Assembly (NCBI RefSeq): GCF_040438885.1
Contig: NZ_CP159218.1
Coordinates: 3,596,001 to 3,660,000, forward strand
Source: Nakamurella sp. A5-74
GTDB lineage: Bacteria > Actinomycetota > Actinomycetes > Mycobacteriales > Nakamurellaceae
DNA length: 64,000 nt
Direction of reading: 5' to 3'
This document shows, one piece after another, positions 1 to 64,000 of the stretch. The position numbers were made by a program, and so were the translations under genes. Within the stretch, counting starts at the first letter, position 1; every line of letters starts with the position of its first letter. Below the pieces are notes generated by a model. It did no database searches. It was not told the origin of the DNA and worked only from the letters and a program-made list of their open reading frames with translations.

Positions 1-262
1 GGATCTCCATCCGTTGACCGGCCAACGCGCCGACACACCCGGGAACGTCGAAGACCAATGTCGCCGCGGTCGACGATTCGGCGATCCGCTCCCGCAGGAC
101 GCCCCGCTGCCAGCGTTTCGCAATCGGTGACCGCGCGCTGTCCGGCACGACGTCCAGTGACCGGTTGGCGCGGTCACTCACCATGCGCGGTGGCCGCGGC
201 ACCGACGACTGCGACACGGACGACTGCGACACCGACGACTGCGACACCGACGACTCAGACAT
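1..262 (-). CDS. FNR-type FAD-binding oxidoreductase, N-terminal part (cut by window edge)
   Basis: From ATG at 262 the frame stays open to base 1, so only the first 87 codons are visible. Residues 71-87 (FDVPGCVGALAGQRMEI) match the first strands of ferredoxin-reductase-like FAD domains. This is the usual partner of small sulfite-oxidase-like proteins, which supports an electron-transfer role. The start overlaps the stop of the molybdopterin gene by 8 bases, suggesting coupling. Residues 3-21 are a three-fold SSVSQ-type repeat encoded by 15-bp DNA repeats. ATG at 184 (residue 27) would omit it and is a possible alternative start. The family call rests on a short segment. Confidence 0.6.
   Translation of the reverse strand, partial: MSESSVSQSSVSQSSVSQSSVPRPPRMVSDRANRSLDVVPDSARSPIAKRWQRGVLRERIAESSTAATLVFDVPGCVGALAGQRMEI
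204..257. repeat. 15-bp tandem repeat in the reductase leader
   Basis: Three full copies and one partial copy of a 15-bp unit (gacgactgcgacacc) lie at 204-218, 219-233, 234-248 and 249-257. They encode a Ser/Val/Gln leader ahead of the FNR domain and run into the stop codon of the upstream gene. The array is in frame, so length changes would be tolerated. Confidence 0.8.
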
Positions 263-851
263 CGGAGTACCGCTGCTCACGCCACGGATCGCCGTAGGCG
301 TGGTAGCCGTTGCGTTCCCAGAATCCCAGCTCGTCCTCGGTCATCAGCCGCAGCTCGGAGACCCACTTCGCCGATTTCCAGAAGTACAGGTGCGGCACCA
401 GCAACCGCGCCGGACCGCCGTGATCCCGGGCCAGCGGCTCGCCGTCGAACTCGGTGGCGATCAAGGCGCGCCCGTCCAGCACGTCGGCCAGGGGCAGGTT
501 GGTGGTGTAACCGCCGTAGCAGTGCGCCATCAGATGTGTTGCGCTGGTGGAGATCCCGGCGAGTACGCGCTCGACGCTGACGCCCCGCCAGCGGGTGTCG
601 AACTTCGACCACGACGTGACGCAGTGGATGTCGACCTGCAGTTCCTCCAGGCCGAGCGCCTGCATGCTCGCCCAGTCGAAGACCGTCCGGTCACCGGTCT
701 CGGTGGTGACGGTCAGTTCCCAGCGCTCGGTGCTGATCCGCGGCGCCGGGCCGACCGTCAGCACGGGGAATCCGGTCTCGAAGTGCTGACCGGGCGGGAG
801 CTTGGCCGAATGGTCGCGTCTGCCGACGAAACCCCGGGTGACGACGGACAT
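255..851 (-). CDS. Sulfite-oxidase-like molybdopterin-dependent oxidoreductase
   Basis: This 198-aa protein is a single oxidoreductase molybdopterin-binding domain of the sulfite oxidase/YedY superfamily. Cys77 in HCVTSWSK is the expected molybdenum-ligating cysteine. The GGPARLLVPHLYFWKSAKWV segment near residues 145-165 is typical of the small actinobacterial members. No Tat signal or heme domain is seen, so it is probably cytoplasmic, with the following FNR-like gene as electron partner. ATG at 851 is chosen over GTG at 857 because AAGGAG lies 5 bases before the ATG. It is 32 bases downstream of the DUF692 gene in the same direction. The substrate is unknown. Confidence 0.82.
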   Translation of the reverse strand: MSVVTRGFVGRRDHSAKLPPGQHFETGFPVLTVGPAPRISTERWELTVTTETGDRTVFDWASMQALGLEELQVDIHCVTSWSKFDTRWRGVSVERVLAGISTSATHLMAHCYGGYTTNLPLADVLDGRALIATEFDGEPLARDHGGPARLLVPHLYFWKSAKWVSELRLMTEDELGFWERNGYHAYGDPWREQRYSDV

Positions 852-883
852 CCGCACTCCTTCATGGCGACCGGCGGTGGCGA

Positions 884-1861
884 TCAGGCCGGCGGGTCCA
901 GCCTAGTCGTGGCTGCCGCACCGACCGCCGTGGTGCTTGCTGCGGTGCCTGCAACTGCGCCCGCCGCGGTGCCTGCTGCGGTGATCCGCGGGTGCCCGGA
1001 GGCTTCGGCGATCGAGTCCAGCTCGGCGAAGATCTCCGCCTGCGGCGGATAGTTGCCGTCGCGCTCCAGCATCACCGCCGGGATCGGCTGACGCGACGTC
1101 AGCACGGTGAGCAGGTCCAGCACCTCCGGCGACACCGGCGCGGTATGGGTGTCGTGGTAGATCCCGTCGTGCTCGTCGCCGCCGGCGATGTGGACGTAGG
1201 CGATCCGCTCCAGTGGGATCTGCTCGAAAAGCGTCGGCGCCGATCCTGCTCGCCCGCCGACGGCATTGCGTGCATTGGCGTGCACGTTCGCGACGTCCAG
1301 CAGCAGCAGGGCGTCGCTGCGCTCGCAGATCTCGGTGATGAACTGGCCCTCCGTGAGCTCGTCGTCCGGCCAGTCGAAGAGCACGGCGATCGGTTCGAGC
1401 GCGACGGGCAGCCCCACGGCGGACCGGAAGGTGGCGACGTTGCGCACCATCACCTCGACGGCATCCCGGGTACGCGGGAGCGGCGTCAGGTGACCCACGT
1501 CCACGCCGCCGGCGCGGACGAACGAGATGTGCTCGCTCACCAGCGGAGCATGCAGCGCAGCTGCGACCGCGGCGAACCTGTCGAGTTGGGCGTGATCGGG
1601 TTCGTCGGCGCTGCCCAGGTTGACCCGGACCCCGTGCGGGACCACCGCGACGCCGGCGGCCCGGAGGCCGATCAGACCGCCCGGGAGCCGGGCGGGATCG
1701 ATCGATTCCGCGATCACCTCACACCAGCGCAGCCCGGGCAGCGAGCGGACCGCGAAGTCGATCTCCGGGCGCCAGCCGATGCCGACCCCGGCGACGGTCC
1801 CCGTGCGCACCACGCCGCTGGTCCCTGTTCCGACGATGCTGTCGGTGCTGTCTTCGCTCAT
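884..1861 (-). CDS. DUF692 / MNIO family enzyme (MbnB/TglH-like)
   Basis: A 325-aa TIM-barrel protein of the DUF692 family, the multinuclear non-heme iron oxidases that modify cysteines in precursor peptides (MbnB, TglH, bufferin enzymes). The metal-ligand motifs appear in order: PHG near 75-77, SEHISF at 109-114, EPIAVLF at 156-162, DVANVHANA at 189-197, YVHIAGG at 222-228 and DTHTAPV at 237-243. Residues 291-325 are an Ala/Thr-rich tail of low complexity. Its start shares one base (TGATG) with the stop of the TIGR04222-like gene, so the two are probably translated as a unit. The substrate is not known. The Cys-Gly tail of the neighbour is the obvious candidate. Confidence 0.88.
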   Translation of the reverse strand: MSEDSTDSIVGTGTSGVVRTGTVAGVGIGWRPEIDFAVRSLPGLRWCEVIAESIDPARLPGGLIGLRAAGVAVVPHGVRVNLGSADEPDHAQLDRFAAVAAALHAPLVSEHISFVRAGGVDVGHLTPLPRTRDAVEVMVRNVATFRSAVGLPVALEPIAVLFDWPDDELTEGQFITEICERSDALLLLDVANVHANARNAVGGRAGSAPTLFEQIPLERIAYVHIAGGDEHDGIYHDTHTAPVSPEVLDLLTVLTSRQPIPAVMLERDGNYPPQAEIFAELDSIAEASGHPRITAAGTAAGAVAGTAASTTAVGAAATTRLDPPA

Positions 1862-2844
1862 CAGCTGCTACCGCATCCGCCGCCGCCGCCGCAACTGCTC
1901 CCGCCGCCGCAGCTGGACGAGCTCCCACAACTCGACACGCTGCCGCAGCCGGAGGACGTGGTGCCGCAGGTCGACGAGTTCCCGGAGTCCACCCAGCCGG
2001 AGGCGCCGCCGGTCGCGGTGGCCCGGCGCCTCGTCCGAGAGGATTTCCGGCCATCGGAGGTGAGCCGCTGGGCGCCGACCGCCTGGGCCAGCACGGGATC
2101 CAGCGCGGTGAGGGCGCCTGACCCGCCGAGTGCCACCGGCACACCGGAGATCCCGGCGACCACCACCTGCGGACCGAACCGGTGATCCGCATCCTCATGG
2201 GAACCCGGATCGATCCTGGCCTGCCGCACTTCGGTGACGAGGGCAGCAGTGACCCGGAGCTGCCGACGGGTCAGCGCGGGACCGACCTTCGGCAGCGCCA
2301 CCAGCAGCACGGCCTGTGCGACGAACAGCCAGAACGTGGGGACACCGGGGTGGTGACCGACCACCGCGTAGCCGGTCCCGACGGCCCAGGTCACCCAGAG
2401 CGCGCCCAGAAGGACCAACAGCAGCGCATGCCGACCCCGACCCAGCACGAGGTTCCGCTCCGCGAGCGCATCCCGCAGACGGACCACAGCGCGCAGCATC
2501 CGACGGTCGGTGAGCAGTCGGGAGCTGTCGACCCTGTCCCGGACGCAGTCCAGCACGGCCGCTTCGAGATCGGTCCGCGCGGCGGCGTCAGGAGCGAGGC
2601 CCAGCCAGCCCAGCGGGCCGGCGACCAGCTGTCCACGGCGGCGCAACTCGCCCACTGCCACCAACAGGGCCCGTTGTGCCCCACCGACCAGGTAGCCGAG
2701 TTCCTCGCCGGTGATCCGGACGGGAACCGTCAGGGCCGGACGTGGCCAGCACCGCACCACCACGGCCAGGACGATCAGCCCTGCCAGCACGATCCCGTAG
2801 ATCACCAGGAATTGAGGTCCGGTCAGGCCCCAGGAGATCCCCAT
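1861..2844 (-). CDS. TIGR04222-type membrane protein with Cys-Gly-rich C-terminal tail
   Basis: A 327-aa protein with an N-terminal membrane helix (about residues 9-31), a soluble central part and two further hydrophobic helices near 135-180. The layout and the DUF692 neighbour fit the actinobacterial TIGR04222 family. Residues 288-327 form a Ser/Gly tail with six cysteines, every one followed by Gly, and no cysteines occur in the preceding 200 residues or so. MNIO enzymes act on such Cys-containing tails in other systems (for example CG in the EGKCG motifs of bufferins). ATG at 2844 is chosen because the protein then begins directly before the first helix and an AACGAT -10-like hexamer lies six bases upstream. 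The longer upstream reading frame looks non-coding. Confidence 0.75.
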   Translation of the reverse strand: MGISWGLTGPQFLVIYGIVLAGLIVLAVVVRCWPRPALTVPVRITGEELGYLVGGAQRALLVAVGELRRRGQLVAGPLGWLGLAPDAAARTDLEAAVLDCVRDRVDSSRLLTDRRMLRAVVRLRDALAERNLVLGRGRHALLLVLLGALWVTWAVGTGYAVVGHHPGVPTFWLFVAQAVLLVALPKVGPALTRRQLRVTAALVTEVRQARIDPGSHEDADHRFGPQVVVAGISGVPVALGGSGALTALDPVLAQAVGAQRLTSDGRKSSRTRRRATATGGASGWVDSGNSSTCGTTSSGCGSVSSCGSSSSCGGGSSCGGGGGCGSS

Positions 2845-2924
2845 GGCCACATCGTTGCAAACTCCGACGCGGAAATCCCGGTGATCCAGAGAATCGAACG
2901 AGACCGGGCCCATCGACCGAGGAC

Positions 2925-3050
2925 GGGGCCTCGACTCGCTCCTTCGTCGCTCGCTCGCTCGCTCGACCACCGTCAGGTTTCGATGATGCCCGCCGCGGCT
3001 TGACATGGGAGCAAGGAGCGAACGCGGTGAGTCGAGATCCCATCCCCGAG
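2925..3050. repeat. Dispersed inverted repeat (GAGCGACGAAGGAG family), copy A
   Basis: The left half near 2927-2975 (ctcgactcgctccttcgtcg then repeated gctcg) and the right half near 3005-3047 (ggagcgaac ... gagtcgagatcccatc) are inverted relatives of each other. Related sequences occur at 29667-29780 and 45592-45703. This copy fills the 240-bp space after pyrF and before the TIGR04222 operon. It may act as a transcription end or be a REP-like remnant. Boundaries are approximate. Confidence 0.6.
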
Positions 3051-3085
3051 CCCACTGTTCGTGGGGTGACGGCAGGGCAGCGCTG

Positions 3086-3925
3086 TCAGCGCCGGGCAGC
3101 GTCCTGCAGGGCCTCGTTCTGCCGGCGGGCCGCATCCCGCAGGGCCACCGGATCCGGTCCGGCCGAGAGCACCTCCCGGCTGGAGGAGGAGGCGACCGCC
3201 GGAAGTACGGCTCCGAAGAGTGCGGCGACCTTCGTCGCGTCGGCTCCCTGCGCGCCGAGACCGGGCGCCAGGATCGGGCCGTTCAAGGCGGACAGGTCGA
3301 CGTCCAGCTCGGTGAGGGTGGCGCCGATCACGAGGCCGAACGACCCGAGCGGAACGGCACCGACGTTCAGTGCAGCGACCTGGTCGACGATCTCCTGCGC
3401 CACCGTCCTGACACCGTCGAGCACCGCATGCTGCACGTGTGCAGATTCCGGATTGCTGGTGCGGCACAGCACGAACAGGCCACGCCCGGTCCGTGCCGCC
3501 AGCTCGATCGCCGGGCCCAGCGACCCGAAGCCGAGGTACGGCGACACGGTGATCGCATCCGCGGCAAGGGGTGAGTCGTCGCTCAGGTAGGCCCGCGCGT
3601 AGGCGTCCATGGTCGATCCGATGTCGCCGCGTTTGACGTCCAGCAGCACCAGCGCGCCGGCGTCGCGGGCATCGGCGATCACTGCTTCCAGCACCGCGAT
3701 CCCGGCGCTGCCGTAGGCCTCGAAGAATGCGGACTGCGGTTTGACGACTGCCGCCTCCGGGGCCAGCGCCGCCGTGGCTTCCAGGGCGAACCGCTTCAGC
3801 CCGTCGATCCCGGGGTCCAGGTCCCAGGCCTGCAGCAGCGCGGGGTGCGGGTCGATACCGACACACAACGGGCCTCGATCGTCCAGTGCTGAGGCGTAGC
3901 GCGCGCCGAAGGTCGTGGTGGTCAT
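3086..3925 (-). CDS. pyrF: Orotidine 5'-phosphate decarboxylase, type 2
   Basis: Final step of UMP synthesis, OMP to UMP. The 279-aa length and the catalytic block [10 protein letters not shown] (Lys and Asp of the active site) identify the type-2 form common in actinobacteria. CVGIDPHP near the N-terminus and [10 protein letters not shown] near the C-terminus are family signatures. It starts at ATG 3925 with a 4-base ATGA overlap with pyrD, so it is the last cistron of the pyr operon. The mihF-gmk genes that often follow in actinobacteria are absent here. A dispersed repeat lies directly downstream. Confidence 0.96.
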
Positions 3926-5025
3926 GGGGTCTCCTTCTGTCCGTCCGGATGCCGCGCGGAATCGGCGGCCGCAGCGGTCGCTTCTGCGATCAGCGCGGGT
4001 CCGCGATAGATGAACCCCGAGTACAACTGCAGCAGGGAAGCGCCGGCGTCGAGCAGTGCCGCCGCATCGTCGTAGTTCATGATGCCGCCGACACCCATCA
4101 CCGGCAGATCGCTGGTCCTGGTGACGAAGGAGACGACCGCCCTGGCACGCGCGCGCAACGGCGCACCGGACAGCCCGCCGCGCTCGCGGGAGGTCAGCAG
4201 ATCGGCGTCCGCGATCCCGGTCCGCCCGGTCGTGGTGTTGGTGGCGATGACGCCGGCGACCCCACGGTCGGTGCACACCTGCAGCAGCTCGGCGATTGCG
4301 TTTTCGGTGAGATCCGGGGCGATCTTCACCAGTACCGGGATCGGGGTCGCTGACGGTCCCGCCAGCACCCCGACCTGTTCGGTCAGGGCGCCGAGCAGTT
4401 CGTTCAGCGGTCCGTGGTCCTGCAGCGAGCGCAGCCCTGGGGTGTTCGGCGAGGAGACGTTGACGGCGAGGTAGTCGGCCACCGGGTAGACCGCGGCCAG
4501 CGACGCCAGGTAGTCACCGATCGCATCCTGCACCGGCGTCACCTTGGACTTGCCGAGCGAGATCCCCAGCGGCACACCGAGGCTGCCCCGGCCGCCCGAC
4601 GACGTGACCCGGTCGGCGAGCGCAGCCGCACCGTCGTTGTTGAAGCCCATCCGGTTGATGATCGCCTCGGAGGTCGGCAACCGGAACAGCCGCGGCTTCT
4701 CGTTTCCCGGCTGCGGATGAGCCGTCACCGTGCCGGCCTCGATGAAGCCGAAACCCATTGCCCCCCAAGCCTTCAGCGCGACGCCGTCCTTGTCCATCCC
4801 GGCCGCGAGGCCCACGGCGTTGGGGAAGTCGATCCCGCACACCGTGCGTGGTGACGGATCGACTCGCAGCAGGCGGCTCAGCAGGCTCAGCGCCGTTGAA
4901 CTGCGCGCCACCCTGCGCAGGCCTCCGAGTGTGCGGTGGTGCGCGATCTCCGGATCACCACCGCCCCAGCGGAACATCGCCGGCCGCACCAGCCGCGCAT
5001 AGGCCCGATCGACCAGACGGTTCAT
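3922..5025 (-). CDS. pyrD: Dihydroorotate dehydrogenase (quinone), class 2
   Basis: Oxidises dihydroorotate to orotate with FMN and passes electrons to quinone at the membrane. The protein is 367 aa. Diagnostic stretches are the FMN/substrate segment [24 protein letters not shown] containing the class-2 catalytic serine, and ATNTTTGR. The N-terminal 40 residues form the short amphipathic helical region that anchors class-2 enzymes. ATG 5025 overlaps the carB stop by 4 bases (ATGA) and its own stop overlaps pyrF the same way. No electron-transfer subunit (pyrK) is present, as expected for class 2. Confidence 0.95.
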
Positions 5026-8000
5026 ACCCCGACCACCGCGGGCTCGGGCTGATCGGCGGCCGGGAAGCGCAGCCGCTTGTGCAGCTCCTGCAGCGGGGCG
5101 ACCCCGATGTTGCTGCGGATCAACGCCTCGATGCCCTGGATGGCGGCGGCCGCACCCGAGATGGTGGTGATGCACGGGATGTCTGCGGCCACCGCGGCGG
5201 TGCGGATCTCGTAGCCGTCGATCCGGGGACCCGAGTTGCCGTACGGAGTGTTGATCACCAGGTCCACCTGCCCGGCCCGGATCCGGTGCACCACCGAGTC
5301 CCCTGCTGCCGGGTCGACAGTGGCCACGCCGGCGATCAGATCCCCTTCGGTGTCGGTGCTCTCGAAGTACTTGCCGACGGTCTCCACCTCCATCCCGTTG
5401 CGGCGCAACATCTCCGCGGTACCCTCGGTCGCCAGGATCTCGAACCCCAGATCCGCGAGCCGCTTCGCCGGGAAGACGATCGAGCGCTTGTCGGCGTTGG
5501 CGACCGAGACGAACACGGTGCCGGCGGTCGGCAGCGAGCCGTAGGAGGCGGTCTGCGACTTGGCGAACGCCGGCCCGAACGCGCTGTCGATGCCCATCAC
5601 CTCACCGGTGGAGCGCATCTCAGGACCGAGCAGCGAATCTACCCCGCGGCCGTCCGGGCGGCGGAACCGGTGGAACTGCATCACGGCCTCCTTCACGGCG
5701 ACCGGGGCGCCCGGCGGGAGCTGTCCCCCGTCTCCGGTGGCCGGCAGCAGCCCTTCGGCGCGCAGCTCCGCGATGCTGCTGCCGGTCATGATCCTGGCGG
5801 CCGCCTTGGCCAGCTGGACGGCGGTCGCCTTCGAGGAGAACGGCACCGTCCTGGACGCCCGCGGGTTCGCCTCGAGCACGTAGAGCGTCTCGCCCTTGAG
5901 GGCGTACTGGACGTTCATCAAGCCCCGCACGCCGATGCCGAGCGCGAGCTTGGTGGTGTGCTCGCGCACCTTGGCGATGTCGCCGCGGCCCAGAGTGATC
6001 GGCGGTAGCACACACGCGGAGTCACCGGAATGCACACCGGCTTCCTCGATGTGTTCCATCACGCCGCCGAGGTAGACCTCGGTGCCGTCGCAGAGCGCAT
6101 CGACGTCGATCTCGATGGCATCGTCCAGGAATCGGTCGACCAGTACCGGCCGGTCGGGGGCGATCTCGGTGGCCCGGTCGATGTAGTCCGACAGCGACTG
6201 CTCGTCGTAGACGATCTCCATCCCACGACCGCCGAGCACGAACGACGGCCGCACCAGGACCGGGTAGCCGATCCGCGCGGCGGCGTCCCGTGCACCCTCG
6301 AAGGAGATCGCCGTGCCGAACGCGGGGGCCGGAAGCTGTTGCTGCGTCAGCAGATCGCCGAACAGCTTGCGATCCTCGGCCAGGTCGATGGCCTCCGGCT
6401 GGGTGCCCAGGATGGGCACCCCGGAGGCCTTCAGCTCGGCGGCGAGCTTCAGCGGCGTCTGCCCGCCGAGGGTGACGATCACCCCGGCGACGGTGCCGGA
6501 GCGCTGCTCCGAGGCCACCACCTCGAGCACGTCCTCGATCGTCAGGGGTTCGAAGTAGAGCCGGTCGGAGGTGTCGTAGTCGGTGGACACCGTCTCCGGG
6601 TTGCAGTTGACCATCACGGTCTCGAAACCGGCATCCCGCAACGACAGTGCCGCGTGCACGCAGGAGTAGTCGAACTCGATGCCCTGGCCGATCCGGTTCG
6701 GCCCGGACCCCAGGATGATCACCTTCGGCCGCTCGGTCTGCGGAGCGACCTCCGACTCGGCGAGCGGGTCGATCTCGTACGCCGAGTAGTGGTAGGGCGT
6801 CGTCGCCTCGAACTCCGCGGCGCAGGTGTCGACGGTGAAGAAGACAGGGTGCACGCCCAGTTCGGTGCGCAGCGCGCGGATCGCCGCCTCGGCTCCCAGC
6901 GCAGCGTCTCCTGCCTCGGCGCGCAGCTGCGCGAGATCGGCATCGGACAGGCCGTACCGCTTGGCCCTGCGCAGCAGATCCGCGCCGAGTGAGTCGGCAG
7001 CGGCGACCTCGTCGGCAATCGAGGTGACCAGCGCGATCTGGTCCAGGAACCAGGGATCGATGTCGGTCGCCTCATGGATCGCCTCCACCGAAATGCCGGC
7101 CCGGATCGCCCCGATCACCCGGTACCAGCGACCGTCCTGCGGTTGCCGCAGCGCCTCGATCACCTCGGCCCGGTCCTCGTCCGGCCCGACCGCAGCAGCC
7201 GCCAGCAGATAGCCACTTGCCTTCGTCTCCATGGACCGCAGGGCTTTTCCGAACGCTTCAGCGAACGACCGGCCGAACGACATGGCCTCCCCCACCGACT
7301 TCATCGTGGTGGTGAGCACCGGGTCGGCGCCCGGGAACTTCTCGAACGCGAACCGCGGGATCTTCACCACCACGTAGTCGAGCGCCGGTTCGAAGGCGGC
7401 AGAGGTCTTCCTCGGGGGGGACTCGGGGGGTGTCCCCCCGAGCGCCGACTTCCTCGGGGGGGACTCGGGGGGTGTCCCCCCGAGCGCCGACTCCCTCGGG
7501 GGGGACTCGGGGGGTGTCCCCCCGAGCGTCGACTTCCTCGGGGGGGACTCGGGGGGTGTCCCCCCGAGCGTCGACTTCCTCGGGGGGGACTCGGGGGGTG
7601 TCCCCCCGAGCGTTGTGATGTCGTTGGCGATCTCGTCGAGGGTGTAGCCGATGGCGAGCTTCGCGGCGATCTTCGCGATCGGGAAACCGGTGGCCTTCGA
7701 CGCCAGCGCCGAGCTGCGGGAGACCCGCGGGTTCATCTCGATGACGATCATCCGGCCGGAATCCGGATCGATCGCGAACTGGATGTTGCAGCCGCCGGTG
7801 GCGACGCCGACCGCCCGCAGGATCTGCAGGCCCAGGTCGCGCATCCGCTGGTACTCGCGATCGGTGAGCGTCATCGCCGGGGCGACGGTCACCGAATCGC
7901 CGGTGTGCACGCCCATCGGATCGATGTTCTCGATCGAGCAGACCACCACGGCGTTGTCGGCCGAGTCGCGCATCAGTTCCAGCTCGAACTCCTTCCAGCC

Positions 8001-8648
8001 GAGCACGCTCTCCTCGATCAGCACCTCCGTCACCGGTGATGCGGCCAGCCCGGTCCCGGCGATCCGGTCGAGATCCTCCGGTGTGTAGGCCATCCCGGAT
8101 CCCAGGCCGCCCATGGTGAACGACGGCCGGATGACGACCGGCAGCCCGAGATCCTGCGCGGTGGCGCGGACCTCATCCATCGAGTGGCAGACCGCCGACC
8201 GCGGGACGTCGCCGCCGACCGACCGCACGATGTCCTTGAAGATCTGCCGGTCCTCACCACGTTGGATGGCCGGGATGTCGGCGCCGATCAGCTCCACTCC
8301 GAACCGATCGAGGATGCCCTGGGAGTCCATCGCGATCGCGGTGTTCAGGGCCGTCTGACCGCCCAGGGTGGCGAGCACGGCGTCCACCGGGAACCCACGG
8401 TCCCGTTGGTCCGCCAGCACCTTCTCGACGAACGCGGGAGTGATCGGCTCGATGTAGGTGGCATCGGCGAACTCGGGATCCGTCATGATCGTCGCGGGGT
8501 TCGAGTTGATCAGCGAGACACGGATGCCTTCGCTGCGCAGCACCCGACAGGCCTGGGTGCCGGAGTAGTCGAACTCGCACGCCTGACCGATCACGATCGG
8601 ACCGGATCCGATCACCAGGATGTGCTTGATGTCGTCACGACGCGGCAT
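5022..8648 (-). CDS. carB: Carbamoyl-phosphate synthase large chain, with repeat insertion
   Basis: A 1208-aa synthase with the full domain series: ATP-grasp half 1, oligomerisation region, ATP-grasp half 2 and a C-terminal MGS-like allosteric domain. It makes carbamoyl phosphate from bicarbonate, 2 ATP and ammonia channelled from CarA. The family is usually about 1070-1120 aa. The excess is largely an insertion at about residues 345-414, five copies of a 14-residue unit ([14 protein letters not shown] type). It sits where E. coli CarB has the short surface loop between NDIT and the SFEPSIDYVV strand. Both flanks are intact ([12 protein letters not shown] before, [15 protein letters not shown] after), so the enzyme is probably functional. 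It overlaps carA by 14 bases. Confidence 0.95.
7408..7617. repeat. Five 42-bp palindromic tandem repeats inside carB
   Basis: Units start at 7408, 7450, 7492, 7534 and 7576. Each holds a hyphenated palindrome with 9-bp arms ctcgggggg / ccccccgag around a 14-base loop. Units differ by only a few bases (cgccgac vs cgtcgac). The 42-bp period keeps the carB frame and adds 14 residues per unit. There are no unique spacers. The low divergence suggests recent duplication of an invading palindromic repeat. Confidence 0.95.
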
Positions 8649-9831
8649 GGGCGTCCTTCCGGGTAGCGCTCATGAGCGAGATGAAATCGTCGAAGAGGTA
8701 TCCGGCGTCGTGTGGGCCGGCGGCTGCCTCCGGATGGAACTGCACCGAGAACGCCGGCACGTCGAGGCATTCGAGGCCCTCGATCACGTCGTCGTTGAGG
8801 CAGGTGAAGGCCACCCTGGCGCGGCCGAACTCGGTGTCGACCACCTCGCCCAGCGGGCCGGGGACGTCGACCGCGAAACCGTGGTTCTGAGCGGTGACGA
8901 ACACCTTGCCGGTGCGGTGGTCGCGCACCGGCTGATTGATGCCGCGGTGCCCGAACTTCAGCTTGTAGGTGCCGAAACCCAGTGCGCGGCCGAGGATCTG
9001 GTTGCCGAAGCAGATTCCGAACAGCGGGATCCGGCGGCTCAGCACCTCGCGGGTCAGGGAGACGGGCCCCTCGGCGGTCTCCGGGTCCCCCGGCCCGTTC
9101 GACAGGAACACCCCGTCGACCCCGCGGCCGTCCTCGAGCGCGAGCAGGTCGTCGATCGTCGCGTCGGAGGGCAGCACGTGGGTGCGGATCCCGCGGGCAG
9201 CGAACATCTTCGGGGTGTTCGACTTGATCCCCAGGTCGAGTGCGGCCACCGAGAACCGGTGCTCCCCTGCGGGTTCCACCGTGTAGATCTCACCGGTGGA
9301 GACCTCGCCGGCCAGGTCGGCGCCGACCATCGACGGGGTGGCGCGCACCCGCGCGAGCATCTGCTCGTCGGTGCCCAGCTCGTCACCGGAGAAGATTCCG
9401 CACCGCAGCACACCGCCGGTGCGCAGGTGCCGGGTCAGCCCGCGGGTGTCGACGTCGCAGATGCCGACGACCCCATCGGCGGTCATCTGCTCCGGTAGCG
9501 ACCGCGTCGAGCGCCAGTTGGAGGGACGCGGCGACAGATCACGGATCACCAGACCGGAGACCCAGATCCGGCCGGACTCGTCGTCGCTGCCCTCGAGGGT
9601 GGCGTTGGCGGCCTCGGCGACATCGGGGTGGTCGACCCAGCCGGTGTTGCCGATCTGCGGCGCCGTGGCGATCACCACCTGCCGGCGGTACGACGGGTCG
9701 GTGAGCGTCTCCTGATAACCGGTCATGCCGGTGGAGAAGACCGCCTCACCGAAGGTCGCGCCGAGCGCACCGAAGGCCGTCCCCCGATGGATCCGACCAT
9801 CCTCCAGGACGAGTGCTGCCGGGCCGCTCAT
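8635..9831 (-). CDS. carA: Carbamoyl-phosphate synthase small (glutaminase) chain
   Basis: A 398-aa protein with the N-terminal CarA domain followed by a class-I glutamine amidotransferase. The nucleophile Cys lies in GICFGNQ and the His-Glu pair in [12 protein letters not shown]. It hydrolyses glutamine and feeds ammonia to CarB. LSNGPGDP is the oxyanion-strand signature. ATG 9831 gives the usual N-terminus ([12 protein letters not shown]) and a 4-base overlap with the pyrC stop. Its own stop lies 14 bases inside carB. Confidence 0.96.
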
Positions 9832-11210
9832 GCCGAGACTCCTTGCTGCGCAGTGCTGTTCGTAGCGTCCTGGGAGCCGGTGACGACGCCGTCGCGGACG
9901 GTGAACCGCCCGCGCAGCAGGGTGTGCCGAACGACGCCCGGCAGCTCCATTCCCTCGAAGGGGGTGTTGCGGGAGAGGCTGGCGAGCTCCGCCCCGCGCA
10001 CCGTCCAGCGCGCGTACGGATCGACGAACACCAGGTTCGCCGGTTCGCCGGCCGCGATCGGGCGACCATGGTCGGCCCGGCCGCCGATCTCTGCGGGCTT
10101 CTCGCTCAGCACCCTGGCCACACCCCGCCAGTCGAGCAGACCGGTCACCAGCAAGCTGTCGATGACGATCGACAGCGCCGTCTGCAGACCGAGCATCCCC
10201 GGCGAGGCCGAGTCCCACTCGCAGTCCTTGTCCTCCGCTGCATGCGGGGCGTGGTCGGTGGCGACGATGTCGATCACCCCGTCCGCGACCGCCTGCCGCA
10301 GCACCTGCACGTCAGCCTCCGTGCGCAGCGGCGGGTTGACCTTGTAGACGGCGTCGTAGCTGCGCGCCAACTCATCGGTGAGCAGCAGGTGGTGCGGCGT
10401 CACCTCCGCGGTGACGGCGGTGCCGCGCGCCTTGGCCGCAGCGACCACCGCCACGGACCCGGCGGTGGACAGATGGCAGACGTGCAGCCGGGATCCGACG
10501 TGGTCGGCCAGCAGACAGTCGCGGGCGATGATCGCCTCCTCGGCGACGGCGGGCCAACCGGCCAGCCCGAGCACCGCGGAGACGTCCCCCTCGTGCATCT
10601 GCGCGCCGACCGTCAACCGCGGTTCCTGGGCGTGCTGGGCGATGACTCCGCCGAACGCCTTCACGTACTCCAGCGCGCGGCGCATCAGCAGCGGATCGGC
10701 GACGCAGTCGCCGTCGTCGGAGAACACCGTGACCCCGGCCGCGGAGGCGTTCATCGCGCCGAGCTCGGCGAGCTGCTGCCCCTGCCGTCCGACGGTGACA
10801 GCACCGATCGGCTGCACGTCCACCAGACCGACGTCCGCACCGAGCCGGTAGACCTGCTCGACGACACCGGCGGTGTCCGTTGTCGGGTGCGTGTTCGGCA
10901 TCGCGAAGACCGCGGTGAAACCGCCCAGAGCCGCTGCAGCAGAACCGGTCTCGACGGTCTCGGCGTCCTCCCGACCAGGCTCGCGCAAATGCGTGTGCAG
11001 GTCGACCAGACCTGGCAGCGCCACGAGTCCGCCGCCATCGGTCTCGACGAGTGCGATGTCCGATTCGCGAGCGGCTCGTTCGGCAGCTGCGCGGGCGTCG
11101 GCGCCCACTGTGAGGATCACGCCGCCGGCGATCGCGATGTCGGCCGGCTCCTCACCGTAGGGAGCGGCCCCGGTGATCAACAGGGGTGGTGCAGGGTAGG
11201 GGTGGCTCAC
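9828..11210 (-). CDS. pyrC: Dihydroorotase, class I
   Basis: A 460-aa zinc amidohydrolase that cyclises carbamoyl aspartate to dihydroorotate. Metal-binding motifs are [10 protein letters not shown] near the N-terminus, the histidines in AQHAQEPRL and CHLSTAGS, and the late catalytic [17 protein letters not shown] is typical of the class-I (long) form. It overlaps pyrB and carA by ATGA quartets, so translational coupling is likely. The N-terminal 70 residues hold the composite beta domain. Confidence 0.95.
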
Positions 11211-12232
11211 GCGGTGCCTTCCATTTCTCCGGACAGAAGCAGGTACAACACGGCCATCCGGACGGTGACGCCGTTGCCGACCTGCTCGACGATGAGCGAC
11301 CCGGCGCCGTCGGCGACGTCCGGGGTGATCTCCATGCCGCGGTTCATCGGGCCCGGGTGCAGTACGACTCCGTGCGGAGCCAGCAGGCTGCGGCGGCGGC
11401 CGTCGAGGCCGAAGGAGCGGGAGTACTCGCGGGCCGTCGGGAAGAACGATCCGCTCATCCGCTCCCGCTGCACCCGCAGCATCATCACCGCGTCCGCACC
11501 GCGCAGGGATGCGTCCAGGTCGTAGGAGACCGTTGCGGGCCAGGCGGACACGCCGACCGGCAGCAGGGTGGGCGGCGCCACCAGTTCGACCTGGGCGCCC
11601 AGCGTGGACAGCAGCAGCACATTGGACCGCGCGACCCGCGAGTGCAGGACGTCGCCGACCACGACGATCTTCCGGCCTTCCAACTCGCCGAGGTGGCGCC
11701 GGAGGGTGTAGGCGTCCAACAGCGCCTGGGTGGGGTGCTCGTGGGTGCCGTCACCCGCGTTCACCACGCTGCCCTCGACCCACTGGCACAGGCGTTGCGG
11801 GGCGCCGGAGGCGAAATGTCGGCACACCACGGCATCCGCCCCCATCGCCTGGAGGGTGAGCGCGGTGTCCTTGAGCGACTCGCCCTTCGAGACGCTGGAG
11901 CCCTTGGCGGAGAAGTTGATGACGTCGGCGGACAACCGCTTGGCCGCCACCTCGAACGAGACCCGGGTACGGGTGGAGTCCTCGTAGAACAGGTTGACGA
12001 CGGTGCGGCCGCGGAGCGTCGGCAGCTTGCGCACCTCGCGACCCGCCATGGCCTGTTCCAGTCGCCGGGCGGTGTCCAGCACGTGCAGCGCCGTTGGACG
12101 GTCCAGATCGCCCGCCGAGAGCAGATGCCGGGGCATCCGCGGCGCTGGGCCGACCGGACCCGAGGGTGCGGAGTCGGCGGGACCGGACGTTGCGGGCGCA
12201 GTCTGTCCTGGTGTGTGGGTAGCGGTGCTCAT
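11207..12232 (-). CDS. pyrB: Aspartate carbamoyltransferase catalytic chain
   Basis: Condenses carbamoyl phosphate and aspartate. The carbamoyl-phosphate site [12 protein letters not shown] and the SKGESLKDT loop are intact. [17 protein letters not shown] and [12 protein letters not shown] are further conserved blocks. At 341 aa it exceeds the usual 310 or so because of a Pro/Ser/Ala-rich leader of about 30 residues before RHLLSAGDL. The leader is kept because ATG 12232 makes the ATGA overlap with pyrR. No pyrI regulatory chain is present, as usual in actinobacteria. Confidence 0.95.
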
Positions 12233-12825
12233 GCTCGGATCAACTCCACGAGATCTCGACCGTCGCGTTCGACGAGCCGGACGGCGACATCGTCGACCGG
12301 GGACGTGGGGATGTTCTTGCCGACGTAGTCGGCGCGGATCGGCAGCTCCCGATGCCCGCGATCGATCAGCACCGCGAGCTGGACGGCGGCCGGCCGGCCG
12401 AGATCACGCAGCGCATCCAGCGCAGCCCGGACGGTGCGGCCGGAGAACAGCACGTCGTCGACGAGCACACAGACCCGGTTGTCGACCCCTTCGGGCGGGA
12501 TGTGGGTCTCCTCGAGCGTCCTGGGGGGACGGCGACGCAGATCGTCGCGGTAGAGGGTGATGTCGAGCGAGCCGACCGGGCACGGATGTCCGGAGAAGAC
12601 CGAGATCCGCTCCGCCAGCCGCGCGGCGAGGTCGGTTCCCCTGGTCGGAATACCGAGCAGGGTGAAGGGTCGGTCACCGAGGCGTTCGAGGATCTGGTGA
12701 GCGATCCGGTCGACGGTCCGGGAGAGATCACCGGATGTCAACACGATGGCGTTGCCGCGGGTGTCGCCGGCGGCGGAACCCGGCTGCTCCCTTGTCGGGC
12801 GCGCAGAACTGGGTCCAGGATTCAT
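12229..12825 (-). CDS. pyrR: Bifunctional pyr operon RNA-binding regulator / uracil phosphoribosyltransferase
   Basis: A 198-aa PyrR with the PRPP motif [19 protein letters not shown] and the conserved IPTRG and DITLYRDDL segments. PyrR binds a hairpin in pyr mRNA when UMP is high and also has weak uracil phosphoribosyltransferase activity. It is the first gene of the operon. A strong SD (AAAGGAG, 12834-12840) precedes ATG 12825, and a PyrR-type binding loop lies immediately upstream of that SD. The first 22 residues are a variable leader. Confidence 0.95.
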
Positions 12826-12833
12826 CCCGGGCT

Positions 12834-12858
12834 CTCCTTTCCCGCCTCACCGGACGGG
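12834..12858 (-). promoter_or_regulatory. PyrR-binding RNA loop overlapping the pyrR ribosome-binding region
   Basis: On the transcript, CCCG-UCCGGUGAGG-CGGG (12858 to 12841) forms a hairpin whose loop matches the PyrR consensus UCCNGNGAGG. The SD AAAGGAG follows immediately. No terminator/antiterminator pair is seen, so PyrR would act by blocking translation, as reported for mycobacteria. A TACGAT -10-like hexamer at 12882-12887 would give a leader of roughly 50 bases. Confidence 0.72.
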
Positions 12859-12934
12859 TTTGAAGGAAGTGGCTGTCTGCCATCGTAGCCGGGACGCAAG
12901 TTCAGGACACAGGCCCCTCCAGGGTGTACAGATC

Positions 12935-12968
12935 GGTCGGGGGCACTACTCTTCGTAGCGGACCGACC
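12935..12968. promoter_or_regulatory. Nested palindrome between pyrR and bldD
   Basis: GGTCGG (12935-12940) pairs with CCGACC (12963-12968), and inside it CTAC (12946-12949) pairs with GTAG (12955-12958). It lies 47 bases upstream of the bldD start in the divergent promoter region. It may be an operator for BldD autoregulation or a leader hairpin. It does not clearly match the published BldD box, so the role is open. Confidence 0.4.
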
Positions 12969-13014
12969 TATCGCGTCACGGTCAGTAGTGTCGGGGGACA
13001 CGGGAGGAGTGAGC

Positions 13015-13494
13015 ATGCAGGATTACGCGCACGCACTCGGTGCTCGGCTTCGCGCCGTGCGAAACCAGCAAGGTCTGAGCCTGCACGGCGTCGAGGAGAA
13101 ATCCACCGGCCGCTGGAAGGCCGTCGTCGTCGGCTCCTACGAACGCGGCGATCGGGCCATCACGGTGACCAAGCTGGCCGAGCTGGCCGAGTTCTACTCC
13201 GTGCCGATCACCGAACTGCTGCCGGACGTGAACCTGACCTCCTCCAGCGCGCCGACCGCCAAGCTGGTCATCGACCTCGAGCGACTCTCCGAGCTGCCGA
13301 CGTACCAGGCCGGCCCGTTGGCGCGCTATGCCTCCACCATCCAGTCCCAGCGCGGCGACTACCAGGGCCGCACGCTGACCATCCGCGCCGAGGACCTCCG
13401 CTCACTCGCAGTGATCTACGGAATGGGTGCCCAGACTCTGGCCGAGCAGTTCGTCGAATGGGGTGTGCTGCCCGAGGGCACCACCTTGCACTGA
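13015..13494 (+). CDS. bldD: BldD-family c-di-GMP-responsive transcriptional regulator
   Basis: A 159-aa regulator with an N-terminal XRE-type helix-turn-helix (residues 5-65) and a C-terminal domain carrying the c-di-GMP signature RXD-X8-RXXD: R113-G-D115, eight residues, then R124-A-E-D127. In Streptomyces, tetrameric c-di-GMP dimerises BldD and lets it repress developmental genes. The exact motif here predicts the same ligand. ATG 13015 with GGAGGAG upstream is preferred to an upstream frame extension. The bldD-nusB-efp neighbourhood is the conserved actinobacterial one. Confidence 0.93.
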   Translation: MQDYAHALGARLRAVRNQQGLSLHGVEEKSTGRWKAVVVGSYERGDRAITVTKLAELAEFYSVPITELLPDVNLTSSSAPTAKLVIDLERLSELPTYQAGPLARYASTIQSQRGDYQGRTLTIRAEDLRSLAVIYGMGAQTLAEQFVEWGVLPEGTTLH

Positions 13495-13527
13495 CGTCGA
13501 TCGGGATCTCCGCCGTCGACGCGGCGA

Positions 13528-14073
13528 TCAGTGTCGATCGTCATGCATGCTGCGAGCGCTCGCACTGGTGAGCCGCACGATCCGGTCCGGTTCAGGGCTG
13601 TGCGGCCAGAGCTCGATCAGCCCGTCCGTTGAGGGATCGTCCTGGGTTCCCGGCCGACGGGAAGCCGCATCGCGATCCAACTCGGACAGCCGCACCCGGT
13701 AGCTGCCCGGCGCGAGCTCCGGAAGTTCGCCACCGTCGAGGTCTTGCGTGGTCGTCCACCGCACGAACTCGGATGTCGGAATCTCGACCGACACCTCGAC
13801 GACATCGCCCCACTCCGCATCGAGCAGGCGGGGCTCGTCCTTCGTCACTTGCACGCGAACGCGCGAGTATCCGAACCCGCCCGCCAGGAAGAAGTAAACG
13901 CAGTCCGACCTACCGGTCCCGATGATCCCGTTGTGCTGACCGCGGAACACCTCGTCGGGATCGGGTGCACAGCCCTCCCAGTCCCAGAAGATGACCAAGG
14001 TGCCGTAGTCGGTGAGCACGACTCGATCGAGCAACACCGTCGGCCCAGCAGGTGCATCCAGCGGGAACGTCAT
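13528..14073 (-). CDS. Hypothetical protein translated with a WYL regulator
   Basis: A 181-aa protein I cannot assign. It starts at ATG 14073 inside an ATGA overlap with the WYL-domain regulator, so the two are co-translated. It is acidic and beta-rich in appearance, with several aromatic patches (LVIFWDWEGCAPDP, VYFFLAGGFGYSRVRVQV) and no membrane helix or signal peptide. It ends close to bldD, convergent with it. It may be a small sensor or effector partner of the regulator, but nothing in the sequence shows this. Confidence 0.6.
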   Translation of the reverse strand: MTFPLDAPAGPTVLLDRVVLTDYGTLVIFWDWEGCAPDPDEVFRGQHNGIIGTGRSDCVYFFLAGGFGYSRVRVQVTKDEPRLLDAEWGDVVEVSVEIPTSEFVRWTTTQDLDGGELPELAPGSYRVRLSELDRDAASRRPGTQDDPSTDGLIELWPHSPEPDRIVRLTSASARSMHDDRH

Positions 14074-15068
14074 CGATCCACCGGTGCCAGTAGTCGGCGC
14101 GCAGCGTCCTCGGCGGCTCCCAGGAGCTCGGCACCACCGACGATCCGGAACTCCAGCGGGATCTCCACCAGCACACTGAGATACCAGCGCAGGTCCTGTG
14201 TGGTTCCAGCAAGCCGACAGCTGTTGCCCGGCAACGGTTCCAGGCTTCCCATGCTGCGCGGGACCCAGTGCTGCACCTCCGCGACCGAGGCGGTGAATTC
14301 GATCACCGCCTGATGTCGCCAGCCCTCGCTGAGGTGCTGCTCGACGACCTCGAGGACCCTCAGATCCGTTGGTGCGGAGAAGGTCTCGTGCTCCAGCCCG
14401 ACCTCGTCCATGCGATCGATCCGCAACAACCGCCGGGCATCCGACGTGTGCGACCAGCACAGCAGGTACCACAGCTCGCGACGCAGCACCACGGCCCACG
14501 GCGCCACCGTCATCCGGCGGCTCTCCTGGGACGAGAGGCGGTACCGGAAGCCGACCAGACGGGCATCGTCCACCGCCCGCACCAGGACCGCGAGGAGCTC
14601 CGGATCCGGTTGCGGCGCAGATGATCTACGCGTTCGGTGCACCGTTCGCAGCAGCTCTGCAGACGCCGCCACCGGTGCCGGCAGCACCCGTAGGATCTTG
14701 GCGACGGCCCGCTGCCGGGCGGTCCGCGCGACGGCGTCCCCTCTCACGGTCCCGTCGCCCGAACCGGCGACTGCGTCCGCGTCGTCGCTGCCAGGCAGCA
14801 CCGCCATCAGCAGGCCCAGCGCCTCCGCGGTGGTGAGCATCAGCGGTGGCAGACGGAACGAGCGCCCCAGCCGGTAGCCGCCGTACCGCCCGGGAGTCGA
14901 CTCGATCGGGATGTCCGCCTCGCGCAGCGTCTGGACGTAGCGCCGCGCCGCGCGGTCGGAGACTCCGAGCCGGCGGGCCAGCGCATCAGCGGTGATACCG
15001 GGGGCGCCCTGGATCGTCTCCAGGGCCAGCAGCGCTCGCGCGACTGGACCTGCGACGTCCGCACCCAT
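14070..15068 (-). CDS. HTH-WYL transcriptional regulator (YafY-like)
   Basis: 332 aa with an N-terminal winged HTH (DALARRLGVSDRAARRYVQTLREADIPIE split over residues 28-57) followed by GRYGGYRLG, then a WYL-type ligand domain. A variable acidic linker and the VLRRELWYLLCWSHTSDARRLL block are typical. Such regulators usually sense a nucleotide or metabolite and control a divergent gene, here the DinB-like protein. TAGATT lies exactly six bases before the ATG, indicating a leaderless transcript. It overlaps the downstream hypothetical gene by four bases. Confidence 0.85.
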   Translation of the reverse strand: MGADVAGPVARALLALETIQGAPGITADALARRLGVSDRAARRYVQTLREADIPIESTPGRYGGYRLGRSFRLPPLMLTTAEALGLLMAVLPGSDDADAVAGSGDGTVRGDAVARTARQRAVAKILRVLPAPVAASAELLRTVHRTRRSSAPQPDPELLAVLVRAVDDARLVGFRYRLSSQESRRMTVAPWAVVLRRELWYLLCWSHTSDARRLLRIDRMDEVGLEHETFSAPTDLRVLEVVEQHLSEGWRHQAVIEFTASVAEVQHWVPRSMGSLEPLPGNSCRLAGTTQDLRWYLSVLVEIPLEFRIVGGAELLGAAEDAARRLLAPVDR

Positions 15069-15074
15069 CCGGCA

Positions 15075-15123
15075 AATCTAGCCCCCGATGAGGACGAGTT
15101 CCGTCCGGGAACGGTTCTAGTTT
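15075..15123. promoter_or_regulatory. Divergent leaderless promoters and GTTCC-N5-GGAAC palindrome
   Basis: The minus-strand -10 TAGATT (15075-15080) serves the WYL regulator and the plus-strand -10 TAGTTT (15118-15123) serves the DinB gene, each six bases from the start codon. Between them GTTCC (15098-15102) and GGAAC (15108-15112) form an inverted repeat that could be the WYL operator. The binding partner is inferred from position only. Confidence 0.5.
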
Positions 15124-15129
15124 GCTTCC

Positions 15130-15699
15130 ATGACCGCCACAGACGCCACCTCCCGGACGCCGAACATCGACCTCGCGGACTACCCCGAACCACCGGTCGC
15201 CGGCGACGAGGTCGCTGCCCTGCTCGCCAGCCTCGATCGGCTGCGGTTCTACATCGCCTGGAAGTGCGGGGGTCTGACGGCCGAGCAGCTCGACCAGCGC
15301 CTGCCGCCGTCGGCGATCACCCTGGCCGGGATGCTGCAGCACCTCGCACGCACCGAGAACTCATGGTTCAGCTGGGTGTTGTGGGGTGAGCGACCGCGAT
15401 CCCCGTGGGACCAGCAGGACACACCCGACGAATGGGCCAACCCCTATCTCGGCGGCGAGCGGGACCCGGAAGCGTTGATGGCGCTCTGGCAGCAGTCGTG
15501 CGCCGAATCCCGGGAGCAGACTGCACGAGCCCTGGCCGCGGGCGGATTGGACCATCCCGGGGCGATGGACTGGGGCGACAGCCACCCGAACCTGCGCCGG
15601 ATCGTCCACGACATGATCGAGGAGTACGGCAGACACGTCGGTCACGTCGACCTGATCCGGGAGTCGATCGACGGCCTGGTCGGCGAGGACCCTGCCTGA
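15130..15699 (+). CDS. DinB/DUF664 family protein
   Basis: 189 aa, four-helix DinB-like fold of the DUF664 type. A conserved His in GMLQHLARTENSW and a second pair in EEYGRHVGHVDLIRE fit the metal-binding histidines of this superfamily. Members include mycothiol- or bacillithiol-dependent transferases, but most DUF664 proteins are uncharacterised. It is leaderless (TAGTTT, six bases before ATG 15130) and divergent from a WYL regulator, its probable controller. It is one of the accessory genes inserted between bldD and nusB. Confidence 0.82.
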   Translation: MTATDATSRTPNIDLADYPEPPVAGDEVAALLASLDRLRFYIAWKCGGLTAEQLDQRLPPSAITLAGMLQHLARTENSWFSWVLWGERPRSPWDQQDTPDEWANPYLGGERDPEALMALWQQSCAESREQTARALAAGGLDHPGAMDWGDSHPNLRRIVHDMIEEYGRHVGHVDLIRESIDGLVGEDPA

Positions 15700-15720
15700 C
15701 GCACGTCCGCGGTGGGCGGA

Positions 15721-16131
15721 TCAGCGCAGTCGGCTGCTGATCGCCTGGATCTGGCCGAGCACGCCGTTGACGAACTTCGGCGAGTTGTCGGTGGACAGCG
15801 TCTTGGCCGCCTCGACCGCCTCGTCGATCACCACGGCCGGCGGCACGTCGGTGGAGTAGACCATCTCGAAGATGGCGATGCGCAGGATCGCGCGGTCGAC
15901 GGCCGGCAGTCGTTCCAGCGTCCAACCCTCGATGTGCTGGCTCAGCAGGTCGTCGATCCGTCGCAGATGCCCGCTGACTCCGCGAATCAGCACCTCGGCG
16001 TACTCGCCGAGGATGTACGGCTCCGGCGAGTCGATCCGGTCGCTCATCACATCGATCGGGTCGACGCCCCTGGCCTCTGCTGCGTACAGCACGTCCAGGG
16101 CTCGTTTGCGGGCCTTGGATCTGGCTGACAC
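15721..16131 (-). CDS. nusB: Transcription antitermination protein NusB
   Basis: 136 aa, all-helical NusB domain. The N-terminal SKARKRALDVLYAAEARG and the central LPAVDRAILRIAIFEM are the RNA-binding and core signatures. It binds boxA RNA with NusE for rRNA antitermination. It begins with GTG and follows efp after a 169-base spacer containing a tandem repeat. The order pepQ-efp-nusB-bldD is conserved in actinobacteria. Confidence 0.95.
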   Translation of the reverse strand: MSARSKARKRALDVLYAAEARGVDPIDVMSDRIDSPEPYILGEYAEVLIRGVSGHLRRIDDLLSQHIEGWTLERLPAVDRAILRIAIFEMVYSTDVPPAVVIDEAVEAAKTLSTDNSPKFVNGVLGQIQAISSRLR

Positions 16132-16183
16132 GGCTGACTGCCTTCTGCTCGGGTGCCGCCGGGGCGGCGGGGGCGGGGCGATA

Positions 16184-16305
16184 CGACCGTCACGTCCGCG
16201 AAAGTCGGGTGCAAACGACCGTCACGACCGCGAAGGTCAGGTGCAAACGACCGTCACGACCGCGAAGGTCAGGTGCAAACGACCGTCACGACCGCGAAGG
16301 TCAGG
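16184..16305. repeat. 32-bp tandem repeat spanning the efp stop codon
   Basis: Units begin at 16184, 16216, 16248 and 16280. Units two to four are identical where complete, and the first is diverged by a few bases. Read on the minus strand each contains GACC-TTCGC-GGTC, a small hairpin. The last copy includes the efp stop codon (16301-16303), so the array lies at the efp 3' end and in the efp-nusB mRNA. No unique spacers are present. Confidence 0.92.
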
Positions 16306-16864
16306 AGTTGACGCGACCCAGGTAGCGGCCGTCGCGGGTGTCGACCTTGATCTTGTCACCGGTGTTGAGGAACAGCGGCACCTGGATCTCGGCGCCGGTC
16401 TCCAGGGTGGCCGGCTTGGTGCCGCCGGTGGAGCGATCGCCCTGCAGGCCGGGGTCGGTGTGCCGCACCACCAGCTCGACGGAGGCAGGCAGCTCGACGT
16501 ACAGCACGGTGCCGTTGTTCTGCGCGACCAGCGCCTCCTGGTTCTCCAGCAAAAAGTTCGCGACGTCGCCGACGGTCGCGGACGCCACGGTGATCTGGTC
16601 GAAGGTGTCGCCGTCCATGAAGACGAAGTCGGCGCCGTCCTTGTAGAGGAAGGTCATGTCCCGCTTGTCGACCGTCTCGATGTCGACCTTGATACCCGCG
16701 TTGAAGGTCTTGTCGACGACCTTGCCGGACATCACGTTCTTCAACGTGGTCCGGACGAAGGCTGGACCCTTACCCGGCTTCACGTGCTGGAACTCGGTGA
16801 TCGTCCAGAGCTGACCCTCGAGGTTCAGGACCACGCCGTTCTTGAAATCGCTGGTGCTCGCCAC
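16301..16864 (-). CDS. efp: Translation elongation factor P
   Basis: 187 aa, three OB-like domains. [18 protein letters not shown] contains the tip loop with the lysine that stimulates peptide-bond formation at polyproline stretches. The final domain has [24 protein letters not shown]. No epmA/B modification genes are nearby, as expected for the actinobacterial PGKGP loop type. GTG 16864 with AAGAGGAA upstream is the start. The stop codon lies within a 32-bp repeat unit. Confidence 0.96.
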
Positions 16865-16924
16865 TGTCGTTCCTCTTTCTGTACTCGCTGCGCCCGAGGC
16901 CGTGGTCGACGCCTTGTCGGCGCG

Positions 16925-18088
16925 TCACAGCTCCAGGAGTTCGGTGCCGGTCAGGGTGAGGACCTCGTACCCGGAAGCATCGGGCCCGCTCGCACGGACC
17001 ACCCCGGTGTCCTCGATGCGAACACCGCCGCGGCCGGTCAGATAGATCCCGGGTTCGACGGTGACGCACATTCCGGGTCTCATGATAGCCGTGGATCGAG
17101 CGTCCAGTGCCGGTGCCTCGTGGATCCGCAACCCCACCCCGTGTCCGAGACCGTGACCGAAGTACTCGCCCTGACCTGCTGCGACGATGACGTCCCTGGC
17201 CGCAGCATCGATCGCGGCACCGTCAGCACCCGCAGCGACGGCTACCCGACCGGCCGTCTGCGCCGTCAGCACGAGCGCATGCAGGTCCCGTTGCCAGTCG
17301 GCGGCGCGGCCCAGCACGAAGGTGCGGGTCATGTCCGAGTGGTAGCCGGCCACCTCGGCGCCGAAGTCGATCTTGACCAGGTCGCCCGCCGCCAGCGGAC
17401 GGTCTGTCGGCTCGTGGTGCGGGACGGCCGAGTGCTCACCGGCGGCCAGGATCGTCGCGAACGACGGTGCGTGGGCGCCGAGTCGCATCATCCGGAAATC
17501 CAGATCGAGGGCTGCCTCCCGTTCCGTCCGGCCGACGGCAAGTCCGCCGGCCTGGATCAGCCGGGCGAGTGCTTCGTCCGCCACCGCGCATGCCCGACGC
17601 AGCAGCGCGATCTCGCCGGCGTCCTTGATCTCCCGCCCGCGCTCGACCACGTCGCTGGTCGGCACCAACGCGAACCCGGCGTCCTGCGCCGCGGCGGTCA
17701 ACAGCCGGGAGCGCGCGACGGTGACGTGGTCGGCCTCGAATCCGCACCGACCACGGACTGAGGGCAGCAGCGCCAACTCGTAGGTGCGGTCGATCACCAA
17801 TGCCAGGTCAGGGGTCTGCTCGGCTGCCTGCAGCGCATACCGGTCGTCGGTGCACAGCGCGCTCGCCGGGTCGTCCCCGCCCGTGCCGCCAACGTCACCG
17901 GACCCGTCCCCGGACCCGGACCCGGACCCGGACCCGGACCCGATCAGCAGGGCACCGGCCGAACCGGTGAACCCGGTCAGGTACCGGATGTTCACCGGAT
18001 CCGTCACCAGCAGTGCTTGCAGGTCCGCGCTCCGCAGTGCAGCCGCCACCGCAGCGCGGCGACGACGATGATTTCCAGGGCTACCCAT
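16925..18088 (-). CDS. pepQ: M24 family Xaa-Pro peptidase
   Basis: 387 aa: an N-terminal creatinase-like domain and a C-terminal pita-bread metallopeptidase. Metal ligands appear in KIDFGAEVAGYHSDMTRTF (two Asp), HGLGHGVGLRIHE (His), VEPGIY (Glu) and GVRIEDTGVV (Glu). The N-terminal domain carries a Gly/Ser-rich insertion near residues 50-75 encoded by a six-base repeat (17896-17944). The transcript appears leaderless (TACCGT six bases before ATG 18088). It lies upstream of efp as in most actinobacteria. Confidence 0.93.
   Translation of the reverse strand: MGSPGNHRRRRAAVAAALRSADLQALLVTDPVNIRYLTGFTGSAGALLIGSGSGSGSGSGDGSGDVGGTGGDDPASALCTDDRYALQAAEQTPDLALVIDRTYELALLPSVRGRCGFEADHVTVARSRLLTAAAQDAGFALVPTSDVVERGREIKDAGEIALLRRACAVADEALARLIQAGGLAVGRTEREAALDLDFRMMRLGAHAPSFATILAAGEHSAVPHHEPTDRPLAAGDLVKIDFGAEVAGYHSDMTRTFVLGRAADWQRDLHALVLTAQTAGRVAVAAGADGAAIDAAARDVIVAAGQGEYFGHGLGHGVGLRIHEAPALDARSTAIMRPGMCVTVEPGIYLTGRGGVRIEDTGVVRASGPDASGYEVLTLTGTELLEL
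17896..17944. repeat. ggaccc hexanucleotide microsatellite in pepQ
   Basis: A run of ggaccc/cggacc hexamers encodes Gly-Ser pairs in the N-terminal domain of the peptidase. The six-base period preserves the frame. It probably forms a flexible loop and could vary between strains. Confidence 0.8.
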
Positions 18089-18094
18089 CGGCCC

Positions 18095-18133
18095 ACGGTA
18101 GGTGACGTTCCAACCCGAACGGGTGAGTACTGT
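18095..18133. promoter_or_regulatory. Divergent leaderless promoters of pepQ and the small membrane protein gene
   Basis: Minus-strand TACCGT (18095-18100) is six bases before the pepQ ATG. Plus-strand TACTGT (18128-18133) is six bases before GTG 18140. The -10 hexamers are only 27 bases apart, so the two promoters overlap. No clear -35 is seen. Confidence 0.55.
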
Positions 18134-18139
18134 TCAGCT

Positions 18140-18442
18140 GTGTCCTCCTCGGTCTGGATCCTGCTGCTGCTGCTGGTGCTGGGCGCGTGCGTCGTACTGG
18201 TGTTCGCTGCGCGGCGCGCGGCGACCCGGGGCGCCGATTTCACCGACGTCACCATCTCGCCGGAGCTCGCGGAGCGGGTGCGCAGCACTGCGCTGTCGGG
18301 CCGCCAGATCCTGGCCATCAAGATCCTGCGCGACGAGACCCGGATGCCCCTCGCCGCTGCCAAACTGGTCGTCGAGCGCATGGTGGCCAGACACCATCGC
18401 GATGCCGCGGGCGGGGCGACCCGCCCGGGCGACGCCAACTGA
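18140..18442 (+). CDS. Small membrane protein with L7/L12 C-terminal-like domain
   Basis: 100 aa beginning at GTG 18140, chosen because TACTGT lies six bases before it and the protein then starts with a membrane helix (residues 5-22). The soluble part, ILAIKILRDETRMPLAAAKLVVERM, follows the pattern of the ribosomal L7/L12 C-terminal domain (KxxxIKxxRExTGLxLxEAKxxVE). Such membrane-anchored L7/L12-like proteins recur in actinobacteria without known function. It precedes a nitroreductase gene on the same strand. Confidence 0.6.
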   Translation: MSSSVWILLLLLVLGACVVLVFAARRAATRGADFTDVTISPELAERVRSTALSGRQILAIKILRDETRMPLAAAKLVVERMVARHHRDAAGGATRPGDAN

Positions 18443-18494
18443 ACCGCACCGCACGCGAAGCCGACAGCAGCAGCCGATCGAGACGGGGGCACCG

Positions 18495-19136
18495 ATGGGA
18501 TGGGAACGCGCCGACGCCACGTCCGCCCGGGGCTTGACGCCGCTGTTGGAGGAACGGTTCTCCACCCGCGTCTTCGACCCCGGGTACACACTCGGTGTTG
18601 ATGACCTGCGTCCGCTGCTGGAGGCCGCCCGCTGGGCGCCTTCGGCGGGCAACAGCCAGCCGTGGGCGTTCCTGGTCGGTCTGCGCGACGACGAGACCCA
18701 CCGGGCGTTCGTCCCGCTGCTCTCCCGGGGCAACGCGTTCTGGGTGCCGCGCGCCTCAGCGGTGATCATCACGCTGCACCGCAGTGCCACCGATCCCGGC
18801 AGCGACATGCTCTACTCCGACTATGCCGCCTACGATCTCGGCCAATCCGTTGCCCACCTGACCGTGCAGGCGCTGGCCGCAGGGCTGCAGGTCCACCAGT
18901 TCGCCGGCTTCGACCACGCTGCGACCGCGCTCGCCTTCGGCGTCCCCGACAACTGGACCGTCACCACCGCCGTCGCGATCGGTCGGCCGGCACCGGTGGA
19001 GAGCATCGAGGACGCCGAACCCTCACTGGCGCAACGGGAACGCCGGCTCCGGGACCGCAATCCCCTGCAGGGCTTCGTCTTCGCCGGAACCTTCGGATCG
19101 CCGGCAGAGATCGCGCCCGCACCGGGGTCGCGATGA
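18495..19136 (+). CDS. Nitroreductase family FMN oxidoreductase
   Basis: 213 aa. The FMN-binding pattern RFSTRVFDPGY followed by EAARWAPSAGNSQPWAFLV is characteristic of the nitroreductase fold. DLGQSVAHLTVQALAAGLQVHQFAGFD is the dimer-interface/helix block. It probably reduces a nitro- or quinone-like substrate with NAD(P)H, natural substrate unknown. ATG 18495 is 53 bases after the small membrane protein and the stop overlaps the DUF3626 gene by four bases, so the last two are coupled. Confidence 0.88.
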   Translation: MGWERADATSARGLTPLLEERFSTRVFDPGYTLGVDDLRPLLEAARWAPSAGNSQPWAFLVGLRDDETHRAFVPLLSRGNAFWVPRASAVIITLHRSATDPGSDMLYSDYAAYDLGQSVAHLTVQALAAGLQVHQFAGFDHAATALAFGVPDNWTVTTAVAIGRPAPVESIEDAEPSLAQRERRLRDRNPLQGFVFAGTFGSPAEIAPAPGSR

Positions 19137-20206
19137 TCACCGGTTACGGTTCGGTCGAGCGGATCCGCGAGCGTGCCGCGGAGCGACGGGAGATCGACAC
19201 CGAGCGGGTCCTGCACGTCCTGCGCCGCCACCACCCGTGGACGTTCAGGACGATCCCCGATCCGCATTCGCTGGTGCGGGAGTTCGCCCGGTTCCCGGTG
19301 ACGGTCAACTTCCACCCCGACCGGGTCGCGGCTGACGGCCACACGGCCGCCGAATCGTTGCAGGTGACTGGCGTGTTCCGCACCCAGTTCGAGACCGGGA
19401 CCAGTGCGGGCAGCTACTCCCCCGAGCCCACCGGTGCCCGCGCGCAGTGGGAGCGGACGCTGTTCGGGCTGGAGTCGGTGGATCCGGTGCATCGGCCTCG
19501 CTACGGCGGCCTCAACATGGCCGGTCATCCGGACGGCGCAGCTCCACGATTCGGTTCCTGCGTGCTCGAGCTGAACCCCAGGACGCTGACCCGCAGCACA
19601 CTGGCGGTCGGCGACTCGCACACGCTGCCCGAGGACATCGGCACGATCGACGAGTCGATGCCGGTGCTGGCCGGGCTGTTGGAGCGGGCGGACGCCACCG
19701 GCGGCGTCTTCCGGTTACCGTCGGGCTCGGTCGGCGGTCTGGTGGACCTGCTGCGAGCCCCACGGGCCTCAGCGCGCATCACCGAGCCGGGTCGCGCGTT
19801 GGACGACTATCTCGAGGTGCAGGTGCACGGCCCGGTCCACCTCGACAGCGATGTGGTCGGCATGGTGCTCGACCCGTCGTTCCGTGGCACCGCCATCGGC
19901 GACCGACTGACCGACGCGGCCGCCACCCACGGGGTGCGGGTGCGGTGGCACCGAGGGTTCCGGACCACCCCGGAAGACATCGACCCGCAGTTCCGCGGGC
20001 CCGGGACCGTCGAGATGGCTCGGCGGGTGCAGGGCACCTTCGGCGTGATCACCCCGGAGACCATCGGCCGGGCGCATCGACGCTGGGCGACCGTCGGCGA
20101 GCCGACGAGCGGGACGGACCTCGACTCCCCCGGAGCTGCTGACCCCGGTCAGCAGCTCAAGTACCTCTGGCATGCCCTGGTCGAGTTCGGCGGACCCTTC
20201 CGCTGA
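19133..20206 (+). CDS. DUF3626 domain-containing protein
   Basis: 357 aa. VTVNFHPDRVAADG, QFETGTSAG, RYGGLNMAG, PRFGSCVLELNP and VGDSHTLPEDIG are blocks I associate with the DUF3626 family, of unknown activity. The histidine- and acid-rich conserved motifs look enzymatic. It starts at ATG 19133 in an ATGA overlap with the nitroreductase, implying a shared task. It ends 20 bases from aroQ, convergent with it. Confidence 0.75.
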   Translation: MITGYGSVERIRERAAERREIDTERVLHVLRRHHPWTFRTIPDPHSLVREFARFPVTVNFHPDRVAADGHTAAESLQVTGVFRTQFETGTSAGSYSPEPTGARAQWERTLFGLESVDPVHRPRYGGLNMAGHPDGAAPRFGSCVLELNPRTLTRSTLAVGDSHTLPEDIGTIDESMPVLAGLLERADATGGVFRLPSGSVGGLVDLLRAPRASARITEPGRALDDYLEVQVHGPVHLDSDVVGMVLDPSFRGTAIGDRLTDAAATHGVRVRWHRGFRTTPEDIDPQFRGPGTVEMARRVQGTFGVITPETIGRAHRRWATVGEPTSGTDLDSPGAADPGQQLKYLWHALVEFGGPFR

Positions 20207-20225
20207 CCTGCGGCCGGGACCGTGC

Positions 20226-20756
20226 CTACAGATCCACCGACCGAGCGGCGATGAACTGCAGCGCGAGCTCGTAGCCGAGCGGGCCGAGCCCGCAGATCAC
20301 CCCGGCGGCCACCGCCGAGATGACGGAGTGATGACGGAACTCCTCCCGGGCGTGGATGTTCGACAGGTGCACCTCGACGAGATCGGAGCGCAGCTGGGCA
20401 GCGGCGTCCCGGATCGCGATCGAGTAGTGCGACCAGGCACCGGGGTTCAGCACCACCGGGAGCTGCTCGTCGGCGGCCTCGTGCAGCCACCGCACGAGCT
20501 GGTCCTCGGCATCGGTCTGCCGCACATCCACCCGCAGCCCCAGCGTGAGCCCCACCGCGGCCCATCGGGTGGCGAGATCGGGGTAGCTCTCGGACCCGTA
20601 GATGGTCGGTTCGCGCACGCCGAGCCGTCCGAGATTCACTCCGTTGAGGATCAACACCGGGCGCAGGGAGCCGGCGAGCAGGTCCTCGCCGAGACTCTCC
20701 AGTGCCTGGTCGAATCCTGGTTCCGACGACGGATCACGGTCGGGGGTCGAGGTCAT
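20226..20756 (-). CDS. aroQ: 3-Dehydroquinate dehydratase, type II
   Basis: 176 aa. The type-II signature is present as [18 protein letters not shown] with the catalytic Tyr, followed by [15 protein letters not shown] and [16 protein letters not shown] with the catalytic His. It is unusual in having Val for the normal Pro in LNGPNL and a roughly 30-residue N-terminal extension. Third step of the shikimate pathway. ATG 20756 overlaps aroB by four bases. Confidence 0.92.
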
Positions 20757-21901
20757 GGGGTTCCCTCCTCGGTGCTGTCGGTGCTGTCGGTGCTGATCGC
20801 GGCGTAGGCCATGGCCAGATCGTCCGCACCCGGTCCGTCGAGCCGTCCCGGCCGGCCCAGCCCGTCGAGCACCACGAATCGCAGGGTCCCATTGCGGGCC
20901 TTCTTGTCCGAACCCATGTACTCCAGCAGTTCGGGAAAGGCGCCGGATTCGTAGCCGGTCGGCAGGCCGACCGCCTCGAGCACCGCGCGATGCCGGTGCA
21001 CGGTCGCCGCATCCAGCCGGCCGAGGCGGTGCGCGAGCTCGGCGACGAACACCATCCCGATCGCCACGGCTTCACCGTGCCGCCGTCGGAACTGTTCGCG
21101 CTTCTCGATCGCGTGCGCCAGGGTGTGCCCGTAGTTGAGGATCTCCCGCAGGTCGGACTCCTGCAGGTCGGCCGCGACCACTGCGGCCTTCACCGCGACG
21201 GTCCTGGCGACCAGCTCGGCCAGCACCGGCGAGCGCGGATCAGTCGCCGCATGCGGGTCCTTCTCGATGAGTTCCAGGATCACCGGATCGGAGATGAAGC
21301 CGGACTTCACCACCTCGCCCAGACCTGAGACCAGCTCAGCGTGCGGCAGGGTGTCCAGCAGCGCGAGGTCGGCGATCACGGCGGCGGGCTCGTGGAACGC
21401 GCCGACCATGTTCTTGCCGGCCCCGGTGTTGATCCCCGTCTTGCCGCCGACCGCGGCATCGACCATCGCGAGCAGCGTGGTCGGGACCTGCACGACGTCG
21501 ACGCCGCGCATCCAGGTCGCCGCGGCGAAGCCGGCCACATCGGTGACGGTGCCGCCGCCGAGTCCGATCACCACGTCGCGACGGGTCAGGCCGACCTGCC
21601 CGAAGACGTCCCAACAGAAGGCCAGCACACCCAGCGACTTGGCCTCCTCGGCGTCCGGCACCTGGACCAGGTGCACGGCCATCCCGTTGCCCTGCAAGCG
21701 ATCCCGCAGAGTCTTCGCCATCTCGACGAGCGCCACCGGGTGCACCAGCGCGGCCGTGCGGTACGGCGTGAGGGCACCGTCAAGGGCCTCGCCCAGATTT
21801 CGGCCGATCACCACGTCGTACGGTGCCGCGGTGGCGACCGTGATCCGCACCGGCGGCGCAGACAGCGGCGCGGCCGTGGCAGGGCTCGTCGGGATACTCA
21901 C
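20753..21901 (-). CDS. aroB: 3-Dehydroquinate synthase
   Basis: 382 aa, NAD- and metal-dependent cyclase making dehydroquinate from DAHP. Typical blocks are [62 protein letters not shown] and HGEAVAIGM. The start is GTG 21901, forming a GTGA overlap with aroK. The C-terminus ends in a short Ser-Thr-Asp repeat (gtcggtgct DNA repeats at about 20776-20800). Confidence 0.95.
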
Positions 21902-22413
21902 GGCGCCAGCTCCAGTTCGGCGGCGATCCTGCCCGCCACCTCGTCGACGGTCAGGATGTCGGTGGCGATCTCGATCGACGCCACCTCGCGGTAGAGCGGC
22001 AACCGGGCGTCCAACAGTGCCTTGAAGGTGGCCCGCGGATTGATCCCGACCAGCAGCGGGCGGTTGGTGGCCATCCCGGTCCGCTGGACCCCCTGCGACA
22101 TCGAGACGTGCAGGAACGCCACCCGATGGCCACGCAGCAGTTCCCGGGTGCCCGGATCGAGCACCGCCCCGCCGCCCAGCGACAGGATGCCCGTGTGCTC
22201 CGTGAGCGCCGCGGCCACCGCGGCTCGCTCGAGTGCCCGGAAGGCGTCCTCGCCGTCGAGCGTGAAGATGTCCGGGATGCTGCGGCCGCTGCTCGCCTCG
22301 ATGTCTGCGTCGACGTCCCGGAACGGCGCACCGGTCAACGCGGCCAGCGCGGCGCCGACCGAGGTCTTCCCGGCTCCGGGCGGACCGACCAGCACCACCA
22401 GCGGCGCGCTCAT
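21898..22413 (-). CDS. aroK: Shikimate kinase
   Basis: 171 aa P-loop kinase. GPPGAGKT near residues 10-17 is the Walker A motif, [17 protein letters not shown] the shikimate-binding DID/DxD region, LGGGAVLD the second substrate loop, and RPLL the LID arginine. It phosphorylates shikimate in the fifth step of the pathway. ATG 22413 overlaps aroC by four bases. Confidence 0.95.
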
Positions 22414-23636
22414 GACGTGCCGAACACCGGTCGGGTCGCAGTGATCGTCGCCAGGTACGACTCGACGTTGCGGCGCACCTCGGCAACCGAGTCGCCGCCG
22501 AACTTCTCGCTCACCGCATCGGCGATCACCAGGGCCACCATGGCTTCCGCGACCACGCCGGCCGCCGGGACGGCGCACACGTCACTGCGCTGGTGGATCG
22601 CCTGCGCGGACTCACCGGTCGCGACATCGAGCGTCGCGAGAGCCCGCGGAACGGTGGAGATCGGCTTCATCGCGGCGCGGACGACGACGGGCCAACCGTT
22701 GGTCATCCCACCTTCGATCCCACCCGCGCGGTTGGAGCGACGGGAGATCCCCTGTGCTGCAGCAGGATCCATCTCGTCGTGGGCCTGCGATCCACGTCGA
22801 CGGGCGGTCCGGAAACCGTCACCGATCTCGATGCCCTTGATCGCCTGGATCCCCATCAGCGCACCCGCCAACCGGGCATCGAGCTTGCGGTCGCCGTGGA
22901 CGTAGCTGCCCAGGCCGGGCGGTAGGCCGTGGACGATCACTTCGACAACGCCGCCGAGGGTGTCGCCGTCGGCCTTCGCTGCTTCGATCTCGGCGATCAT
23001 CGCCGCTTCGGAGGCGGGCAGCAGTGCCCGCACCGGGGACGCGTCGATGGCGGCCAGGTCTTCGCGGGTCGGCAGCCGGCGCTGCGGATCGTGGGCGTCG
23101 GCGACATCGGCCTCACCGATCGACACGACGTGCGACACGACGCTCGCGCCGACGGTCGCGAGCAGGAAGTGCTGCGCGACGGTGCCGAGCGCCACCCGGG
23201 CAGCGGTCTCCCGGGCGGAGGCGCGCTCCAGCACCGGGCGGGCGTCGTGGAAGCCGTACTTCTGCATCCCCGCGAGATCGGCGTGACCGGGCCGCGGCCG
23301 GGTCAGCGGGGCGTTGCGAGCGAGGCCGGCGAGCACGTCGGGATCGACCGGGTCGGCCGACATGATGGTTTCCCACTTGGGCCATTCGGTGTTGCCCACC
23401 TGGATGGCCACCGGTCCGCCCATGCTGATCCCGTGCCGGATCCCGCCGAGGATGCTCACCTGGTCCTGCTCGAACTTCATCCGGGCGCCGCGGCCGTAGC
23501 CGAGGCGGCGACGGGCGAGTTGTTCGGCGATGTCCGCGGTCGTCACGGGCACGCCGGCAGGCAGCCCCTCGAGGACGGCGACCAGGGCAGGTCCATGGGA
23601 TTCTCCCGCAGTGATCCAACGCAGCACGTCCGCCAT
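22410..23636 (-). CDS. aroC: Chorismate synthase
   Basis: 408 aa, FMN-dependent last step to chorismate. Signatures are [18 protein letters not shown] at the N-terminus, [19 protein letters not shown] and [18 protein letters not shown] 23636 gives [15 protein letters not shown], matching the usual family start. A longer upstream frame has no homology-like sequence. It is the first gene of the aroC-K-B-Q unit. The absence of aroE/aroG here is normal for this cluster. Confidence 0.95.
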
Positions 23637-23790
23637 GATCCCACGACGGGCCGCGCAGCCCGACAGGCGGCGTGCACCAGGGCTCCGCGCCGCTCGGCAT
23701 GAGAAGCTCGATCTCCCGGACCTGCGCGCCAGATCGGTTTCGCCGTCGCGGACGCGGGCACCACACCCTGGGGGTCGGAAGGAGTACGGC

Positions 23791-24093
23791 ATGCCTGAGC
23801 ACGGTCCCACCGGGATCCACGACGACGTCGCAGGGCCTGCTCCCGTCGGCGCCGACCGGTCCGACTCCGACCACCGGATGTTCGAGACGGTGGAGCGTCT
23901 GCACGCCGAGTTCGGGCCAGGACCGGCGCGTCTGCTCATCCTCGCCGTCGTCGACGTCTGCAGTGACGAGTTGGATGCTGCTCCCGCCGGGCAGCGGCCC
24001 GCACTGCTTGCCCGTCTGACCCGAGAACGGGCTCTGCGCGCACCGGACGGACCTGCGACGTCCGCCGATCACCCGAGCACCGGGGGGTGGTGA
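23791..24093 (+). CDS. Small hypothetical protein upstream of ZIP transporter
   Basis: 100 aa from ATG 23791, preceded by GGAAGGAG at good distance. The middle ([32 protein letters not shown]) is helical and resembles small three-helix dimerisation proteins of actinobacteria, but I cannot name a family with confidence. The C-terminus is low complexity. Its stop overlaps the upstream region of the ZIP-type gene, so the two are probably one operon and it may be an accessory or regulatory subunit. Confidence 0.6.
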
Positions 24094-24098
24094 GGGAC

Positions 24099-24851
24099 AT
24101 GCCGATCTGGTTGCAAGCCGGGCTGTGGGGTCTGCTGGCGGGAGGCGCGCTCGTCGTCGGGGCGGTGATCGCCTGGTTCGTCCGGGTCCCGCAACGAGTC
24201 TCGGCGTCGGTGATGGCGTTCGGGGCCGGCGTGCTCATCTCTGCCCTGGCCTTCGATCTCGTGGACGAGGCCGAGACGAAGGGCGGCCTGGTCGCCACCG
24301 CGCTGGGATTTCTCGTCGGCGCCAGCGTGTACGTGCTGGCGAACGCCGTGCTGGCGCGTCGCGGCGCCCGGCACCGCAAACGTTCGAGCGAGCACCAGCC
24401 CTCGGAGGAGGATCAGCAGGGCAGCGGGGCGGCAATCGCCATCGGTGCTCTGATGGACGGGATCCCGGAGTCCATCGTTCTGGGACTCTCGCTGCTGAGC
24501 GGCCACGGCGTCGGCGTGCCGGTGCTGGCGGCGATCATCATCTCCAACATTCCCGAGGGCCTCTCCAGCGTCGCCGGCATGAAGGGCAGCGGCCGCAGCG
24601 CCCGGTACGTCTTCGGCGTCTGGGGCGGGATCGCCGTCGCCAGCGGCGCCGCAGGACTACTGGGCTGCCTGCTCCTGCAGAACGCTGCACCCGAACTCAT
24701 CGCCGGCATCACCGCGCTCGCCGCCGGCGCGATCCTCGCCATGATCGCCGACACCATGATCCCCGAAGCCTTCGAACGCACCCATCTGTACGCGGGTCTC
24801 ATCACGACTCTCGGATTCCTGACGGCCTTCGTCATCTCGCGAGCCGGCTGA
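24099..24851 (+). CDS. ZIP-family divalent metal transporter
   Basis: A 250-aa integral membrane protein with about eight helices and a His/Arg-rich cytosolic loop (residues ~85-105, ARHRKRSSEHQPSEED). The paired motifs GALMDGIPESIVLG and ISNIPEGLSS correspond to the TM4/TM5 metal site of ZIP proteins, with Asp and Asn where classical members have His. Metal selectivity is therefore uncertain. ATG 24099 is chosen; GTG 24087 or GTG 24090 (GTGA overlap with the preceding stop) are alternatives. Confidence 0.82.
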   Translation: MPIWLQAGLWGLLAGGALVVGAVIAWFVRVPQRVSASVMAFGAGVLISALAFDLVDEAETKGGLVATALGFLVGASVYVLANAVLARRGARHRKRSSEHQPSEEDQQGSGAAIAIGALMDGIPESIVLGLSLLSGHGVGVPVLAAIIISNIPEGLSSVAGMKGSGRSARYVFGVWGGIAVASGAAGLLGCLLLQNAAPELIAGITALAAGAILAMIADTMIPEAFERTHLYAGLITTLGFLTAFVISRAG

Positions 24852-24867
24852 ACAGAAAGCGCCGGCT
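24842..24867 (+). terminator. Possible terminator hairpin at the end of the ZIP gene
   Basis: AGCCGGC (24842-24848) and GCCGGCT (24861-24867) form a 7-bp stem around the stop codon. No T-tract follows, so its function as a terminator is weakly supported. Confidence 0.35.
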
Positions 24868-24909
24868 TACCACCCGACCTGCCGCCGCGCTGATCGAGCG
24901 ATCCGCGCG

Positions 24910-24977
24910 GTGGGCATTTTCGACGGGTCATTGCCCACAAGGCTTGTAGGGGGCCATCTTCCGACCACGACCCGTCG
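24910..24977. repeat. Interleaved inverted repeats between ZIP and LOG genes
   Basis: GTGGGCA (24910-24916) pairs with TGCCCAC (24932-24938), and CGACGGGTC (24921-24929) pairs with GACCCGTCG (24969-24977). The two pairs interleave, so alternative structures are possible. The site lies between convergent genes and may end transcription in both directions. Confidence 0.45.
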
Positions 24978-25004
24978 ATTTCGTGCAGCAACCGGTCCAG
25001 CCGG

Positions 25005-25826
25005 TCAGTGCTCCTGCTGCCAGGCCTGATAGCTGGTCAGAACCACGTCGACCACGTCAGCGACATCATCGGTCACGTGCAGCAGTGCGAGGTCCGCCTC
25101 ACCGATGTTGCCGGCGCCCAGCGCGGAGGTGCGCAGCCAGTCGATGAGTCCGCTCCAGTAGGCGGACCCGAACAGGATCACCGGGAACTTCGTCACCTTC
25201 CGGGTCTGGACCAGGGTGAGCGCCTCGAAGAGCTCGTCTAGGGTGCCGAAGCCGCCCGGCAGGCAGACGAATGCCTGCGAGTACTTCACGAACATGGTCT
25301 TGCGGGCGAAGAAGTAGCGGAAGTTGATGCCCAGATCGACCCACTCGTTGATGCCCTGCTCGAACGGCAGCTCGATGCCCAGGCCCACCGACATGCCGCC
25401 GGCATCCTTGGCGCCCCGGTTGGCGCCCTCCATCACCCCGGGCCCACCACCGGTGATCACCGCGAAGCCCTGATCCGCGAGTGCGGCGCCGATCTCGCGA
25501 GCCGCTGCGTAGTGCGGATCCTCGGGCTTCGTCCTGGCCGACCCGAACACGGTGACGGCCCTGGGCAGCTCGGACAGCGACCCGAAGCCCTCGACGAACT
25601 CGGCCTGGATCCGCATCACCCGCCACGGATCGGTGTGCATCCAGTCGGTCGGACCGCGGGAGTCCAGCAGCCGCTGATCGGTGGTGGTCGCCTCCTTGGT
25701 CTGCTCGCCCCGCAACCGGACCGGGCCACGCATCCGTTCACCCGACTGATGGGTGGACGAGCCGCTCGGTGCGCGCTCGTCGGGACGGAAGGCGCTCGGG
25801 TCGGCGGGCTGCTGGATCTCGGTCAC
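25005..25826 (-). CDS. LOG-family phosphoribohydrolase (TIGR00730)
   Basis: 273 aa. GGGPGVMEGANRGA and PGGFGTLDELFEALT are the diagnostic phosphate- and substrate-binding motifs of LOG (lonely guy) proteins, which release the base from nucleoside monophosphates such as cytokinin riboside 5'-phosphates. The N-terminal 50 residues are a variable linker. GTG 25826 is selected since TACGCT sits exactly six bases upstream, a leaderless arrangement. Neighbouring dapE and dapD reproduce a common actinobacterial cluster. Confidence 0.88.
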   Translation of the reverse strand: MTEIQQPADPSAFRPDERAPSGSSTHQSGERMRGPVRLRGEQTKEATTTDQRLLDSRGPTDWMHTDPWRVMRIQAEFVEGFGSLSELPRAVTVFGSARTKPEDPHYAAAREIGAALADQGFAVITGGGPGVMEGANRGAKDAGGMSVGLGIELPFEQGINEWVDLGINFRYFFARKTMFVKYSQAFVCLPGGFGTLDELFEALTLVQTRKVTKFPVILFGSAYWSGLIDWLRTSALGAGNIGEADLALLHVTDDVADVVDVVLTSYQAWQQEH

Positions 25827-25832
25827 CGGCCC

Positions 25833-25838
25833 AGCGTA
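25833..25838 (-). promoter_or_regulatory. -10 element of the leaderless LOG gene
   Basis: TACGCT followed by six bases and GTG 25826. This fixes the start in an otherwise ambiguous N-terminus. Confidence 0.55.
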
Positions 25839-25882
25839 GATCGACCCGAACGGTGGGTCTCGAGCACCGGGCGACCCGTGGG

Positions 25883-26458
25883 TCACGTCCTGCCGACGAC
25901 CGAGACGATGAGCGCGGCGAGTTCACTCCTGGCCTGCTCGGGCGGAAGCGCTCCGGACACTGCGGCCTGCGACAGTGCTTCGGCGGCACCGAAGATCGCG
26001 GTGATCGACGCCGGAGCGATCCCGCCGGCCCCGCCGAACGGTGCCAGGATCCCTCGGCAGGTCTTCGCGTACGCCGCATCGGATTCCCGCTTGACCCGCT
26101 CCAGTTCCGGGGATCCCTGCAACGCGGCGAGCACGCCGGTCAGCTCCCGCCCCTGCGCCAACGCGCAGCCCACATACGAATCGGCAATGGCGTTCGCCCG
26201 GCCGTCCAACGAATCCTCGGCGGCTGCGAGAAACTCCTGCAGCATGGCGGTCTGCCGATCGTCGAACTCGGTGAACAGCGCGGCCAGCAACGCAGGACGG
26301 GACGGGAAGTGGGAATACACCACGGGTTTCGCGACGCCGGCGCGCTCGGCCAGCCGGCCGAGCGTGAGCGCGTCCGTTCCCTCGGCTCTGACCAGCGCCC
26401 ACGCCTCGGCGACCAGTTGGTCGTACCGGTCGGCGCGCGAGAGCCGCTGTCGCACCAT
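25883..26458 (-). CDS. TetR/AcrR family regulator
   Basis: 191 aa. The N-terminal HTH (LGRLAERAGVAKPVVYSHFPSRPALLAALF split across residues 32-62) is canonical TetR. The C-terminal ligand domain is unassigned. ATG 26458 has AAGGAGG six bases upstream. It is divergent from a flavodoxin-fold quinone reductase with a palindromic operator between them, so it probably represses that gene and itself in response to a quinone or other electrophile. Confidence 0.9.
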   Translation of the reverse strand: MVRQRLSRADRYDQLVAEAWALVRAEGTDALTLGRLAERAGVAKPVVYSHFPSRPALLAALFTEFDDRQTAMLQEFLAAAEDSLDGRANAIADSYVGCALAQGRELTGVLAALQGSPELERVKRESDAAYAKTCRGILAPFGGAGGIAPASITAIFGAAEALSQAAVSGALPPEQARSELAALIVSVVGRT

Positions 26459-26475
26459 CGGGCACCTCCTTGCGC

Positions 26476-26508
26476 TATGTACTAGTCGTAACTTACTCTT
26501 GGTACATA
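26476..26508. promoter_or_regulatory. TetR-type operator between regulator and quinone reductase
   Basis: TATGTAC (26476-26482) and GTACATA (26502-26508) form an inverted repeat with a 19-base spacer holding a second imperfect dyad (AGTCGTAACTTACT). The position in a 76-base divergent gap supports control of both genes by the adjacent TetR protein. Confidence 0.65.
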
Positions 26509-26534
26509 ACCGTCTGCCCCGAGAGGAACCATCC

Positions 26535-27197
26535 ATGTCCAGCCTCGTCGTAGTGTCCCATCCCGATCCGGACTCCCTCACCCAGAACGTTGCGCGGGCG
26601 ACAGTGCAGGCGATCCGCGCCACGGGCGACCGCGTCGAGCTCGCCGACCTCAGCGCCGAGGGATTCGACCCGCGGTTCTCGCAGGGCGACCTGGACCTGT
26701 TCCGGGGCAACGCAATCACTCCTGCCGACGTGCGCTCGGAGCAGGAGCGGATCGATCGCGCAGAGCACCTCGTGCTGGTGTTCCCGATGTACTGGTGGTC
26801 GATGCCCGCCCTGCTCAAGGGCTGGATCGACCGGGTCTTCGTCAGCGGCTGGGCCTACGACCTGGTTCCGGGCGGCGGGCTGGTCAAGAAGCTGGATCGC
26901 CTCACTGTCCACCTGGTCCCGGTGACCGGCGATGACGCCGACACCTTCGAGCGGCACGCTGTCTTCGAGGCCTTCAGCACCCAGATCGAGCGCGGAATCG
27001 TCGAGTACTGCGGCGCCACCCTCGGATCGACGACGTTCCTGCACGAGTCGGACACCAAGTCACGCGACGTGCTCGCTCCGGAGATCCTGGAGCTCGGTGA
27101 ACACGTCGCGGCACGCATCGCCCGGGGTGGGGAGCGCAACGGCGCAGCGCAGGCGAGTACGCCGGTGCACGAGCGAGCGACTCAGCTGGTCAGGTAG
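26535..27197 (+). CDS. Flavodoxin-fold NAD(P)H quinone oxidoreductase
   Basis: 220 aa, similar to MdaB/KefF/NQO1-type enzymes. [15 protein letters not shown] is the FMN phosphate loop and [21 protein letters not shown] the characteristic WW..P..LKGWIDR motif. It should carry out two-electron reduction of quinones. ATG 26535 follows AGAGGAACC. Its last 16 bases overlap dapE, convergent with it. Control by the divergent TetR is inferred. Confidence 0.88.
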
Positions 27198-28267
27198 CCG
27201 CGCAGGTTCTCCGTCATCTGGAGGATCTGGGTGCGCGACACCCATTCACCCCGGGTGTGCGCGAGCATCGGGTCGCCGGGCCCGTAGTTGACCGCCGGCG
27301 TGCCGAGCGCGGCGAACCGGGCGACGTCCGTCCAGCCGAGCTTCCCCTTCACCGATCCGCCCGCCGCCTCGACGAAAGCGGCGGCCGCCGGCTGCGAGAG
27401 ACCCGGAAGTGCCCCGCCAGCATTGTCGGCGAAGGCCAGCTCGAAGCCGTCGAAGTGGTCGCGGACGGCCTGCGCAGCAGCGTCCGCACTCCGGTCGGGC
27501 GCGTAGCGGAAGTTGATCTGCACCACGGCCTCGTCGGGGATGACGTTGCCGGCCACCCCGCCGCTGATCTTCACCGCATTGAGGCCCTCACGGTAGGCAC
27601 AACCGTCGATGTCGATGCTGCGGACGTCGAACGACGCGATCCGCTCCAACACCCCGGCGACATCGTGGATCGCGTTGTGCCCCAACCAGGATCGCGCGGA
27701 GTGTGACCGGGTTCCGCGGGTGGTGACGGAGAAGGCGAGGGTGCCCTGGCAGCCGGCTTCGACCTGTCCGTCGGTCGGCTCGGCCAGCAGCGCCAGGTCT
27801 GCGCGCAGCCACTCGGGCAGCTCGCGTTCGATGTGCGTCAGCCCGTTGCGGTCGTGGTCGATCTCCTCGCATTCGTAGAACACGAACGTCAGGTCGCGGG
27901 TCGGTTCGGTGACGGTCGCCGCGAGGTGCAGCAGCATCGCGTCACCCGACTTCATGTCCGTGGTCCCGCAGCCGTGGATCGCGTCACCCTCCGACCTGGA
28001 CGGGACGTTGTCCGCGATCGGCACCGTGTCCAGATGCCCGGCGAGCAGCACCCTGCTGGGCAGGCCCAGCAGGGTGCGGGCGAGCACCGAGTTGCCGGCA
28101 CGCAGCACCTCGTAGCGGCCCAGCTGTCGCAGCGCCGCCTCGACGGCGTCCGCGATCACCTGCTCGTAGCCGGAGACGGACGGGATGTCGACCAGCGTCG
28201 CCGTCAGGTCGGCCGGGTCGGCGGTCAGATCCAGCTGCACGGTGTCGTTCTCAGATGGGTTCTCCAC
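27182..28267 (-). CDS. dapE: Succinyl-diaminopimelate desuccinylase
   Basis: 361 aa M20 metallopeptidase-family enzyme. Zinc ligands fall in [27 protein letters not shown] and LLAEPTDG, and the dimerisation domain starts at [22 protein letters not shown]. It releases succinate in the lysine/meso-DAP pathway. GTG 28267 is preferred over the longer frame because TACCCT lies six bases upstream. dapD lies just upstream on the other strand, and the two catalyse succinylation and desuccinylation. Confidence 0.92.
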
Positions 28268-28273
28268 CAGCGG

Positions 28274-28279
28274 AGGGTA
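28274..28279 (-). promoter_or_regulatory. -10 element of leaderless dapE
   Basis: TACCCT, six bases, then GTG 28267. The same hexamer and spacing precede dapD. Confidence 0.55.
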
Positions 28280-28359
28280 TCGAAGCGCTGCGAGGGGGAA
28301 TGCTCGAGGACCTCCGGTTGCTGCAGCTGGGAGTAGATCCCGCAACGAAGGAGTTGTCC

Positions 28360-28599
28360 GTGTCCCAGAACTTCACCCTGTACTCGACCTCGTGGTGCCC
28401 GTTCTCCAACCGGCTCAAGTACGACCTGGACAAGGCCCGGATCGAATACACCGAGATCGACATCGAGCGGACCCCCGAGGCCGCGACGATCGTCGAGGGC
28501 ATCAACCGTGGCAACCGCACCGTCCCCACCCTGGTGTTCGACGACGGATCAGCGCTCACCAACCCCAGCCTGGAGCAGGTACGCACGAAGATCGGCTGA
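28360..28599 (+). CDS. Mycoredoxin/glutaredoxin-like protein with CPFS active site
   Basis: 79 aa thioredoxin-fold protein close to actinobacterial mycoredoxin 1: [18 protein letters not shown], then [17 protein letters not shown] with the cis-Pro. The active site is CPFS, so the usual second cysteine (CGYC in Mrx1) is replaced by Ser. A monothiol mechanism, as in mycothiol-dependent reduction, would still work. GTG 28360 has AAGGAG eight bases upstream. It lies between dapE and dapD. Confidence 0.85.
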
Positions 28600-28653
28600 G
28601 TGACCTTCGTCGTGGCGGCCGCCGCGCCCGACCAGACCTCTGCGCTGCCGCAC

Positions 28654-28659
28654 TACCCT
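28654..28659 (+). promoter_or_regulatory. -10 element of leaderless dapD
   Basis: TACCCT followed by six bases and ATG 28666. It excludes the longer upstream reading frame as coding. Confidence 0.55.
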
Positions 28660-28665
28660 GACGCC

Positions 28666-29643
28666 ATGCCTGAGCAGACCCCCTCCCCGGCCTTGACGTC
28701 CTCTCCCGCCTGCGGCCGCGGCCTGGCCACGATCGCCACCGCCGACGACTCGGTGCTGGACGTCTGGTACCCGGAGCCGGCGCTCGGGTCGGATCCGAGC
28801 AGCCAGCCGGAACTGGCCGCCGCCACCCGGACCGATCGCATCCGTGGGGTGCGGATCGAGGTCCGCGAGACCGTGATCGCGTCCCTCGCCGACGCCCCTG
28901 TCGACACCGCCGACATCTACCTGCGGCTGCACCTGCTGTCCGCGCGTCTGGTGCAGCCGCGCAGCATCAACCTGGAGGGTGTCTTCGGGCTGCTGCCCAA
29001 CAACGTCTGGACCTCCCTCGGTGCGGTCCGCCCGGCCGATCTTCCGGCGGTGCTGCTCACGGCGCGCACCGCGGGCCAGCTGGTCACCGTCAACGGTGTC
29101 GACAAGTTCCCGCGGATGACGGACTTCGTCGTCCCCAGCGGCGTCCGGATCGCCGACGCCGGCCGCGTCCGGCTCGGCGCCCACCTGGCCGAGGGCACCA
29201 CCGTCATGCACGAGGGCTTCTGCAACTTCAACGCCGGCACCCTGGGCTCCTCGATGGTGGAGGGGCGGATCAGCCAGGGCGTGCTCGTCGGTGACGGCAC
29301 CGACGTCGGCGGCGGCGCCTCGATCATGGGCACCCTGTCCGGTGGGGGCAGCGAGCAGGTGACCATCGGCGAGCGTTGCCTGCTCGGCGCCAACGCGGGG
29401 GTAGGGATCTCACTCGGCGACGACTGCGTGGTGGAGGCCGGGCTGTACCTGACCGCCGGCACCAAGCTGGTGCTCGCCGGCGGCTCCGCATCCGGGTCCG
29501 TGCCGCGGACCGTGAAGGCTCGCGAGCTCTCGGGGATGTCGGGCCTGCTGTTCCGTCGCAACTCCCTCAGCGGTGCCGTCGAGGCTGTCCCCCGCTCCGG
29601 TTCCTGGGGCGGCCTGAACGACGTGCTGCACAGCAACGCCTGA
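28666..29643 (+). CDS. dapD: Tetrahydrodipicolinate N-succinyltransferase, actinobacterial type
   Basis: 325 aa. An N-terminal domain is followed by a left-handed beta-helix seen as hexapeptide-like repeats from about residue 165 ([39 protein letters not shown]). The [18 protein letters not shown] and [18 protein letters not shown] blocks fit the actinobacterial DapD clade. It transfers succinyl from succinyl-CoA in DAP synthesis. The start follows from the leaderless promoter. Confidence 0.94.
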
Positions 29644-29666
29644 TCGGGGCCAGGTCGTTCTGCTCC

Positions 29667-29780
29667 GGGATCTCGACGCGCTCCTTCGTCGCTTGCTCGA
29701 TCACCGGAAAGTCGCGGTCATTCGTCGCTTGCTCGATCACCGGGAAGGGCGATCGAGCGACGCAGGAGTCGAGATCCCAT
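29667..29780. repeat. Dispersed inverted repeat (GAGCGACGAAGGAG family), copy B
   Basis: The left arm (gggatctcgac then cgctccttcgtcgcttgctc) at 29667-29704 and the right arm (gatcgagcgacgcaggag then tcgagatccc) at 29750-29778 are inverted. An extra internal half copy lies near 29717-29741. It sits in the convergent gap after dapD and could form a long hairpin, thus serve as a bidirectional terminator. Confidence 0.7.
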
Positions 29781-29795
29781 CTCCCACACACCCGG

Positions 29796-29861
29796 CTGTA
29801 GAACACTTTTCGCGCTGAGCAACGCCCCGGCGGAGTGCTCGCCGCGAGAACTGTTCTGCAG
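29796..29861. repeat. 66-bp imperfect palindrome downstream of dapD
   Basis: CTGTAGAACA at the left end mirrors TGTTCTGCAG at the right end, and the match continues inward (TTTTCGCG vs CGCGAGAA, GAGCA vs TGCTC). It is distinct from copy B. Ends containing AGAAC resemble the 77-bp elements at 59178 and 60212. Function unknown; possible terminator or mobile palindrome. Confidence 0.55.
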
Positions 29862-29917
29862 AGACTGCTTCCGCGTTGATCTGCTGGGGTCACGACGCAC
29901 CGCAGATTCGGTGCCGG

Positions 29918-30133
29918 TCAGGTGCGGGCGGATCGTGATCCGCCGTACCGGCGGCGCACCGCCTGCCGGGGCGCGCCCAGCGCACCGGCGATCTGCTCCC
30001 AGGAGAGCCCGCGGACTCGTGCGCGGCGAACGCTGACCTCCTGGATCTGATCGACCTCGCGCTGCAGCCGGGCAGCAGCCTGCAGCACGGCCAGCGGATC
30101 GTCGCCGTCAGCTCCGGCCACCTGGGTTCTCAT
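29918..30133 (-). CDS. Small HTH DNA-binding protein
   Basis: 71 aa from ATG 30133, with GGAG six bases upstream. Residues ~15-45 are helical (DPLAVLQAAARLQREVDQIQE) and residues ~48-68 (GLSWEQIAGALGAPRQAVRRRY) form a sigma-like helix-turn-helix. Proteins of this type are common short regulators in actinobacteria. A near-consensus promoter with two palindromes lies directly upstream, which suggests autoregulation. Confidence 0.68.
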   Translation of the reverse strand: MRTQVAGADGDDPLAVLQAAARLQREVDQIQEVSVRRARVRGLSWEQIAGALGAPRQAVRRRYGGSRSART

Positions 30134-30163
30134 CGCTGCTCCTGTCGCCACGTCCATCCGGGA

Positions 30164-30209
30164 TGTCAATCTACATTGACACCCGAGTAGGTGTCAATCT
30201 GCATTGACG
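30164..30209 (-). promoter_or_regulatory. Near-consensus promoter embedded in two 18-bp operators
   Basis: TGTCAATCTACATTGACA (30164-30181) is a perfect palindrome with a 4-base centre. TGTCAATCTGCATTGACG (30192-30209) is a near-perfect second copy. On the minus strand they contain TTGACA (30192-30197) and TAGATT (30168-30173) spaced by 18 bases, a classic -35/-10. A repressor on the dyads would cover both elements. Confidence 0.75.
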
Positions 30210-30222
30210 CCAAGCTGCCCGA

Positions 30223-30975
30223 TCAGTGCACACCCAGCGTTGATCGCAGCCCGTCCAGCAGCCGGGCCAGCCCGAAGTCGAACCCGTTGTCGGGATCTCT
30301 CGGGGCCCGGTAGTGCTCACCGACCGCCGTCCCGACGCGACCGGAGAGCGGGAACCGGTCCGGAGGCATCACCGACGTCAGTGCGGGGCCGACGACCGCC
30401 CACCAGTCCTCATCGGTCAGGCCGCTGTCGGCAGCCGTGCGCGCACCGATGCTCTCGCGGGCGTTGCCGATGACGAAGGCGGCGAGCGCGCCGATCACGT
30501 GATCCCTGGCGAGATCTGACATCGGCACCGATTCGATGATCTGCAACTGGGACTCATAGCGCTGCAACCGATGTGGCCCGAGCACCTGCCGCCACTGGGA
30601 GACCTCCAGCAGCCACGGGTGCGCCAGGTACTCCTCCCGCAGCACTCTGGCCATCGCGTCGAGGGACTCCAGCACGGCGCCCGCGACGGGCACCGGAGTA
30701 TCGGCGGCGACCTGGTCGACCATCAGCGCCAGCAGGACGTCGCGCGTCGGCACATAGGTGTACAGGCTCATCGGACCCAGCCCGAGCCGGGCGGCCAGCG
30801 CTCTCATCGACACCGCCGCGAGCCCCTCGGCATCCGCGAGCCCGATGGCTGAGGTGACGACCTCATCGACGCTGACCCGCGGCTTCGGGCCCCGCCTGCC
30901 CGCCACGGCCGTCCCCGGGTCGGGATCGCGCCAGAGCAGCCGGACCAGCATCCGGGCCTCGTCCTCGGCAGTCAT
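30223..30975 (-). CDS. TetR family regulator (tetracycline-repressor-like C-terminal domain)
   Basis: 250 aa. The HTH lies at about residues 45-80 (AVSMRALAARLGLGPMSLYTYVPTRDVLL split), followed by a TetR_C type ligand domain. GAGGAGG precedes the ATG. A long operator separates it from an SNF2-type helicase gene, so it likely represses itself and the helicase operon. The ligand is unknown. TetR control of an SNF2 gene is unusual. Confidence 0.9.
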   Translation of the reverse strand: MTAEDEARMLVRLLWRDPDPGTAVAGRRGPKPRVSVDEVVTSAIGLADAEGLAAVSMRALAARLGLGPMSLYTYVPTRDVLLALMVDQVAADTPVPVAGAVLESLDAMARVLREEYLAHPWLLEVSQWRQVLGPHRLQRYESQLQIIESVPMSDLARDHVIGALAAFVIGNARESIGARTAADSGLTDEDWWAVVGPALTSVMPPDRFPLSGRVGTAVGEHYRAPRDPDNGFDFGLARLLDGLRSTLGVH

Positions 30976-31000
30976 CTGTCCTCCTCGCGCGAACTACTAC

Positions 31001-31041
31001 GTACGGTGTACGCTGATCTGGCCCGACTCCGTACACCGTAC
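31001..31041. promoter_or_regulatory. Double GTAC-GGT-GTAC operator
   Basis: GTACGGTGTAC (31001-31011) and its exact reverse complement GTACACCGTAC (31031-31041) are 19 bases apart. Each arm is itself a GTAC-N3-GTAC dyad, so two regulator dimers could bind. It occupies the divergent gap between the TetR gene and the SNF2 gene, overlapping the probable promoters. Confidence 0.75.
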
Positions 31042-31058
31042 CCAGAGGAGCTCCACCA

Positions 31059-32819
31059 CTGAGCACCGAAGCGACCTACCTGCCCGACCTCCACCAGTTC
31101 GCCGTCTGGTCGGCGCTGGATCTCGACGGGCCGGGTCGCGACAGCCGCCGGCTGGCCGTACCGGACGGTTCCGCCCTCGTCGTCCGCGACGTCCGCTGCG
31201 AGGTGATCGACGGGCACGAGCTGCTCGCCCTCCCGGCGACCAGCTCGTCGGTGCTCGCATGGCAACGCGCGGTGCAGCGGGCGGACCCGAATGTGCCTCT
31301 CCCCCTCGCAGCCCACGCGGAGGCCGATCCGACCGGCACTGCGGTGACCACCGCCGAGTACGCCCGCACCGCATTTGCCGACACGGTGGCTGCGGAGAGC
31401 GCGCTGAGCGGGGTCGTCCCGGCGTCGCTACGGCCCTATCAGCAGCGCGGCATCGCCTGGCTCCACCGGGTGGTCGCCGGATCGGGTGGTGCGCTGCTGG
31501 CGGACGAGATGGGTCTGGGCAAGACCGTCCAGGCGATCGGGCTGATGACGCTGCGCGCATCGCAGGGTCCGCAGCTGGTGGTGTGCCCCAGCGGACTGAT
31601 CAGCAACTGGACGCGGGAGATCGCCAGGTTCGCCCCAGGGCTGATCGTGGACACCGACCCGACCACGGGCCCGCAGGAACCCGGCCGCGTCTGCATCATC
31701 TCCTATGCCGGGGTGCGCCTGCGGATCGACGCACTCGCTGACACCCGTTGGACCACAGTCGTTCTCGACGAGGCGCAGGCGCTCAAGAACCCGCGGACGC
31801 AACTCGCCCGCGCCACCCGTCGGCTGCAGGCCGACGGGCTCGTCGCTCTCACCGGCACTCCGGTGGAGAACACCCTGGACGAACTCTGGGCGATCCTGCG
31901 GGTGGTGGCGCCGACGCTGTTCCCGCACCAGGCGGTGTTCCGCCGCCGCTTCACCCGCGCGGTCGAGGCCGGCGACCGCGGAGCGCTCGACCGGCTGCAG
32001 GTCGCGGTCGCCCCGGTCATGTTGGCGCGCAGGAAGAGTCAGCTGTTGAACGCACTACCACCGAAGCTGTTCAACCCGATCCTGTGCGACCTGACCGACG
32101 AGCAGGCGAGGCTCTACGACACCCATCTCGCGGAGCTCGCCGACGATGGATTCGGTACCGGGTTCGAGCGTCAGGGCCGGGTGCTGGCAGCCCTGACGAA
32201 GTTGAAGCAGATCTGCAACCATCCGGCGCTGGTCACCGGGGAGCTTGCCGGCGGAGCCGAGATCCGCGACATCGCCGGGCGGTCCGGGAAGTTCGACGTC
32301 TGCCTGGCCATCCTCACCGCGAACGTGCGATCAGGCTCGCCGACGCTGGTCTTCACGCAGTACCGGCACACCGGGGAGTTGTTGGCGCGGCATGCTTCAG
32401 AGACGCTGGGGATCGACGTCCCGTTCTTCCACGGCGGGATGTCCGCGGCAGCGCGCGCCACGCTCGCCGACGACTTCCAGGCCGGTCGCACAGCGGAACT
32501 GATGGTGATGAGCCTCAAGGCCGGTGGCGTCGGGCTCACCCTGACCAGAGCCTGCGACGTGATCCACTTCGACCGCTGGTGGAATCCGGCCGTTGAGGCA
32601 CAGGCCTCCGACCGAGTCCACCGGCTGGGACAGGAGCGCACCGTCACGATCACCACCCTCACCTGTGCCACCACCCTGGAGGAGCACATCGACGCGATGC
32701 ATCAGCGCAAGGCGTCCCTGAACGCCCACGCGCGCAGCACTTCGCTGGTCGCCGAGCTGGCGGGACATGACGACGAGCGGCTGTTCGACCTACTGCGCCG
32801 TCGACGGGAGGGCAGCTGA
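31059..32819 (+). CDS. SNF2-family DEAD/DEAH-box helicase-like ATPase
   Basis: About 586 aa. ATPase motifs are DEMGLGKTVQAIGL (Walker A), VLDEAQALKN (Walker B), ALTGTPVENTLDELW (III), FTQYRHTGELL (IV), MSLKAGGVGLTLTRA (V) and FDRWWNPAVEAQASDRVHRLGQ (VI). The start is uncertain. CTG 31059 has AGAGGAG eight bases upstream, and no ATG/GTG occurs in frame until GTG 31203, which would remove about 48 residues. The stop shares one base with the SWIM gene. It probably remodels nucleoprotein or RNA polymerase complexes (RapA-like). Confidence 0.88.
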   Translation: MSTEATYLPDLHQFAVWSALDLDGPGRDSRRLAVPDGSALVVRDVRCEVIDGHELLALPATSSSVLAWQRAVQRADPNVPLPLAAHAEADPTGTAVTTAEYARTAFADTVAAESALSGVVPASLRPYQQRGIAWLHRVVAGSGGALLADEMGLGKTVQAIGLMTLRASQGPQLVVCPSGLISNWTREIARFAPGLIVDTDPTTGPQEPGRVCIISYAGVRLRIDALADTRWTTVVLDEAQALKNPRTQLARATRRLQADGLVALTGTPVENTLDELWAILRVVAPTLFPHQAVFRRRFTRAVEAGDRGALDRLQVAVAPVMLARRKSQLLNALPPKLFNPILCDLTDEQARLYDTHLAELADDGFGTGFERQGRVLAALTKLKQICNHPALVTGELAGGAEIRDIAGRSGKFDVCLAILTANVRSGSPTLVFTQYRHTGELLARHASETLGIDVPFFHGGMSAAARATLADDFQAGRTAELMVMSLKAGGVGLTLTRACDVIHFDRWWNPAVEAQASDRVHRLGQERTVTITTLTCATTLEEHIDAMHQRKASLNAHARSTSLVAELAGHDDERLFDLLRRRREGS

Positions 32820-33394
32820 TGTCGGCCGAGTTCGGCTTCAGTCGGTGGGGCGCGGACGTGGTCCGGCTCGCCGAGCCGCTCAGTGCGCGGGTGCGCAACC
32901 CGCTCGCGCCCCGGGCGCGCAGCCTCGCGCGCAACCAGGGCGTGGAGCTCACGGTCACCGGGAGCGCGGTGGTAGGCCTGGTGAGCAGTGGCGCCCGGGC
33001 CTCGATCGCACGGTTGGAGTTCGCCGCCATGTCGAACGACTCCGCCGGCACCATCCGCGCGCTGCTGGGCTCCGCCACTGAACCGGATGACGACGTCCAC
33101 CAGCGCGCGAGGACCGCCGGCAGCGGCGCGGGGCCGCAGATCGCGGCCGCGGACTGCTCGTGCCGCGCGCGGGGCGATCGGTGTGTGCACGTCCTCGCCA
33201 CCCTCTACGCCCTCGCCGCGGCGATCGACCACCGACCCGCGCTGGCCCTGGAGCTGCAGGGCTTCGACCGATTCCTGGCAGCCCGGTCGGAGCCGGGGTC
33301 GGGGTCAGGACCGCAGCCGCAGCCGATCGCGCGGTGGACTCCGCTGGGAGGACTGGGCATCGGTGACTACTGGGACCCGCCCTCCGCTGGTTGA
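32819..33394 (+). CDS. SWIM zinc-finger protein
   Basis: 191 aa with a CxC-xn-CxH SWIM motif, DCSCRARGDRCVHVLATLYAL, near residues 111-131. SWIM domains bind DNA or proteins and are typically found with SNF2 ATPases, often as a fused or adjacent gene. The TGATG junction with the SNF2 gene indicates a coupled pair. The C-terminus has a short Gly-Ser/Gln-Pro repeat. It is convergent with dapC. Confidence 0.85.
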   Translation: MSAEFGFSRWGADVVRLAEPLSARVRNPLAPRARSLARNQGVELTVTGSAVVGLVSSGARASIARLEFAAMSNDSAGTIRALLGSATEPDDDVHQRARTAGSGAGPQIAAADCSCRARGDRCVHVLATLYALAAAIDHRPALALELQGFDRFLAARSEPGSGSGPQPQPIARWTPLGGLGIGDYWDPPSAG

Positions 33395-33476
33395 GCGGCA
33401 GCGGCGTGCTGCTGGGGGTCGACGTCGGGTCTGCTGCCGGATCGATCGCGTGCGCGGCTGACCCGACCGGACCGAC

Positions 33477-34613
33477 TCAGCGCGCCAGCCGCTGCACGGC
33501 GGCGTCGACCCGCTCATCGGTGGCGGTGAGGGCGATCCGCACGTGCCGGGCGCCACTCGGACCGTAGAACGAACCGGGCGCCACCAGGATTCCGCGCTCG
33601 GTGAGCCGGGAGACCGTGTCTGCGGCCTCCCGGTGTTCGGTCGCCCACAGGTAGAGCCCACCGGCTGAAGTGTGGTCGTCGCCGATCGAGAACCCGTTGT
33701 CGGAGAACGCATCCCAGAGCTTCGTGCGCCGATCCCGGTAGCGGGACGACTGAGCGAGTACGTGCGCGTCGTTCTGCAGCGCAGCGGTGGCGGCAACCTG
33801 GATCGGGGTGGGCATCATCAGGCCGAGGTGTTTGCGCAGAGCCAGCAGGCCGTCGACCAGCCCGCGGTCGCCGGAGACGAAGCCGGCCCGGTAGCCGGCG
33901 AGGTTCGACCGCTTGGACAGCGAATGCACGGCCAGCAGTCCGGTGTGATCGCCACCGGAGACCTCCGGGTGCAGGATCGAGATCGGCTGCGCATCCCACC
34001 CGAGGTCGAGGTAGCACTCGTCGGACACCACCACGGTGCCGCGTTCGCGCGCCCAGGCGACGAGCTGGCTCAGGTCCTCGACCGACCAGATGATCCCGGA
34101 CGGATTTCCCGGCGAGTTGATCCACACCATCGCCGGGCGGTCGATGCCGGATGACCAGGGCATGTCGGAGCGCACCACGGTGGCGCCGGCGTCCAGCACC
34201 CCCACCTCGTAGGTCGGATAGGCGAGCACCGGGATGACGACCGAGTCGCCGGACCGCACCCCGAGCTGCCGGGGCAGCGAGGCCACGAGTTCCTTGGAGC
34301 CGATCGTCGGCAGCACAGCGTGCTCCTCGAGGCCGGTGACCCCATGGGCGCGTTGCAGCCAGTTGATGTACGCGCGTCGGAGCTCACCGCGGCCCAACAC
34401 CGACGGATAGCCGGGGGCATCGGCGGCGGAGGCGAGCGCGGAGCGCACCGGTGTGCAGACCGGATCGACCGGGGTGCCCACCGACAGGTCGACGATGCCG
34501 TCCGGGTGCGCGGCTGCCTGCTGCTTGGCGACCAGCAGCTTGTCCCACGGGAAATCCGGGAGCACGGTGGCAGGCGGGCGCCGGTCCAGCGGCAACCAGG
34601 AGGTTCCAGGCAC
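33477..34613 (-). CDS. dapC: Succinyldiaminopimelate aminotransferase
   Basis: 378-aa class I/II PLP aminotransferase. The cofactor lysine is in HSLSKRSNLAGYR and substrate-binding blocks include INSPGNPSG and SDECYLDLGW. The immediate upstream neighbour fdxA is the typical partner of the actinobacterial DapC, which supports the call over a generic aminotransferase. With dapD and dapE it completes the succinylase branch in this window. GTG 34613 is 20 bases after fdxA. Confidence 0.9.
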   Translation of the reverse strand: MPGTSWLPLDRRPPATVLPDFPWDKLLVAKQQAAAHPDGIVDLSVGTPVDPVCTPVRSALASAADAPGYPSVLGRGELRRAYINWLQRAHGVTGLEEHAVLPTIGSKELVASLPRQLGVRSGDSVVIPVLAYPTYEVGVLDAGATVVRSDMPWSSGIDRPAMVWINSPGNPSGIIWSVEDLSQLVAWARERGTVVVSDECYLDLGWDAQPISILHPEVSGGDHTGLLAVHSLSKRSNLAGYRAGFVSGDRGLVDGLLALRKHLGLMMPTPIQVAATAALQNDAHVLAQSSRYRDRRTKLWDAFSDNGFSIGDDHTSAGGLYLWATEHREAADTVSRLTERGILVAPGSFYGPSGARHVRIALTATDERVDAAVQRLAR

Positions 34614-34633
34614 GAGGGGAGTTCCGTTCCGGC

Positions 34634-34975
34634 TCAGGAGCCGTCGGTGCTGCCGTGTCCACCCATCGGCGGCAGCGCAGCGATCAGCGGATCGTCCTTG
34701 TGGATCTTGCCCGTCCGGGCGGCGCCACCCGGGGATCCCAGGTCGTCGAAGAAGTCGACGTTGGCGCGGGTGTAGTCGGCCCAGGCGGCCGGTACGTCAT
34801 CCTCGTAGAAGATGGCCTCCACCGGGCACACCGGCTCACAGGCACCGCAGTCGACGCACTCGTCTGGGTGGATGTAGAGCATCCGGTCGCCCTCGTAGAT
34901 GCAGTCGACCGGACATTCCTCGACACAGGCGCGGTCGAGGAGGTCGACACACGGCTCGGCGATCACATAGGTCAC
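34634..34975 (-). CDS. fdxA: 7Fe ferredoxin
   Basis: 113 aa. Cysteines C9, C17, C21 and C25 and a second set C40, C43, C46 and C50 ([12 protein letters not shown]) match the [3Fe-4S][4Fe-4S] ferredoxin FdxA of actinobacteria. It donates low-potential electrons. The partner oxidoreductase is not evident here. GTG 34975 is preceded by AGGAGAG. The C-terminal 50 residues are a longer acidic tail, as in mycobacterial homologues. Confidence 0.95.
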
Positions 34976-35042
34976 TTCTGCGCTCTCCTGCTGTTGCGGG
35001 GTTCCATCGGTTGCGGTGCCGCCACCCGAGGCAGCAGCACTG

Positions 35043-35735
35043 TCACGATCCAGTATCCACCCCTGTCCTGGGCACACCGCCCCCGGAAGGCCCGGACGTA
35101 GTGGGCGTCACGTGTTGCGCAGGTGCGACCACGTCGTCCGGTGTGCCGCCGACTGGGGACGGATCGGACGGACCGGACGGATCAACCGGGCCGGCCGGCC
35201 ACGGCGGATCAGTCTGCCGCGCGACTCGCGCGGACACCGAGGTCGCCCACAGCAACGCCAGCTGCACCGCCGCGGTCAGCACCAGCACGCCCAGCAGGAG
35301 CAGGCCACGCAAGTCGCCGTCGGTCGCCTGGTTGGTCTGGTAGTTCATCGTCACCACGCGCAGCGGCAGGCTGAATCCTGGATTGCCGGCAAAGTACAGG
35401 AACACGACCACCACCAGGCACCCCGCCCAGGGCAGCGCTGCCGTCCACACAGCCACGGTCAGCTCGAAGGCCATCCGTGCGAGCAGCCAGACGAGTGCCG
35501 CGAGCACGATCGGGCTGACCGGCACCGGCACCGTCCCCCACCGCCAGGCGAGATGGAGGAAACCGAGCGCAGCTGCCAATGCCGCCACCAGCACGAGACC
35601 GATGACGACCAGCACGTCCGGCCACCGAGGCCCGGTACCTGACGACCGGCGCTCCTCGGCTGCCGGACCGGAGGTCACCGGCTCGGACAACGGGGTGGAT
35701 CCGACGGTCGGGTCAGGATCCGGCTTGTCCGGCAC
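35043..35735 (-). CDS. Four-helix membrane protein of unknown function
   Basis: 230 aa. Hydrophobic helices lie at about residues 40-62, 69-90, 95-115 and 140-160, followed by a Pro/Ser/Gly-rich C-terminus of about 60 residues. I recognise no family. The likely GTG start (35735) lies 23 bases inside the ABC ATPase gene, implying co-transcription with the peptide transporter, but a role in transport is not shown. It could instead belong with fdxA downstream. Confidence 0.6.
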
Positions 35736-37551
35736 GACCGTCGTTCGGCTTGTCCGCCTGCACCGAGACGCCGGTGATCGCATCGGCAGCGTGCGAGTCG
35801 GTGCCGAACACCGTCTCGTCGTCGTCCACCCCGATGCCCGCCGCGATGATGGCGTCGCGCTCCTCGCGGCGGCGGCGCTGCTCGTCCGGGTCCGGCACCG
35901 GGACCGCCGACAGCAGGCGCCTGGTGTAGTCGTGCTGCGGGTTCGTGAGGATCTCCTCGCGGCTCCCGACCTCGACCAGCTCGCCGTGCCGGAGCACCGC
36001 GATCCGCCGAGCCAGCATCTCGACCACCGCGAGGTCGTGCGAGATGAACAGGCAGGCGAAGCCCTGCTCCCGCTGCAGTTCCTGGAACAGGTCGAGCACC
36101 TTGGCCTGGACCGAGACGTCCAGCGCGGAGGTGGGCTCGTCGGCGATCAGCAGCTTCGGCTGCAGCGCCAGCGAACGAGCGATGCCGACCCGCTGACGCT
36201 GACCGCCGGAGAGCTCGTGCGGGTAGCGGTTGCGCATCGCCCTGGCCAGATGCACCTGGTCCAGCAGCGCCTCCACCCGGTTCGACAGGTCCTTGCCCTT
36301 GGCCAGTCCGTGCAGCAGCAGCGGTTCACCGATCGACTCGCCGACCGGCAACCGCGGGTTGAGGGAGCTGCCCGGATCCTGGAAGACGAAGGAGACGTTG
36401 CGGCGGACCGTCCGCAGGTCCTTCTTGTGCACCCCGACCATGTTGGTGCCGACGACCGTTGCCTCGCCCTCGACGAAGGGCAGCAGGCCCACCAGGGCGC
36501 GACCGATGGTGGTCTTGCCGGAGCCGGACTCACCGACCAGACCGACCACCTCGCCCTGCTGGATGTCGAGGTTGAACTTGTCGACCGCCCGGAAGGCCGG
36601 GTTGCGGCCGCGCTTCGGGTACTCGACGGCCACATCCTTCATCGACACGACGATGTCGGCGCCGACCGCGTCGATGCCGACCGAGTGGGCAGCTCGGCTC
36701 TCGGTGGTGGTCCCGCCGTCCTTGATGGCGCCGCCCAGGTGTGGAACCGCCTCGAGCAGCTGGATGGTGTATTCGTCCTGGGGCGTCTTGAAGACCTGGT
36801 GCGAGGTGCCGGACTCGACAACCTTGCCGTCCTTCATCACCATGATCCGGTCGGCCATGTCGGCGACCACGCCCATGTCGTGGGTGATCAGCAGGATGCC
36901 GGCGTCGACCCGGTCCTTGAGGTTGCGCATCAACCGCAGGATCTCGGCCTGCACCGTCACATCGAGCGCCGTGGTGGGCTCGTCGGCCACGAGCAGCTTG
37001 GGATCGAGGGCCAACGCCTGCGCGATCATCACGCGCTGACGTTGACCACCCGAGAGCTCGTGCGGGTAGGAGTCGATCCGGCGATCAGGGTCGGGGATCT
37101 CCACGATCTTCAGCAGCTCGAGCGCTCGCACGCGAGCCCGCGCAGGAGACATCGCCGAATGGTTCCGCAGCACCTCCGCGATCTGGAATCCGACGGTGTA
37201 GACCGGGTTCAGGGCCGTCATCGGCTCCTGGAAGATCATCGAGATCTCCTGGCCGCGGACCCGGCGCAACGTCCGCGAAGAGGCATTGACCAGCTGGTTG
37301 TCGCCCAACGTCACCGATCCGCGGGTGTGCGAGTTCTTCGGCAACAGGCCGAGCAACGCCATCGCGGTGGTCGACTTGCCGGAACCGGACTCGCCGACGA
37401 TCGCCAGCACCTCACCGGGGGCGATCTCGAAGCTCGAGTCGACGACGGCCGGGTACCAGACACCATCGACCCAGAAGTCGATGCACAGATCCCGCACCGT
37501 CAGGATGGGGGTCCTGGCCGATGTCGGCTTGATCAGGTCGGGGCTGCTCAT
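35713..37551 (-). CDS. Peptide/nickel ABC transporter, two fused ATP-binding domains
   Basis: 612 aa, a DppD-DppF type fusion. Each half has Walker A (GESGSGKST and GESGSGKTT), the ABC signature LSGGQRQRV and Walker B (LLVADEPTTALD and [12 protein letters not shown]), with oligopeptide-type C-terminal extensions. It powers import through the DppB/DppC-like permeases encoded upstream at 38259-40945. Start ATG 37551 follows GAAGAGGAAC. It is separated from the permease genes by an opposing gene. Confidence 0.93.
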   Translation of the reverse strand: MSSPDLIKPTSARTPILTVRDLCIDFWVDGVWYPAVVDSSFEIAPGEVLAIVGESGSGKSTTAMALLGLLPKNSHTRGSVTLGDNQLVNASSRTLRRVRGQEISMIFQEPMTALNPVYTVGFQIAEVLRNHSAMSPARARVRALELLKIVEIPDPDRRIDSYPHELSGGQRQRVMIAQALALDPKLLVADEPTTALDVTVQAEILRLMRNLKDRVDAGILLITHDMGVVADMADRIMVMKDGKVVESGTSHQVFKTPQDEYTIQLLEAVPHLGGAIKDGGTTTESRAAHSVGIDAVGADIVVSMKDVAVEYPKRGRNPAFRAVDKFNLDIQQGEVVGLVGESGSGKTTIGRALVGLLPFVEGEATVVGTNMVGVHKKDLRTVRRNVSFVFQDPGSSLNPRLPVGESIGEPLLLHGLAKGKDLSNRVEALLDQVHLARAMRNRYPHELSGGQRQRVGIARSLALQPKLLIADEPTSALDVSVQAKVLDLFQELQREQGFACLFISHDLAVVEMLARRIAVLRHGELVEVGSREEILTNPQHDYTRRLLSAVPVPDPDEQRRRREERDAIIAAGIGVDDDETVFGTDSHAADAITGVSVQADKPNDGRAGQAGS

Positions 37552-37609
37552 GGTCGGCAGTTCCTCTTCTCTACGGATGGGACGGCGACACGGATGGGAC
37601 GATGACGAG

Positions 37610-38227
37610 GTGACCACGACACCCACGTATTCCTATCGTCCCGCCTTCGGACGCGGTCTGGCGATCGCTGTCGCCGTCGTCTGTGCGCTGGCGGTGGTGG
37701 TGACGCTGTTCCAGGACGGTTTCACGGCCGCCGGCGCTTTCGCGCCGTGGATGCTGCTCGTCGCCTGGGTGGTGTGGGCCTTGTTCTGGGCACCCGAGGT
37801 ACGCGTCGACGACGCGGGCGTACATCTGGTCAACGTGACCAGGACGCTGCACCTGCCCTGGCCGTCGATCCGAGCGGTCGACACCAAATGGGCGTTCGCG
37901 GTGGTGACCGGCTGGGGTACCTACACGGCCTGGGCGGCACCGGCCGGGAGTCGGCGATCCGGTCGCCAGCTCTCGCCGGGAGACGTCACCGACCTCCCCG
38001 AGTCCACGTTCGGACCCGGCCGCTCGATCCGTCCCGGTGACTCGCCGAACTCGCCGTCCGGTCAGGTGGCGATGATGGTGCGTCGCCGCCTGGAGGAGTT
38101 GCGCAGGGCCGGTCATCTGGACGACCCCAGGCTGGAGACCGACAAGGTTCCCAGCCGCTGGCACGTCGAGTCGCTCGCGGTCGGCGCAGCGCTGCTGTTG
38201 TGGGGCATGCTCGCCGTGCTCCTGTGA
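37610..38227 (+). CDS. PH-domain-like membrane protein
   Basis: 205 aa starting at GTG 37610. Two membrane helices (about residues 14-34 and 41-60) precede a bPH2-like beta domain (VRVDDAGVHLVNVTRTLHLPWPSIRAVDTKWAF). A final helix lies near the C-terminus. Such proteins are widespread in actinobacteria. It is divergent from the ATPase gene and convergent with dppC, so it interrupts an otherwise contiguous peptide transporter operon. Confidence 0.75.
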   Translation: MTTTPTYSYRPAFGRGLAIAVAVVCALAVVVTLFQDGFTAAGAFAPWMLLVAWVVWALFWAPEVRVDDAGVHLVNVTRTLHLPWPSIRAVDTKWAFAVVTGWGTYTAWAAPAGSRRSGRQLSPGDVTDLPESTFGPGRSIRPGDSPNSPSGQVAMMVRRRLEELRRAGHLDDPRLETDKVPSRWHVESLAVGAALLLWGMLAVLL

Positions 38228-38258
38228 GCGGCTGACAACGCTCGAGCAAGGTCCGGCG

Positions 38259-39391
38259 TCACACCTTGTCCTCGGGCGGGGCGACCGTCGGGCGGTCACC
38301 GCCGGACAGCAGACCCGGATCGCCGGCGCCCGCAGCCGCCGGGAGCGACGACACACCGGTGCCGGCGGCGAACTCCAGATCCTTGCGCTTGGGGATGCGC
38401 TTCTGACGCGGGTCGAAGGCATCGCGCAGACCGTCACCGATGAAGTTGATGGCCAGCACGATGATGATGATGAAGACGCCCGGCCACAGGAACAGCCACG
38501 GCCTGGTCTGGAACGACTGGGCGAAAGCACTGATCAGTGAGCCCAGGGACTGGTCCGGGAACTGGATACCGAAGCCCAGGAAGCTGAGCGCCGCCTCTGT
38601 GAGGATGCCGCCGCCCATCAACAGAGTGGTGTTGACGACGATGACGCCGACGGTGTTCGGCAGGATGTGCTTGAAGATGATCCTCATGTCCGAGGCGCCG
38701 GCGACCCGGGCCGCGTCGACGAACTCGCGCTCCCGCAGCCAGAGGAACTCGCCGCGCACCAGCCGAGCGAGGCCGGTCCAGGACAGCAACCCGAGGGCGA
38801 GCGCGACCGGCCAGATGCCGCGGACGCCGAACACGAACCCGGCGACGGCGGTGATCAGGATGATCGGCAGCGTGATGATCAGGTCGGTGAAGCGCATCAA
38901 GACCGAGTCGACCCAGCCGCGGTAGTAGCCGGCGACGGCGCCGATCACGGTCCCGATCGTGGTGGCCAGGATGCCGAGCACCACGATGACGACGAGGGTC
39001 TGCTGCGTTCCCCGCATGGTGGCCGCGAACATGTCGAGCCCGGTCTCGTCCTGACCGAACGGGTGATCACCCCAGGCCCAGTGATCGGCGAAGGGCGGGA
39101 TGCTCAAGGTGGAGACGCCGCCGGGAAGACCACCGTCCGATGTCTGGCTGTACGCCCACTTCCACCAGCCGGGGATCGGACCCCACCCGATCGAGGTCGC
39201 GGCCAGCAGGATCACCAGCGCCAGCACCACCAGCGAGATCATCGCGCCCTTGTGGCGCAGGAACCGCTTGCGGACGATCTGGCCCTGGGACAGGCCCGCG
39301 GTCTCCTTCTGCTCGAAGGACGACTCGTCGGGGATCACCCCCGCGCCGCTGTCGGAGGGAGCCGAGTCGGGAGCTTGGTGCGGGATCATGG

Positions 39392-39395
<4 letters not shown>
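38259..39395 (-). CDS. Peptide ABC transporter permease (DppC-like)
   Basis: 378 aa. After a ~45-residue cytoplasmic leader and a first helix, the binding-protein-dependent permease domain spans six helices. The EAA loop is REFVDAARVAGASDMRIIFKHILPN. HPFGQDETGLDMFAATMRGTQQTL is typical of the DppC family. Start ATG 39395 overlaps dppB by four bases. The C-terminal 40 residues are a soluble tail. Confidence 0.93.
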
Positions 39396-40945
<1,550 letters not shown>

Positions 40946-41115
40946 CTGAGGCGGTGCTCCCAGGGGTGTGGGGGATGGAGGCGTCGGGTCACGTTAGCGC
41001 ACTGCAGGCGCCGACGCCCTACTTGTGATCCGGCTAGTTTCCGATCTGGCTCAGTACGGACGAAAGCGGCGTGCCGGGCCACGATGCTGCCCGTGCACGC
41101 CGCTTGTCTGCGTGC

Positions 41116-41168
41116 GACACCCAGCGGCCGGCGGAGGAGCGAACTCCGCCCGCCGGCCGGTGGGTGTC
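41116..41168 (-). terminator. Strong hairpin between the binding-protein gene and dppB
   Basis: GACACCCA (41116-41123) pairs with TGGGTGTC (41161-41168), and the inner CGGCCGGCGG and GGAG pair with CCGCCGGCCG and CTCC, closing on a short cgaa loop. It begins 9 bases after the oppA stop and precedes dppB by about 170 bases. There is no U-tract. It likely attenuates read-through or stabilises the oppA mRNA. Confidence 0.7.
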
Positions 41169-41177
41169 AGTGCGAGA

Positions 41178-43280
41178 TCAGCTCGCGGTCGTCCACTCCC
41201 AGAAGTTCCAGAAGTAGGTCGGTGCCAGCGAGATGGTCGAGACGTTCTTGACCTTGTTGGCGTTGAACGCCGTGATGTCCGGGAACTGGAAGATCACGGT
41301 GCCGAAGGCATCCTCGAACAGAGCCTTCTCCACGTTCAGGATCAGCTCCTTCTGCTTGGCAGGATCCGGGGTGATGTTCAGCTCGTTCAGGTAACCGTCC
41401 ACGGTCTTGTTCGAGTAACCGTAGAAGTTGTTCTGACCGCCGGTGATGAAGTTCGGCGGGATCTGCGAAGCACCGATCGACGTCGACTGCCATCCGAAGA
41501 GGGCGGCGTCGTAGATCTTGGTGTTCGTCAGCTGCGACGACCAGTCGGCGTTCTTGCCGTCGACGACCTGGAAACCGGCCTGGGCGGCCGACTCGGAGAT
41601 CAGCTTGTACTCGTTCGCGCGACGGACGTTCTTGTCGGCGTACATGAAGCGGACCTTCGGACTGGTGACGCCGGCCTTGGCCAGCAGCGCCTTCGCGCCT
41701 TCGATGTCGACGGTGCTCCAGTCCTTGGAGCCGTTGTCGGCGACGACGCTGTCGTAGTCCGGCGAGCCGGGCACGACGTTGAACGACTGACGCAGAACGG
41801 CGTCCGGGTTCAGCGGCTTGATCAGTCGATCGACGATCTGCTGACGCGGGACGGTCTTCAGGAAGGCCTGACGGACCTCCAGCGCCTTCTGCTTGTCGCC
41901 ACCGTAGGTCTTGGCATCGAACGGACCGCCGTTGTTCTGCGCGAGGTCGACGTGCTCGTAGGTCGCGCCGTCGCCGGTCAGCACCGTGACGCCCTGGGCC
42001 TTGAGGTTGTTGGCAGCACCCAGCACGTCGACGGTCGCCTGCGGCTGGATGATGTCGACTTCCTGGTTCGCCAGCGCCTGCACCGAAGCCATGGCGTCAC
42101 CGATGATGCGGTAGGTGATCTGGTCGACCGACGGGACCGGTCCCCAGCTGCCGTCGTAGTTCGGGTTGCGGGTGAAGGTCATGTACTGATCCTTCTTGAT
42201 CTCCGACAGCACGTACGGGCCGGTGGAGAGGTACAGCGACTTGTCACCCGGCAGCTCGGTGAAGTCGAAGCCGGTGTTCCAGGTGTCGGCGATCTTCTTC
42301 ACGTCGGCGACGGCGGCCTTGTCGACCTTGGAGGCGTCGACGAACTTGACGCCATCCGCGTCGGTCTTCTCGGTCGTCTTGCCGTCGAAGGCCTTCAGGT
42401 CCTCGATCAGCTTGGCGGTGGCGGCGGCGGGATCGTCGATCTTGAGCGCCTTCTGAGCCACGGCGTGCGCGGCGATGCCGGACTGCAACTGGAACGGGTA
42501 GTCGACGAAGGGCTTGTCGTAGACGATCGTCATCGAGAAGCCGTCATCGGACAGCTCCGGGAACTTGGTGACCAGCTCCATCGACGGCGCGGCGGAGTCG
42601 AACGCGATCGCGCTGCTGGGCAGCGGCACGCCGTTGTCGTCGGTGGCCAGGACGCCCGTGTTGTAATGCCCACCCTGAGCGGCCCAGGAGAGCAACAGGT
42701 CAGCAGCGCCGACCGGGGTGCCATCGGACCACTTGGCGGCCTTGTTGAGTGTGTACTTGATGGTCAGCGGGTCTTTGGAGACCAGCGAGCACTGCAGGTA
42801 CTGGTCGTTGTTGACCAACTCGAGCTTGTCGTTGTAGTAGAAGCTCTGGGCCTGGGTCAGGTACGCGACGTTGGCGTTGTACGTCGAGTTGCCGTGCGAG
42901 GTGGTGTTGTTCCACGAGGAGATGCCCTCGTTGAAGGACACGTTGACGTTGCCGCCCTTGGTGGCCGGCGCCGGATACGCGCCGTGCGGCGTGCCACAGG
43001 CGCTCTCGCCGCCGGGCGGGGTGGCCCCGCTGCTCGGAGACTCGCTGCTGCCGGTTCCCGCGCTCCCGCTGCTGCCGGTTCCCGCACCATCGCTGCCGCT
43101 GGTGGAGGGAGTGGAACCCCCGCCGTCAGAGGTGGCCGCCGAGGTAGCCGGGCCAGAGGTCGCGGACGTTGCCGCAGGCGAGCTCGCACCGCCTTGCTGG
43201 CCGGTGTTGCCGCAGGCGGAGACCACCAATGCAGAGACTGCGGCGAGAGCAGTGATGGCCACTGCGCGTGTTCTTCTCAT
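41178..43280 (-). CDS. Peptide-binding lipoprotein, family 5 (OppA/DppA-like)
   Basis: 700 aa. The signal peptide ends in a lipobox (VVSACG, Cys23), then a Ser/Thr/Gly-rich linker of about 80 residues, then the SBP_bac_5 domain (AAKWSDGTPVGAADLLLSW and QVVDGKNADWSSQLTNTK style segments). It captures peptides outside the cell for the DppB/C permeases encoded directly downstream. GAGGAGGAC precedes the ATG. The hairpin after it probably keeps its expression above that of the permeases. Confidence 0.93.
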   Translation of the reverse strand: MRRTRAVAITALAAVSALVVSACGNTGQQGGASSPAATSATSGPATSAATSDGGGSTPSTSGSDGAGTGSSGSAGTGSSESPSSGATPPGGESACGTPHGAYPAPATKGGNVNVSFNEGISSWNNTTSHGNSTYNANVAYLTQAQSFYYNDKLELVNNDQYLQCSLVSKDPLTIKYTLNKAAKWSDGTPVGAADLLLSWAAQGGHYNTGVLATDDNGVPLPSSAIAFDSAAPSMELVTKFPELSDDGFSMTIVYDKPFVDYPFQLQSGIAAHAVAQKALKIDDPAAATAKLIEDLKAFDGKTTEKTDADGVKFVDASKVDKAAVADVKKIADTWNTGFDFTELPGDKSLYLSTGPYVLSEIKKDQYMTFTRNPNYDGSWGPVPSVDQITYRIIGDAMASVQALANQEVDIIQPQATVDVLGAANNLKAQGVTVLTGDGATYEHVDLAQNNGGPFDAKTYGGDKQKALEVRQAFLKTVPRQQIVDRLIKPLNPDAVLRQSFNVVPGSPDYDSVVADNGSKDWSTVDIEGAKALLAKAGVTSPKVRFMYADKNVRRANEYKLISESAAQAGFQVVDGKNADWSSQLTNTKIYDAALFGWQSTSIGASQIPPNFITGGQNNFYGYSNKTVDGYLNELNITPDPAKQKELILNVEKALFEDAFGTVIFQFPDITAFNANKVKNVSTISLAPTYFWNFWEWTTAS

Positions 43281-43546
43281 GGATCAAGTCCTCCTCGGAG
43301 ACCGACGGACCCCATCCTGCGGCCCCCATCGACCGTAGACATGTGCCGGGCGCGCGGTTGCTCCCTTGTCGTATCTGACCCGCCGACAATGGCGGACCAT
43401 CCCGCCTGTTGGAACCCCCGTGCGGAGATCGTGACCAAAGGGTGACCGCAAAGCGTCCATTCGGCGCAACTGGTTTACATCGAAGTCACCTTGTGAGCGG
43501 TGGATCTGTTGCGCAGCTGCAGAGCGACCGCAGATCTTCCTTGTCC

Positions 43547-45565
43547 TCAGCGGTGGTCCCAACCGGCCAGGCCGGCCAGCGGACCGGTCCACAGCCAGCC
43601 GGCGCGGCTGCCGCTGAGCACCGACCGGAGCTCCGGCGCCACGGCGAACACAGCCTGCGGCTGGCCGAGCGGGATCACCGGCAGCGCGGCGAGTACCGCA
43701 GCGCCGACGTCGCTGAGCACCTGCCGGCCAGCGCTGCCCTCCGTGCCGTCCGCGAGCAGCTGCAGCAGCGTGGGTTGCAAATCCGCGTTGCACCAGCCGG
43801 CGAGGTTGGCGCCGTGCCGCAGGTCGGCGACCGCTCCCCCGGATCCGGGCGGGTCCTCGGTCGTCGTGCCGGCCGTGCCCGGGCTCTCCTCGACGGTCGT
43901 GCCGACCGTCGAGACCGGCGGGTCGGCGATCCCGGTAGTGGTGGTCGGCGGGGTGGCGCCGGTCCCGCTCGCCGCGCCGGTCCCGCTCGCTGCGCCGCTC
44001 GTACCGGAGCCTGCCGTCGTCCTCGCACCGGCCGATGAGCTGGTCGATGCGCCGGTCGACTGCGGGGTGGTGACCGCCGGCGCCGCACCTCCGACCGGGC
44101 AGCCGTAGGATGAGATCGCCTCGATCGCATCCGACGTTCCGCGTGGCACTTCCAGCAGGGCCAGGTCGACGTGTCGCCCGCCGGCAGCGGGCTGCCCCAG
44201 CCGGGCGATGACGTCGTTGTCGGCCACCACGTCGACACCGATCCCGATGCGGCCCAGCTGGGTCTGGATCAGCCGGGCCGTGCGGGCCAGCGCAGGGATA
44301 CGCGTCGGATAGCCGAGGGTGAGCGTCAGCGGGAGACCGTCCTTGAGCACGGCCGCCCCCGCTCCGCGCTCCCATCCGGCCGCGGCCAGGGCAGCGGCCG
44401 CAGCCGTGGGGTCCGCGAAGACCCCCGGCGGCCGCGTGCCGGCAGCCGCGTCGACGGCCGGCAGCTGCACCGGCGAGCCTTTGGGGAGCAGACCGTCCGG
44501 ACGTGATCCGGTGTAGGCGTCGTCGAGTACGTCCGGCACGAGCCCGGCAGCGATCGCCCGCCGGACGTCCGCCGACGCAGTGGCCCCGGCAGTGGTGTCC
44601 ATCACCAGCGTCACCGAGGCGGCGAGCGGTACCACTGTGCGGTCGGGCGGTGGGATCAATGCCGAGAGCTGTTGCGCAGCAGCGTTTCCGGGCTCGAGGA
44701 GGACTGCCTGTACATCACCCCGTCCGAGTGCGGCGACCAGCTCGGTCGGGGTTCCCAGCCGGAGCACCACGCCGTTGGGGCCCGGTTGGGCCGCCCAGTA
44801 CTTGTCGTTGCGGCGCAACGTGATCTGGCCGGTGACCGCATCGAAACCGGAGAACCGGTACGGCCCCGCCGTGACCGGTACCCCTCCGGACAGCCCGCCG
44901 AGGAACCCGCCGGGGGCGTCCTTGAGGATGTGTGCGGGCAACAGCGGCGAGAACATGCTCTGCCAGTCGGCGACCGGAGTGCTGAACGTGATCCTCACCT
45001 GCTTGCCGGCCGCCGCTGAGTCGATGCCGGTGATGAGCGCATAGGGAGCCGCGCCGCGGACCCCGGTCTGCTGCTGGAGCTGGTCCCGCAGATACCGGAA
45101 ATCCTCTGCGGTGACAGGTGTTCCGTCTGACCAGGACGCGGCCCGGGAGATCTCGTAGGTCACCGTGAACGGATCGGTGGAGGTGACCGACGCCGACGTG
45201 ACAACGGTGCCGTCCAGCTGCCGTCGTCCCGCTTCATCGACCACCGAGACCGACGGCAGGGTGAGCGCAGCGACCGCGGTGGTCGCGGTGGACGCGTCGG
45301 CGATCGCGTACGGGTTGAATCCCGTGACGACCGCGTCCAGGCCGATCGTCAGCGACGGATCCTCCGCCGCGGGGGTGGTGACCGGGCCCGAAACACTCAC
45401 CGACGGGCTCGGCGAGGAGCCGCCGGTGGACACGCTCGGCGCACTGCTGGAAGACGGATCCGGTGGCTGCGGGACCGGCAGACCGGGTGGCGTGCAGCCG
45501 GCCAGCGCAAGTGCGGCACCCAGGGCGAGCGCCCGCAGCACGGGCGCACGCACGGGTCGTCTCAC
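43547..45565 (-). CDS. Second family-5 extracellular solute-binding lipoprotein
   Basis: 672 aa. A short signal peptide with lipobox LAGC (ALALAGCTPP) is followed by a Pro/Ser-rich linker and an SBP_bac_5 domain with RAASWSDGTPVTAEDFRYL. A Gly/Thr/Ser-rich insert lies near residues 515-590. It is 266 bases upstream of the first binding protein, so perhaps its own unit. The ligand may be a different peptide for the same permease. GTG 45565 has TACCCT seven bases upstream, close to the leaderless pattern. Confidence 0.88.
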   Translation of the reverse strand: MRRPVRAPVLRALALGAALALAGCTPPGLPVPQPPDPSSSSAPSVSTGGSSPSPSVSVSGPVTTPAAEDPSLTIGLDAVVTGFNPYAIADASTATTAVAALTLPSVSVVDEAGRRQLDGTVVTSASVTSTDPFTVTYEISRAASWSDGTPVTAEDFRYLRDQLQQQTGVRGAAPYALITGIDSAAAGKQVRITFSTPVADWQSMFSPLLPAHILKDAPGGFLGGLSGGVPVTAGPYRFSGFDAVTGQITLRRNDKYWAAQPGPNGVVLRLGTPTELVAALGRGDVQAVLLEPGNAAAQQLSALIPPPDRTVVPLAASVTLVMDTTAGATASADVRRAIAAGLVPDVLDDAYTGSRPDGLLPKGSPVQLPAVDAAAGTRPPGVFADPTAAAAALAAAGWERGAGAAVLKDGLPLTLTLGYPTRIPALARTARLIQTQLGRIGIGVDVVADNDVIARLGQPAAGGRHVDLALLEVPRGTSDAIEAISSYGCPVGGAAPAVTTPQSTGASTSSSAGARTTAGSGTSGAASGTGAASGTGATPPTTTTGIADPPVSTVGTTVEESPGTAGTTTEDPPGSGGAVADLRHGANLAGWCNADLQPTLLQLLADGTEGSAGRQVLSDVGAAVLAALPVIPLGQPQAVFAVAPELRSVLSGSRAGWLWTGPLAGLAGWDHR

Positions 45566-45591
45566 AGTGACCAGGGTAGAGCGAGCGTCCT

Positions 45592-45703
45592 CACGGTGAT
45601 CGAGCGACGAAGGAGACGAGACCCCGTCCCCGCACGACCCCGGACGCAGCGACCCACGGTGATCGAGCGACGAAGGAGACGAGATCCCGTCCCCGCACGG
45701 CTC
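45592..45703. repeat. Dispersed repeat (GAGCGACGAAGGAG family), copy C, tandem pair
   Basis: Two direct copies beginning at 45592 and 45655 (period 63 bp), each cacggtgatcgagcgacgaa followed by ggagacgag and a run to cccgcacg. They differ by one or two bases in the first 45. They fill the gap after typA and share the core with copies A and B. Confidence 0.8.
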
Positions 45704-45717
45704 CGGCCCCGGCGCGC

Positions 45718-47601
45718 TCAGGTCTGGTTCTTGGCCCGCGAACGGGTCCTGGCCCGCTCACTCCCGTTGAGCACCAGCTTGCGGATGCGGGCCGAGATGG
45801 GAGTGACCTCGACGCACTCGTCGTCGGAGCAGAACTCCAGGCTCTGCTCGAGGCTCAGCGCCCGCGACGGCACCAGGTGGACGAGCTCGTCGCCACTAGA
45901 CTGCCGCATGTTGGTGAGCTTCTTCTCCTTGGTGATGTTGACGTCCATGTCCTCGGAGCGGGAGTTCTCGCCGACGATCATGCCCTCGTACACCTCGGTG
46001 GTCGGCGGGATGAACATGGCACCGCGTTCCTGCAGCGCGAACATCGCGAACGGCGTGGCCCGGCCGGCGCGGTCGGCGACCAGCGACCCGGACGGCCGGG
46101 TGCGCATCGGTCCGGTCCACGGGCCGTAGCCGTCGAACAGCGTGGACGCGATGCCGGTGCCGCGGGTGTCGGTGAGGAACTCGGTGCGGAAGCCGATCAG
46201 GCCGCGGGAGGGGATGTGGAACTCCAACCGGATCCAGCCGGTGCCGTGGTTCGTCATGGTCTCCATGCGGCCCTTGCGGACGGCCAGCAGCTGGGTGACG
46301 GCGCCGAGGTACTCCTCGGGCACGTCGACCGTCAGTCGCTCGAAGGGCTCGTGCAGCTTGCCGTCGATCTCGCGGGTGACGACCTGCGGCTTGCCGATGG
46401 TGAGCTCGAAGCTCTCCCGGCGCATCTGCTCGACGAGGATCGCCAGCGCGAGCTCGCCGCGGCCCTGCACCTCCCAGGTGTCGGGTCGGTCGGTGTTGAG
46501 CACGCGCATCGAGACGTTGCCGATGAGCTCTTGGTCGAGGCGGTTCTTCACCTGGCGGGCGGTGAGCTTCTTGCCACCGTCGCGGCCGGCCAGCGGCGAG
46601 GTGTTGATGCCGACGGTCATCGAGATGGCCGGCTCGTCGACGGTGATCGGCTCGAGTGCGACCGGGTTCTCCGGGTCCGCGAGGGTTTCGCCGATCGTGA
46701 TCTCTGCCATCCCGGCTACCGCAATGAGGTCGCCGGCCCGGGCCGACTCGACCGGCACCCGGTCCAGGGCCTCGGTGATCAGCAGTTCGGTGATCTTCGT
46801 GCGCTCGATCGTGCCGTCGAGCTTCATCCAGGCCACCTGCTGGCCCTTGGTGATGGTGCCTTCGATGATCCGGCACATGCCGATGCGGCCCAGGAACGGC
46901 GAGGCATCGATGTTGGTGACCTGCGCCTGCAGCGGCGCGCCCTCGGTGTACTCCGGCGCCGGGATGGCGGCCAGCAGGGTGTCGAACAGCGGGTCGAGGT
47001 TCTCGTGGTCCGGCATCTCGCCGTTGCCCGGCTTGTTCATGCTGGCGCGGCCGGCGCGGGAGGCGCAGTAGACGATCGGGAACTCGATCTGCTCCTCGTC
47101 GGCGTCCAGATCGATGAAGAGGCCGTAGGTCTCGTCGACCACCTCGTCGATCCGGGCATCGGCGCGGTCGGTCTTGTTGATGACGAGCACGACGGGCAGC
47201 CGCGCCTGCAGCGCCTTGCGGAGCACGAAGCGGGTTTGCGGCAGCGGGCCCTCGGAGGCGTCGACGAGCAGCACGACACCGTCGACCATCATCAGCGCCC
47301 GCTCCACCTCGCCACCGAAGTCGGCGTGGCCCGGGGTGTCGACGATGTTGATGATCATCTCGGTGGTCTCGCCCGGCGCAGCGCCGGGCGTCTGCATGGT
47401 GCGGTGCACCGCGGTGTTCTTGGCGAGAATGGTGATGCCCTTCTCGCGCTCCAGGTCGCCGGAGTCCATCACCCGGTCGGTGTGCGCGCTGCCCTCACGG
47501 AAAGCGCCCGACTGCCACAGCATGGCGTCGACCAGGGTCGTCTTGCCGTGGTCGACGTGGGCGACGATGGCGACATTGCGAAGATCGGACCTGATGGCCA
47601 T
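45718..47601 (-). CDS. typA: Ribosome-associated GTPase TypA/BipA
   Basis: 627 aa. The G domain has AHVDHGKTTLVDAML (G1), DTPGHADF (G3) and NKTDR (G4). It is followed by EF-G-like domains and the BipA-specific C-terminal domain (PSRGLIGFRTEFLTDTRGTG). A role in ribosome assembly under stress is known from other bacteria. AGGAG lies upstream of ATG 47601. The last ~15 residues are basic (ERARTRSRAKNQT). Confidence 0.96.
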   Translation of the reverse strand: MAIRSDLRNVAIVAHVDHGKTTLVDAMLWQSGAFREGSAHTDRVMDSGDLEREKGITILAKNTAVHRTMQTPGAAPGETTEMIINIVDTPGHADFGGEVERALMMVDGVVLLVDASEGPLPQTRFVLRKALQARLPVVLVINKTDRADARIDEVVDETYGLFIDLDADEEQIEFPIVYCASRAGRASMNKPGNGEMPDHENLDPLFDTLLAAIPAPEYTEGAPLQAQVTNIDASPFLGRIGMCRIIEGTITKGQQVAWMKLDGTIERTKITELLITEALDRVPVESARAGDLIAVAGMAEITIGETLADPENPVALEPITVDEPAISMTVGINTSPLAGRDGGKKLTARQVKNRLDQELIGNVSMRVLNTDRPDTWEVQGRGELALAILVEQMRRESFELTIGKPQVVTREIDGKLHEPFERLTVDVPEEYLGAVTQLLAVRKGRMETMTNHGTGWIRLEFHIPSRGLIGFRTEFLTDTRGTGIASTLFDGYGPWTGPMRTRPSGSLVADRAGRATPFAMFALQERGAMFIPPTTEVYEGMIVGENSRSEDMDVNITKEKKLTNMRQSSGDELVHLVPSRALSLEQSLEFCSDDECVEVTPISARIRKLVLNGSERARTRSRAKNQT

Positions 47602-47738
47602 GTGGCTGGGTACTCCTGGAGCTCGGGGAAGGTCTCGGGATCGGCGCCGCCCTGAGGGCAGGCCAATTGACCAACTTACCGGGCCGCCGCCATCAGTCGG
47701 GGTGTCCGCGGGCTCCGACGTGACCAGTCCCTCAGCAG

Positions 47739-47772
47739 CGGTACCCCACCGATGGCTCTCGGTGGGGTACCG
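47739..47772 (-). terminator. Terminator hairpin after the amino-acid ABC operon
   Basis: A 13-bp perfect stem (cggtaccccaccg at 47739-47751 with its complement at 47760-47772) closes on an 8-base loop. It is 52 bases after the ATPase stop on the minus strand and about 140 bases before typA. No U-tract; a strong intrinsic or processing hairpin is likely. Confidence 0.72.
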
Positions 47773-47823
47773 GTGCGTGCTGCAGGACCCCTTCGCCGGA
47801 CCCGCGCCGGGAGGTCGGACGAA

Positions 47824-48705
47824 CTAGCGTCCCGACGACTTGTTCAGGCTCGTGTCCAGGCCGGCCGGCGGATACGTGCCGGGTGGCCCGCCGAAGGGTG
47901 TGCCCTCCCGGGCATCGCCCTCCTCTATCGCCGTCGGGTTCAGCACTCTGAACAAGAAACTCTTGGTGCGCTCCTCCTGCGGGTTGCCGATCACCTGTTC
48001 CGCGGTTCCCTGCTCGACCAGGTAGCCGCCGTCCATGAACACGACCCGGTCGGCCACATCGCGGGCGAATGCCATCTCGTGGGTGACGACCATCATCGTC
48101 ATCCCCTCCTTGGCCAGCCCCTTCATCACCGCGAGAACCTCGCCCACCAGCTCCGGATCCAGCGCTGACGTCGGCTCGTCGAAGAGCATCAGGTCCGGTT
48201 CCATCGACAGCGACCTGGCGATGGCGACACGTTGCTGCTGGCCACCGGACAGCTGGGCCGGGAAGGCCTTGTCCCGGTGGGCGAGCCCCACCCGGTCGAG
48301 GTTCGCCATGGCGACCTTCTCTGCCTCCGACCTGCTGCGCCCCAGCACCCGTCGCTGCGCGATGGTGAGGTTGTCCAGCACCGTGAGGTGCGGGAACAGG
48401 TTGAACTGCTGGAACACCATGCCGATCGAGCGGCGTACCGAATCGATGTCGCACTCGACGTCGGTGACGTCCGCACCGTTCACGATGATCTGCCCGGCCG
48501 TGGGTTGCTCCAGCAGGTTCACGCAGCGCAACAGCGTCGACTTGCCGGACCCGGACGGCCCGATGACGCAGACCACCTCGCCCTGACCGACCTCGAGGTC
48601 GATCTGCTTGAGCACCTCGACCTCGCCGAACTTCTTGACCAATCCCCGCACCGAGATGGTCCCGGCCCTGCCGGCCTCGATGTCCTGCCCACGACGGATG
48701 GCCAT
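47824..48705 (-). CDS. Polar amino-acid ABC transporter ATP-binding protein
   Basis: 293 aa. [13 protein letters not shown] (Walker A), [14 protein letters not shown] (Q-loop typical of GlnQ-type proteins), [15 protein letters not shown] (signature) and [16 protein letters not shown] (Walker B). It energises import of glutamine/glutamate-like amino acids with the permease and binding protein encoded immediately upstream. A C-terminal 45-residue Gly/Pro extension is extra compared with E. coli GlnQ. Confidence 0.93.
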
Positions 48706-48706
48706 C

Positions 48707-49573
48707 TCAGAACCTCCTCTTCGCCTGGCGCCGCTCCAGTGCCGCGACGACCTGCGACAGGGGCAACGTGATCACCAGGTAGAACACGCCACTGAGGATC
48801 AGCGGGGTGGAGCCGGCGTTGATACCGGTCACGCCGCCGGTGGCGAACAGCTGACCCAGCTTCGTCAGCTCGTACTGCTGCGCCGTGACTCCGAGCGCGT
48901 AGACCAGGGACGAATCCTTGACCAGGTAGATGAGCTGGTTGGTCATCGGCGGGATGATGATCCGGAAGGCCTGTGGCAGCACGATCGTCGCCATCGCCCG
49001 CCCCTGGGACATACCCAGTGACCGGGCCGCCTCCGTCTGCCCGCGCGGGACGGCCTGAATTCCACCTCTGATCGTCTCTGCGACGTACGCCGCCGCGGTC
49101 AGCCCCAGCCCGAGACCGACCTTCACGTAGAAGTTCCGGACGAACTCGGAGTCCGGGAACACGACGGGCAACCCGAAGTTGACCAGGAACAGCACGACGA
49201 GTGCGGGCAGCCCACGGAAGATCTCGATGTAGATGTTCGCGAGCGCCCGATACAGCCAGAACGAACTGATCTTCATCAGCGCAACGACCAGCCCGACCAC
49301 CAGCGCCACCACGAAGGCGGCCAGGGTGAACAGCAGCGTGTTCACCAGACCGACCTTGAGCATCCGCGGGAAGGTCTTCCCCACCGTGTCCAGGTTGAGG
49401 AACTGGGTGTTGAAGCGGGACCAATCGCCGATCAGGGCGATCACCACGATCACGGCAATCAGTGCCAGGTACTGCGCCGAACGCACGACGAACGTGGACT
49501 GGCTGCGGGTGAGTCCCCTACGTCGGGCGTCCGTGCTGGGCGGACCACCGAGACCCGCACCGGATTCAGTCAT
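48707..49573 (-). CDS. Polar amino-acid ABC transporter permease
   Basis: 288 aa, HisM/GlnP type. A cytoplasmic leader of about 30 residues is followed by around six helices. The EAA loop lies in [49 protein letters not shown] is the family block. It begins 31 bases after the binding-protein gene and is followed at once by the ATPase, making a three-gene operon. Confidence 0.93.
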
Positions 49574-49604
49574 CGGAATCCCACTCCGTCTTCCGACGAC
49601 CCGA

Positions 49605-50705
49605 TCAGCCCGCGCTCGAATCGATCCACTTCTTGAAGCTGGCCTCGTACTTGCCGTCCGACTGCGACTGCTTGATGACGAAGTTCGCCACCGCGATCAG
49701 TGCAGTGTTGCCCTTCGCGGCACCGAAACCGTACTGCTCGCCGGTGTTGAAGTTCTTGACGATCTGGACCGCGCCCGCCTGCTGCTTGACGTAGTCGTTC
49801 AGCGCCGGCTGGTCGTGGATCGCCGCATCGATCGCGTTGGTCTGCAGTGCTTGCTCCTCGTCCGAGATGTTCTGGTATTCAACGACGGTGTAACCGGACT
49901 CGGCAGCGTTGGCGTTGGCGTACTCGAGGCCAGTCGTGCCGGTCTGGGCGCCCAACTTCTTGCCCTTCAGCCCGGACAGGTCGGTGACGGGGCTGTCCTT
50001 GAGCACCATCAGTGCCTGGGAGGCGTCGTAGTAGGGGTCGGAGAACTCGATGACCGCCTGACGCTCCTTGTTGATCGTCATGGCAGCCGCGGCGATGTCG
50101 CAGTTCTTGGAGGCCATCGCCTGGCCCGACTTGATGCCGGAGAAGTCGATGGAGACGACCTTGGTGGTCACCCCGAGCTGCTCGGACATCCAGTCCATGA
50201 AGTCGATGTCGAAGCCGGTCACCTTGCCGGTGCCGTCGTCACCCTCGAACGGCGGGTACGGCAGCGAGGTGCACACGGTCAGCGACGCCGGATCGACCAG
50301 CGTCGCCTTGGCGGCGGTCTTCTCGGCATCCGTCAGCGCGGTCGGCGCTGACCCGGTCATCGCAACGCTGGCGCTGGTCCCGCCGCTGCTGGATCCCGCG
50401 GAGCTCGACTCGCCGGAGCTGGACTCCGTACCGCTGGACTCCATACCGCTGCTGGACTCCATACCGCTGCTGGACTCCATACCGCTGCTGGACTCCATAC
50501 CGCTGCTGGACTCCATACCGCTGCTGGACTCCATAGTGCTGCTGGACTCCGTCATGGAGGCCGCGGTGGTGCTGGCCGCCGGGGTGGAGCCGCTCGAACC
50601 GGGGGCAGCGTCACTGCCGCAGGCGGCAGTGGTCAGCACGACGGCGAGGCCGCCGGCGATCAGTGCGGCCCGCAGGCCGCGGGGCTGGGTGGTCGAATTC
50701 CGCAT
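49605..50705 (-). CDS. Amino-acid-binding lipoprotein, family 3
   Basis: 366 aa. The signal peptide ends in a lipobox (TTAACG). Residues ~45-100 are an unusual repetitive MESSSG linker. The SBP_bac_3 domain follows with TVCTSLPYPPFEGDDGTGKV and GFDIDFMDWMSEQLGV, QTGTTGLEYA and GEQYGFGAAKGN. It delivers a polar amino acid to the permease. The linker length is set by an 18-bp DNA repeat and may differ among strains. Confidence 0.93.
   Translation of the reverse strand: MRNSTTQPRGLRAALIAGGLAVVLTTAACGSDAAPGSSGSTPAASTTAASMTESSSTMESSSGMESSSGMESSSGMESSSGMESSSGMESSGTESSSGESSSAGSSSGGTSASVAMTGSAPTALTDAEKTAAKATLVDPASLTVCTSLPYPPFEGDDGTGKVTGFDIDFMDWMSEQLGVTTKVVSIDFSGIKSGQAMASKNCDIAAAAMTINKERQAVIEFSDPYYDASQALMVLKDSPVTDLSGLKGKKLGAQTGTTGLEYANANAAESGYTVVEYQNISDEEQALQTNAIDAAIHDQPALNDYVKQQAGAVQIVKNFNTGEQYGFGAAKGNTALIAVANFVIKQSQSDGKYEASFKKWIDSSAG
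50434..50541. repeat. 18-bp tandem repeat encoding MESSSG units
   Basis: Six consecutive 18-bp units (ctggactccataccgctg) from 50434, the first five identical and the sixth with tagtg in place of taccg. Partial units flank both sides. In frame with the lipoprotein linker. Confidence 0.92.
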
Positions 50706-50820
50706 GCTGTTCTCCGTCTACTTCGGGGACGACCACCTCAGGCGGTGGTCGGAACGTCGATCGGACTGTTCGATGCTGGTGTTCGGTCGTGCTGCGGTGC
50801 GCGTGATCGTGACATGGTGC

Positions 50821-50842
50821 CATGCCCACGATGACGGGCATG
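50821..50842. promoter_or_regulatory. CATGCCC palindrome upstream of the amino-acid ABC operon
   Basis: CATGCCC (50821-50827) and GGGCATG (50836-50842) with an 8-base spacer lie 116 bases upstream of the binding-protein start, in the 191-base gap before the NUDIX gene end. It could be an operator or part of a leader. Nothing else recognisable is in this gap. Confidence 0.35.
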
Positions 50843-50896
50843 TGTCCATCACGATTCATGCAGCTGTCCTCTGTCGGCCACCTCATCACCTCGCCG

Positions 50897-51751
50897 TCAG
50901 CGGCGCAGCAATTCCTGCAGTGCCGGGACCAGGACCCGGTCGGCATCCAGCCAGTCGACGTCGGCCAGTTCGTCGCCGGCGAGCCAGCGGACGGCAGTGT
51001 GCTCGATGAGCACCGGCTCGTCGTCGGTGGCGCAGCGGTGGACGCGGAGCACCGCGCCGCCCGGCAGCCCCGGCACTTCCACCACCAACCGGTGCTGCAC
51101 CGTCACCTGCAGCGCGAGTTCCTCCCGCAGTTCCCGCGTGAGCGCCTGCTGCTCGGACTCCCCCAGCTCGACCTTGCCGCCCGGCAGCTCCCACCGGCCC
51201 GCACCTGACCTGGCCGGACCTCGTTGCGCCACCAGCAGTTTCGGCCGCCCGTCGCGCTCGGCGACGACGGCACCCGCCACCACGATCGGGGTCTGCTCGG
51301 CGATCAGCAGCGCGATTCCGAGCAGCAGCTCGCCGAACCTGAGCACCCGACGACGGACCGCAGCGGCTCGGACGTTGCCGCCATGGAGCGTCACCGCCAC
51401 CTCCGTCAGGGCGCCGGCGGCGGTGGCGGTGATCTCGAACCCGAGGATGCCGCCGTGCCCGGCCCGCAGTACCGGCAGACCATCCGGCTCGGTGGTGACC
51501 GTCCACGCGGTGGATCCGGGTACCGGTGAGTCGAACCGGGCCCCGCCCGAGAGCTTGACCACGTCCCTGTCCTGGAGCACGGCACTGGCGTCTCCCAACG
51601 CTGTCTCCCCGATCGGGACACCGTCGCGCAGCACCCGGGCCCGCCCGCCGGCCGCCCGGGCCGCGCGGCGAAAGGTGTCCGCCTCGCCGAGGGCGTGGCC
51701 GAGCGCGGAAACCGGGACGTCGAGCAGGGATCCGACACGAAGGCTTGTCAC
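50897..51751 (-). CDS. NUDIX hydrolase with N-terminal SRPBCC-like domain
   Basis: About 284 aa. The C-terminal ~130 residues are a MutT-like NUDIX domain with the box GGKVELGESEQQALTREL followed by REEL, so hydrolysis of 8-oxo-dGTP or a related nucleotide is likely. The N-terminal ~150 residues (LRVGSLLDVPVSALGHAL to VRRRVLRFGELLLG) look like a SRPBCC/polyketide-cyclase-like fold, a combination not usual for MutT. GTG 51751 is chosen; GTG 51775 is possible. It lies 38 bases after thiQ. Confidence 0.78.
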   Translation of the reverse strand: MTSLRVGSLLDVPVSALGHALGEADTFRRAARAAGGRARVLRDGVPIGETALGDASAVLQDRDVVKLSGGARFDSPVPGSTAWTVTTEPDGLPVLRAGHGGILGFEITATAAGALTEVAVTLHGGNVRAAAVRRRVLRFGELLLGIALLIAEQTPIVVAGAVVAERDGRPKLLVAQRGPARSGAGRWELPGGKVELGESEQQALTRELREELALQVTVQHRLVVEVPGLPGGAVLRVHRCATDDEPVLIEHTAVRWLAGDELADVDWLDADRVLVPALQELLRR

Positions 51752-51789
51752 GAGGGTCAACTCTGCCAGCCGCACCCGTGTCGATTGCC

Positions 51790-52833
51790 TCAGCTGGGTG
51801 GCTGCCGCTGCGCCGGCCCGGGGTCGGTGGGCAGCGGGGCCATCCCCGCCGGATCGACCGTCAACCGGACCTCGTCCCCGATCTCGGGCAATTCGGACGC
51901 CATCGCCGGCAGCAGGTGGCCGCCGACCCTGACAGCGAGCACCACGCCGTCCGGGGTGGCGCGCACCCGGCTCACCACGCCGGCGAGCACTGCAGCAGTC
52001 CCGGCCGGTGCAGACCCGAACGGTGCAGACCCGGACGGCGCGGGGGTGACCACCCGCAGTGCACTGGGGCGCAGCGCGAGCGGACCCCGCGGCAACCCCC
52101 GAATACCGTGTGCCGCAGGCAGGATGAGCTGGTAGCCGACGAACCGGGCCGACCATTCGTCCAGCGGTGCGCGCCAGAGATCGACCGGGGCGCCGCGCTG
52201 GTGGATCCGGCCGTCGCGCATCAGGGCAACGGTGTCCGCGACGGCGAAGGCCTCCTGCTGATCGTGGGTCACGAACACCGCCGTGGTCCCGGTGGTGTCG
52301 AGTACCTCCCGGATCACCTCGAGCATCCGGCCGCGCAGTGCGGCGTCCAGCGCGGCGAGCGGCTCGTCCAGCAGCAGCAGCCGCGGCTTCGCCGCCAGCG
52401 CCCTGGCCAGTGCGACCCGCTGGGCCTGGCCACCGGACAGCTCATGGATCCTGCGCTGCCCGTACCCGGGCAGCCCGACGAGCTCCAGCAGGTGGTCGAT
52501 CTCGGCAGGTCGGTCGCCCCCCGACGGCAGGCCGTACCCGATGTTGCCGGCCACCGTGCGGTGCGGGAACAGCGCACCGTCCTGGAACATCAGCCCGAAC
52601 CGCCGTCGATGGATGGGAGTGTGCACGAGATCCGTTCCGTCCCAGCAGATGTGGCCCGCCGTGGGTCGTTCGATTCCGGCGATCGCCCGCAGCAGCGTCG
52701 ATTTGCCGCAGCCCGACGGACCCAGCAGGGCCAGCACCTCGCCGTCCGGCACTGTCAGATCCACGGCGTCGACGGCGGTGACGGCCTGCGCCCCCGACCC
52801 GAAGCGGACGCTCAGCGCATCGATCTCGAGCAC
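51790..52833 (-). CDS. thiQ: Thiamine ABC transporter ATP-binding protein
   Basis: 347 aa. GPSGCGKSTLLRA (Walker A), LSGGQAQRVALARAL (signature) and LLLLDEPLAALD (Walker B), then a C-terminal TOBE-like region with a GSAPFGSAPAG microsequence. The assignment to thiamine rests on the permease and binding protein genes upstream and the TPP riboswitch at the head of the operon. The ATPase alone could serve iron or spermidine uptake. Confidence 0.85.
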   Translation of the reverse strand: MLEIDALSVRFGSGAQAVTAVDAVDLTVPDGEVLALLGPSGCGKSTLLRAIAGIERPTAGHICWDGTDLVHTPIHRRRFGLMFQDGALFPHRTVAGNIGYGLPSGGDRPAEIDHLLELVGLPGYGQRRIHELSGGQAQRVALARALAAKPRLLLLDEPLAALDAALRGRMLEVIREVLDTTGTTAVFVTHDQQEAFAVADTVALMRDGRIHQRGAPVDLWRAPLDEWSARFVGYQLILPAAHGIRGLPRGPLALRPSALRVVTPAPSGSAPFGSAPAGTAAVLAGVVSRVRATPDGVVLAVRVGGHLLPAMASELPEIGDEVRLTVDPAGMAPLPTDPGPAQRQPPS

Positions 52834-52834
52834 G

Positions 52835-54568
52835 TCAGAACCCTCCCAGGTGGTCGGCAGCGTTGCGTCGGTCGCCGCGCCGCACCAACGACTCCACCAG
52901 CAGCACGGCGAGCACGCAGGTCACGGCCAGCACCGTCGCCGCAGCCAGCGCAGTACCGGTGTTCGCCGCGCCGGGCCTGCTGATCAACCGGCCGATGACG
53001 ACGGGCAGGGTCGGATTCTGCGGGGTCGCCAGGAAGCTGCTGGCGCCGAACTCGCCCATCGCGATGACGAACGCGAACGCAGCAGCTCCGGCCAGGGCTC
53101 GCGAGACGATCGGCAGGTCGACGTCCCGCCACACCCGCAGCGGTGACGACCCGAGCACCGCGGCCGCCTGTCGCAGTCGGTCATCGGTCGAGCGCAGGAC
53201 CGGCAGGATCATCCGGACCACCAGGGGCATGGCCACCAATCCCTGCGCCACCGGCACCAGCCACGGTTGACCCCGCCAGTCCAGCGGCGCGGAATCGAAG
53301 GCGATCAGGAACCCGAAGCCGACCGTCACCGCCGACACCCCGAGCGGCAGCATCATCACCGCATCGACGCTCGACAGCAGTCGTCGCCCCGCCGTGCTGC
53401 GCGGGCGTCGGGCGAGCAGTGCACTCACCGCGAGGCCGACCACGAGGGCGCCGATGGCCGCGAACACCGCTGCCCGCAACGAGTTCCCCAGCGCCGTGGT
53501 GACCGGCACCAGCATGATGTTGTCCGCCCCCAGGGTGCCGAGGGCCCGGTAGTTGTCCAGCCCCCATCCTGCTCCCGTGCTCGTCTGCGTGCGGAGTGAC
53601 CGCACCACGAGCACGGCGATCGGCACCACCATCGCCAGCACGGTGACGGCAGTGATCAGTACCGCGGGGACGGCGCCCCTGGTGATCCCGCGCCGCAGCG
53701 TCGAGGCCGTCCGCCAGGTCGCCTCGGCCCGCGACCGGAGCAGCCCGGTGATCGCCAGCAGTACCGCGACGGCGACGATCTGCACGACTGACAGCACCGC
53801 CGCCGTCCGCAGGTCGAAGATGACGACCGTCTGCCGGTAGATCTCCGTCTCCAGGGTCCGGTAGCGGCCGCCACCCATCACCAGCATGATCCCGAAGCTG
53901 GTGGCGCAGAACAGGAACACCATCGAGGCGGCACCCAGTACGGCTGGCATCAGTGCGGGCAGTGTCACCGTGGCGAACGCGCGTACCGGTCCGGCCCCCA
54001 GGCTGCGTGCGGCGAGCACCTCCCGATCGTCCAGACCCGCCCAGGATGCGCCGACAGTGCGCACGACGACGACGTAGTTGAGGAACACGTGGGCCGCGAG
54101 GATGGCGCCGACGGTCCCGTCCCACCCCCAGGAACCGAGCGGACCGTCGTCTGCGAAGAGCGTCCGGAACGCCAATCCCACCACCACGGTCGGCAGCACG
54201 AACGGAATCGTGACCAGGGCGCGCACCACTCCCCTGCCGCGGAACGAACAGCGGTACAGCACGTACGCACCGGGGATTCCGAGCAGCAGACACAGCCCGG
54301 CGGAGGCTGCCGCCTGCCACACCGTGAACCAGAGGATCTGCCGGATCCTGCTGCGTCCCAACACCTCACCGAATGCCCCCAGCTGCCAGGATCCGTCCTC
54401 CAGCAGCCCACGGCCCAGTAGCGTGCCCACCGGATAGAGGAAGAACAGCCCCAGTGCCGCGACCGGCAGCGCGGCCAGGACCATCAGTCCGGTCGCCCGT
54501 CGGGAACCGGACGGGGGAAGGCCGACCGGCGGCCGCGCCCGTTCCAGGGTTCCCGCCAGGGCGGACAT
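52835..54568 (-). CDS. thiP: Thiamine ABC transporter permease, fused two-domain
   Basis: 577 aa with two binding-protein-dependent permease domains in one chain (about 12 helices), as in ThiP and FbpB proteins. EAA-type loops are REVLAARSLGAGPVRAFATVTLP in half one and LRQAAAVLGSSPLRVWRDVDLP in half two. It lies 8 bases after thiB and 1 base before thiQ, under the TPP riboswitch. Confidence 0.88.
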   Translation of the reverse strand: MSALAGTLERARPPVGLPPSGSRRATGLMVLAALPVAALGLFFLYPVGTLLGRGLLEDGSWQLGAFGEVLGRSRIRQILWFTVWQAAASAGLCLLLGIPGAYVLYRCSFRGRGVVRALVTIPFVLPTVVVGLAFRTLFADDGPLGSWGWDGTVGAILAAHVFLNYVVVVRTVGASWAGLDDREVLAARSLGAGPVRAFATVTLPALMPAVLGAASMVFLFCATSFGIMLVMGGGRYRTLETEIYRQTVVIFDLRTAAVLSVVQIVAVAVLLAITGLLRSRAEATWRTASTLRRGITRGAVPAVLITAVTVLAMVVPIAVLVVRSLRTQTSTGAGWGLDNYRALGTLGADNIMLVPVTTALGNSLRAAVFAAIGALVVGLAVSALLARRPRSTAGRRLLSSVDAVMMLPLGVSAVTVGFGFLIAFDSAPLDWRGQPWLVPVAQGLVAMPLVVRMILPVLRSTDDRLRQAAAVLGSSPLRVWRDVDLPIVSRALAGAAAFAFVIAMGEFGASSFLATPQNPTLPVVIGRLISRPGAANTGTALAAATVLAVTCVLAVLLVESLVRRGDRRNAADHLGGF

Positions 54569-54576
54569 CGGCGTTC

Positions 54577-55800
54577 TCAGCTCTCCATCAGATCGGACCA
54601 GGACGAGATCCAGCCCTCCCGGTTCGCGGTGATCTCGGCCGGATCCATCTCCGCCGGCGCCGTGGCCACCGGTGCGAACTTCTTCCAGTCCGCCGGCAGC
54701 GCGGTGTGCGCATCGACCGGGTAGACGTACATCTGCTCGGGGACAGCAGCCTGGAACCCGTTGCTCAGCATCCAGTCGACGACCTTCTGGGCGCCGGTCG
54801 GGTTCTGCGCGCCCTCGAGCACTCCGACGTATTCGATCTGGCGGAAGCAGGTGTCCAGCAGTGCAGCCGTCGGCGCCGCGGTGTCCCCGGCAGCGGCCTC
54901 GAACGGCGGTGACGAGGCGTACGACAGCACCAACGGCCGGTCACCCTTACCGGTCGAGCCGGAGAAGTCGACGGTGTACGCATCGTTCCAGCCGGCGGTG
55001 ATCTTCACCCCGTTGTCCTTGAGCTGCTGCCAATACGCCTGCCACTTGTCGGCGCCGAAGTGCGCGATCGTCCCCAGCAGGAACGCCAGACCCGGTGAGC
55101 TGGTCGCGGGCGAGGGCACCACGAACAGATTCTTGTACTGCGGTTGCGTGAGATCCTCGTAGCTGGTCGGCGGCTGGATGTTCTTGCCTGCGAACCACTT
55201 CTCGTCGACGTTGACGCAGGCGTCGCTGTAGTCCACCGCGGTCAGCCGGCCATCAGTGGCGGCGGAGTAGGTGGTACTGCCGTTACCGGCCGCCGGCGAG
55301 GTGTAGGGCGCGAACACACCCTCGTCCAGGGCGCGGGAGGCGAACGTGTTGTCGACGCCGAACGCTACGTCGCCCAGCGGCTTGTTCTTGGTGAGCACCA
55401 ACTGGTTCACCATCGCACCGGCGTCACCCTGGGCGATGATCTTGAGGGTGATCCCGGTGTCCTGCTGGAACTTCGCGACGACGTCCTTGGTCATGTTGAA
55501 CGAGTCGTGGGTGACGAGCGTGACCTCACCACCGCCGGCGGCGTTGCGGGTCGATCCGGTGCCGGCGGGCGTACTGGACGGGGAACTCGACGCAGCACTG
55601 GACGCAGTGCTCGACGGGGAACTCGACGCAGCACTGGACGCAATGCTGGATGGCGAGCTCGCCGCTGCGCTCGTCGACGGCGTCGGGCCACCGCTCTGTG
55701 CCGGTGTCGCGGCCGAACCGCAGGCGGTCAGCGTGAACGCTGCGGCGGTGAGCGCCAGGGCAGCGCGGCGGCCGCGCCACCGGAGGGTGGAGTACGTCAT
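54577..55800 (-). CDS. thiB: Thiamine-binding lipoprotein
   Basis: 407 aa. A signal peptide with lipobox (LTACG) is followed by a Ser/Ala repeat linker (residues ~35-85, SSPSS/ASSAA units). The ThiB-like domain has VTLVTHDSFNMTKDVVAKF at its start, AFGVDNTFASRAL, and PTSYEDLTQPQYKN. It is the first gene behind a TPP riboswitch, which fits high-affinity thiamine uptake. The SD GGGAAGG can pair with an upstream CCTTC. Confidence 0.9.
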   Translation of the reverse strand: MTYSTLRWRGRRAALALTAAAFTLTACGSAATPAQSGGPTPSTSAAASSPSSIASSAASSSPSSTASSAASSSPSSTPAGTGSTRNAAGGGEVTLVTHDSFNMTKDVVAKFQQDTGITLKIIAQGDAGAMVNQLVLTKNKPLGDVAFGVDNTFASRALDEGVFAPYTSPAAGNGSTTYSAATDGRLTAVDYSDACVNVDEKWFAGKNIQPPTSYEDLTQPQYKNLFVVPSPATSSPGLAFLLGTIAHFGADKWQAYWQQLKDNGVKITAGWNDAYTVDFSGSTGKGDRPLVLSYASSPPFEAAAGDTAAPTAALLDTCFRQIEYVGVLEGAQNPTGAQKVVDWMLSNGFQAAVPEQMYVYPVDAHTALPADWKKFAPVATAPAEMDPAEITANREGWISSWSDLMES

Positions 55801-55806
55801 GGGGTG

Positions 55807-55818
55807 CCTTCCCGAAGG
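55807..55818 (-). promoter_or_regulatory. SD-sequestering mini-hairpin of thiB
   Basis: CCTTCGGGAAGG on the transcript is a perfect palindrome that contains the thiB Shine-Dalgarno seven bases before the ATG. It is a candidate expression platform for translational control by the riboswitch. Confidence 0.45.
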
Positions 55819-55839
55819 TCAGCACGGGTGATCGATGAG

Positions 55840-55930
55840 AGGACGTCCCTGCGCCGGCATGATCCGGATCAGGTTCGACGGTCAGGGACTTCGTGTCCCT
55901 CTCTCAGCCCGGCGCACCGGACTCCCGTGT
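55840..55930 (-). ncRNA. TPP riboswitch (THI element)
   Basis: On the minus strand the THI-box landmarks occur in order: ACACGGGAGTCC, GGGCTGAGAG, GACCGTCGAACCTGATCCGG and ATCATGCCGGCGCAGGGA. These are the P1/P2 CUGAGA segment and the P4/P5 ACCUGAUCCGG...GCGCAGGGA segment that bind the pyrimidine and pyrophosphate of TPP. It ends about 40 bases before thiB. No intrinsic terminator is obvious, so translational control is likely. Confidence 0.93.
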
Positions 55931-55941
55931 CTCCTGTGACG

Positions 55942-57171
55942 CTACGCGGTTGCGGGGACCTGGGTCGCAGCGGCCACCGCTCTGCGTCCGACTGTCAGCA
56001 ACACCACCAGGGTCGCGATCCCCAGCACGGGATAGACGGCACCGAGCAGTCTCACCCACAGCGCCAGCGGCTCCCCGGCTCCCCAGGTCCTCGCCTCCTG
56101 GGCCGCGAGGAGCGGCATCAGGAATGCCAACGTCACCACCGCCCAGCTGCCGGCCAGCCACTGCACGGCGCGCTCCGCACGCCGAGGGCCGCACCAGCAC
56201 CACAGCACCAGCGGCAGGACCCACACCCAGTGGTGGTTCCAGGAGATCGGCGAGATCTCCAGACCGATGAACTGCACTGCCAGGAAGGCCGCGAGGCGGT
56301 CGCCGGCCCGCAGCGACCCGACGGCGGCCAGGATCCCCAGCACGATCACACCGACCACGGCGACGGCCCAGAGGACGGTCGAGTCCTCCCCCGCCAGCCG
56401 GTCGATCGCTCCCCGCAACGACTGGTTTCGGACCGCCGCGACCACTCCTGTGCGCTCCGGTTCGAAGATCAGCTCGGTGAAGTACCGCCCGGTCAGATCG
56501 GGGACGACGAGCAGCGCCAGCAGTCCCGTCGCGACGAAGGTCGCCACCGCTGCGGCCACCGCGGAGAACCGTCGGGAGAGCAGATAGAACAGGCCGGTGA
56601 CGGCGGGGATCAGCTTGATGCCCGCGGTCAGCCCGACAGTGACACCGGCGACCCAGTCCTTGGTCGCCACCGCGCCCAGCAGCAGCACCGTCATCAACAG
56701 CAGGTTGATCTGCCCGTAGTTGAAGGTGGTCCGCACCGGCTCCACCCACAGCGCGACCGCGGTCCCGAACAGCACGACCCCGCGCACCAGAGGCGCGGCC
56801 CAATGCCCGCCGGGTCCGGTCTTCCCGAGCAGCCGCAGCGTCAGATACAGCGAACAAGCCACCAGGATGACGCTCAGCACCTGCCAGATCACCGCGGCGG
56901 CCGCGAACGGCAGCTGGGCCAGCGGCCAGAACACCATCGCGGCGAACGGTGGATAGGTGAAGGGCAGATCCTCCTTCGGCGTCAGGAAGGAGTAGAGCAT
57001 GCCGTCCCCGAGATGCAGCGGACCGGCGACGTACACCCGCAGATCGATCATCCGGAACCCGTCGACTCCCTGTGCCATGACCAACGGATGCAGGCACAGC
57101 GAGACCAGCAGCACCAACACCGGGATGACCGGGGATTCCAGCCACGACCACCTCGACCTCGTCGCACTCAT
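55942..57171 (-). CDS. GT87-family polyprenol-phosphate-dependent mannosyltransferase, copy 2
   Basis: 409 aa, integral membrane GT-C fold with about ten helices. DLRVYVAGPLHLGDGMLYSF with the early Asp and FTYPPFAAMVFWPLAQLPF are GT87 (PimE-like) signatures; NYGQINLLLM and SWNHHWVWVLPL follow. It probably adds mannose or arabinose to a lipid glycan from a polyprenol phosphate donor. ATGA overlap with the upstream paralogue. Its stop is 11 bases before the riboswitch. Confidence 0.85.
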   Translation of the reverse strand: MSATRSRWSWLESPVIPVLVLLVSLCLHPLVMAQGVDGFRMIDLRVYVAGPLHLGDGMLYSFLTPKEDLPFTYPPFAAMVFWPLAQLPFAAAAVIWQVLSVILVACSLYLTLRLLGKTGPGGHWAAPLVRGVVLFGTAVALWVEPVRTTFNYGQINLLLMTVLLLGAVATKDWVAGVTVGLTAGIKLIPAVTGLFYLLSRRFSAVAAAVATFVATGLLALLVVPDLTGRYFTELIFEPERTGVVAAVRNQSLRGAIDRLAGEDSTVLWAVAVVGVIVLGILAAVGSLRAGDRLAAFLAVQFIGLEISPISWNHHWVWVLPLVLWCWCGPRRAERAVQWLAGSWAVVTLAFLMPLLAAQEARTWGAGEPLALWVRLLGAVYPVLGIATLVVLLTVGRRAVAAATQVPATA

Positions 57172-58430
57172 CGCGTCCCCGCGCCGCTGGTCGCGGCCGG
57201 TCGCGCCGCCAGCAGCTCCGGGCGGAGCCGCGCCACCACGAGGAACACCAGGCACCACAGGACCGGCAGTCCGGACAGCAGCCGGATCCCGAGACCGGCG
57301 CTTGCATAGTCGGTGTCGGGGCTGAGGTACGTCCCCGGGTGCAGACACCAGACGATGACCCCGCTGATCACCAGGGCGAGCACCAGCCGGCGGTCGGCAG
57401 GCTGGCCCGTCGTCCGCCGGATCTCCAGGAAGCGCTGCACCAGGCAGGCCAGCGCGGGCATCACCCAGACCGCGTGGTGCATCCAGCTGACGGGGGCGAC
57501 GAGGATCCCGGCGAGTCCGGTGACGGCCAGCGTGGCAACCGGCGCCGATCGGGCCTCCGTCCTGACGACGGCGCCGAGAGCGAGCAGCACCACCACCACC
57601 GACACCACGGCCCACAGGATCGCCTGGACCAGCTGGTCGGGAATCACCCGGCTGATCCAGCCGCGCACCGACTGGTTCTGGATGTTGCTGACGTCGCCGA
57701 CGCGGGCGGTGTCCCACAGGTAGTCGGTGAAGAACCGCCAACTGGCGGACGGCAGCACCAGCGCGGCCAGAGAAGTGGCGACCGCCGCAGTACCGACAGC
57801 GACTGCCAGGGCTCGCCAGCGTCGGGTCGCCAGCAGCGGCAGCAGGAAGACGCCGGGGGTGATCTTGAGCGCCATGGCCAACCCGATCCCCATCCCGGTC
57901 CACCGCGGCCGGTGCACCGACACCCTCAGCAGGTCGACGGTGATCAGCGCCGCCAGCACCAGGTTGATCTGGCCCAGCGACAGGTTCTGCCGCCACGGTT
58001 CGAGAGTGAAGGCGAGCGGGGTGGCGACCAGGACAGCAGCGGCCAGTGACCTGCCCCTGATCAAAGCGGTGCGGGCGATCACCAGGGCAACGCACGCAGC
58101 TCCGCACACCACGATGAGCGCGAGCATGACGATCTGCAGCGCCGGGAACGTCATCCACCCGATCGGCCACAGCACGACGGCCGCGAACGGCGGATAGGTG
58201 AATCCCAGACTGCCCATCAGTGCGTCGGGCTGGCTGTAGGAATAGACGTCGTTGCCCCGGTGCCACCAGGCGATCGCATCGAAGTAGATCCGCAGATCGA
58301 ACTGGTGCAGCCAGGTCGAGGCGGTCAGAGCGACCAGCACGGACATCGCGCAGGCGGCGATGAACGCGACGACCAGCCGGCCAGGAGAGCGATACCAGAG
58401 CCTGGCAGTCGCGGCGTGCGGATCGATCAC
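57168..58430 (-). CDS. GT87-family polyprenol-phosphate-dependent mannosyltransferase, copy 1
   Basis: 420 aa, paralogue of the following gene: DLRIYFDAIAWWHRGNDVYSY, FTYPPFAAVVLWPIGWMTF, SLGQINLVLAALI and SWMHHAVWVMPAL match position for position. Around ten membrane helices. Tandem duplication of GT87 genes with four-base overlap suggests that they elongate the same glycan or act on related acceptors. GTG 58430 has CAGGAT six bases upstream, a weak leaderless-type -10. Confidence 0.85.
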   Translation of the reverse strand: MIDPHAATARLWYRSPGRLVVAFIAACAMSVLVALTASTWLHQFDLRIYFDAIAWWHRGNDVYSYSQPDALMGSLGFTYPPFAAVVLWPIGWMTFPALQIVMLALIVVCGAACVALVIARTALIRGRSLAAAVLVATPLAFTLEPWRQNLSLGQINLVLAALITVDLLRVSVHRPRWTGMGIGLAMALKITPGVFLLPLLATRRWRALAVAVGTAAVATSLAALVLPSASWRFFTDYLWDTARVGDVSNIQNQSVRGWISRVIPDQLVQAILWAVVSVVVVLLALGAVVRTEARSAPVATLAVTGLAGILVAPVSWMHHAVWVMPALACLVQRFLEIRRTTGQPADRRLVLALVISGVIVWCLHPGTYLSPDTDYASAGLGIRLLSGLPVLWCLVFLVVARLRPELLAARPAATSGAGTR

Positions 58431-58455
58431 GCCCTGATCCTGCCCCAGAGGTGGC

Positions 58456-59076
58456 CTACCTCGACGACCACTCGCTCTCCAGGACTCCGAAGATCAGCTC
58501 CGTCCCCCAGACCCCCTCGCGCACGTCGTTCTCCACCAGCCTGGCCTCCTGGCGCATCCCCAACCGGCGGCAGACCGCCGCCGAAGCGTTGTTCTCCTCG
58601 TCGAGCCGGGCGTACACGCGGTGGAAACCGTAGTGGCCGAAGGCGATGTCGATGACGGCCCTGGCGGCCTCCGTGGCGTACCCGCGGCCGGCGACCGAGG
58701 GGTGGAAGACATAGCCGACCTCGGCCTGCCGCGCCGGTCCGGAGGTCCACTTCAGGATCACCTCACCGATCACCCGGGTGGAGCCGCGCTGCTGGATGCC
58801 CAGCACCAGGGCGTCGCCCTCCCCGGAGAACCGCAGCGCAGACACCTTCGCGAGCACCTCGCGGGTCCGTTCCAGGGTCTGCGGATCCCGGTACAGATAC
58901 CGGGCGACGTCCGGCAGGCTCTGGTACGCGTGCACGTCGTCGAGATCGTCGATCAGCAAGCCCCGCATCGACAATCGCTCGGTGTGCAGCGGCAGTGGTG
59001 GCAGCGAGGTCGGTTGGGGTGGGGTGGGGACAGGATGAGCGATCTGCGCCGGTGACGCCGACTTGGTGGAGTCCAT
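58456..59076 (-). CDS. GNAT-family N-acetyltransferase (RimJ/RimL-like)
   Basis: 206 aa. LHTERLSMRGLLIDDLDDV is the usual N-terminal RimJ-type beginning and the acetyl-CoA loop is VAGRGYATEAARAVIDIAF. The substrate is unknown. ATG 59076 is fixed by TACCCT six bases upstream; ATG further upstream is not supported. The first 28 residues are a Pro/Ser linker. Confidence 0.87.
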   Translation of the reverse strand: MDSTKSASPAQIAHPVPTPPQPTSLPPLPLHTERLSMRGLLIDDLDDVHAYQSLPDVARYLYRDPQTLERTREVLAKVSALRFSGEGDALVLGIQQRGSTRVIGEVILKWTSGPARQAEVGYVFHPSVAGRGYATEAARAVIDIAFGHYGFHRVYARLDEENNASAAVCRRLGMRQEARLVENDVREGVWGTELIFGVLESEWSSR

Positions 59077-59082
59077 CCGAGC

Positions 59083-59088
59083 AGGGTA
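59083..59088 (-). promoter_or_regulatory. -10 element of leaderless GNAT gene
   Basis: TACCCT, six bases, ATG 59076, the same layout as dapE and dapD. Confidence 0.55.
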
Positions 59089-59177
59089 GTGATCTGCTCC
59101 CTGGTTGCTCATCGAGCGGCCTCCCGTCCCCTCGTGCCACCGCGGCTGATCGAACAAACGAAGTGCGACGAGATCTC

Positions 59178-59254
59178 CTCACAGAACACGTCGCCAGTGA
59201 TCAAAACCTGCCCTCCGCGGGGACTTCCTGATTGCTGCGGTCCACTTCTGTGAG
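59178..59254 (+). repeat. 77-bp palindromic element, left copy
   Basis: Ends in CTCACAGAA (59178-59186) and TTCTGTGAG (59246-59254), perfect inverted ends, with an inner GTCGCCAGTGATC half. It lies 98 bases upstream of the DUF559 gene. It matches the reverse complement of the element at 60212-60288 in length and in many internal positions. Degenerate relatives of the GAGCGACGAAGGAG repeat abut it on the left (about 59135-59177). Confidence 0.8.
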
Positions 59255-59352
59255 CGCAGCCTGGGAGTCGCGGTTGTCCACAGTCACTGAGTTCTCCACA
59301 TTCCGATCGACATGACCTCGCCACGTCGCGGAACCGGCCGATCCTGCTGTTC

Positions 59353-60207
59353 ATGCGACCTGCCGACTTCCTCACCGCGAACGGACCGATCATCGCCCGG
59401 CGCGACCACCCCGAGCACACCGCAGCGATCGGCTGGGCACTCCGCACCGGCCAGTTGGTGCGCACCCTGCCCGGCGTTCTACTGGTCCCGGAGATCGCCG
59501 ACGACCTGCGCTGGCGGATGGCTGCGGTCGCAGCCTGGGACTCGGACGCGGTGATCGTCGGCGAGGCTGCTGCCGAGGTCAGCTTCTGGCCGGAGCTGCG
59601 GGTCACCGAGATCGAGGTGGCTGCGCGAAGTGCGACCCGATCACCCGGATACCGCTTCAGCCGGCGGTCACTGCCGACCGACCTGATCGACGACTCACGG
59701 CGGGTTCGGCTCGCGGTTCCCGCTCTGGCGGCGCTGGATACGGTCGGGACCCAGGGCACCGACGCGATCGATCGAGCGCTTCGTTCCCGGCGCGTATCGC
59801 TGGACGACCTGTGGGCCGCGCTGCGCGCCACCCCGCACCGTGCCGGAAACCGAGAGAAGTGCCGGGCCCTTGTCCGGTCGCGTCACAAGCCGTGGTCCCA
59901 TGCCGAACGACTTGCCCATCAGCTGCTCGATGCGGCAGGCATCCGCTCCGGCTGGAAGGCCAACCACAAGGTCTGGGTGCAGGGTCAGCTCTACCGCATC
60001 GACATCGCCTTCCGCGGCCAACTGCTCGCCGTCGAGATCGACGGCCGACTGCACGAAGACGATCCGGACATCTTCGAGACCGATCGCACCCGGCAGAATG
60101 CGCTGATCAGAGCCGGGTGGCGGGTACTGCGCTTCACAATGGCGATGCTCACCAACAGCCCCACGTACTTCATCGCCGAGATCCGCGCCGCCCTGGCTGC
60201 TCGCTGA
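59353..60207 (+). CDS. DUF559 (Vsr/REase-like) nuclease-domain protein with AbiEi-like N-terminus
   Basis: 284 aa. The N-terminal ~75 residues (FLTANGPIIARRDHP to RTLPGVLLVPEI) resemble the winged-helix start of AbiEi-type proteins. The C-terminal ~110 residues are DUF559, an endonuclease-like domain: YRIDIAFRGQLLAVEIDGR gives the Asp and Glu-x-Asp acids of a PD-(D/E)xK core, followed by DRTRQNALIRAGWRVLRFT. The cellular role is unknown. It is bracketed by two inverted 77-bp palindromes, the right one 4 bases after the stop. Confidence 0.82.
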   Translation: MRPADFLTANGPIIARRDHPEHTAAIGWALRTGQLVRTLPGVLLVPEIADDLRWRMAAVAAWDSDAVIVGEAAAEVSFWPELRVTEIEVAARSATRSPGYRFSRRSLPTDLIDDSRRVRLAVPALAALDTVGTQGTDAIDRALRSRRVSLDDLWAALRATPHRAGNREKCRALVRSRHKPWSHAERLAHQLLDAAGIRSGWKANHKVWVQGQLYRIDIAFRGQLLAVEIDGRLHEDDPDIFETDRTRQNALIRAGWRVLRFTMAMLTNSPTYFIAEIRAALAAR

Positions 60208-60211
60208 ACTG

Positions 60212-60288
60212 CTCACAGAACTGGTCCTCAGTGACCGATATTCGGCTCCCAGGGGCGGATTTCGATCACTGGCGACCGCTTCTGTGAG
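60212..60288 (-). repeat. 77-bp palindromic element, right copy (inverted)
   Basis: Ends CTCACAGAA (60212-60220) and TTCTGTGAG (60280-60288), exactly the length of the left copy. Its reverse complement shares GTCGCCAGTGATC and flanking GAGATC with the left copy. Internally it is an imperfect palindrome (CAGTGA vs TCACTG). It begins 4 bases after the DUF559 stop. Confidence 0.8.
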
Positions 60289-60311
60289 CGGATCTCCTAG
60301 TCTCTGCAGTC

Positions 60312-60938
60312 GTGGAACCGAGCGCGCTGGTCTGGTACGTGAGCTACGGCTCCAACCTGTCTCGCGCCCGCTTCCTGGCCTATCTGCAGGGCGGCCGGAT
60401 CGCCGGCTCGGCCCGGGAGTATGCGGGGGCGTTCGATCGCACGGAACCGCTCGACGACGCGGCGGTCGAACTGCCCGGCCGCATCTACTTTGCGGGCGAG
60501 TCGAAGACCTGGGGCGGCGGGATGGCCTTCTACGACCACGACGAGCACGGACCGACGCCCGCGCGGGCGTACCTGATCACCGCTGCCCAGTTCGCGGACG
60601 TCGCCGCGCAGGAGATGCACCGCCTGCCGGATCCGGCGGATCCGTTGCAGCGCATCGTCATCGACGAGTTCGAAGGCGGGCGGCACACAGCAGGCCCCGG
60701 CCGGTACGAGACGTTGATCGAGGTGGGCGTCCGCGATGGGGTCCGGATGCTGACGTTCACCTCCCCGCACGGCGCGGGCGCGGTGTCGCACACCGCACCG
60801 TCGGCCACCTATCGGGCGCTCATCGCCGCCGGCCTCGCCGAATCGCACCACTGGGATCCGGCCCGGATCGACAGCTACTTCTTCCGGATCACGTCGCCCG
60901 TCACCGGTCCGTCCCACGACCAGCGCGGGATCGACTGA
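60312..60938 (+). CDS. Gamma-glutamylcyclotransferase-fold protein
   Basis: 208 aa. VWYVSYGSNLSRARFLAYL carries the YGSNL signature of the GGCT (cyclotransferase/AIG2-like) fold. Later segments (RIYFAGESKTWGGGMAFYD, RAYLITAAQFADVAAQE) fit the actinobacterial long form. The substrate is not known. It starts at GTG 60312. TAGTCT lies eight bases upstream, a looser leaderless spacing. The 3' end overlaps a frameshifted gene on the other strand by 64 bases. Confidence 0.82.
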   Translation: MEPSALVWYVSYGSNLSRARFLAYLQGGRIAGSAREYAGAFDRTEPLDDAAVELPGRIYFAGESKTWGGGMAFYDHDEHGPTPARAYLITAAQFADVAAQEMHRLPDPADPLQRIVIDEFEGGRHTAGPGRYETLIEVGVRDGVRMLTFTSPHGAGAVSHTAPSATYRALIAAGLAESHHWDPARIDSYFFRITSPVTGPSHDQRGID

Positions 60939-61256
60939 CCGGGCGCCACCTCGTCCGGACTGCGGTGATGAGCAGCCATCCGCACATTGGCCCACCGGAA
61001 GTAGGCGCTCAGAGTGTCCCCCAGCGAGGTCCCGACAGGCGAGCCCACGTCGGCCAACGCAGCATCGAAGGCGTCGTCGGCGCGCCGGTCCATCTCGACG
61101 TGCTCGCCGTTGCCGGCGTGCATCCGCAACACGGCCGTCTCGTCCCCGTGTTGGCGTGAGCAGGGTGAAGCCCATGACCGGGGGCACCTCCCGGCTGATC
61201 TGCACCAGCGCCGGTTTGGTGATCCGGTGTTCGAAGGGATCGTCATCCAGTCCCAT
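60875..61256 (-). pseudogene. Hypothetical protein gene broken by a +1 frameshift
   Basis: Reading from ATG 61256, GLDDDPFEHRITKPALVQIS and PPVMGFTLLTP are followed by nonsense. Removing one T at 61151/61152 joins LLTP to HGDETAVLRMHAGNGEHVEM and an open frame to 60875. The joined protein would be about 126 aa, of unknown family. A sequencing error or real decay would look the same. It follows another hypothetical gene on the same strand. Confidence 0.55.
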
Positions 61257-61290
61257 GTGTTGTCGCCACCCGTCGATCGAGTCCGCACGA

Positions 61291-61617
61291 TCAACCCTGC
61301 TCCCGGCCCGGCAGCGGTCCGCCGTCGAGGAACGCCCGATATTCGTCCTGGACATCATCGTCGACCTCTGGAGATCCGGGACCGTATCGCAGATCGGAGC
61401 GATCACGTTTCGGGCCGGACAACCAGAAGAGCTCGTCCGTCCCGACGTCGATGAAGTTGCCATCGCCTGCACCCCCGGGCGGCAATCGCCGGAGCTCACG
61501 GCCGTGGAACCGGGCAGTCTTCCAGGAACGATTGAAGTCGACCCAGCAGATCCACGAGGGACCGCGGTCGGTGTCGAAGCCGGTCTTGAGCTGCACGAAC
61601 ATCACCCGTCTGGTCAT
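61291..61617 (-). CDS. Hypothetical protein, 108 aa
   Basis: Starts at ATG 61617, 8 bases after the TetR gene on the same strand. MFVQLKTGFDTDRGPSWICWVDFNRSW and the aromatic/charged remainder (FIDVGTDELFWLSGPKRDRSDLRYG) look like a small folded cytosolic protein. No family recognised and no membrane helix. Probably co-transcribed with the TetR regulator. Confidence 0.6.
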   Translation of the reverse strand: MTRRVMFVQLKTGFDTDRGPSWICWVDFNRSWKTARFHGRELRRLPPGGAGDGNFIDVGTDELFWLSGPKRDRSDLRYGPGSPEVDDDVQDEYRAFLDGGPLPGREQG

Positions 61618-61625
61618 GTCGCGCC

Positions 61626-62204
61626 TCACCCGAGAGCCGCGGTCGCTGCCCGCAGCTCCTGCAACGCGGCCAGGGCATGCGGTGCGAGGTCGCCGGCCTC
61701 CTCGGCCGAACTCTGCGCCCACCGTTCATAACCTCGCTTGAACGCCAGCACCCCCAGCTCGGCGGCGAGCTGAGCGGTGGCATCGGCGATGCCCCTGCCG
61801 ACGAGCGCCTCGCGCATCGCGACGGCCATGCCGACGCTCTTGAGCGCGTCACGCTCCTGCAGCTCGGTGCTGGCCGCCACGGCCGCAGCCAGACGCGGAC
61901 CGAGGTCGTGATTGGCCGGACCCAGCTCGCTCGATGCCCGCTCCAGACCTCGGGCGACGGCCTCGAGCGGAGTGGCAGTGGCCGGAGCCTCGGTGATCCC
62001 GTCAGCGAGCAACCGGCTGAGCGTCTGCTGACCCGCGACCAGCAGTTCTCGCTTGTCGCTGAAGTGCCGGAAGAACGTGCTCTTGGTGACGCCTGCGCGC
62101 TGGGCGATCTGCGCGACGGTCGTCGAGTCGTATCCATGCTCGGTGAACAGGTCGACCGCCGCGAGCACCAGCCGCCCTCTCGCATCCGCCTGCCATCGCG
62201 CCAT
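61626..62204 (-). CDS. TetR/AcrR family regulator
   Basis: 192 aa. The HTH is in TVAQIAQRAGVTKSTFFRHF. The C-terminal domain is of the common TetR_C type with no assignable ligand. TAGGAT lies six bases before ATG 62204, so the transcript is leaderless. Two GGGAC/GTCCC palindromes lie in the divergent gap to the epimerase gene, its likely target. Confidence 0.9.
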   Translation of the reverse strand: MARWQADARGRLVLAAVDLFTEHGYDSTTVAQIAQRAGVTKSTFFRHFSDKRELLVAGQQTLSRLLADGITEAPATATPLEAVARGLERASSELGPANHDLGPRLAAAVAASTELQERDALKSVGMAVAMREALVGRGIADATAQLAAELGVLAFKRGYERWAQSSAEEAGDLAPHALAALQELRAATAALG

Positions 62205-62221
62205 GGCACCATCCTAGTGAT

Positions 62222-62271
62222 GGGACACTTGTCCCGTACAGCTGCTACGGTGATGGGACAACAGTCCCATC
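62222..62271. promoter_or_regulatory. Two GGGAC-N4-GTCCC operators
   Basis: GGGAC-ACTT-GTCCC at 62222-62235 and GATGGGAC-AACA-GTCCCATC at 62252-62271 (8-bp arms). They are 30 bases apart centre to centre, in the 86-base divergent gap. The TetR -10 (62211-62216) is adjacent and TACGGT (62246-62251) is a plausible epimerase -10, so binding would block both promoters. Confidence 0.72.
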
Positions 62272-62290
62272 ACACCACTCGGAGCACCCC

Positions 62291-63172
62291 ATGCATGTCT
62301 TCGTCACCGGCGGCACCGGCACCATCGGCTCGGCAGTCGTCGCCGAACTGCTCGACCACGACCACACCGTGCTGGCCCTGGCCCGTTCCGACGAGGGAGA
62401 AAGCACGCTGCTCGACGCAGGGGCACTGGTGCTCCGCGGCGGCCTGGCCGATCTCGACGTCCTCCGGCAGGGAGCCCAGCAGAGCGACGGGGTGATCAGC
62501 TTGGCCTTCGGGCGCGACTACGGCACTCCCGAAGCGGTGGTGGCGTCCATCGCCGAGGAGAGCGCGGCGATGGACGCCCTGGGTGAGGCATTGATCGGTA
62601 CCGACCGGCCGATCGTCACCGTCTCGGGAACCCCGTGGATTCCGGGTCGCGCTTCGACCGAAGCCGACCCGCTCCCGTTGGACGGACCGGTCGGCGGGCG
62701 TGGTCGATCGGTGAACGCGCTGCTCGCGCTGGCCGATCGAGGCGTGCGAGCGACCGCGATCAGGCTGCCGCGCACCGTGCACGACAACGGTGACGGCGGG
62801 TTCGCCGGAATGCTCACCGCGCAGGCTCGACGCACCGGAGTCTCCGGCTGTCCGGGTGACGGCACCCAGCGCTGGCCGGCGGTCCATGCTCGGGACGCGG
62901 CGGCACTGTTCCGGATCGCGCTGGAATCCGCGCCGGCCGGCACCTGCTGGCATGCGGTGGCCGACGAAGGCGATGCCGTCAAGGACATCGCAGAGGTCAT
63001 CGGTCGACGGCTCGGGCTGCCGGTGCGGTCGATGCCTGAGGAGAGCTTCGGGCCGTTCGGCGCGATCTTCGCGATGGACCAACCGGCCTCCAGTGCGCAC
63101 ACCCGTGAGGCCCTGGGCTGGACGCCGATCCACCCGTCGCTGTTGGACGATCTGGAGAACGTCGAGCGCTGA
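62291..63172 (+). CDS. NAD(P)-dependent epimerase/dehydratase-like (extended SDR)
   Basis: 293 aa. FVTGGTGTIGSAVVAEL is the Rossmann nucleotide-binding loop. The canonical YxxxK of classical SDRs is not clearly present, so it belongs to the atypical/NmrA-like side of the family. GGAG six bases before ATG 62291. Probably repressed by the divergent TetR. The substrate cannot be told. Confidence 0.88.
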   Translation: MHVFVTGGTGTIGSAVVAELLDHDHTVLALARSDEGESTLLDAGALVLRGGLADLDVLRQGAQQSDGVISLAFGRDYGTPEAVVASIAEESAAMDALGEALIGTDRPIVTVSGTPWIPGRASTEADPLPLDGPVGGRGRSVNALLALADRGVRATAIRLPRTVHDNGDGGFAGMLTAQARRTGVSGCPGDGTQRWPAVHARDAAALFRIALESAPAGTCWHAVADEGDAVKDIAEVIGRRLGLPVRSMPEESFGPFGAIFAMDQPASSAHTREALGWTPIHPSLLDDLENVER

Positions 63173-63191
63173 CCGCCGGTGTCGTCCCGAC

Positions 63192-63207
63192 CCGCTTCCG
63201 GAAGCGG
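63192..63207. terminator. CCGCTTCC/GGAAGCGG palindrome between convergent genes
   Basis: A 16-bp perfect dyad 20 bases after the epimerase stop and 35 bases before the vapC stop. It has no loop or T-tract of its own, so a terminator role is a positional guess. Confidence 0.35.
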
Positions 63208-63241
63208 AGGCAAGCCCGCGACTGTTGCTGACGCAATGCCG

Positions 63242-63640
63242 TCAAAGCGGCGGCACCAGCAGGGTGAGCGTCGGTCGCACGCGGGTGAGGCCCTCGTCGA
63301 GCGTCGCCAGCAGCGCGTCGTCGTGGGTCGCAGTCAGTGCCGCGAGATAGCCGTCGGTCACTTGGCGATGGCCACGGACGTGACCGATGTCAGCGTCTGT
63401 GAACGACAGATCATCGGCCCAGAATTCGCACCTCGGCTCGGCGCGCAGCGCGCGCAGTACCTGTTGCGCGGCAGCTGCCGTCTCTCCCACGCGCACCAGG
63501 AACCGGACCAACGAGCCCTCGACGATCGGGCAGACAGCCACTCGATCGATCGTCGACAGCCAGGACGACACCCGCGCGTGATGTTCGTGTTCGGCGATGC
63601 TCATCGCAATCAGGACATTTGCGTCGAGCAGGTGGATCAT
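63242..63640 (-). CDS. vapC: PIN-domain ribonuclease toxin
   Basis: 132 aa. The PIN acid residues are D6 (LLDANVLIA), E41 (VCPIVEGSLVRF) and the later aspartates around VTDGYLAALTATHDD. VapC toxins cleave tRNA or rRNA when free of antitoxin. The start shares one base (TGATG) with the stop of the antitoxin, ensuring coupled translation. Target unknown. Confidence 0.9.
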   Translation of the reverse strand: MIHLLDANVLIAMSIAEHEHHARVSSWLSTIDRVAVCPIVEGSLVRFLVRVGETAAAAQQVLRALRAEPRCEFWADDLSFTDADIGHVRGHRQVTDGYLAALTATHDDALLATLDEGLTRVRPTLTLLVPPL

Positions 63641-63870
63641 CAGTCCTCGTCGAGGGCATGGGCGACCTCGTCCGACGTGACCCGGCGCCCGACGCTGATG
63701 ACCGGGAAGCCGGATACGGAATCGGTGCGGACGACAACCGGCTCGTCCAGCTCGCTCAGGCCGCGGGCGGCCAGTTCGGCCAATGTGGTCGACAACGATT
63801 GACCCCGGAGCCTCGCCAACTCCAAAGCGCGCCGATGCAGTGCAGGCGGCAGATCAACAGTGGTTCTCAT
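63640..63870 (-). CDS. vapB: Ribbon-helix-helix antitoxin
   Basis: 76 aa from ATG 63870. RTTVDLPPALHRRALELARLRGQSLSTTLAELA is an RHH DNA-binding fold (residues 2-34), and the C-terminal tail wraps the toxin. TACGAT six bases before the ATG marks a leaderless promoter. TGCATC direct repeats overlap it, as expected for autorepression by the VapBC complex. Confidence 0.88.
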   Translation of the reverse strand: MRTTVDLPPALHRRALELARLRGQSLSTTLAELAARGLSELDEPVVVRTDSVSGFPVISVGRRVTSDEVAHALDED

Positions 63871-63873
63871 CAC

Positions 63874-63902
63874 TGCATCGTAGCTGCATCACTGGCGATG
63901 CA
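63874..63902 (-). promoter_or_regulatory. vapBC promoter and TGCATC repeats
   Basis: On the plus strand TGCATC occurs at 63874-63879 and 63885-63890, with GATGCA inverted at 63897-63902. The -10 TACGAT (63877-63882 on the minus strand) is inside this cluster. Binding of the RHH antitoxin is inferred. Confidence 0.45.
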
Positions 63903-63927
63903 GACAGCTCTCCACTGCGGAACGCGC

Positions 63928-64000
63928 TCAGACGTTGAAGCGGAACTCGACCACGTCGCCGTCGTGCATGAGGTAGTCCTTGCCCTCGATGCGCACCTTG
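63928..64000 (-). CDS. ychF: GTP/ATP-binding protein YchF, C-terminal end (cut by window edge)
   Basis: The last 23 codons are visible. KVRIEGKDYLMHDGDVVEFR followed by FNV and a stop closely matches the universal C-terminus of YchF (GKDYxxxDGDVxxFRFNV), in the TGS-like domain. YchF is an ATPase linked to translation and oxidative stress. Everything upstream of base 64000 is missing. Confidence 0.85.
   Translation of the reverse strand, partial: KVRIEGKDYLMHDGDVVEFRFNV

Follow-up and report, generated by a model that had tools for sequence, protein, structure and literature searches.

The locus described here raises the question of what an enzyme of the DUF692/MNIO family does next to a membrane protein that ends in a row of cysteines, and on which side of the membrane it does so. 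The locus lies in a stretch of 64,000 nucleotides of the Nakamurella sp. A5-74 genome (contig NZ_CP159218.1, positions 3,596,001 to 3,660,000), referred to below as the window, and both genes are on the minus strand. The MNIO gene (884..1861) encodes a protein of 325 amino acids that matches PF05114 (MbnB/TglH/ChrH) with an E-value of 4.6e-67, covers positions 1-260 of the 263 of this profile, and retains 32 of the 35 positions conserved at 97% or more in 66 relatives. Among the retained positions are H76, H111, E156, D189, N192, H224, D237, H239 and E266, and some of the conserved His, Asp, Glu and Asn positions are presumably iron ligands. The overlapping gene (1861..2844) encodes a TIGR04222-domain membrane protein of 327 amino acids, the putative MNIO substrate, which scores 57 bits against NCBIfam TIGR04222 (cut-off 43, E-value 2.1e-15) and to which a Pfam scan assigned no family at an E-value of 0.01. 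One base is common to the two genes, shared by the TGA stop codon of the TIGR04222 gene (1863-1861) and the ATG of the MNIO gene (1861-1859). Direct reading and the family matches thus confirmed the description in the earlier note of an MNIO gene with a one-base overlap to a TIGR04222 protein carrying six Cys-Gly motifs.

The Cys-Gly tail, taken from the first tail cysteine to the stop codon (1861..1968, minus strand), was recognized by direct reading, a shuffle test, its spacing and the retention of its end in relatives. The six tail cysteines (residues 293, 300, 306, 312, 318 and 324) are each followed by glycine, are spaced 7-6-6-6-6 and are confined to the last 35 residues; 2 more cysteines, Cys32 and Cys100, lie outside the tail. 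When the last 45 residues were shuffled 20,000 times, six CG pairs appeared in only 0.075% of the cases. The codons of the tail are mixed (TGC/TGT for Cys, GGC/GGG/GGA/GGT for Gly, and AGC/AGT/TCG/TCC for Ser), and the tail is therefore not a fresh DNA microsatellite. Across 232 tail cysteines, the following residue was Gly in 179 cases, Ser in 42, Ala in 10 and Asp in 1, which makes it a small residue (Gly/Ser/Ala) in 231 of 232, and CC pairs were never observed where shuffles predicted 24. This bias, which is read directly from the sequences, is in line with the behavior of one tested enzyme pair, FonBC, for which the available part of PMC12668002 reports that, among single-position variants after Cys, only those with Ala replacing Gly were functional. 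The tail is also repeat-like and its end is conserved (C-terminal CGG in 28 of 48 tails), as would be expected of a RiPP core that undergoes modification and is then released as a free peptide. However, the 25 commonest of the 111 Pfam families found in 99 neighboring genes include no protease, and an obvious cut site ahead of the tail was not seen in relatives (set A1, n = 25), which makes a released peptide quite improbable.

The association of the tail with the enzyme was analyzed in a sample of 300 genomes, which yielded 104 TIGR04222 proteins besides that of the window, 62 of them MNIO-linked and 42 unlinked. These 104 are places that scored above the cut-off, excluding a second piece of the same frame; weaker matches in six regions (L135, L137-L140 and L142) were fetched and not used, and because at most 11 candidates were scored per genome, family members may be missed. 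The home-made TIGR04222 and MNIO models had been trained on loci that were partly on the other strand, and the MNIO model was reused for later work on MNIO loci, including the conserved positions given above, taking the best match per locus. Start codons were picked by rule or by eye, and the final counts come from curated TIGR04222 and MNIO places entered by hand. Searching the named-genome collection with the MNIO query returned two loci only. At least 3 tail cysteines were present in 47 of the 62 MNIO-linked proteins versus 8 of the 42 unlinked ones (Fisher p = 1e-8, a value that overstates independence because the genomes are related). Two of these 8 unlinked proteins end at contig ends: G079, where an MNIO match lies 35 nucleotides away, and G267:C203. 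Together with the small-residue rule, this association backs the proposal of the earlier note that a membrane-anchored Cys-Gly array is coupled to the MNIO and that the tail is its likely substrate. Homologs paired with DUF692 in spite of a missing cysteine tail, which that note had considered damaging, do occur in part: 15 of the 62 linked proteins have fewer than 3 tail cysteines, 12 of them in a single genus.

A DUF2063-type partner had been reported as absent, which holds within the window; the genome nevertheless carries a PME-type-2-like gene just outside it. This gene (genome positions 3592846-3593439, minus strand) lies to the left of the window, 2.6 kb from its first base, on the strand of the MNIO gene and 3.4 kb downstream of it, with three genes between. 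It was recognized with an E-value of 9.6e-30 by a profile built without any sequence from this genome, and a Pfam scan of its protein gave no family. At 66 of 75 MNIO loci, a PME-like domain lies at most 600 nucleotides downstream of the MNIO domain or is fused to it, as counted with a model grown from locus L206 on these very loci and with the MNIO places G198:C116, G268:C13 and L207 left out; the distinction between fused and separate domains was drawn from stop-to-stop frames and is unreliable. That the PME gene of this genome is not beside the MNIO gene speaks against our main explanation. Comparisons of the PME-like proteins with DUF2063 gave mixed results: 1 of 30 gave a Pfam match (E-value 0.022), hhalign returned P-values of 0.26 with one DUF2063 sequence and 0.0037 with nine (0.16 to 0.86 for six scrambled controls), and the PME profile retrieved only unrelated rows and no DUF2063 structure from the PDB sequences.

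An adjacent Cys tail was found at 42 of 47 loci with both MNIO and PME outside genus g23, at 6 of 19 inside g23, and beside none of the 8 PME-less MNIO loci (the window's own locus left out); the tail filter used here missed the L206 tail, which was entered by hand, and three others. Loci of g23 combine MNIO and PME with a TIGR04222 protein that lacks the tail, and for 4 of the 13 g23 loci without an adjacent tail the genome has a distant TIGR04222 paralog with a single tail cysteine. Of the 5 loci outside g23 that have no adjacent tail, G100, G111:C1 and G038 belong to genomes that encode a Cys-tailed protein at another place, G267:C50 lies at a contig end, and in the G181 genome no Cys-tailed protein was found. 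The g23 loci, and the genomes in which Cys tails are far from MNIO, would suit a tail that works as plain thiols on metal or oxidants, with the MNIO-PME pair modifying something else and the co-location being historical. Against this reading stand the frequent pairing outside g23, the tight constraint on what follows Cys, and the fact that three different kinds of protein encoded beside MNIO carry the tail. Besides the three-TM proteins, five MNIO loci encode a short protein of 83-104 residues with one TM segment and a Cys-Gly tail, none of which matched NCBIfam TIGR04222, and two MNIO-linked Cys-tailed members (G069 and G093) have no TM segment, their open frames extending at most 7 residues further upstream. 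The presence of these three forms beside one enzyme pair points to the tail as the substrate, as we infer here, and plain thiols are an unlikely explanation.

The genes that follow the MNIO gene on the same strand had been proposed as its electron partners. The next gene downstream (255..857, minus strand) encodes an Oxidored_molyb protein (PF00174, E-value 4.1e-35), and the next one an FNR-type reductase, with FAD_binding_6 and NAD_binding_1 domains in the full gene, of which the 5' part (1..280, minus strand) is within the window. Apart from this adjacency, the data did not bear the proposal out. Neither protein had a match at 74 other MNIO loci, some of them shortened by contig ends, and homologs of the molybdopterin protein are common (39 of 41 genomes) but, among the matches listed, away from MNIO. 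Both genes look incidental to the module, and a role as redox partners of MNIO is very improbable. A wider census of neighbors, covering 99 of the 202 roughly called genes around 34 loci and drawn from 24 of these loci, revealed neither a recurrent neighbor gene (TetR_N occurred in 5 and Ammonium_transp in 4 of the 99) nor a hint of a metal. We take SCO6045 to be an MNIO. It is listed with a value of 3.01 in an RNA-seq table in the available part of PMC4991794, from which nothing is inferred here.

To which side of the membrane the tail is exposed was judged from several lines of evidence. The Lys and Arg content near loop 1 and beyond TM3 exceeded that of the N-terminus and hairpin in all 52 scorable proteins; 18 of 70 proteins, including that of the window, were skipped because the simple finder, which used a hand-entered hydrophobicity scale, did not detect three segments in them. 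The window protein has 0 Lys and Arg in the N-terminus, which resembles a membrane segment, 19 in loop 1, 0 in the hairpin and 4 after TM3. The same polarity was seen in all 5 one-TM tail proteins, which, with the start codon chosen by the analyst, have 0-1 Lys/Arg ahead of the TM segment, compared with 6-8 in the 17 residues that follow it. This charge distribution, together with the soluble members, suggests that the large domain is cytosolic, in contrast to the periplasmic location that has been published, and that the tail probably is too. The opposite view, in which the tail is an MNIO substrate that crosses the membrane and buffers metal outside the cytoplasm as bufferins do, follows the reading of AlphaFold models as periplasmic tails given in the available part of PMC12452194, and bufferin precursors are reported to have Sec signals. 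Directly ahead of the tail lies a fourth hydrophobic segment (residues 227-245 in the window protein), which scores like the weaker TM segments in some relatives; if it crossed the membrane, the tail would be outside. However, a counterpart of this segment is also present in the TM-less family members, the positive-inside count places the large domain and the stretch following TM3 inside, and the one-TM proteins show the charge pattern given above. The whole-length AlphaFold model of the window protein has a mean pLDDT of 55, with residues 183-327 under 50, and a Foldseek search with it returned nothing, so the side of the tail is not decided by the model. On this evidence we consider an exported tail improbable, if less so than plain thiols, and infer a topology with the N-terminus outside.

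The large loop domain between TM1 and TM2 (residues 38-139; 2428..2733, minus strand), predicted to be cytosolic from its charge, was modeled alone by AF2 with a pLDDT of 88 and a pTM of 0.79. The top row of VIA for this model was GOLPH3 (Z 4.8 over 96 residues; next row 2.3), and no winged-helix protein was listed. Hhalign aligned TIGR04222 with GPP34 (PF05719) at a probability of 77.5% (P 1.9e-5), while MNIO, PME and eight scrambled controls reached at most 0.3%. A winged-helix profile of 30 HTH_20 sequences also matched TIGR04222 (probability 47%, P 2e-4) and GPP34 itself (P 0.0017), so the GPP34 signal may partly reflect a general helix-turn-helix pattern. After this control, our confidence in a kinship of the loop domain with GPP34 dropped from somewhat better than even to slightly below it. 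Foldseek against the PDB gave a best E-value of 2.0, not to GOLPH3, its weak rows being largely winged-helix regulators (DtxR/IdeR, MntR, IscR and MarR-type) and methyl-coenzyme M reductase chains, and PDB sequences searched with a profile yielded weak rows of the Crp/FNR and MarR types (E-value 0.03). A permissive Pfam scan of the A1 relatives returned GPP34 in 1 of 25 (E-value 0.01), HTH_20 in 1 (4.4e-5), E1-E2_ATPase in 1 (3.6e-6) and DUF2207_C in 13 (best 0.0015), the latter perhaps via the Gly/Ser tail or the TM segments. The fold may be GOLPH3/GPP34-like or winged-helix-like. With bacterial GOLPH3/GPP34 proteins the loop domain may have a fold in common; the TM hairpin insert and the Cys tail are foreign to PF05719.

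The idea that a TIGR04222 tail is modified by an MNIO is already published: Antoine et al. 2025 (PMC12452194, as far as its available part goes) put forward some subsets of the TIGR04222 family as substrates of MNIOs, and the window pair adds a member. As in the clusters described there, a Ser/Gly-rich Cys tail on a TIGR04222 membrane protein, mostly in Actinomycetota, adjoins an MNIO gene without a DUF2063 gene, and a part of those clusters has PME-type-2 partners. Unlike in them, the partner gene is displaced by 3.4 kb here, a PME-like domain stands beside far more of our loci than the "at least 10%" of clusters stated in the same part of that paper, and the large domain and tail are read as cytosolic instead of periplasmic. 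With bufferins and captophorins, as presented in the available part of PMC12668002, the system shares a Cys-Gly array beside an MNIO and a partner and a small residue after Cys; those precursors, in contrast, are smaller, carry EGKCG repeats and have DUF2063 (PME-type 1) partners, whereas the protein here is an integral membrane protein in whose sequence neither EGKCG repeats nor a DUF2282 match (Pfam, E-value 0.01) was found.

Altogether, we favor, with a probability of roughly 0.55 for the whole, a three-part modification module of TIGR04222 protein, MNIO and PME-type-2-like partner, the parts and their conservation being evident from the genes themselves. The TIGR04222 protein would have three TM segments, with the N-terminus outside, and would expose both the large domain and the Cys-Gly tail to the cytosol, where the MNIO, aided by the partner, would oxidize all six tail cysteines or a part of them. 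The most likely product would be a heterocycle formed from Cys, of the thiooxazole or the oxazolone/thioamide type, giving an array of membrane-tethered soft ligands at the inner face, most likely a trap for metal (perhaps copper); the precise chemistry, the binding of a metal and the identity of the metal are guesses by analogy. A thiooxazole would go with a loss of about 4 Da per Cys, PMC12668002 giving 8 Da for a peptide of two repeats, and with absorbance near 305 nm. More tentative, and somewhat short of even odds, is the broader picture, in which cytosol-facing, MNIO-modified Cys-Gly arrays are carried by a GOLPH3-like or winged-helix-like scaffold, a single-helix anchor or a soluble protein and lie across the membrane from the bufferins and from the location proposed in the literature. 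The short one-TM carriers are handy test proteins, and the widespread PME-like domain offers experimenters a third gene, which in this genome is outside the obvious cluster. In the available literature, reported MNIO substrates are mostly small, exported precursors; if the module works as argued, intact membrane proteins would also be MNIO targets, with the product remaining inside the cell.

The gene for the TIGR04222 membrane protein (2844..1861, minus strand; 327 residues) matched NCBIfam TIGR04222 with 57 bits (cut-off 43), and a Pfam scan of its product gave no family at E 0.01. The MNIO gene follows directly on the same strand (1861..884; PF05114, E 4.6e-67). Reading the sequence bore out two statements of the earlier note, that the 2 genes overlap by one base and that the protein has six tail cysteines each followed by glycine (residues 293, 300, 306, 312, 318, and 324, all within the last 35). 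The MNIO retains 32 of the 35 positions that are at least 97% conserved across 66 relatives, and at E 0.001 the genome (4.75 Mb, one contig) yields a single match each for TIGR04222 and MNIO. At the C-terminus of the MNIO (884–1003), an Ala/Thr/Gly-rich low-complexity extension of approximately 39 residues runs past the PF05114 match, part of it underlain by a 12-base repeat. The MNIO gene is followed downstream by an Oxidored_molyb gene (857..255) and then by the FNR gene. The latter extends beyond the window and, near its start (196–255), carries a 15-base tandem repeat of 4 copies, in frame, which would encode a Ser-rich repeat. Within the carB gene, and in its reading frame, a 42-base tandem repeat (7407–7613; 4.9 copies, 98% match) adds approximately five copies of a 14-residue unit; every unit contains the near-palindrome CTCGGGGGGACACCCCCCGAG, which occurs 5 times in the repeat and once elsewhere in the genome.

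The Cys-Gly tail of the window protein is more than chance, with six CG pairs arising in 0.075% of shuffles of its last 45 residues. The survey covered 246 genomes from the class, including this one, and 61 relatives, 300 genomes together. TIGR04222 matched in 84 and 23 of these, respectively, and MNIO in 51 and 22. The window's genus was patchy: TIGR04222 exceeded the cut-off in 4 of 17 genomes and MNIO in 5 of 17 (own included), the fifth MNIO genome (G250) bearing a tail form with one transmembrane segment (TM). A Pseudonocardia cluster with a TIGR04222 peptide is mentioned in a passage of PMC5183585. Cys tails, meaning at least 3 Cys in the last 70 residues, were scored at the C-terminus of 104 TIGR04222 proteins, with the window's left out. 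Such tails occurred in 47 of the 62 proteins with an MNIO within 2.5 kb (linked) versus 8 of the 42 without (Fisher p 1e-8), so that the co-occurrence check proposed in the earlier note came out in favour of a link. Among the 8 unlinked Cys-tailed proteins, one (G079) lies 35 nt from an MNIO match at a contig end (home-made model), another (G267:C203) stops at a contig end, and a third (G183) is in our judgement a read-through frame. In the window protein and the 47 linked tailed ones (48 proteins, 232 tail Cys), the residue after Cys was small in 231 cases (Gly 179, Ser 42, Ala 10; the exception is Asp). CG was observed 179 times versus 120 expected from 1,000 shuffles (sd 6.5, maximum 141) and CC 0 times versus 24, the commonest Cys spacing was 6, and 28 of the 48 tails ended in CGG. 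Because these proteins were selected for having Cys, the statistics describe the tails and are no test of the MNIO link.

Beside MNIO genes the tail was found on 3 carriers: the three-TM TIGR04222 protein; TIGR04222 proteins in which no segment passes the TM threshold (the linked G069 and G093, with room for at most 7 further residues upstream in their open frames, and G079 and G267, which sit at contig ends); and a one-TM protein of 83 to 104 residues at five loci, one of them (L226) in the window's genus, that gave no NCBIfam TIGR04222 match even at E 10. In two of these five (L217, L226) the partner domain described below lies between the MNIO and the tail gene, and in the others (L211, L214, L216) the tail gene comes first. 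PMC12452194 gives the name 'adjamnio-V' to small proteins encoded next after MNIO genes, with no role assigned in the available text. The recurrence of the tail on three carriers argues that it would be the MNIO substrate. According to PMC12668002, FonBC (an MNIO acting with a DUF2063 partner) forms 5-thiooxazoles on EGKCG repeats; among single-position variants after Cys only Ala for Gly was not blocked, an NVCGG motif was modified once, a Cys-Tyr motif was accepted, and no processing was seen when Cys was followed by a charged residue. The near-invariant small residue after Cys in the present tails is in line with this preference. As their partner is not of type 1, FonBC chemistry may transfer by analogy only.

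In 66 of 75 loci the MNIO domain is either fused to a partner domain or followed by it within 600 nt. This domain was derived from L206, the Micromonospora pattaloongensis locus, where its gene follows that of the MNIO. The nine loci without it were the window's, six with low-scoring MNIOs (49–185 bits), G232, and G237; a Cys tail was nearby in 0 of the 8 other than the window's. Pfam DUF2063 touched 1 of 30 partner members (E 0.022). Profile comparison gave P 0.26 with one DUF2063 sequence and, with nine, a collinear alignment at P 0.0037 (six scrambled controls, 0.16 to 0.86). The result is compatible with, but no proof of, membership of the PME-type 2 group, which PMC12452194 characterises through HHpred and modelling. 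The available text of that paper reports a PME-type 2 gene in at least 10% of TIGR04222 clusters and many clusters without a partner, whereas most loci of our sample have the partner domain. The earlier note had seen no DUF2063-type partner; this holds within the window, beyond which the single partner-profile match of the genome (E 9.6e-30, 3592960–3593268) lies in an ORF (3592846–3593439) on the MNIO's strand, 3.4 kb from the MNIO gene. The partner of this genome is therefore not lost. The stretch that separates it from the MNIO gene holds the molybdopterin and FNR genes and, on the opposite strand, an MFS gene (MFS_1, E 1.2e-48). The molybdopterin and FNR genes had been proposed as electron partners, but searches of 74 other MNIO loci, some shortened by contig ends, matched neither protein at E 1e-5, and molybdopterin-protein homologues occurred in 39 of 41 genomes, the listed ones distant from MNIO places. 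We judge both genes incidental to the TIGR04222-MNIO-PME module.

MNIO with PME is not always coupled to a local Cys tail, since in one genus (g23, at a guess Streptomyces-like) 13 of 19 such loci had none nearby, as did 5 of 47 elsewhere. A tail-less TIGR04222 gene follows the MNIO in 10 of those 13. Among the five elsewhere, G181 has one before its MNIO, and the other frames of 320 bases read there contained no Cys tail. Tail-less homologues beside DUF692, the case that the earlier note had named as contrary, thus exist in part, whereas 47 of 62 linked proteins keep the tail. Of the other four loci outside g23 without an adjacent tail, G267:C50 is a contig end, and in G100, G111:C1, and G038 a Cys-tailed protein is encoded at another genome place. 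Four g23 genomes have a distant TIGR04222 paralogue with a single tail Cys, a possible substrate in trans. The distant g23 paralogues L111, L128, L132, and L136 have no segment passing the TM threshold and a Gly-rich tail end with one Cys. By sequence reading, L081, L082, L084, L085, and similar g23 MNIO loci with tail-less TIGR04222 genes lie near putative haem-synthesis genes (hemQ- and hemY-like). In a neighbour census of 24 loci the commonest Pfam family occurred in 5 of 99 genes, hence nothing seen outside the module indicates a metal. Altogether, the locus is real and of the same kind as the published TIGR04222-MNIO clusters, with a displaced partner gene.

The large domain between TM1 and TM2 (loop 1), modelled alone, reached pLDDT 88. 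VIA-align placed GOLPH3 first (Z 4.8 over 96 residues, a middling value; next row 2.3), and Foldseek gave no row below E 2.0. Profile comparison with 26 GPP34 sequences, picked after the fold result was known, gave Prob 77.5% and P 1.9e-5, with controls (MNIO, PME, eight scrambled) at most 0.3%. A winged-helix profile, a fairer control run last, also matched (Prob 47%, P 2e-4, 55 columns), which lowered our estimate of GPP34 kinship from somewhat better than even to slightly below even. In Pfam searches of 25 members, HTH_20 reached 4.4e-5 in one versus 0.01 for GPP34. Kinship with GPP34 is accordingly tentative. A Streptomyces PF05719 protein, SCO4440, is studied in PMC12402492, as its available part states, and no publication linking TIGR04222 to GOLPH3 was recognised in the literature searched, mostly outside subscription journals. 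Separately, Pfam DUF2207_C matched weakly in 13 of 25 TIGR04222 proteins of our alignment (best E 0.0015).

The text available from PMC12452194 puts the large domain and the tail in the periplasm. We counted Lys+Arg in the 52 of 70 proteins with three recognisable segments, the window protein being among the 18 skipped, and in all 52 the stretches around loop 1 and following TM3 were richer in these residues than the N-terminus and the hairpin. Means for the 34 linked Cys-tailed proteins among them were 0.24 for the N-terminus, 0.76 for the hairpin, 3.0 for the 17 residues at each end of loop 1, and 3.8 for the 17 that follow TM3. In the window protein, whose segment borders were drawn by eye, loop 1 contains 19 such residues and the stretch following TM3 contains 4, against 0 each for the N-terminus and the hairpin. 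The one-TM carriers (5 of 5) have 0 to 1 Lys/Arg before their segment and 6 to 8 after it. A further hydrophobic segment, the fourth, precedes the tail; it is marginal and, if spanning, could flip the side of the tail alone; its counterpart is also present in TM-less family members. No publication placing the TIGR04222 tail in the cytosol was recognised in the literature searched, mostly outside subscription journals. Judged from charge distribution, the tail is quite probably cytosolic, and the published periplasmic topology of the family likely needs correcting.
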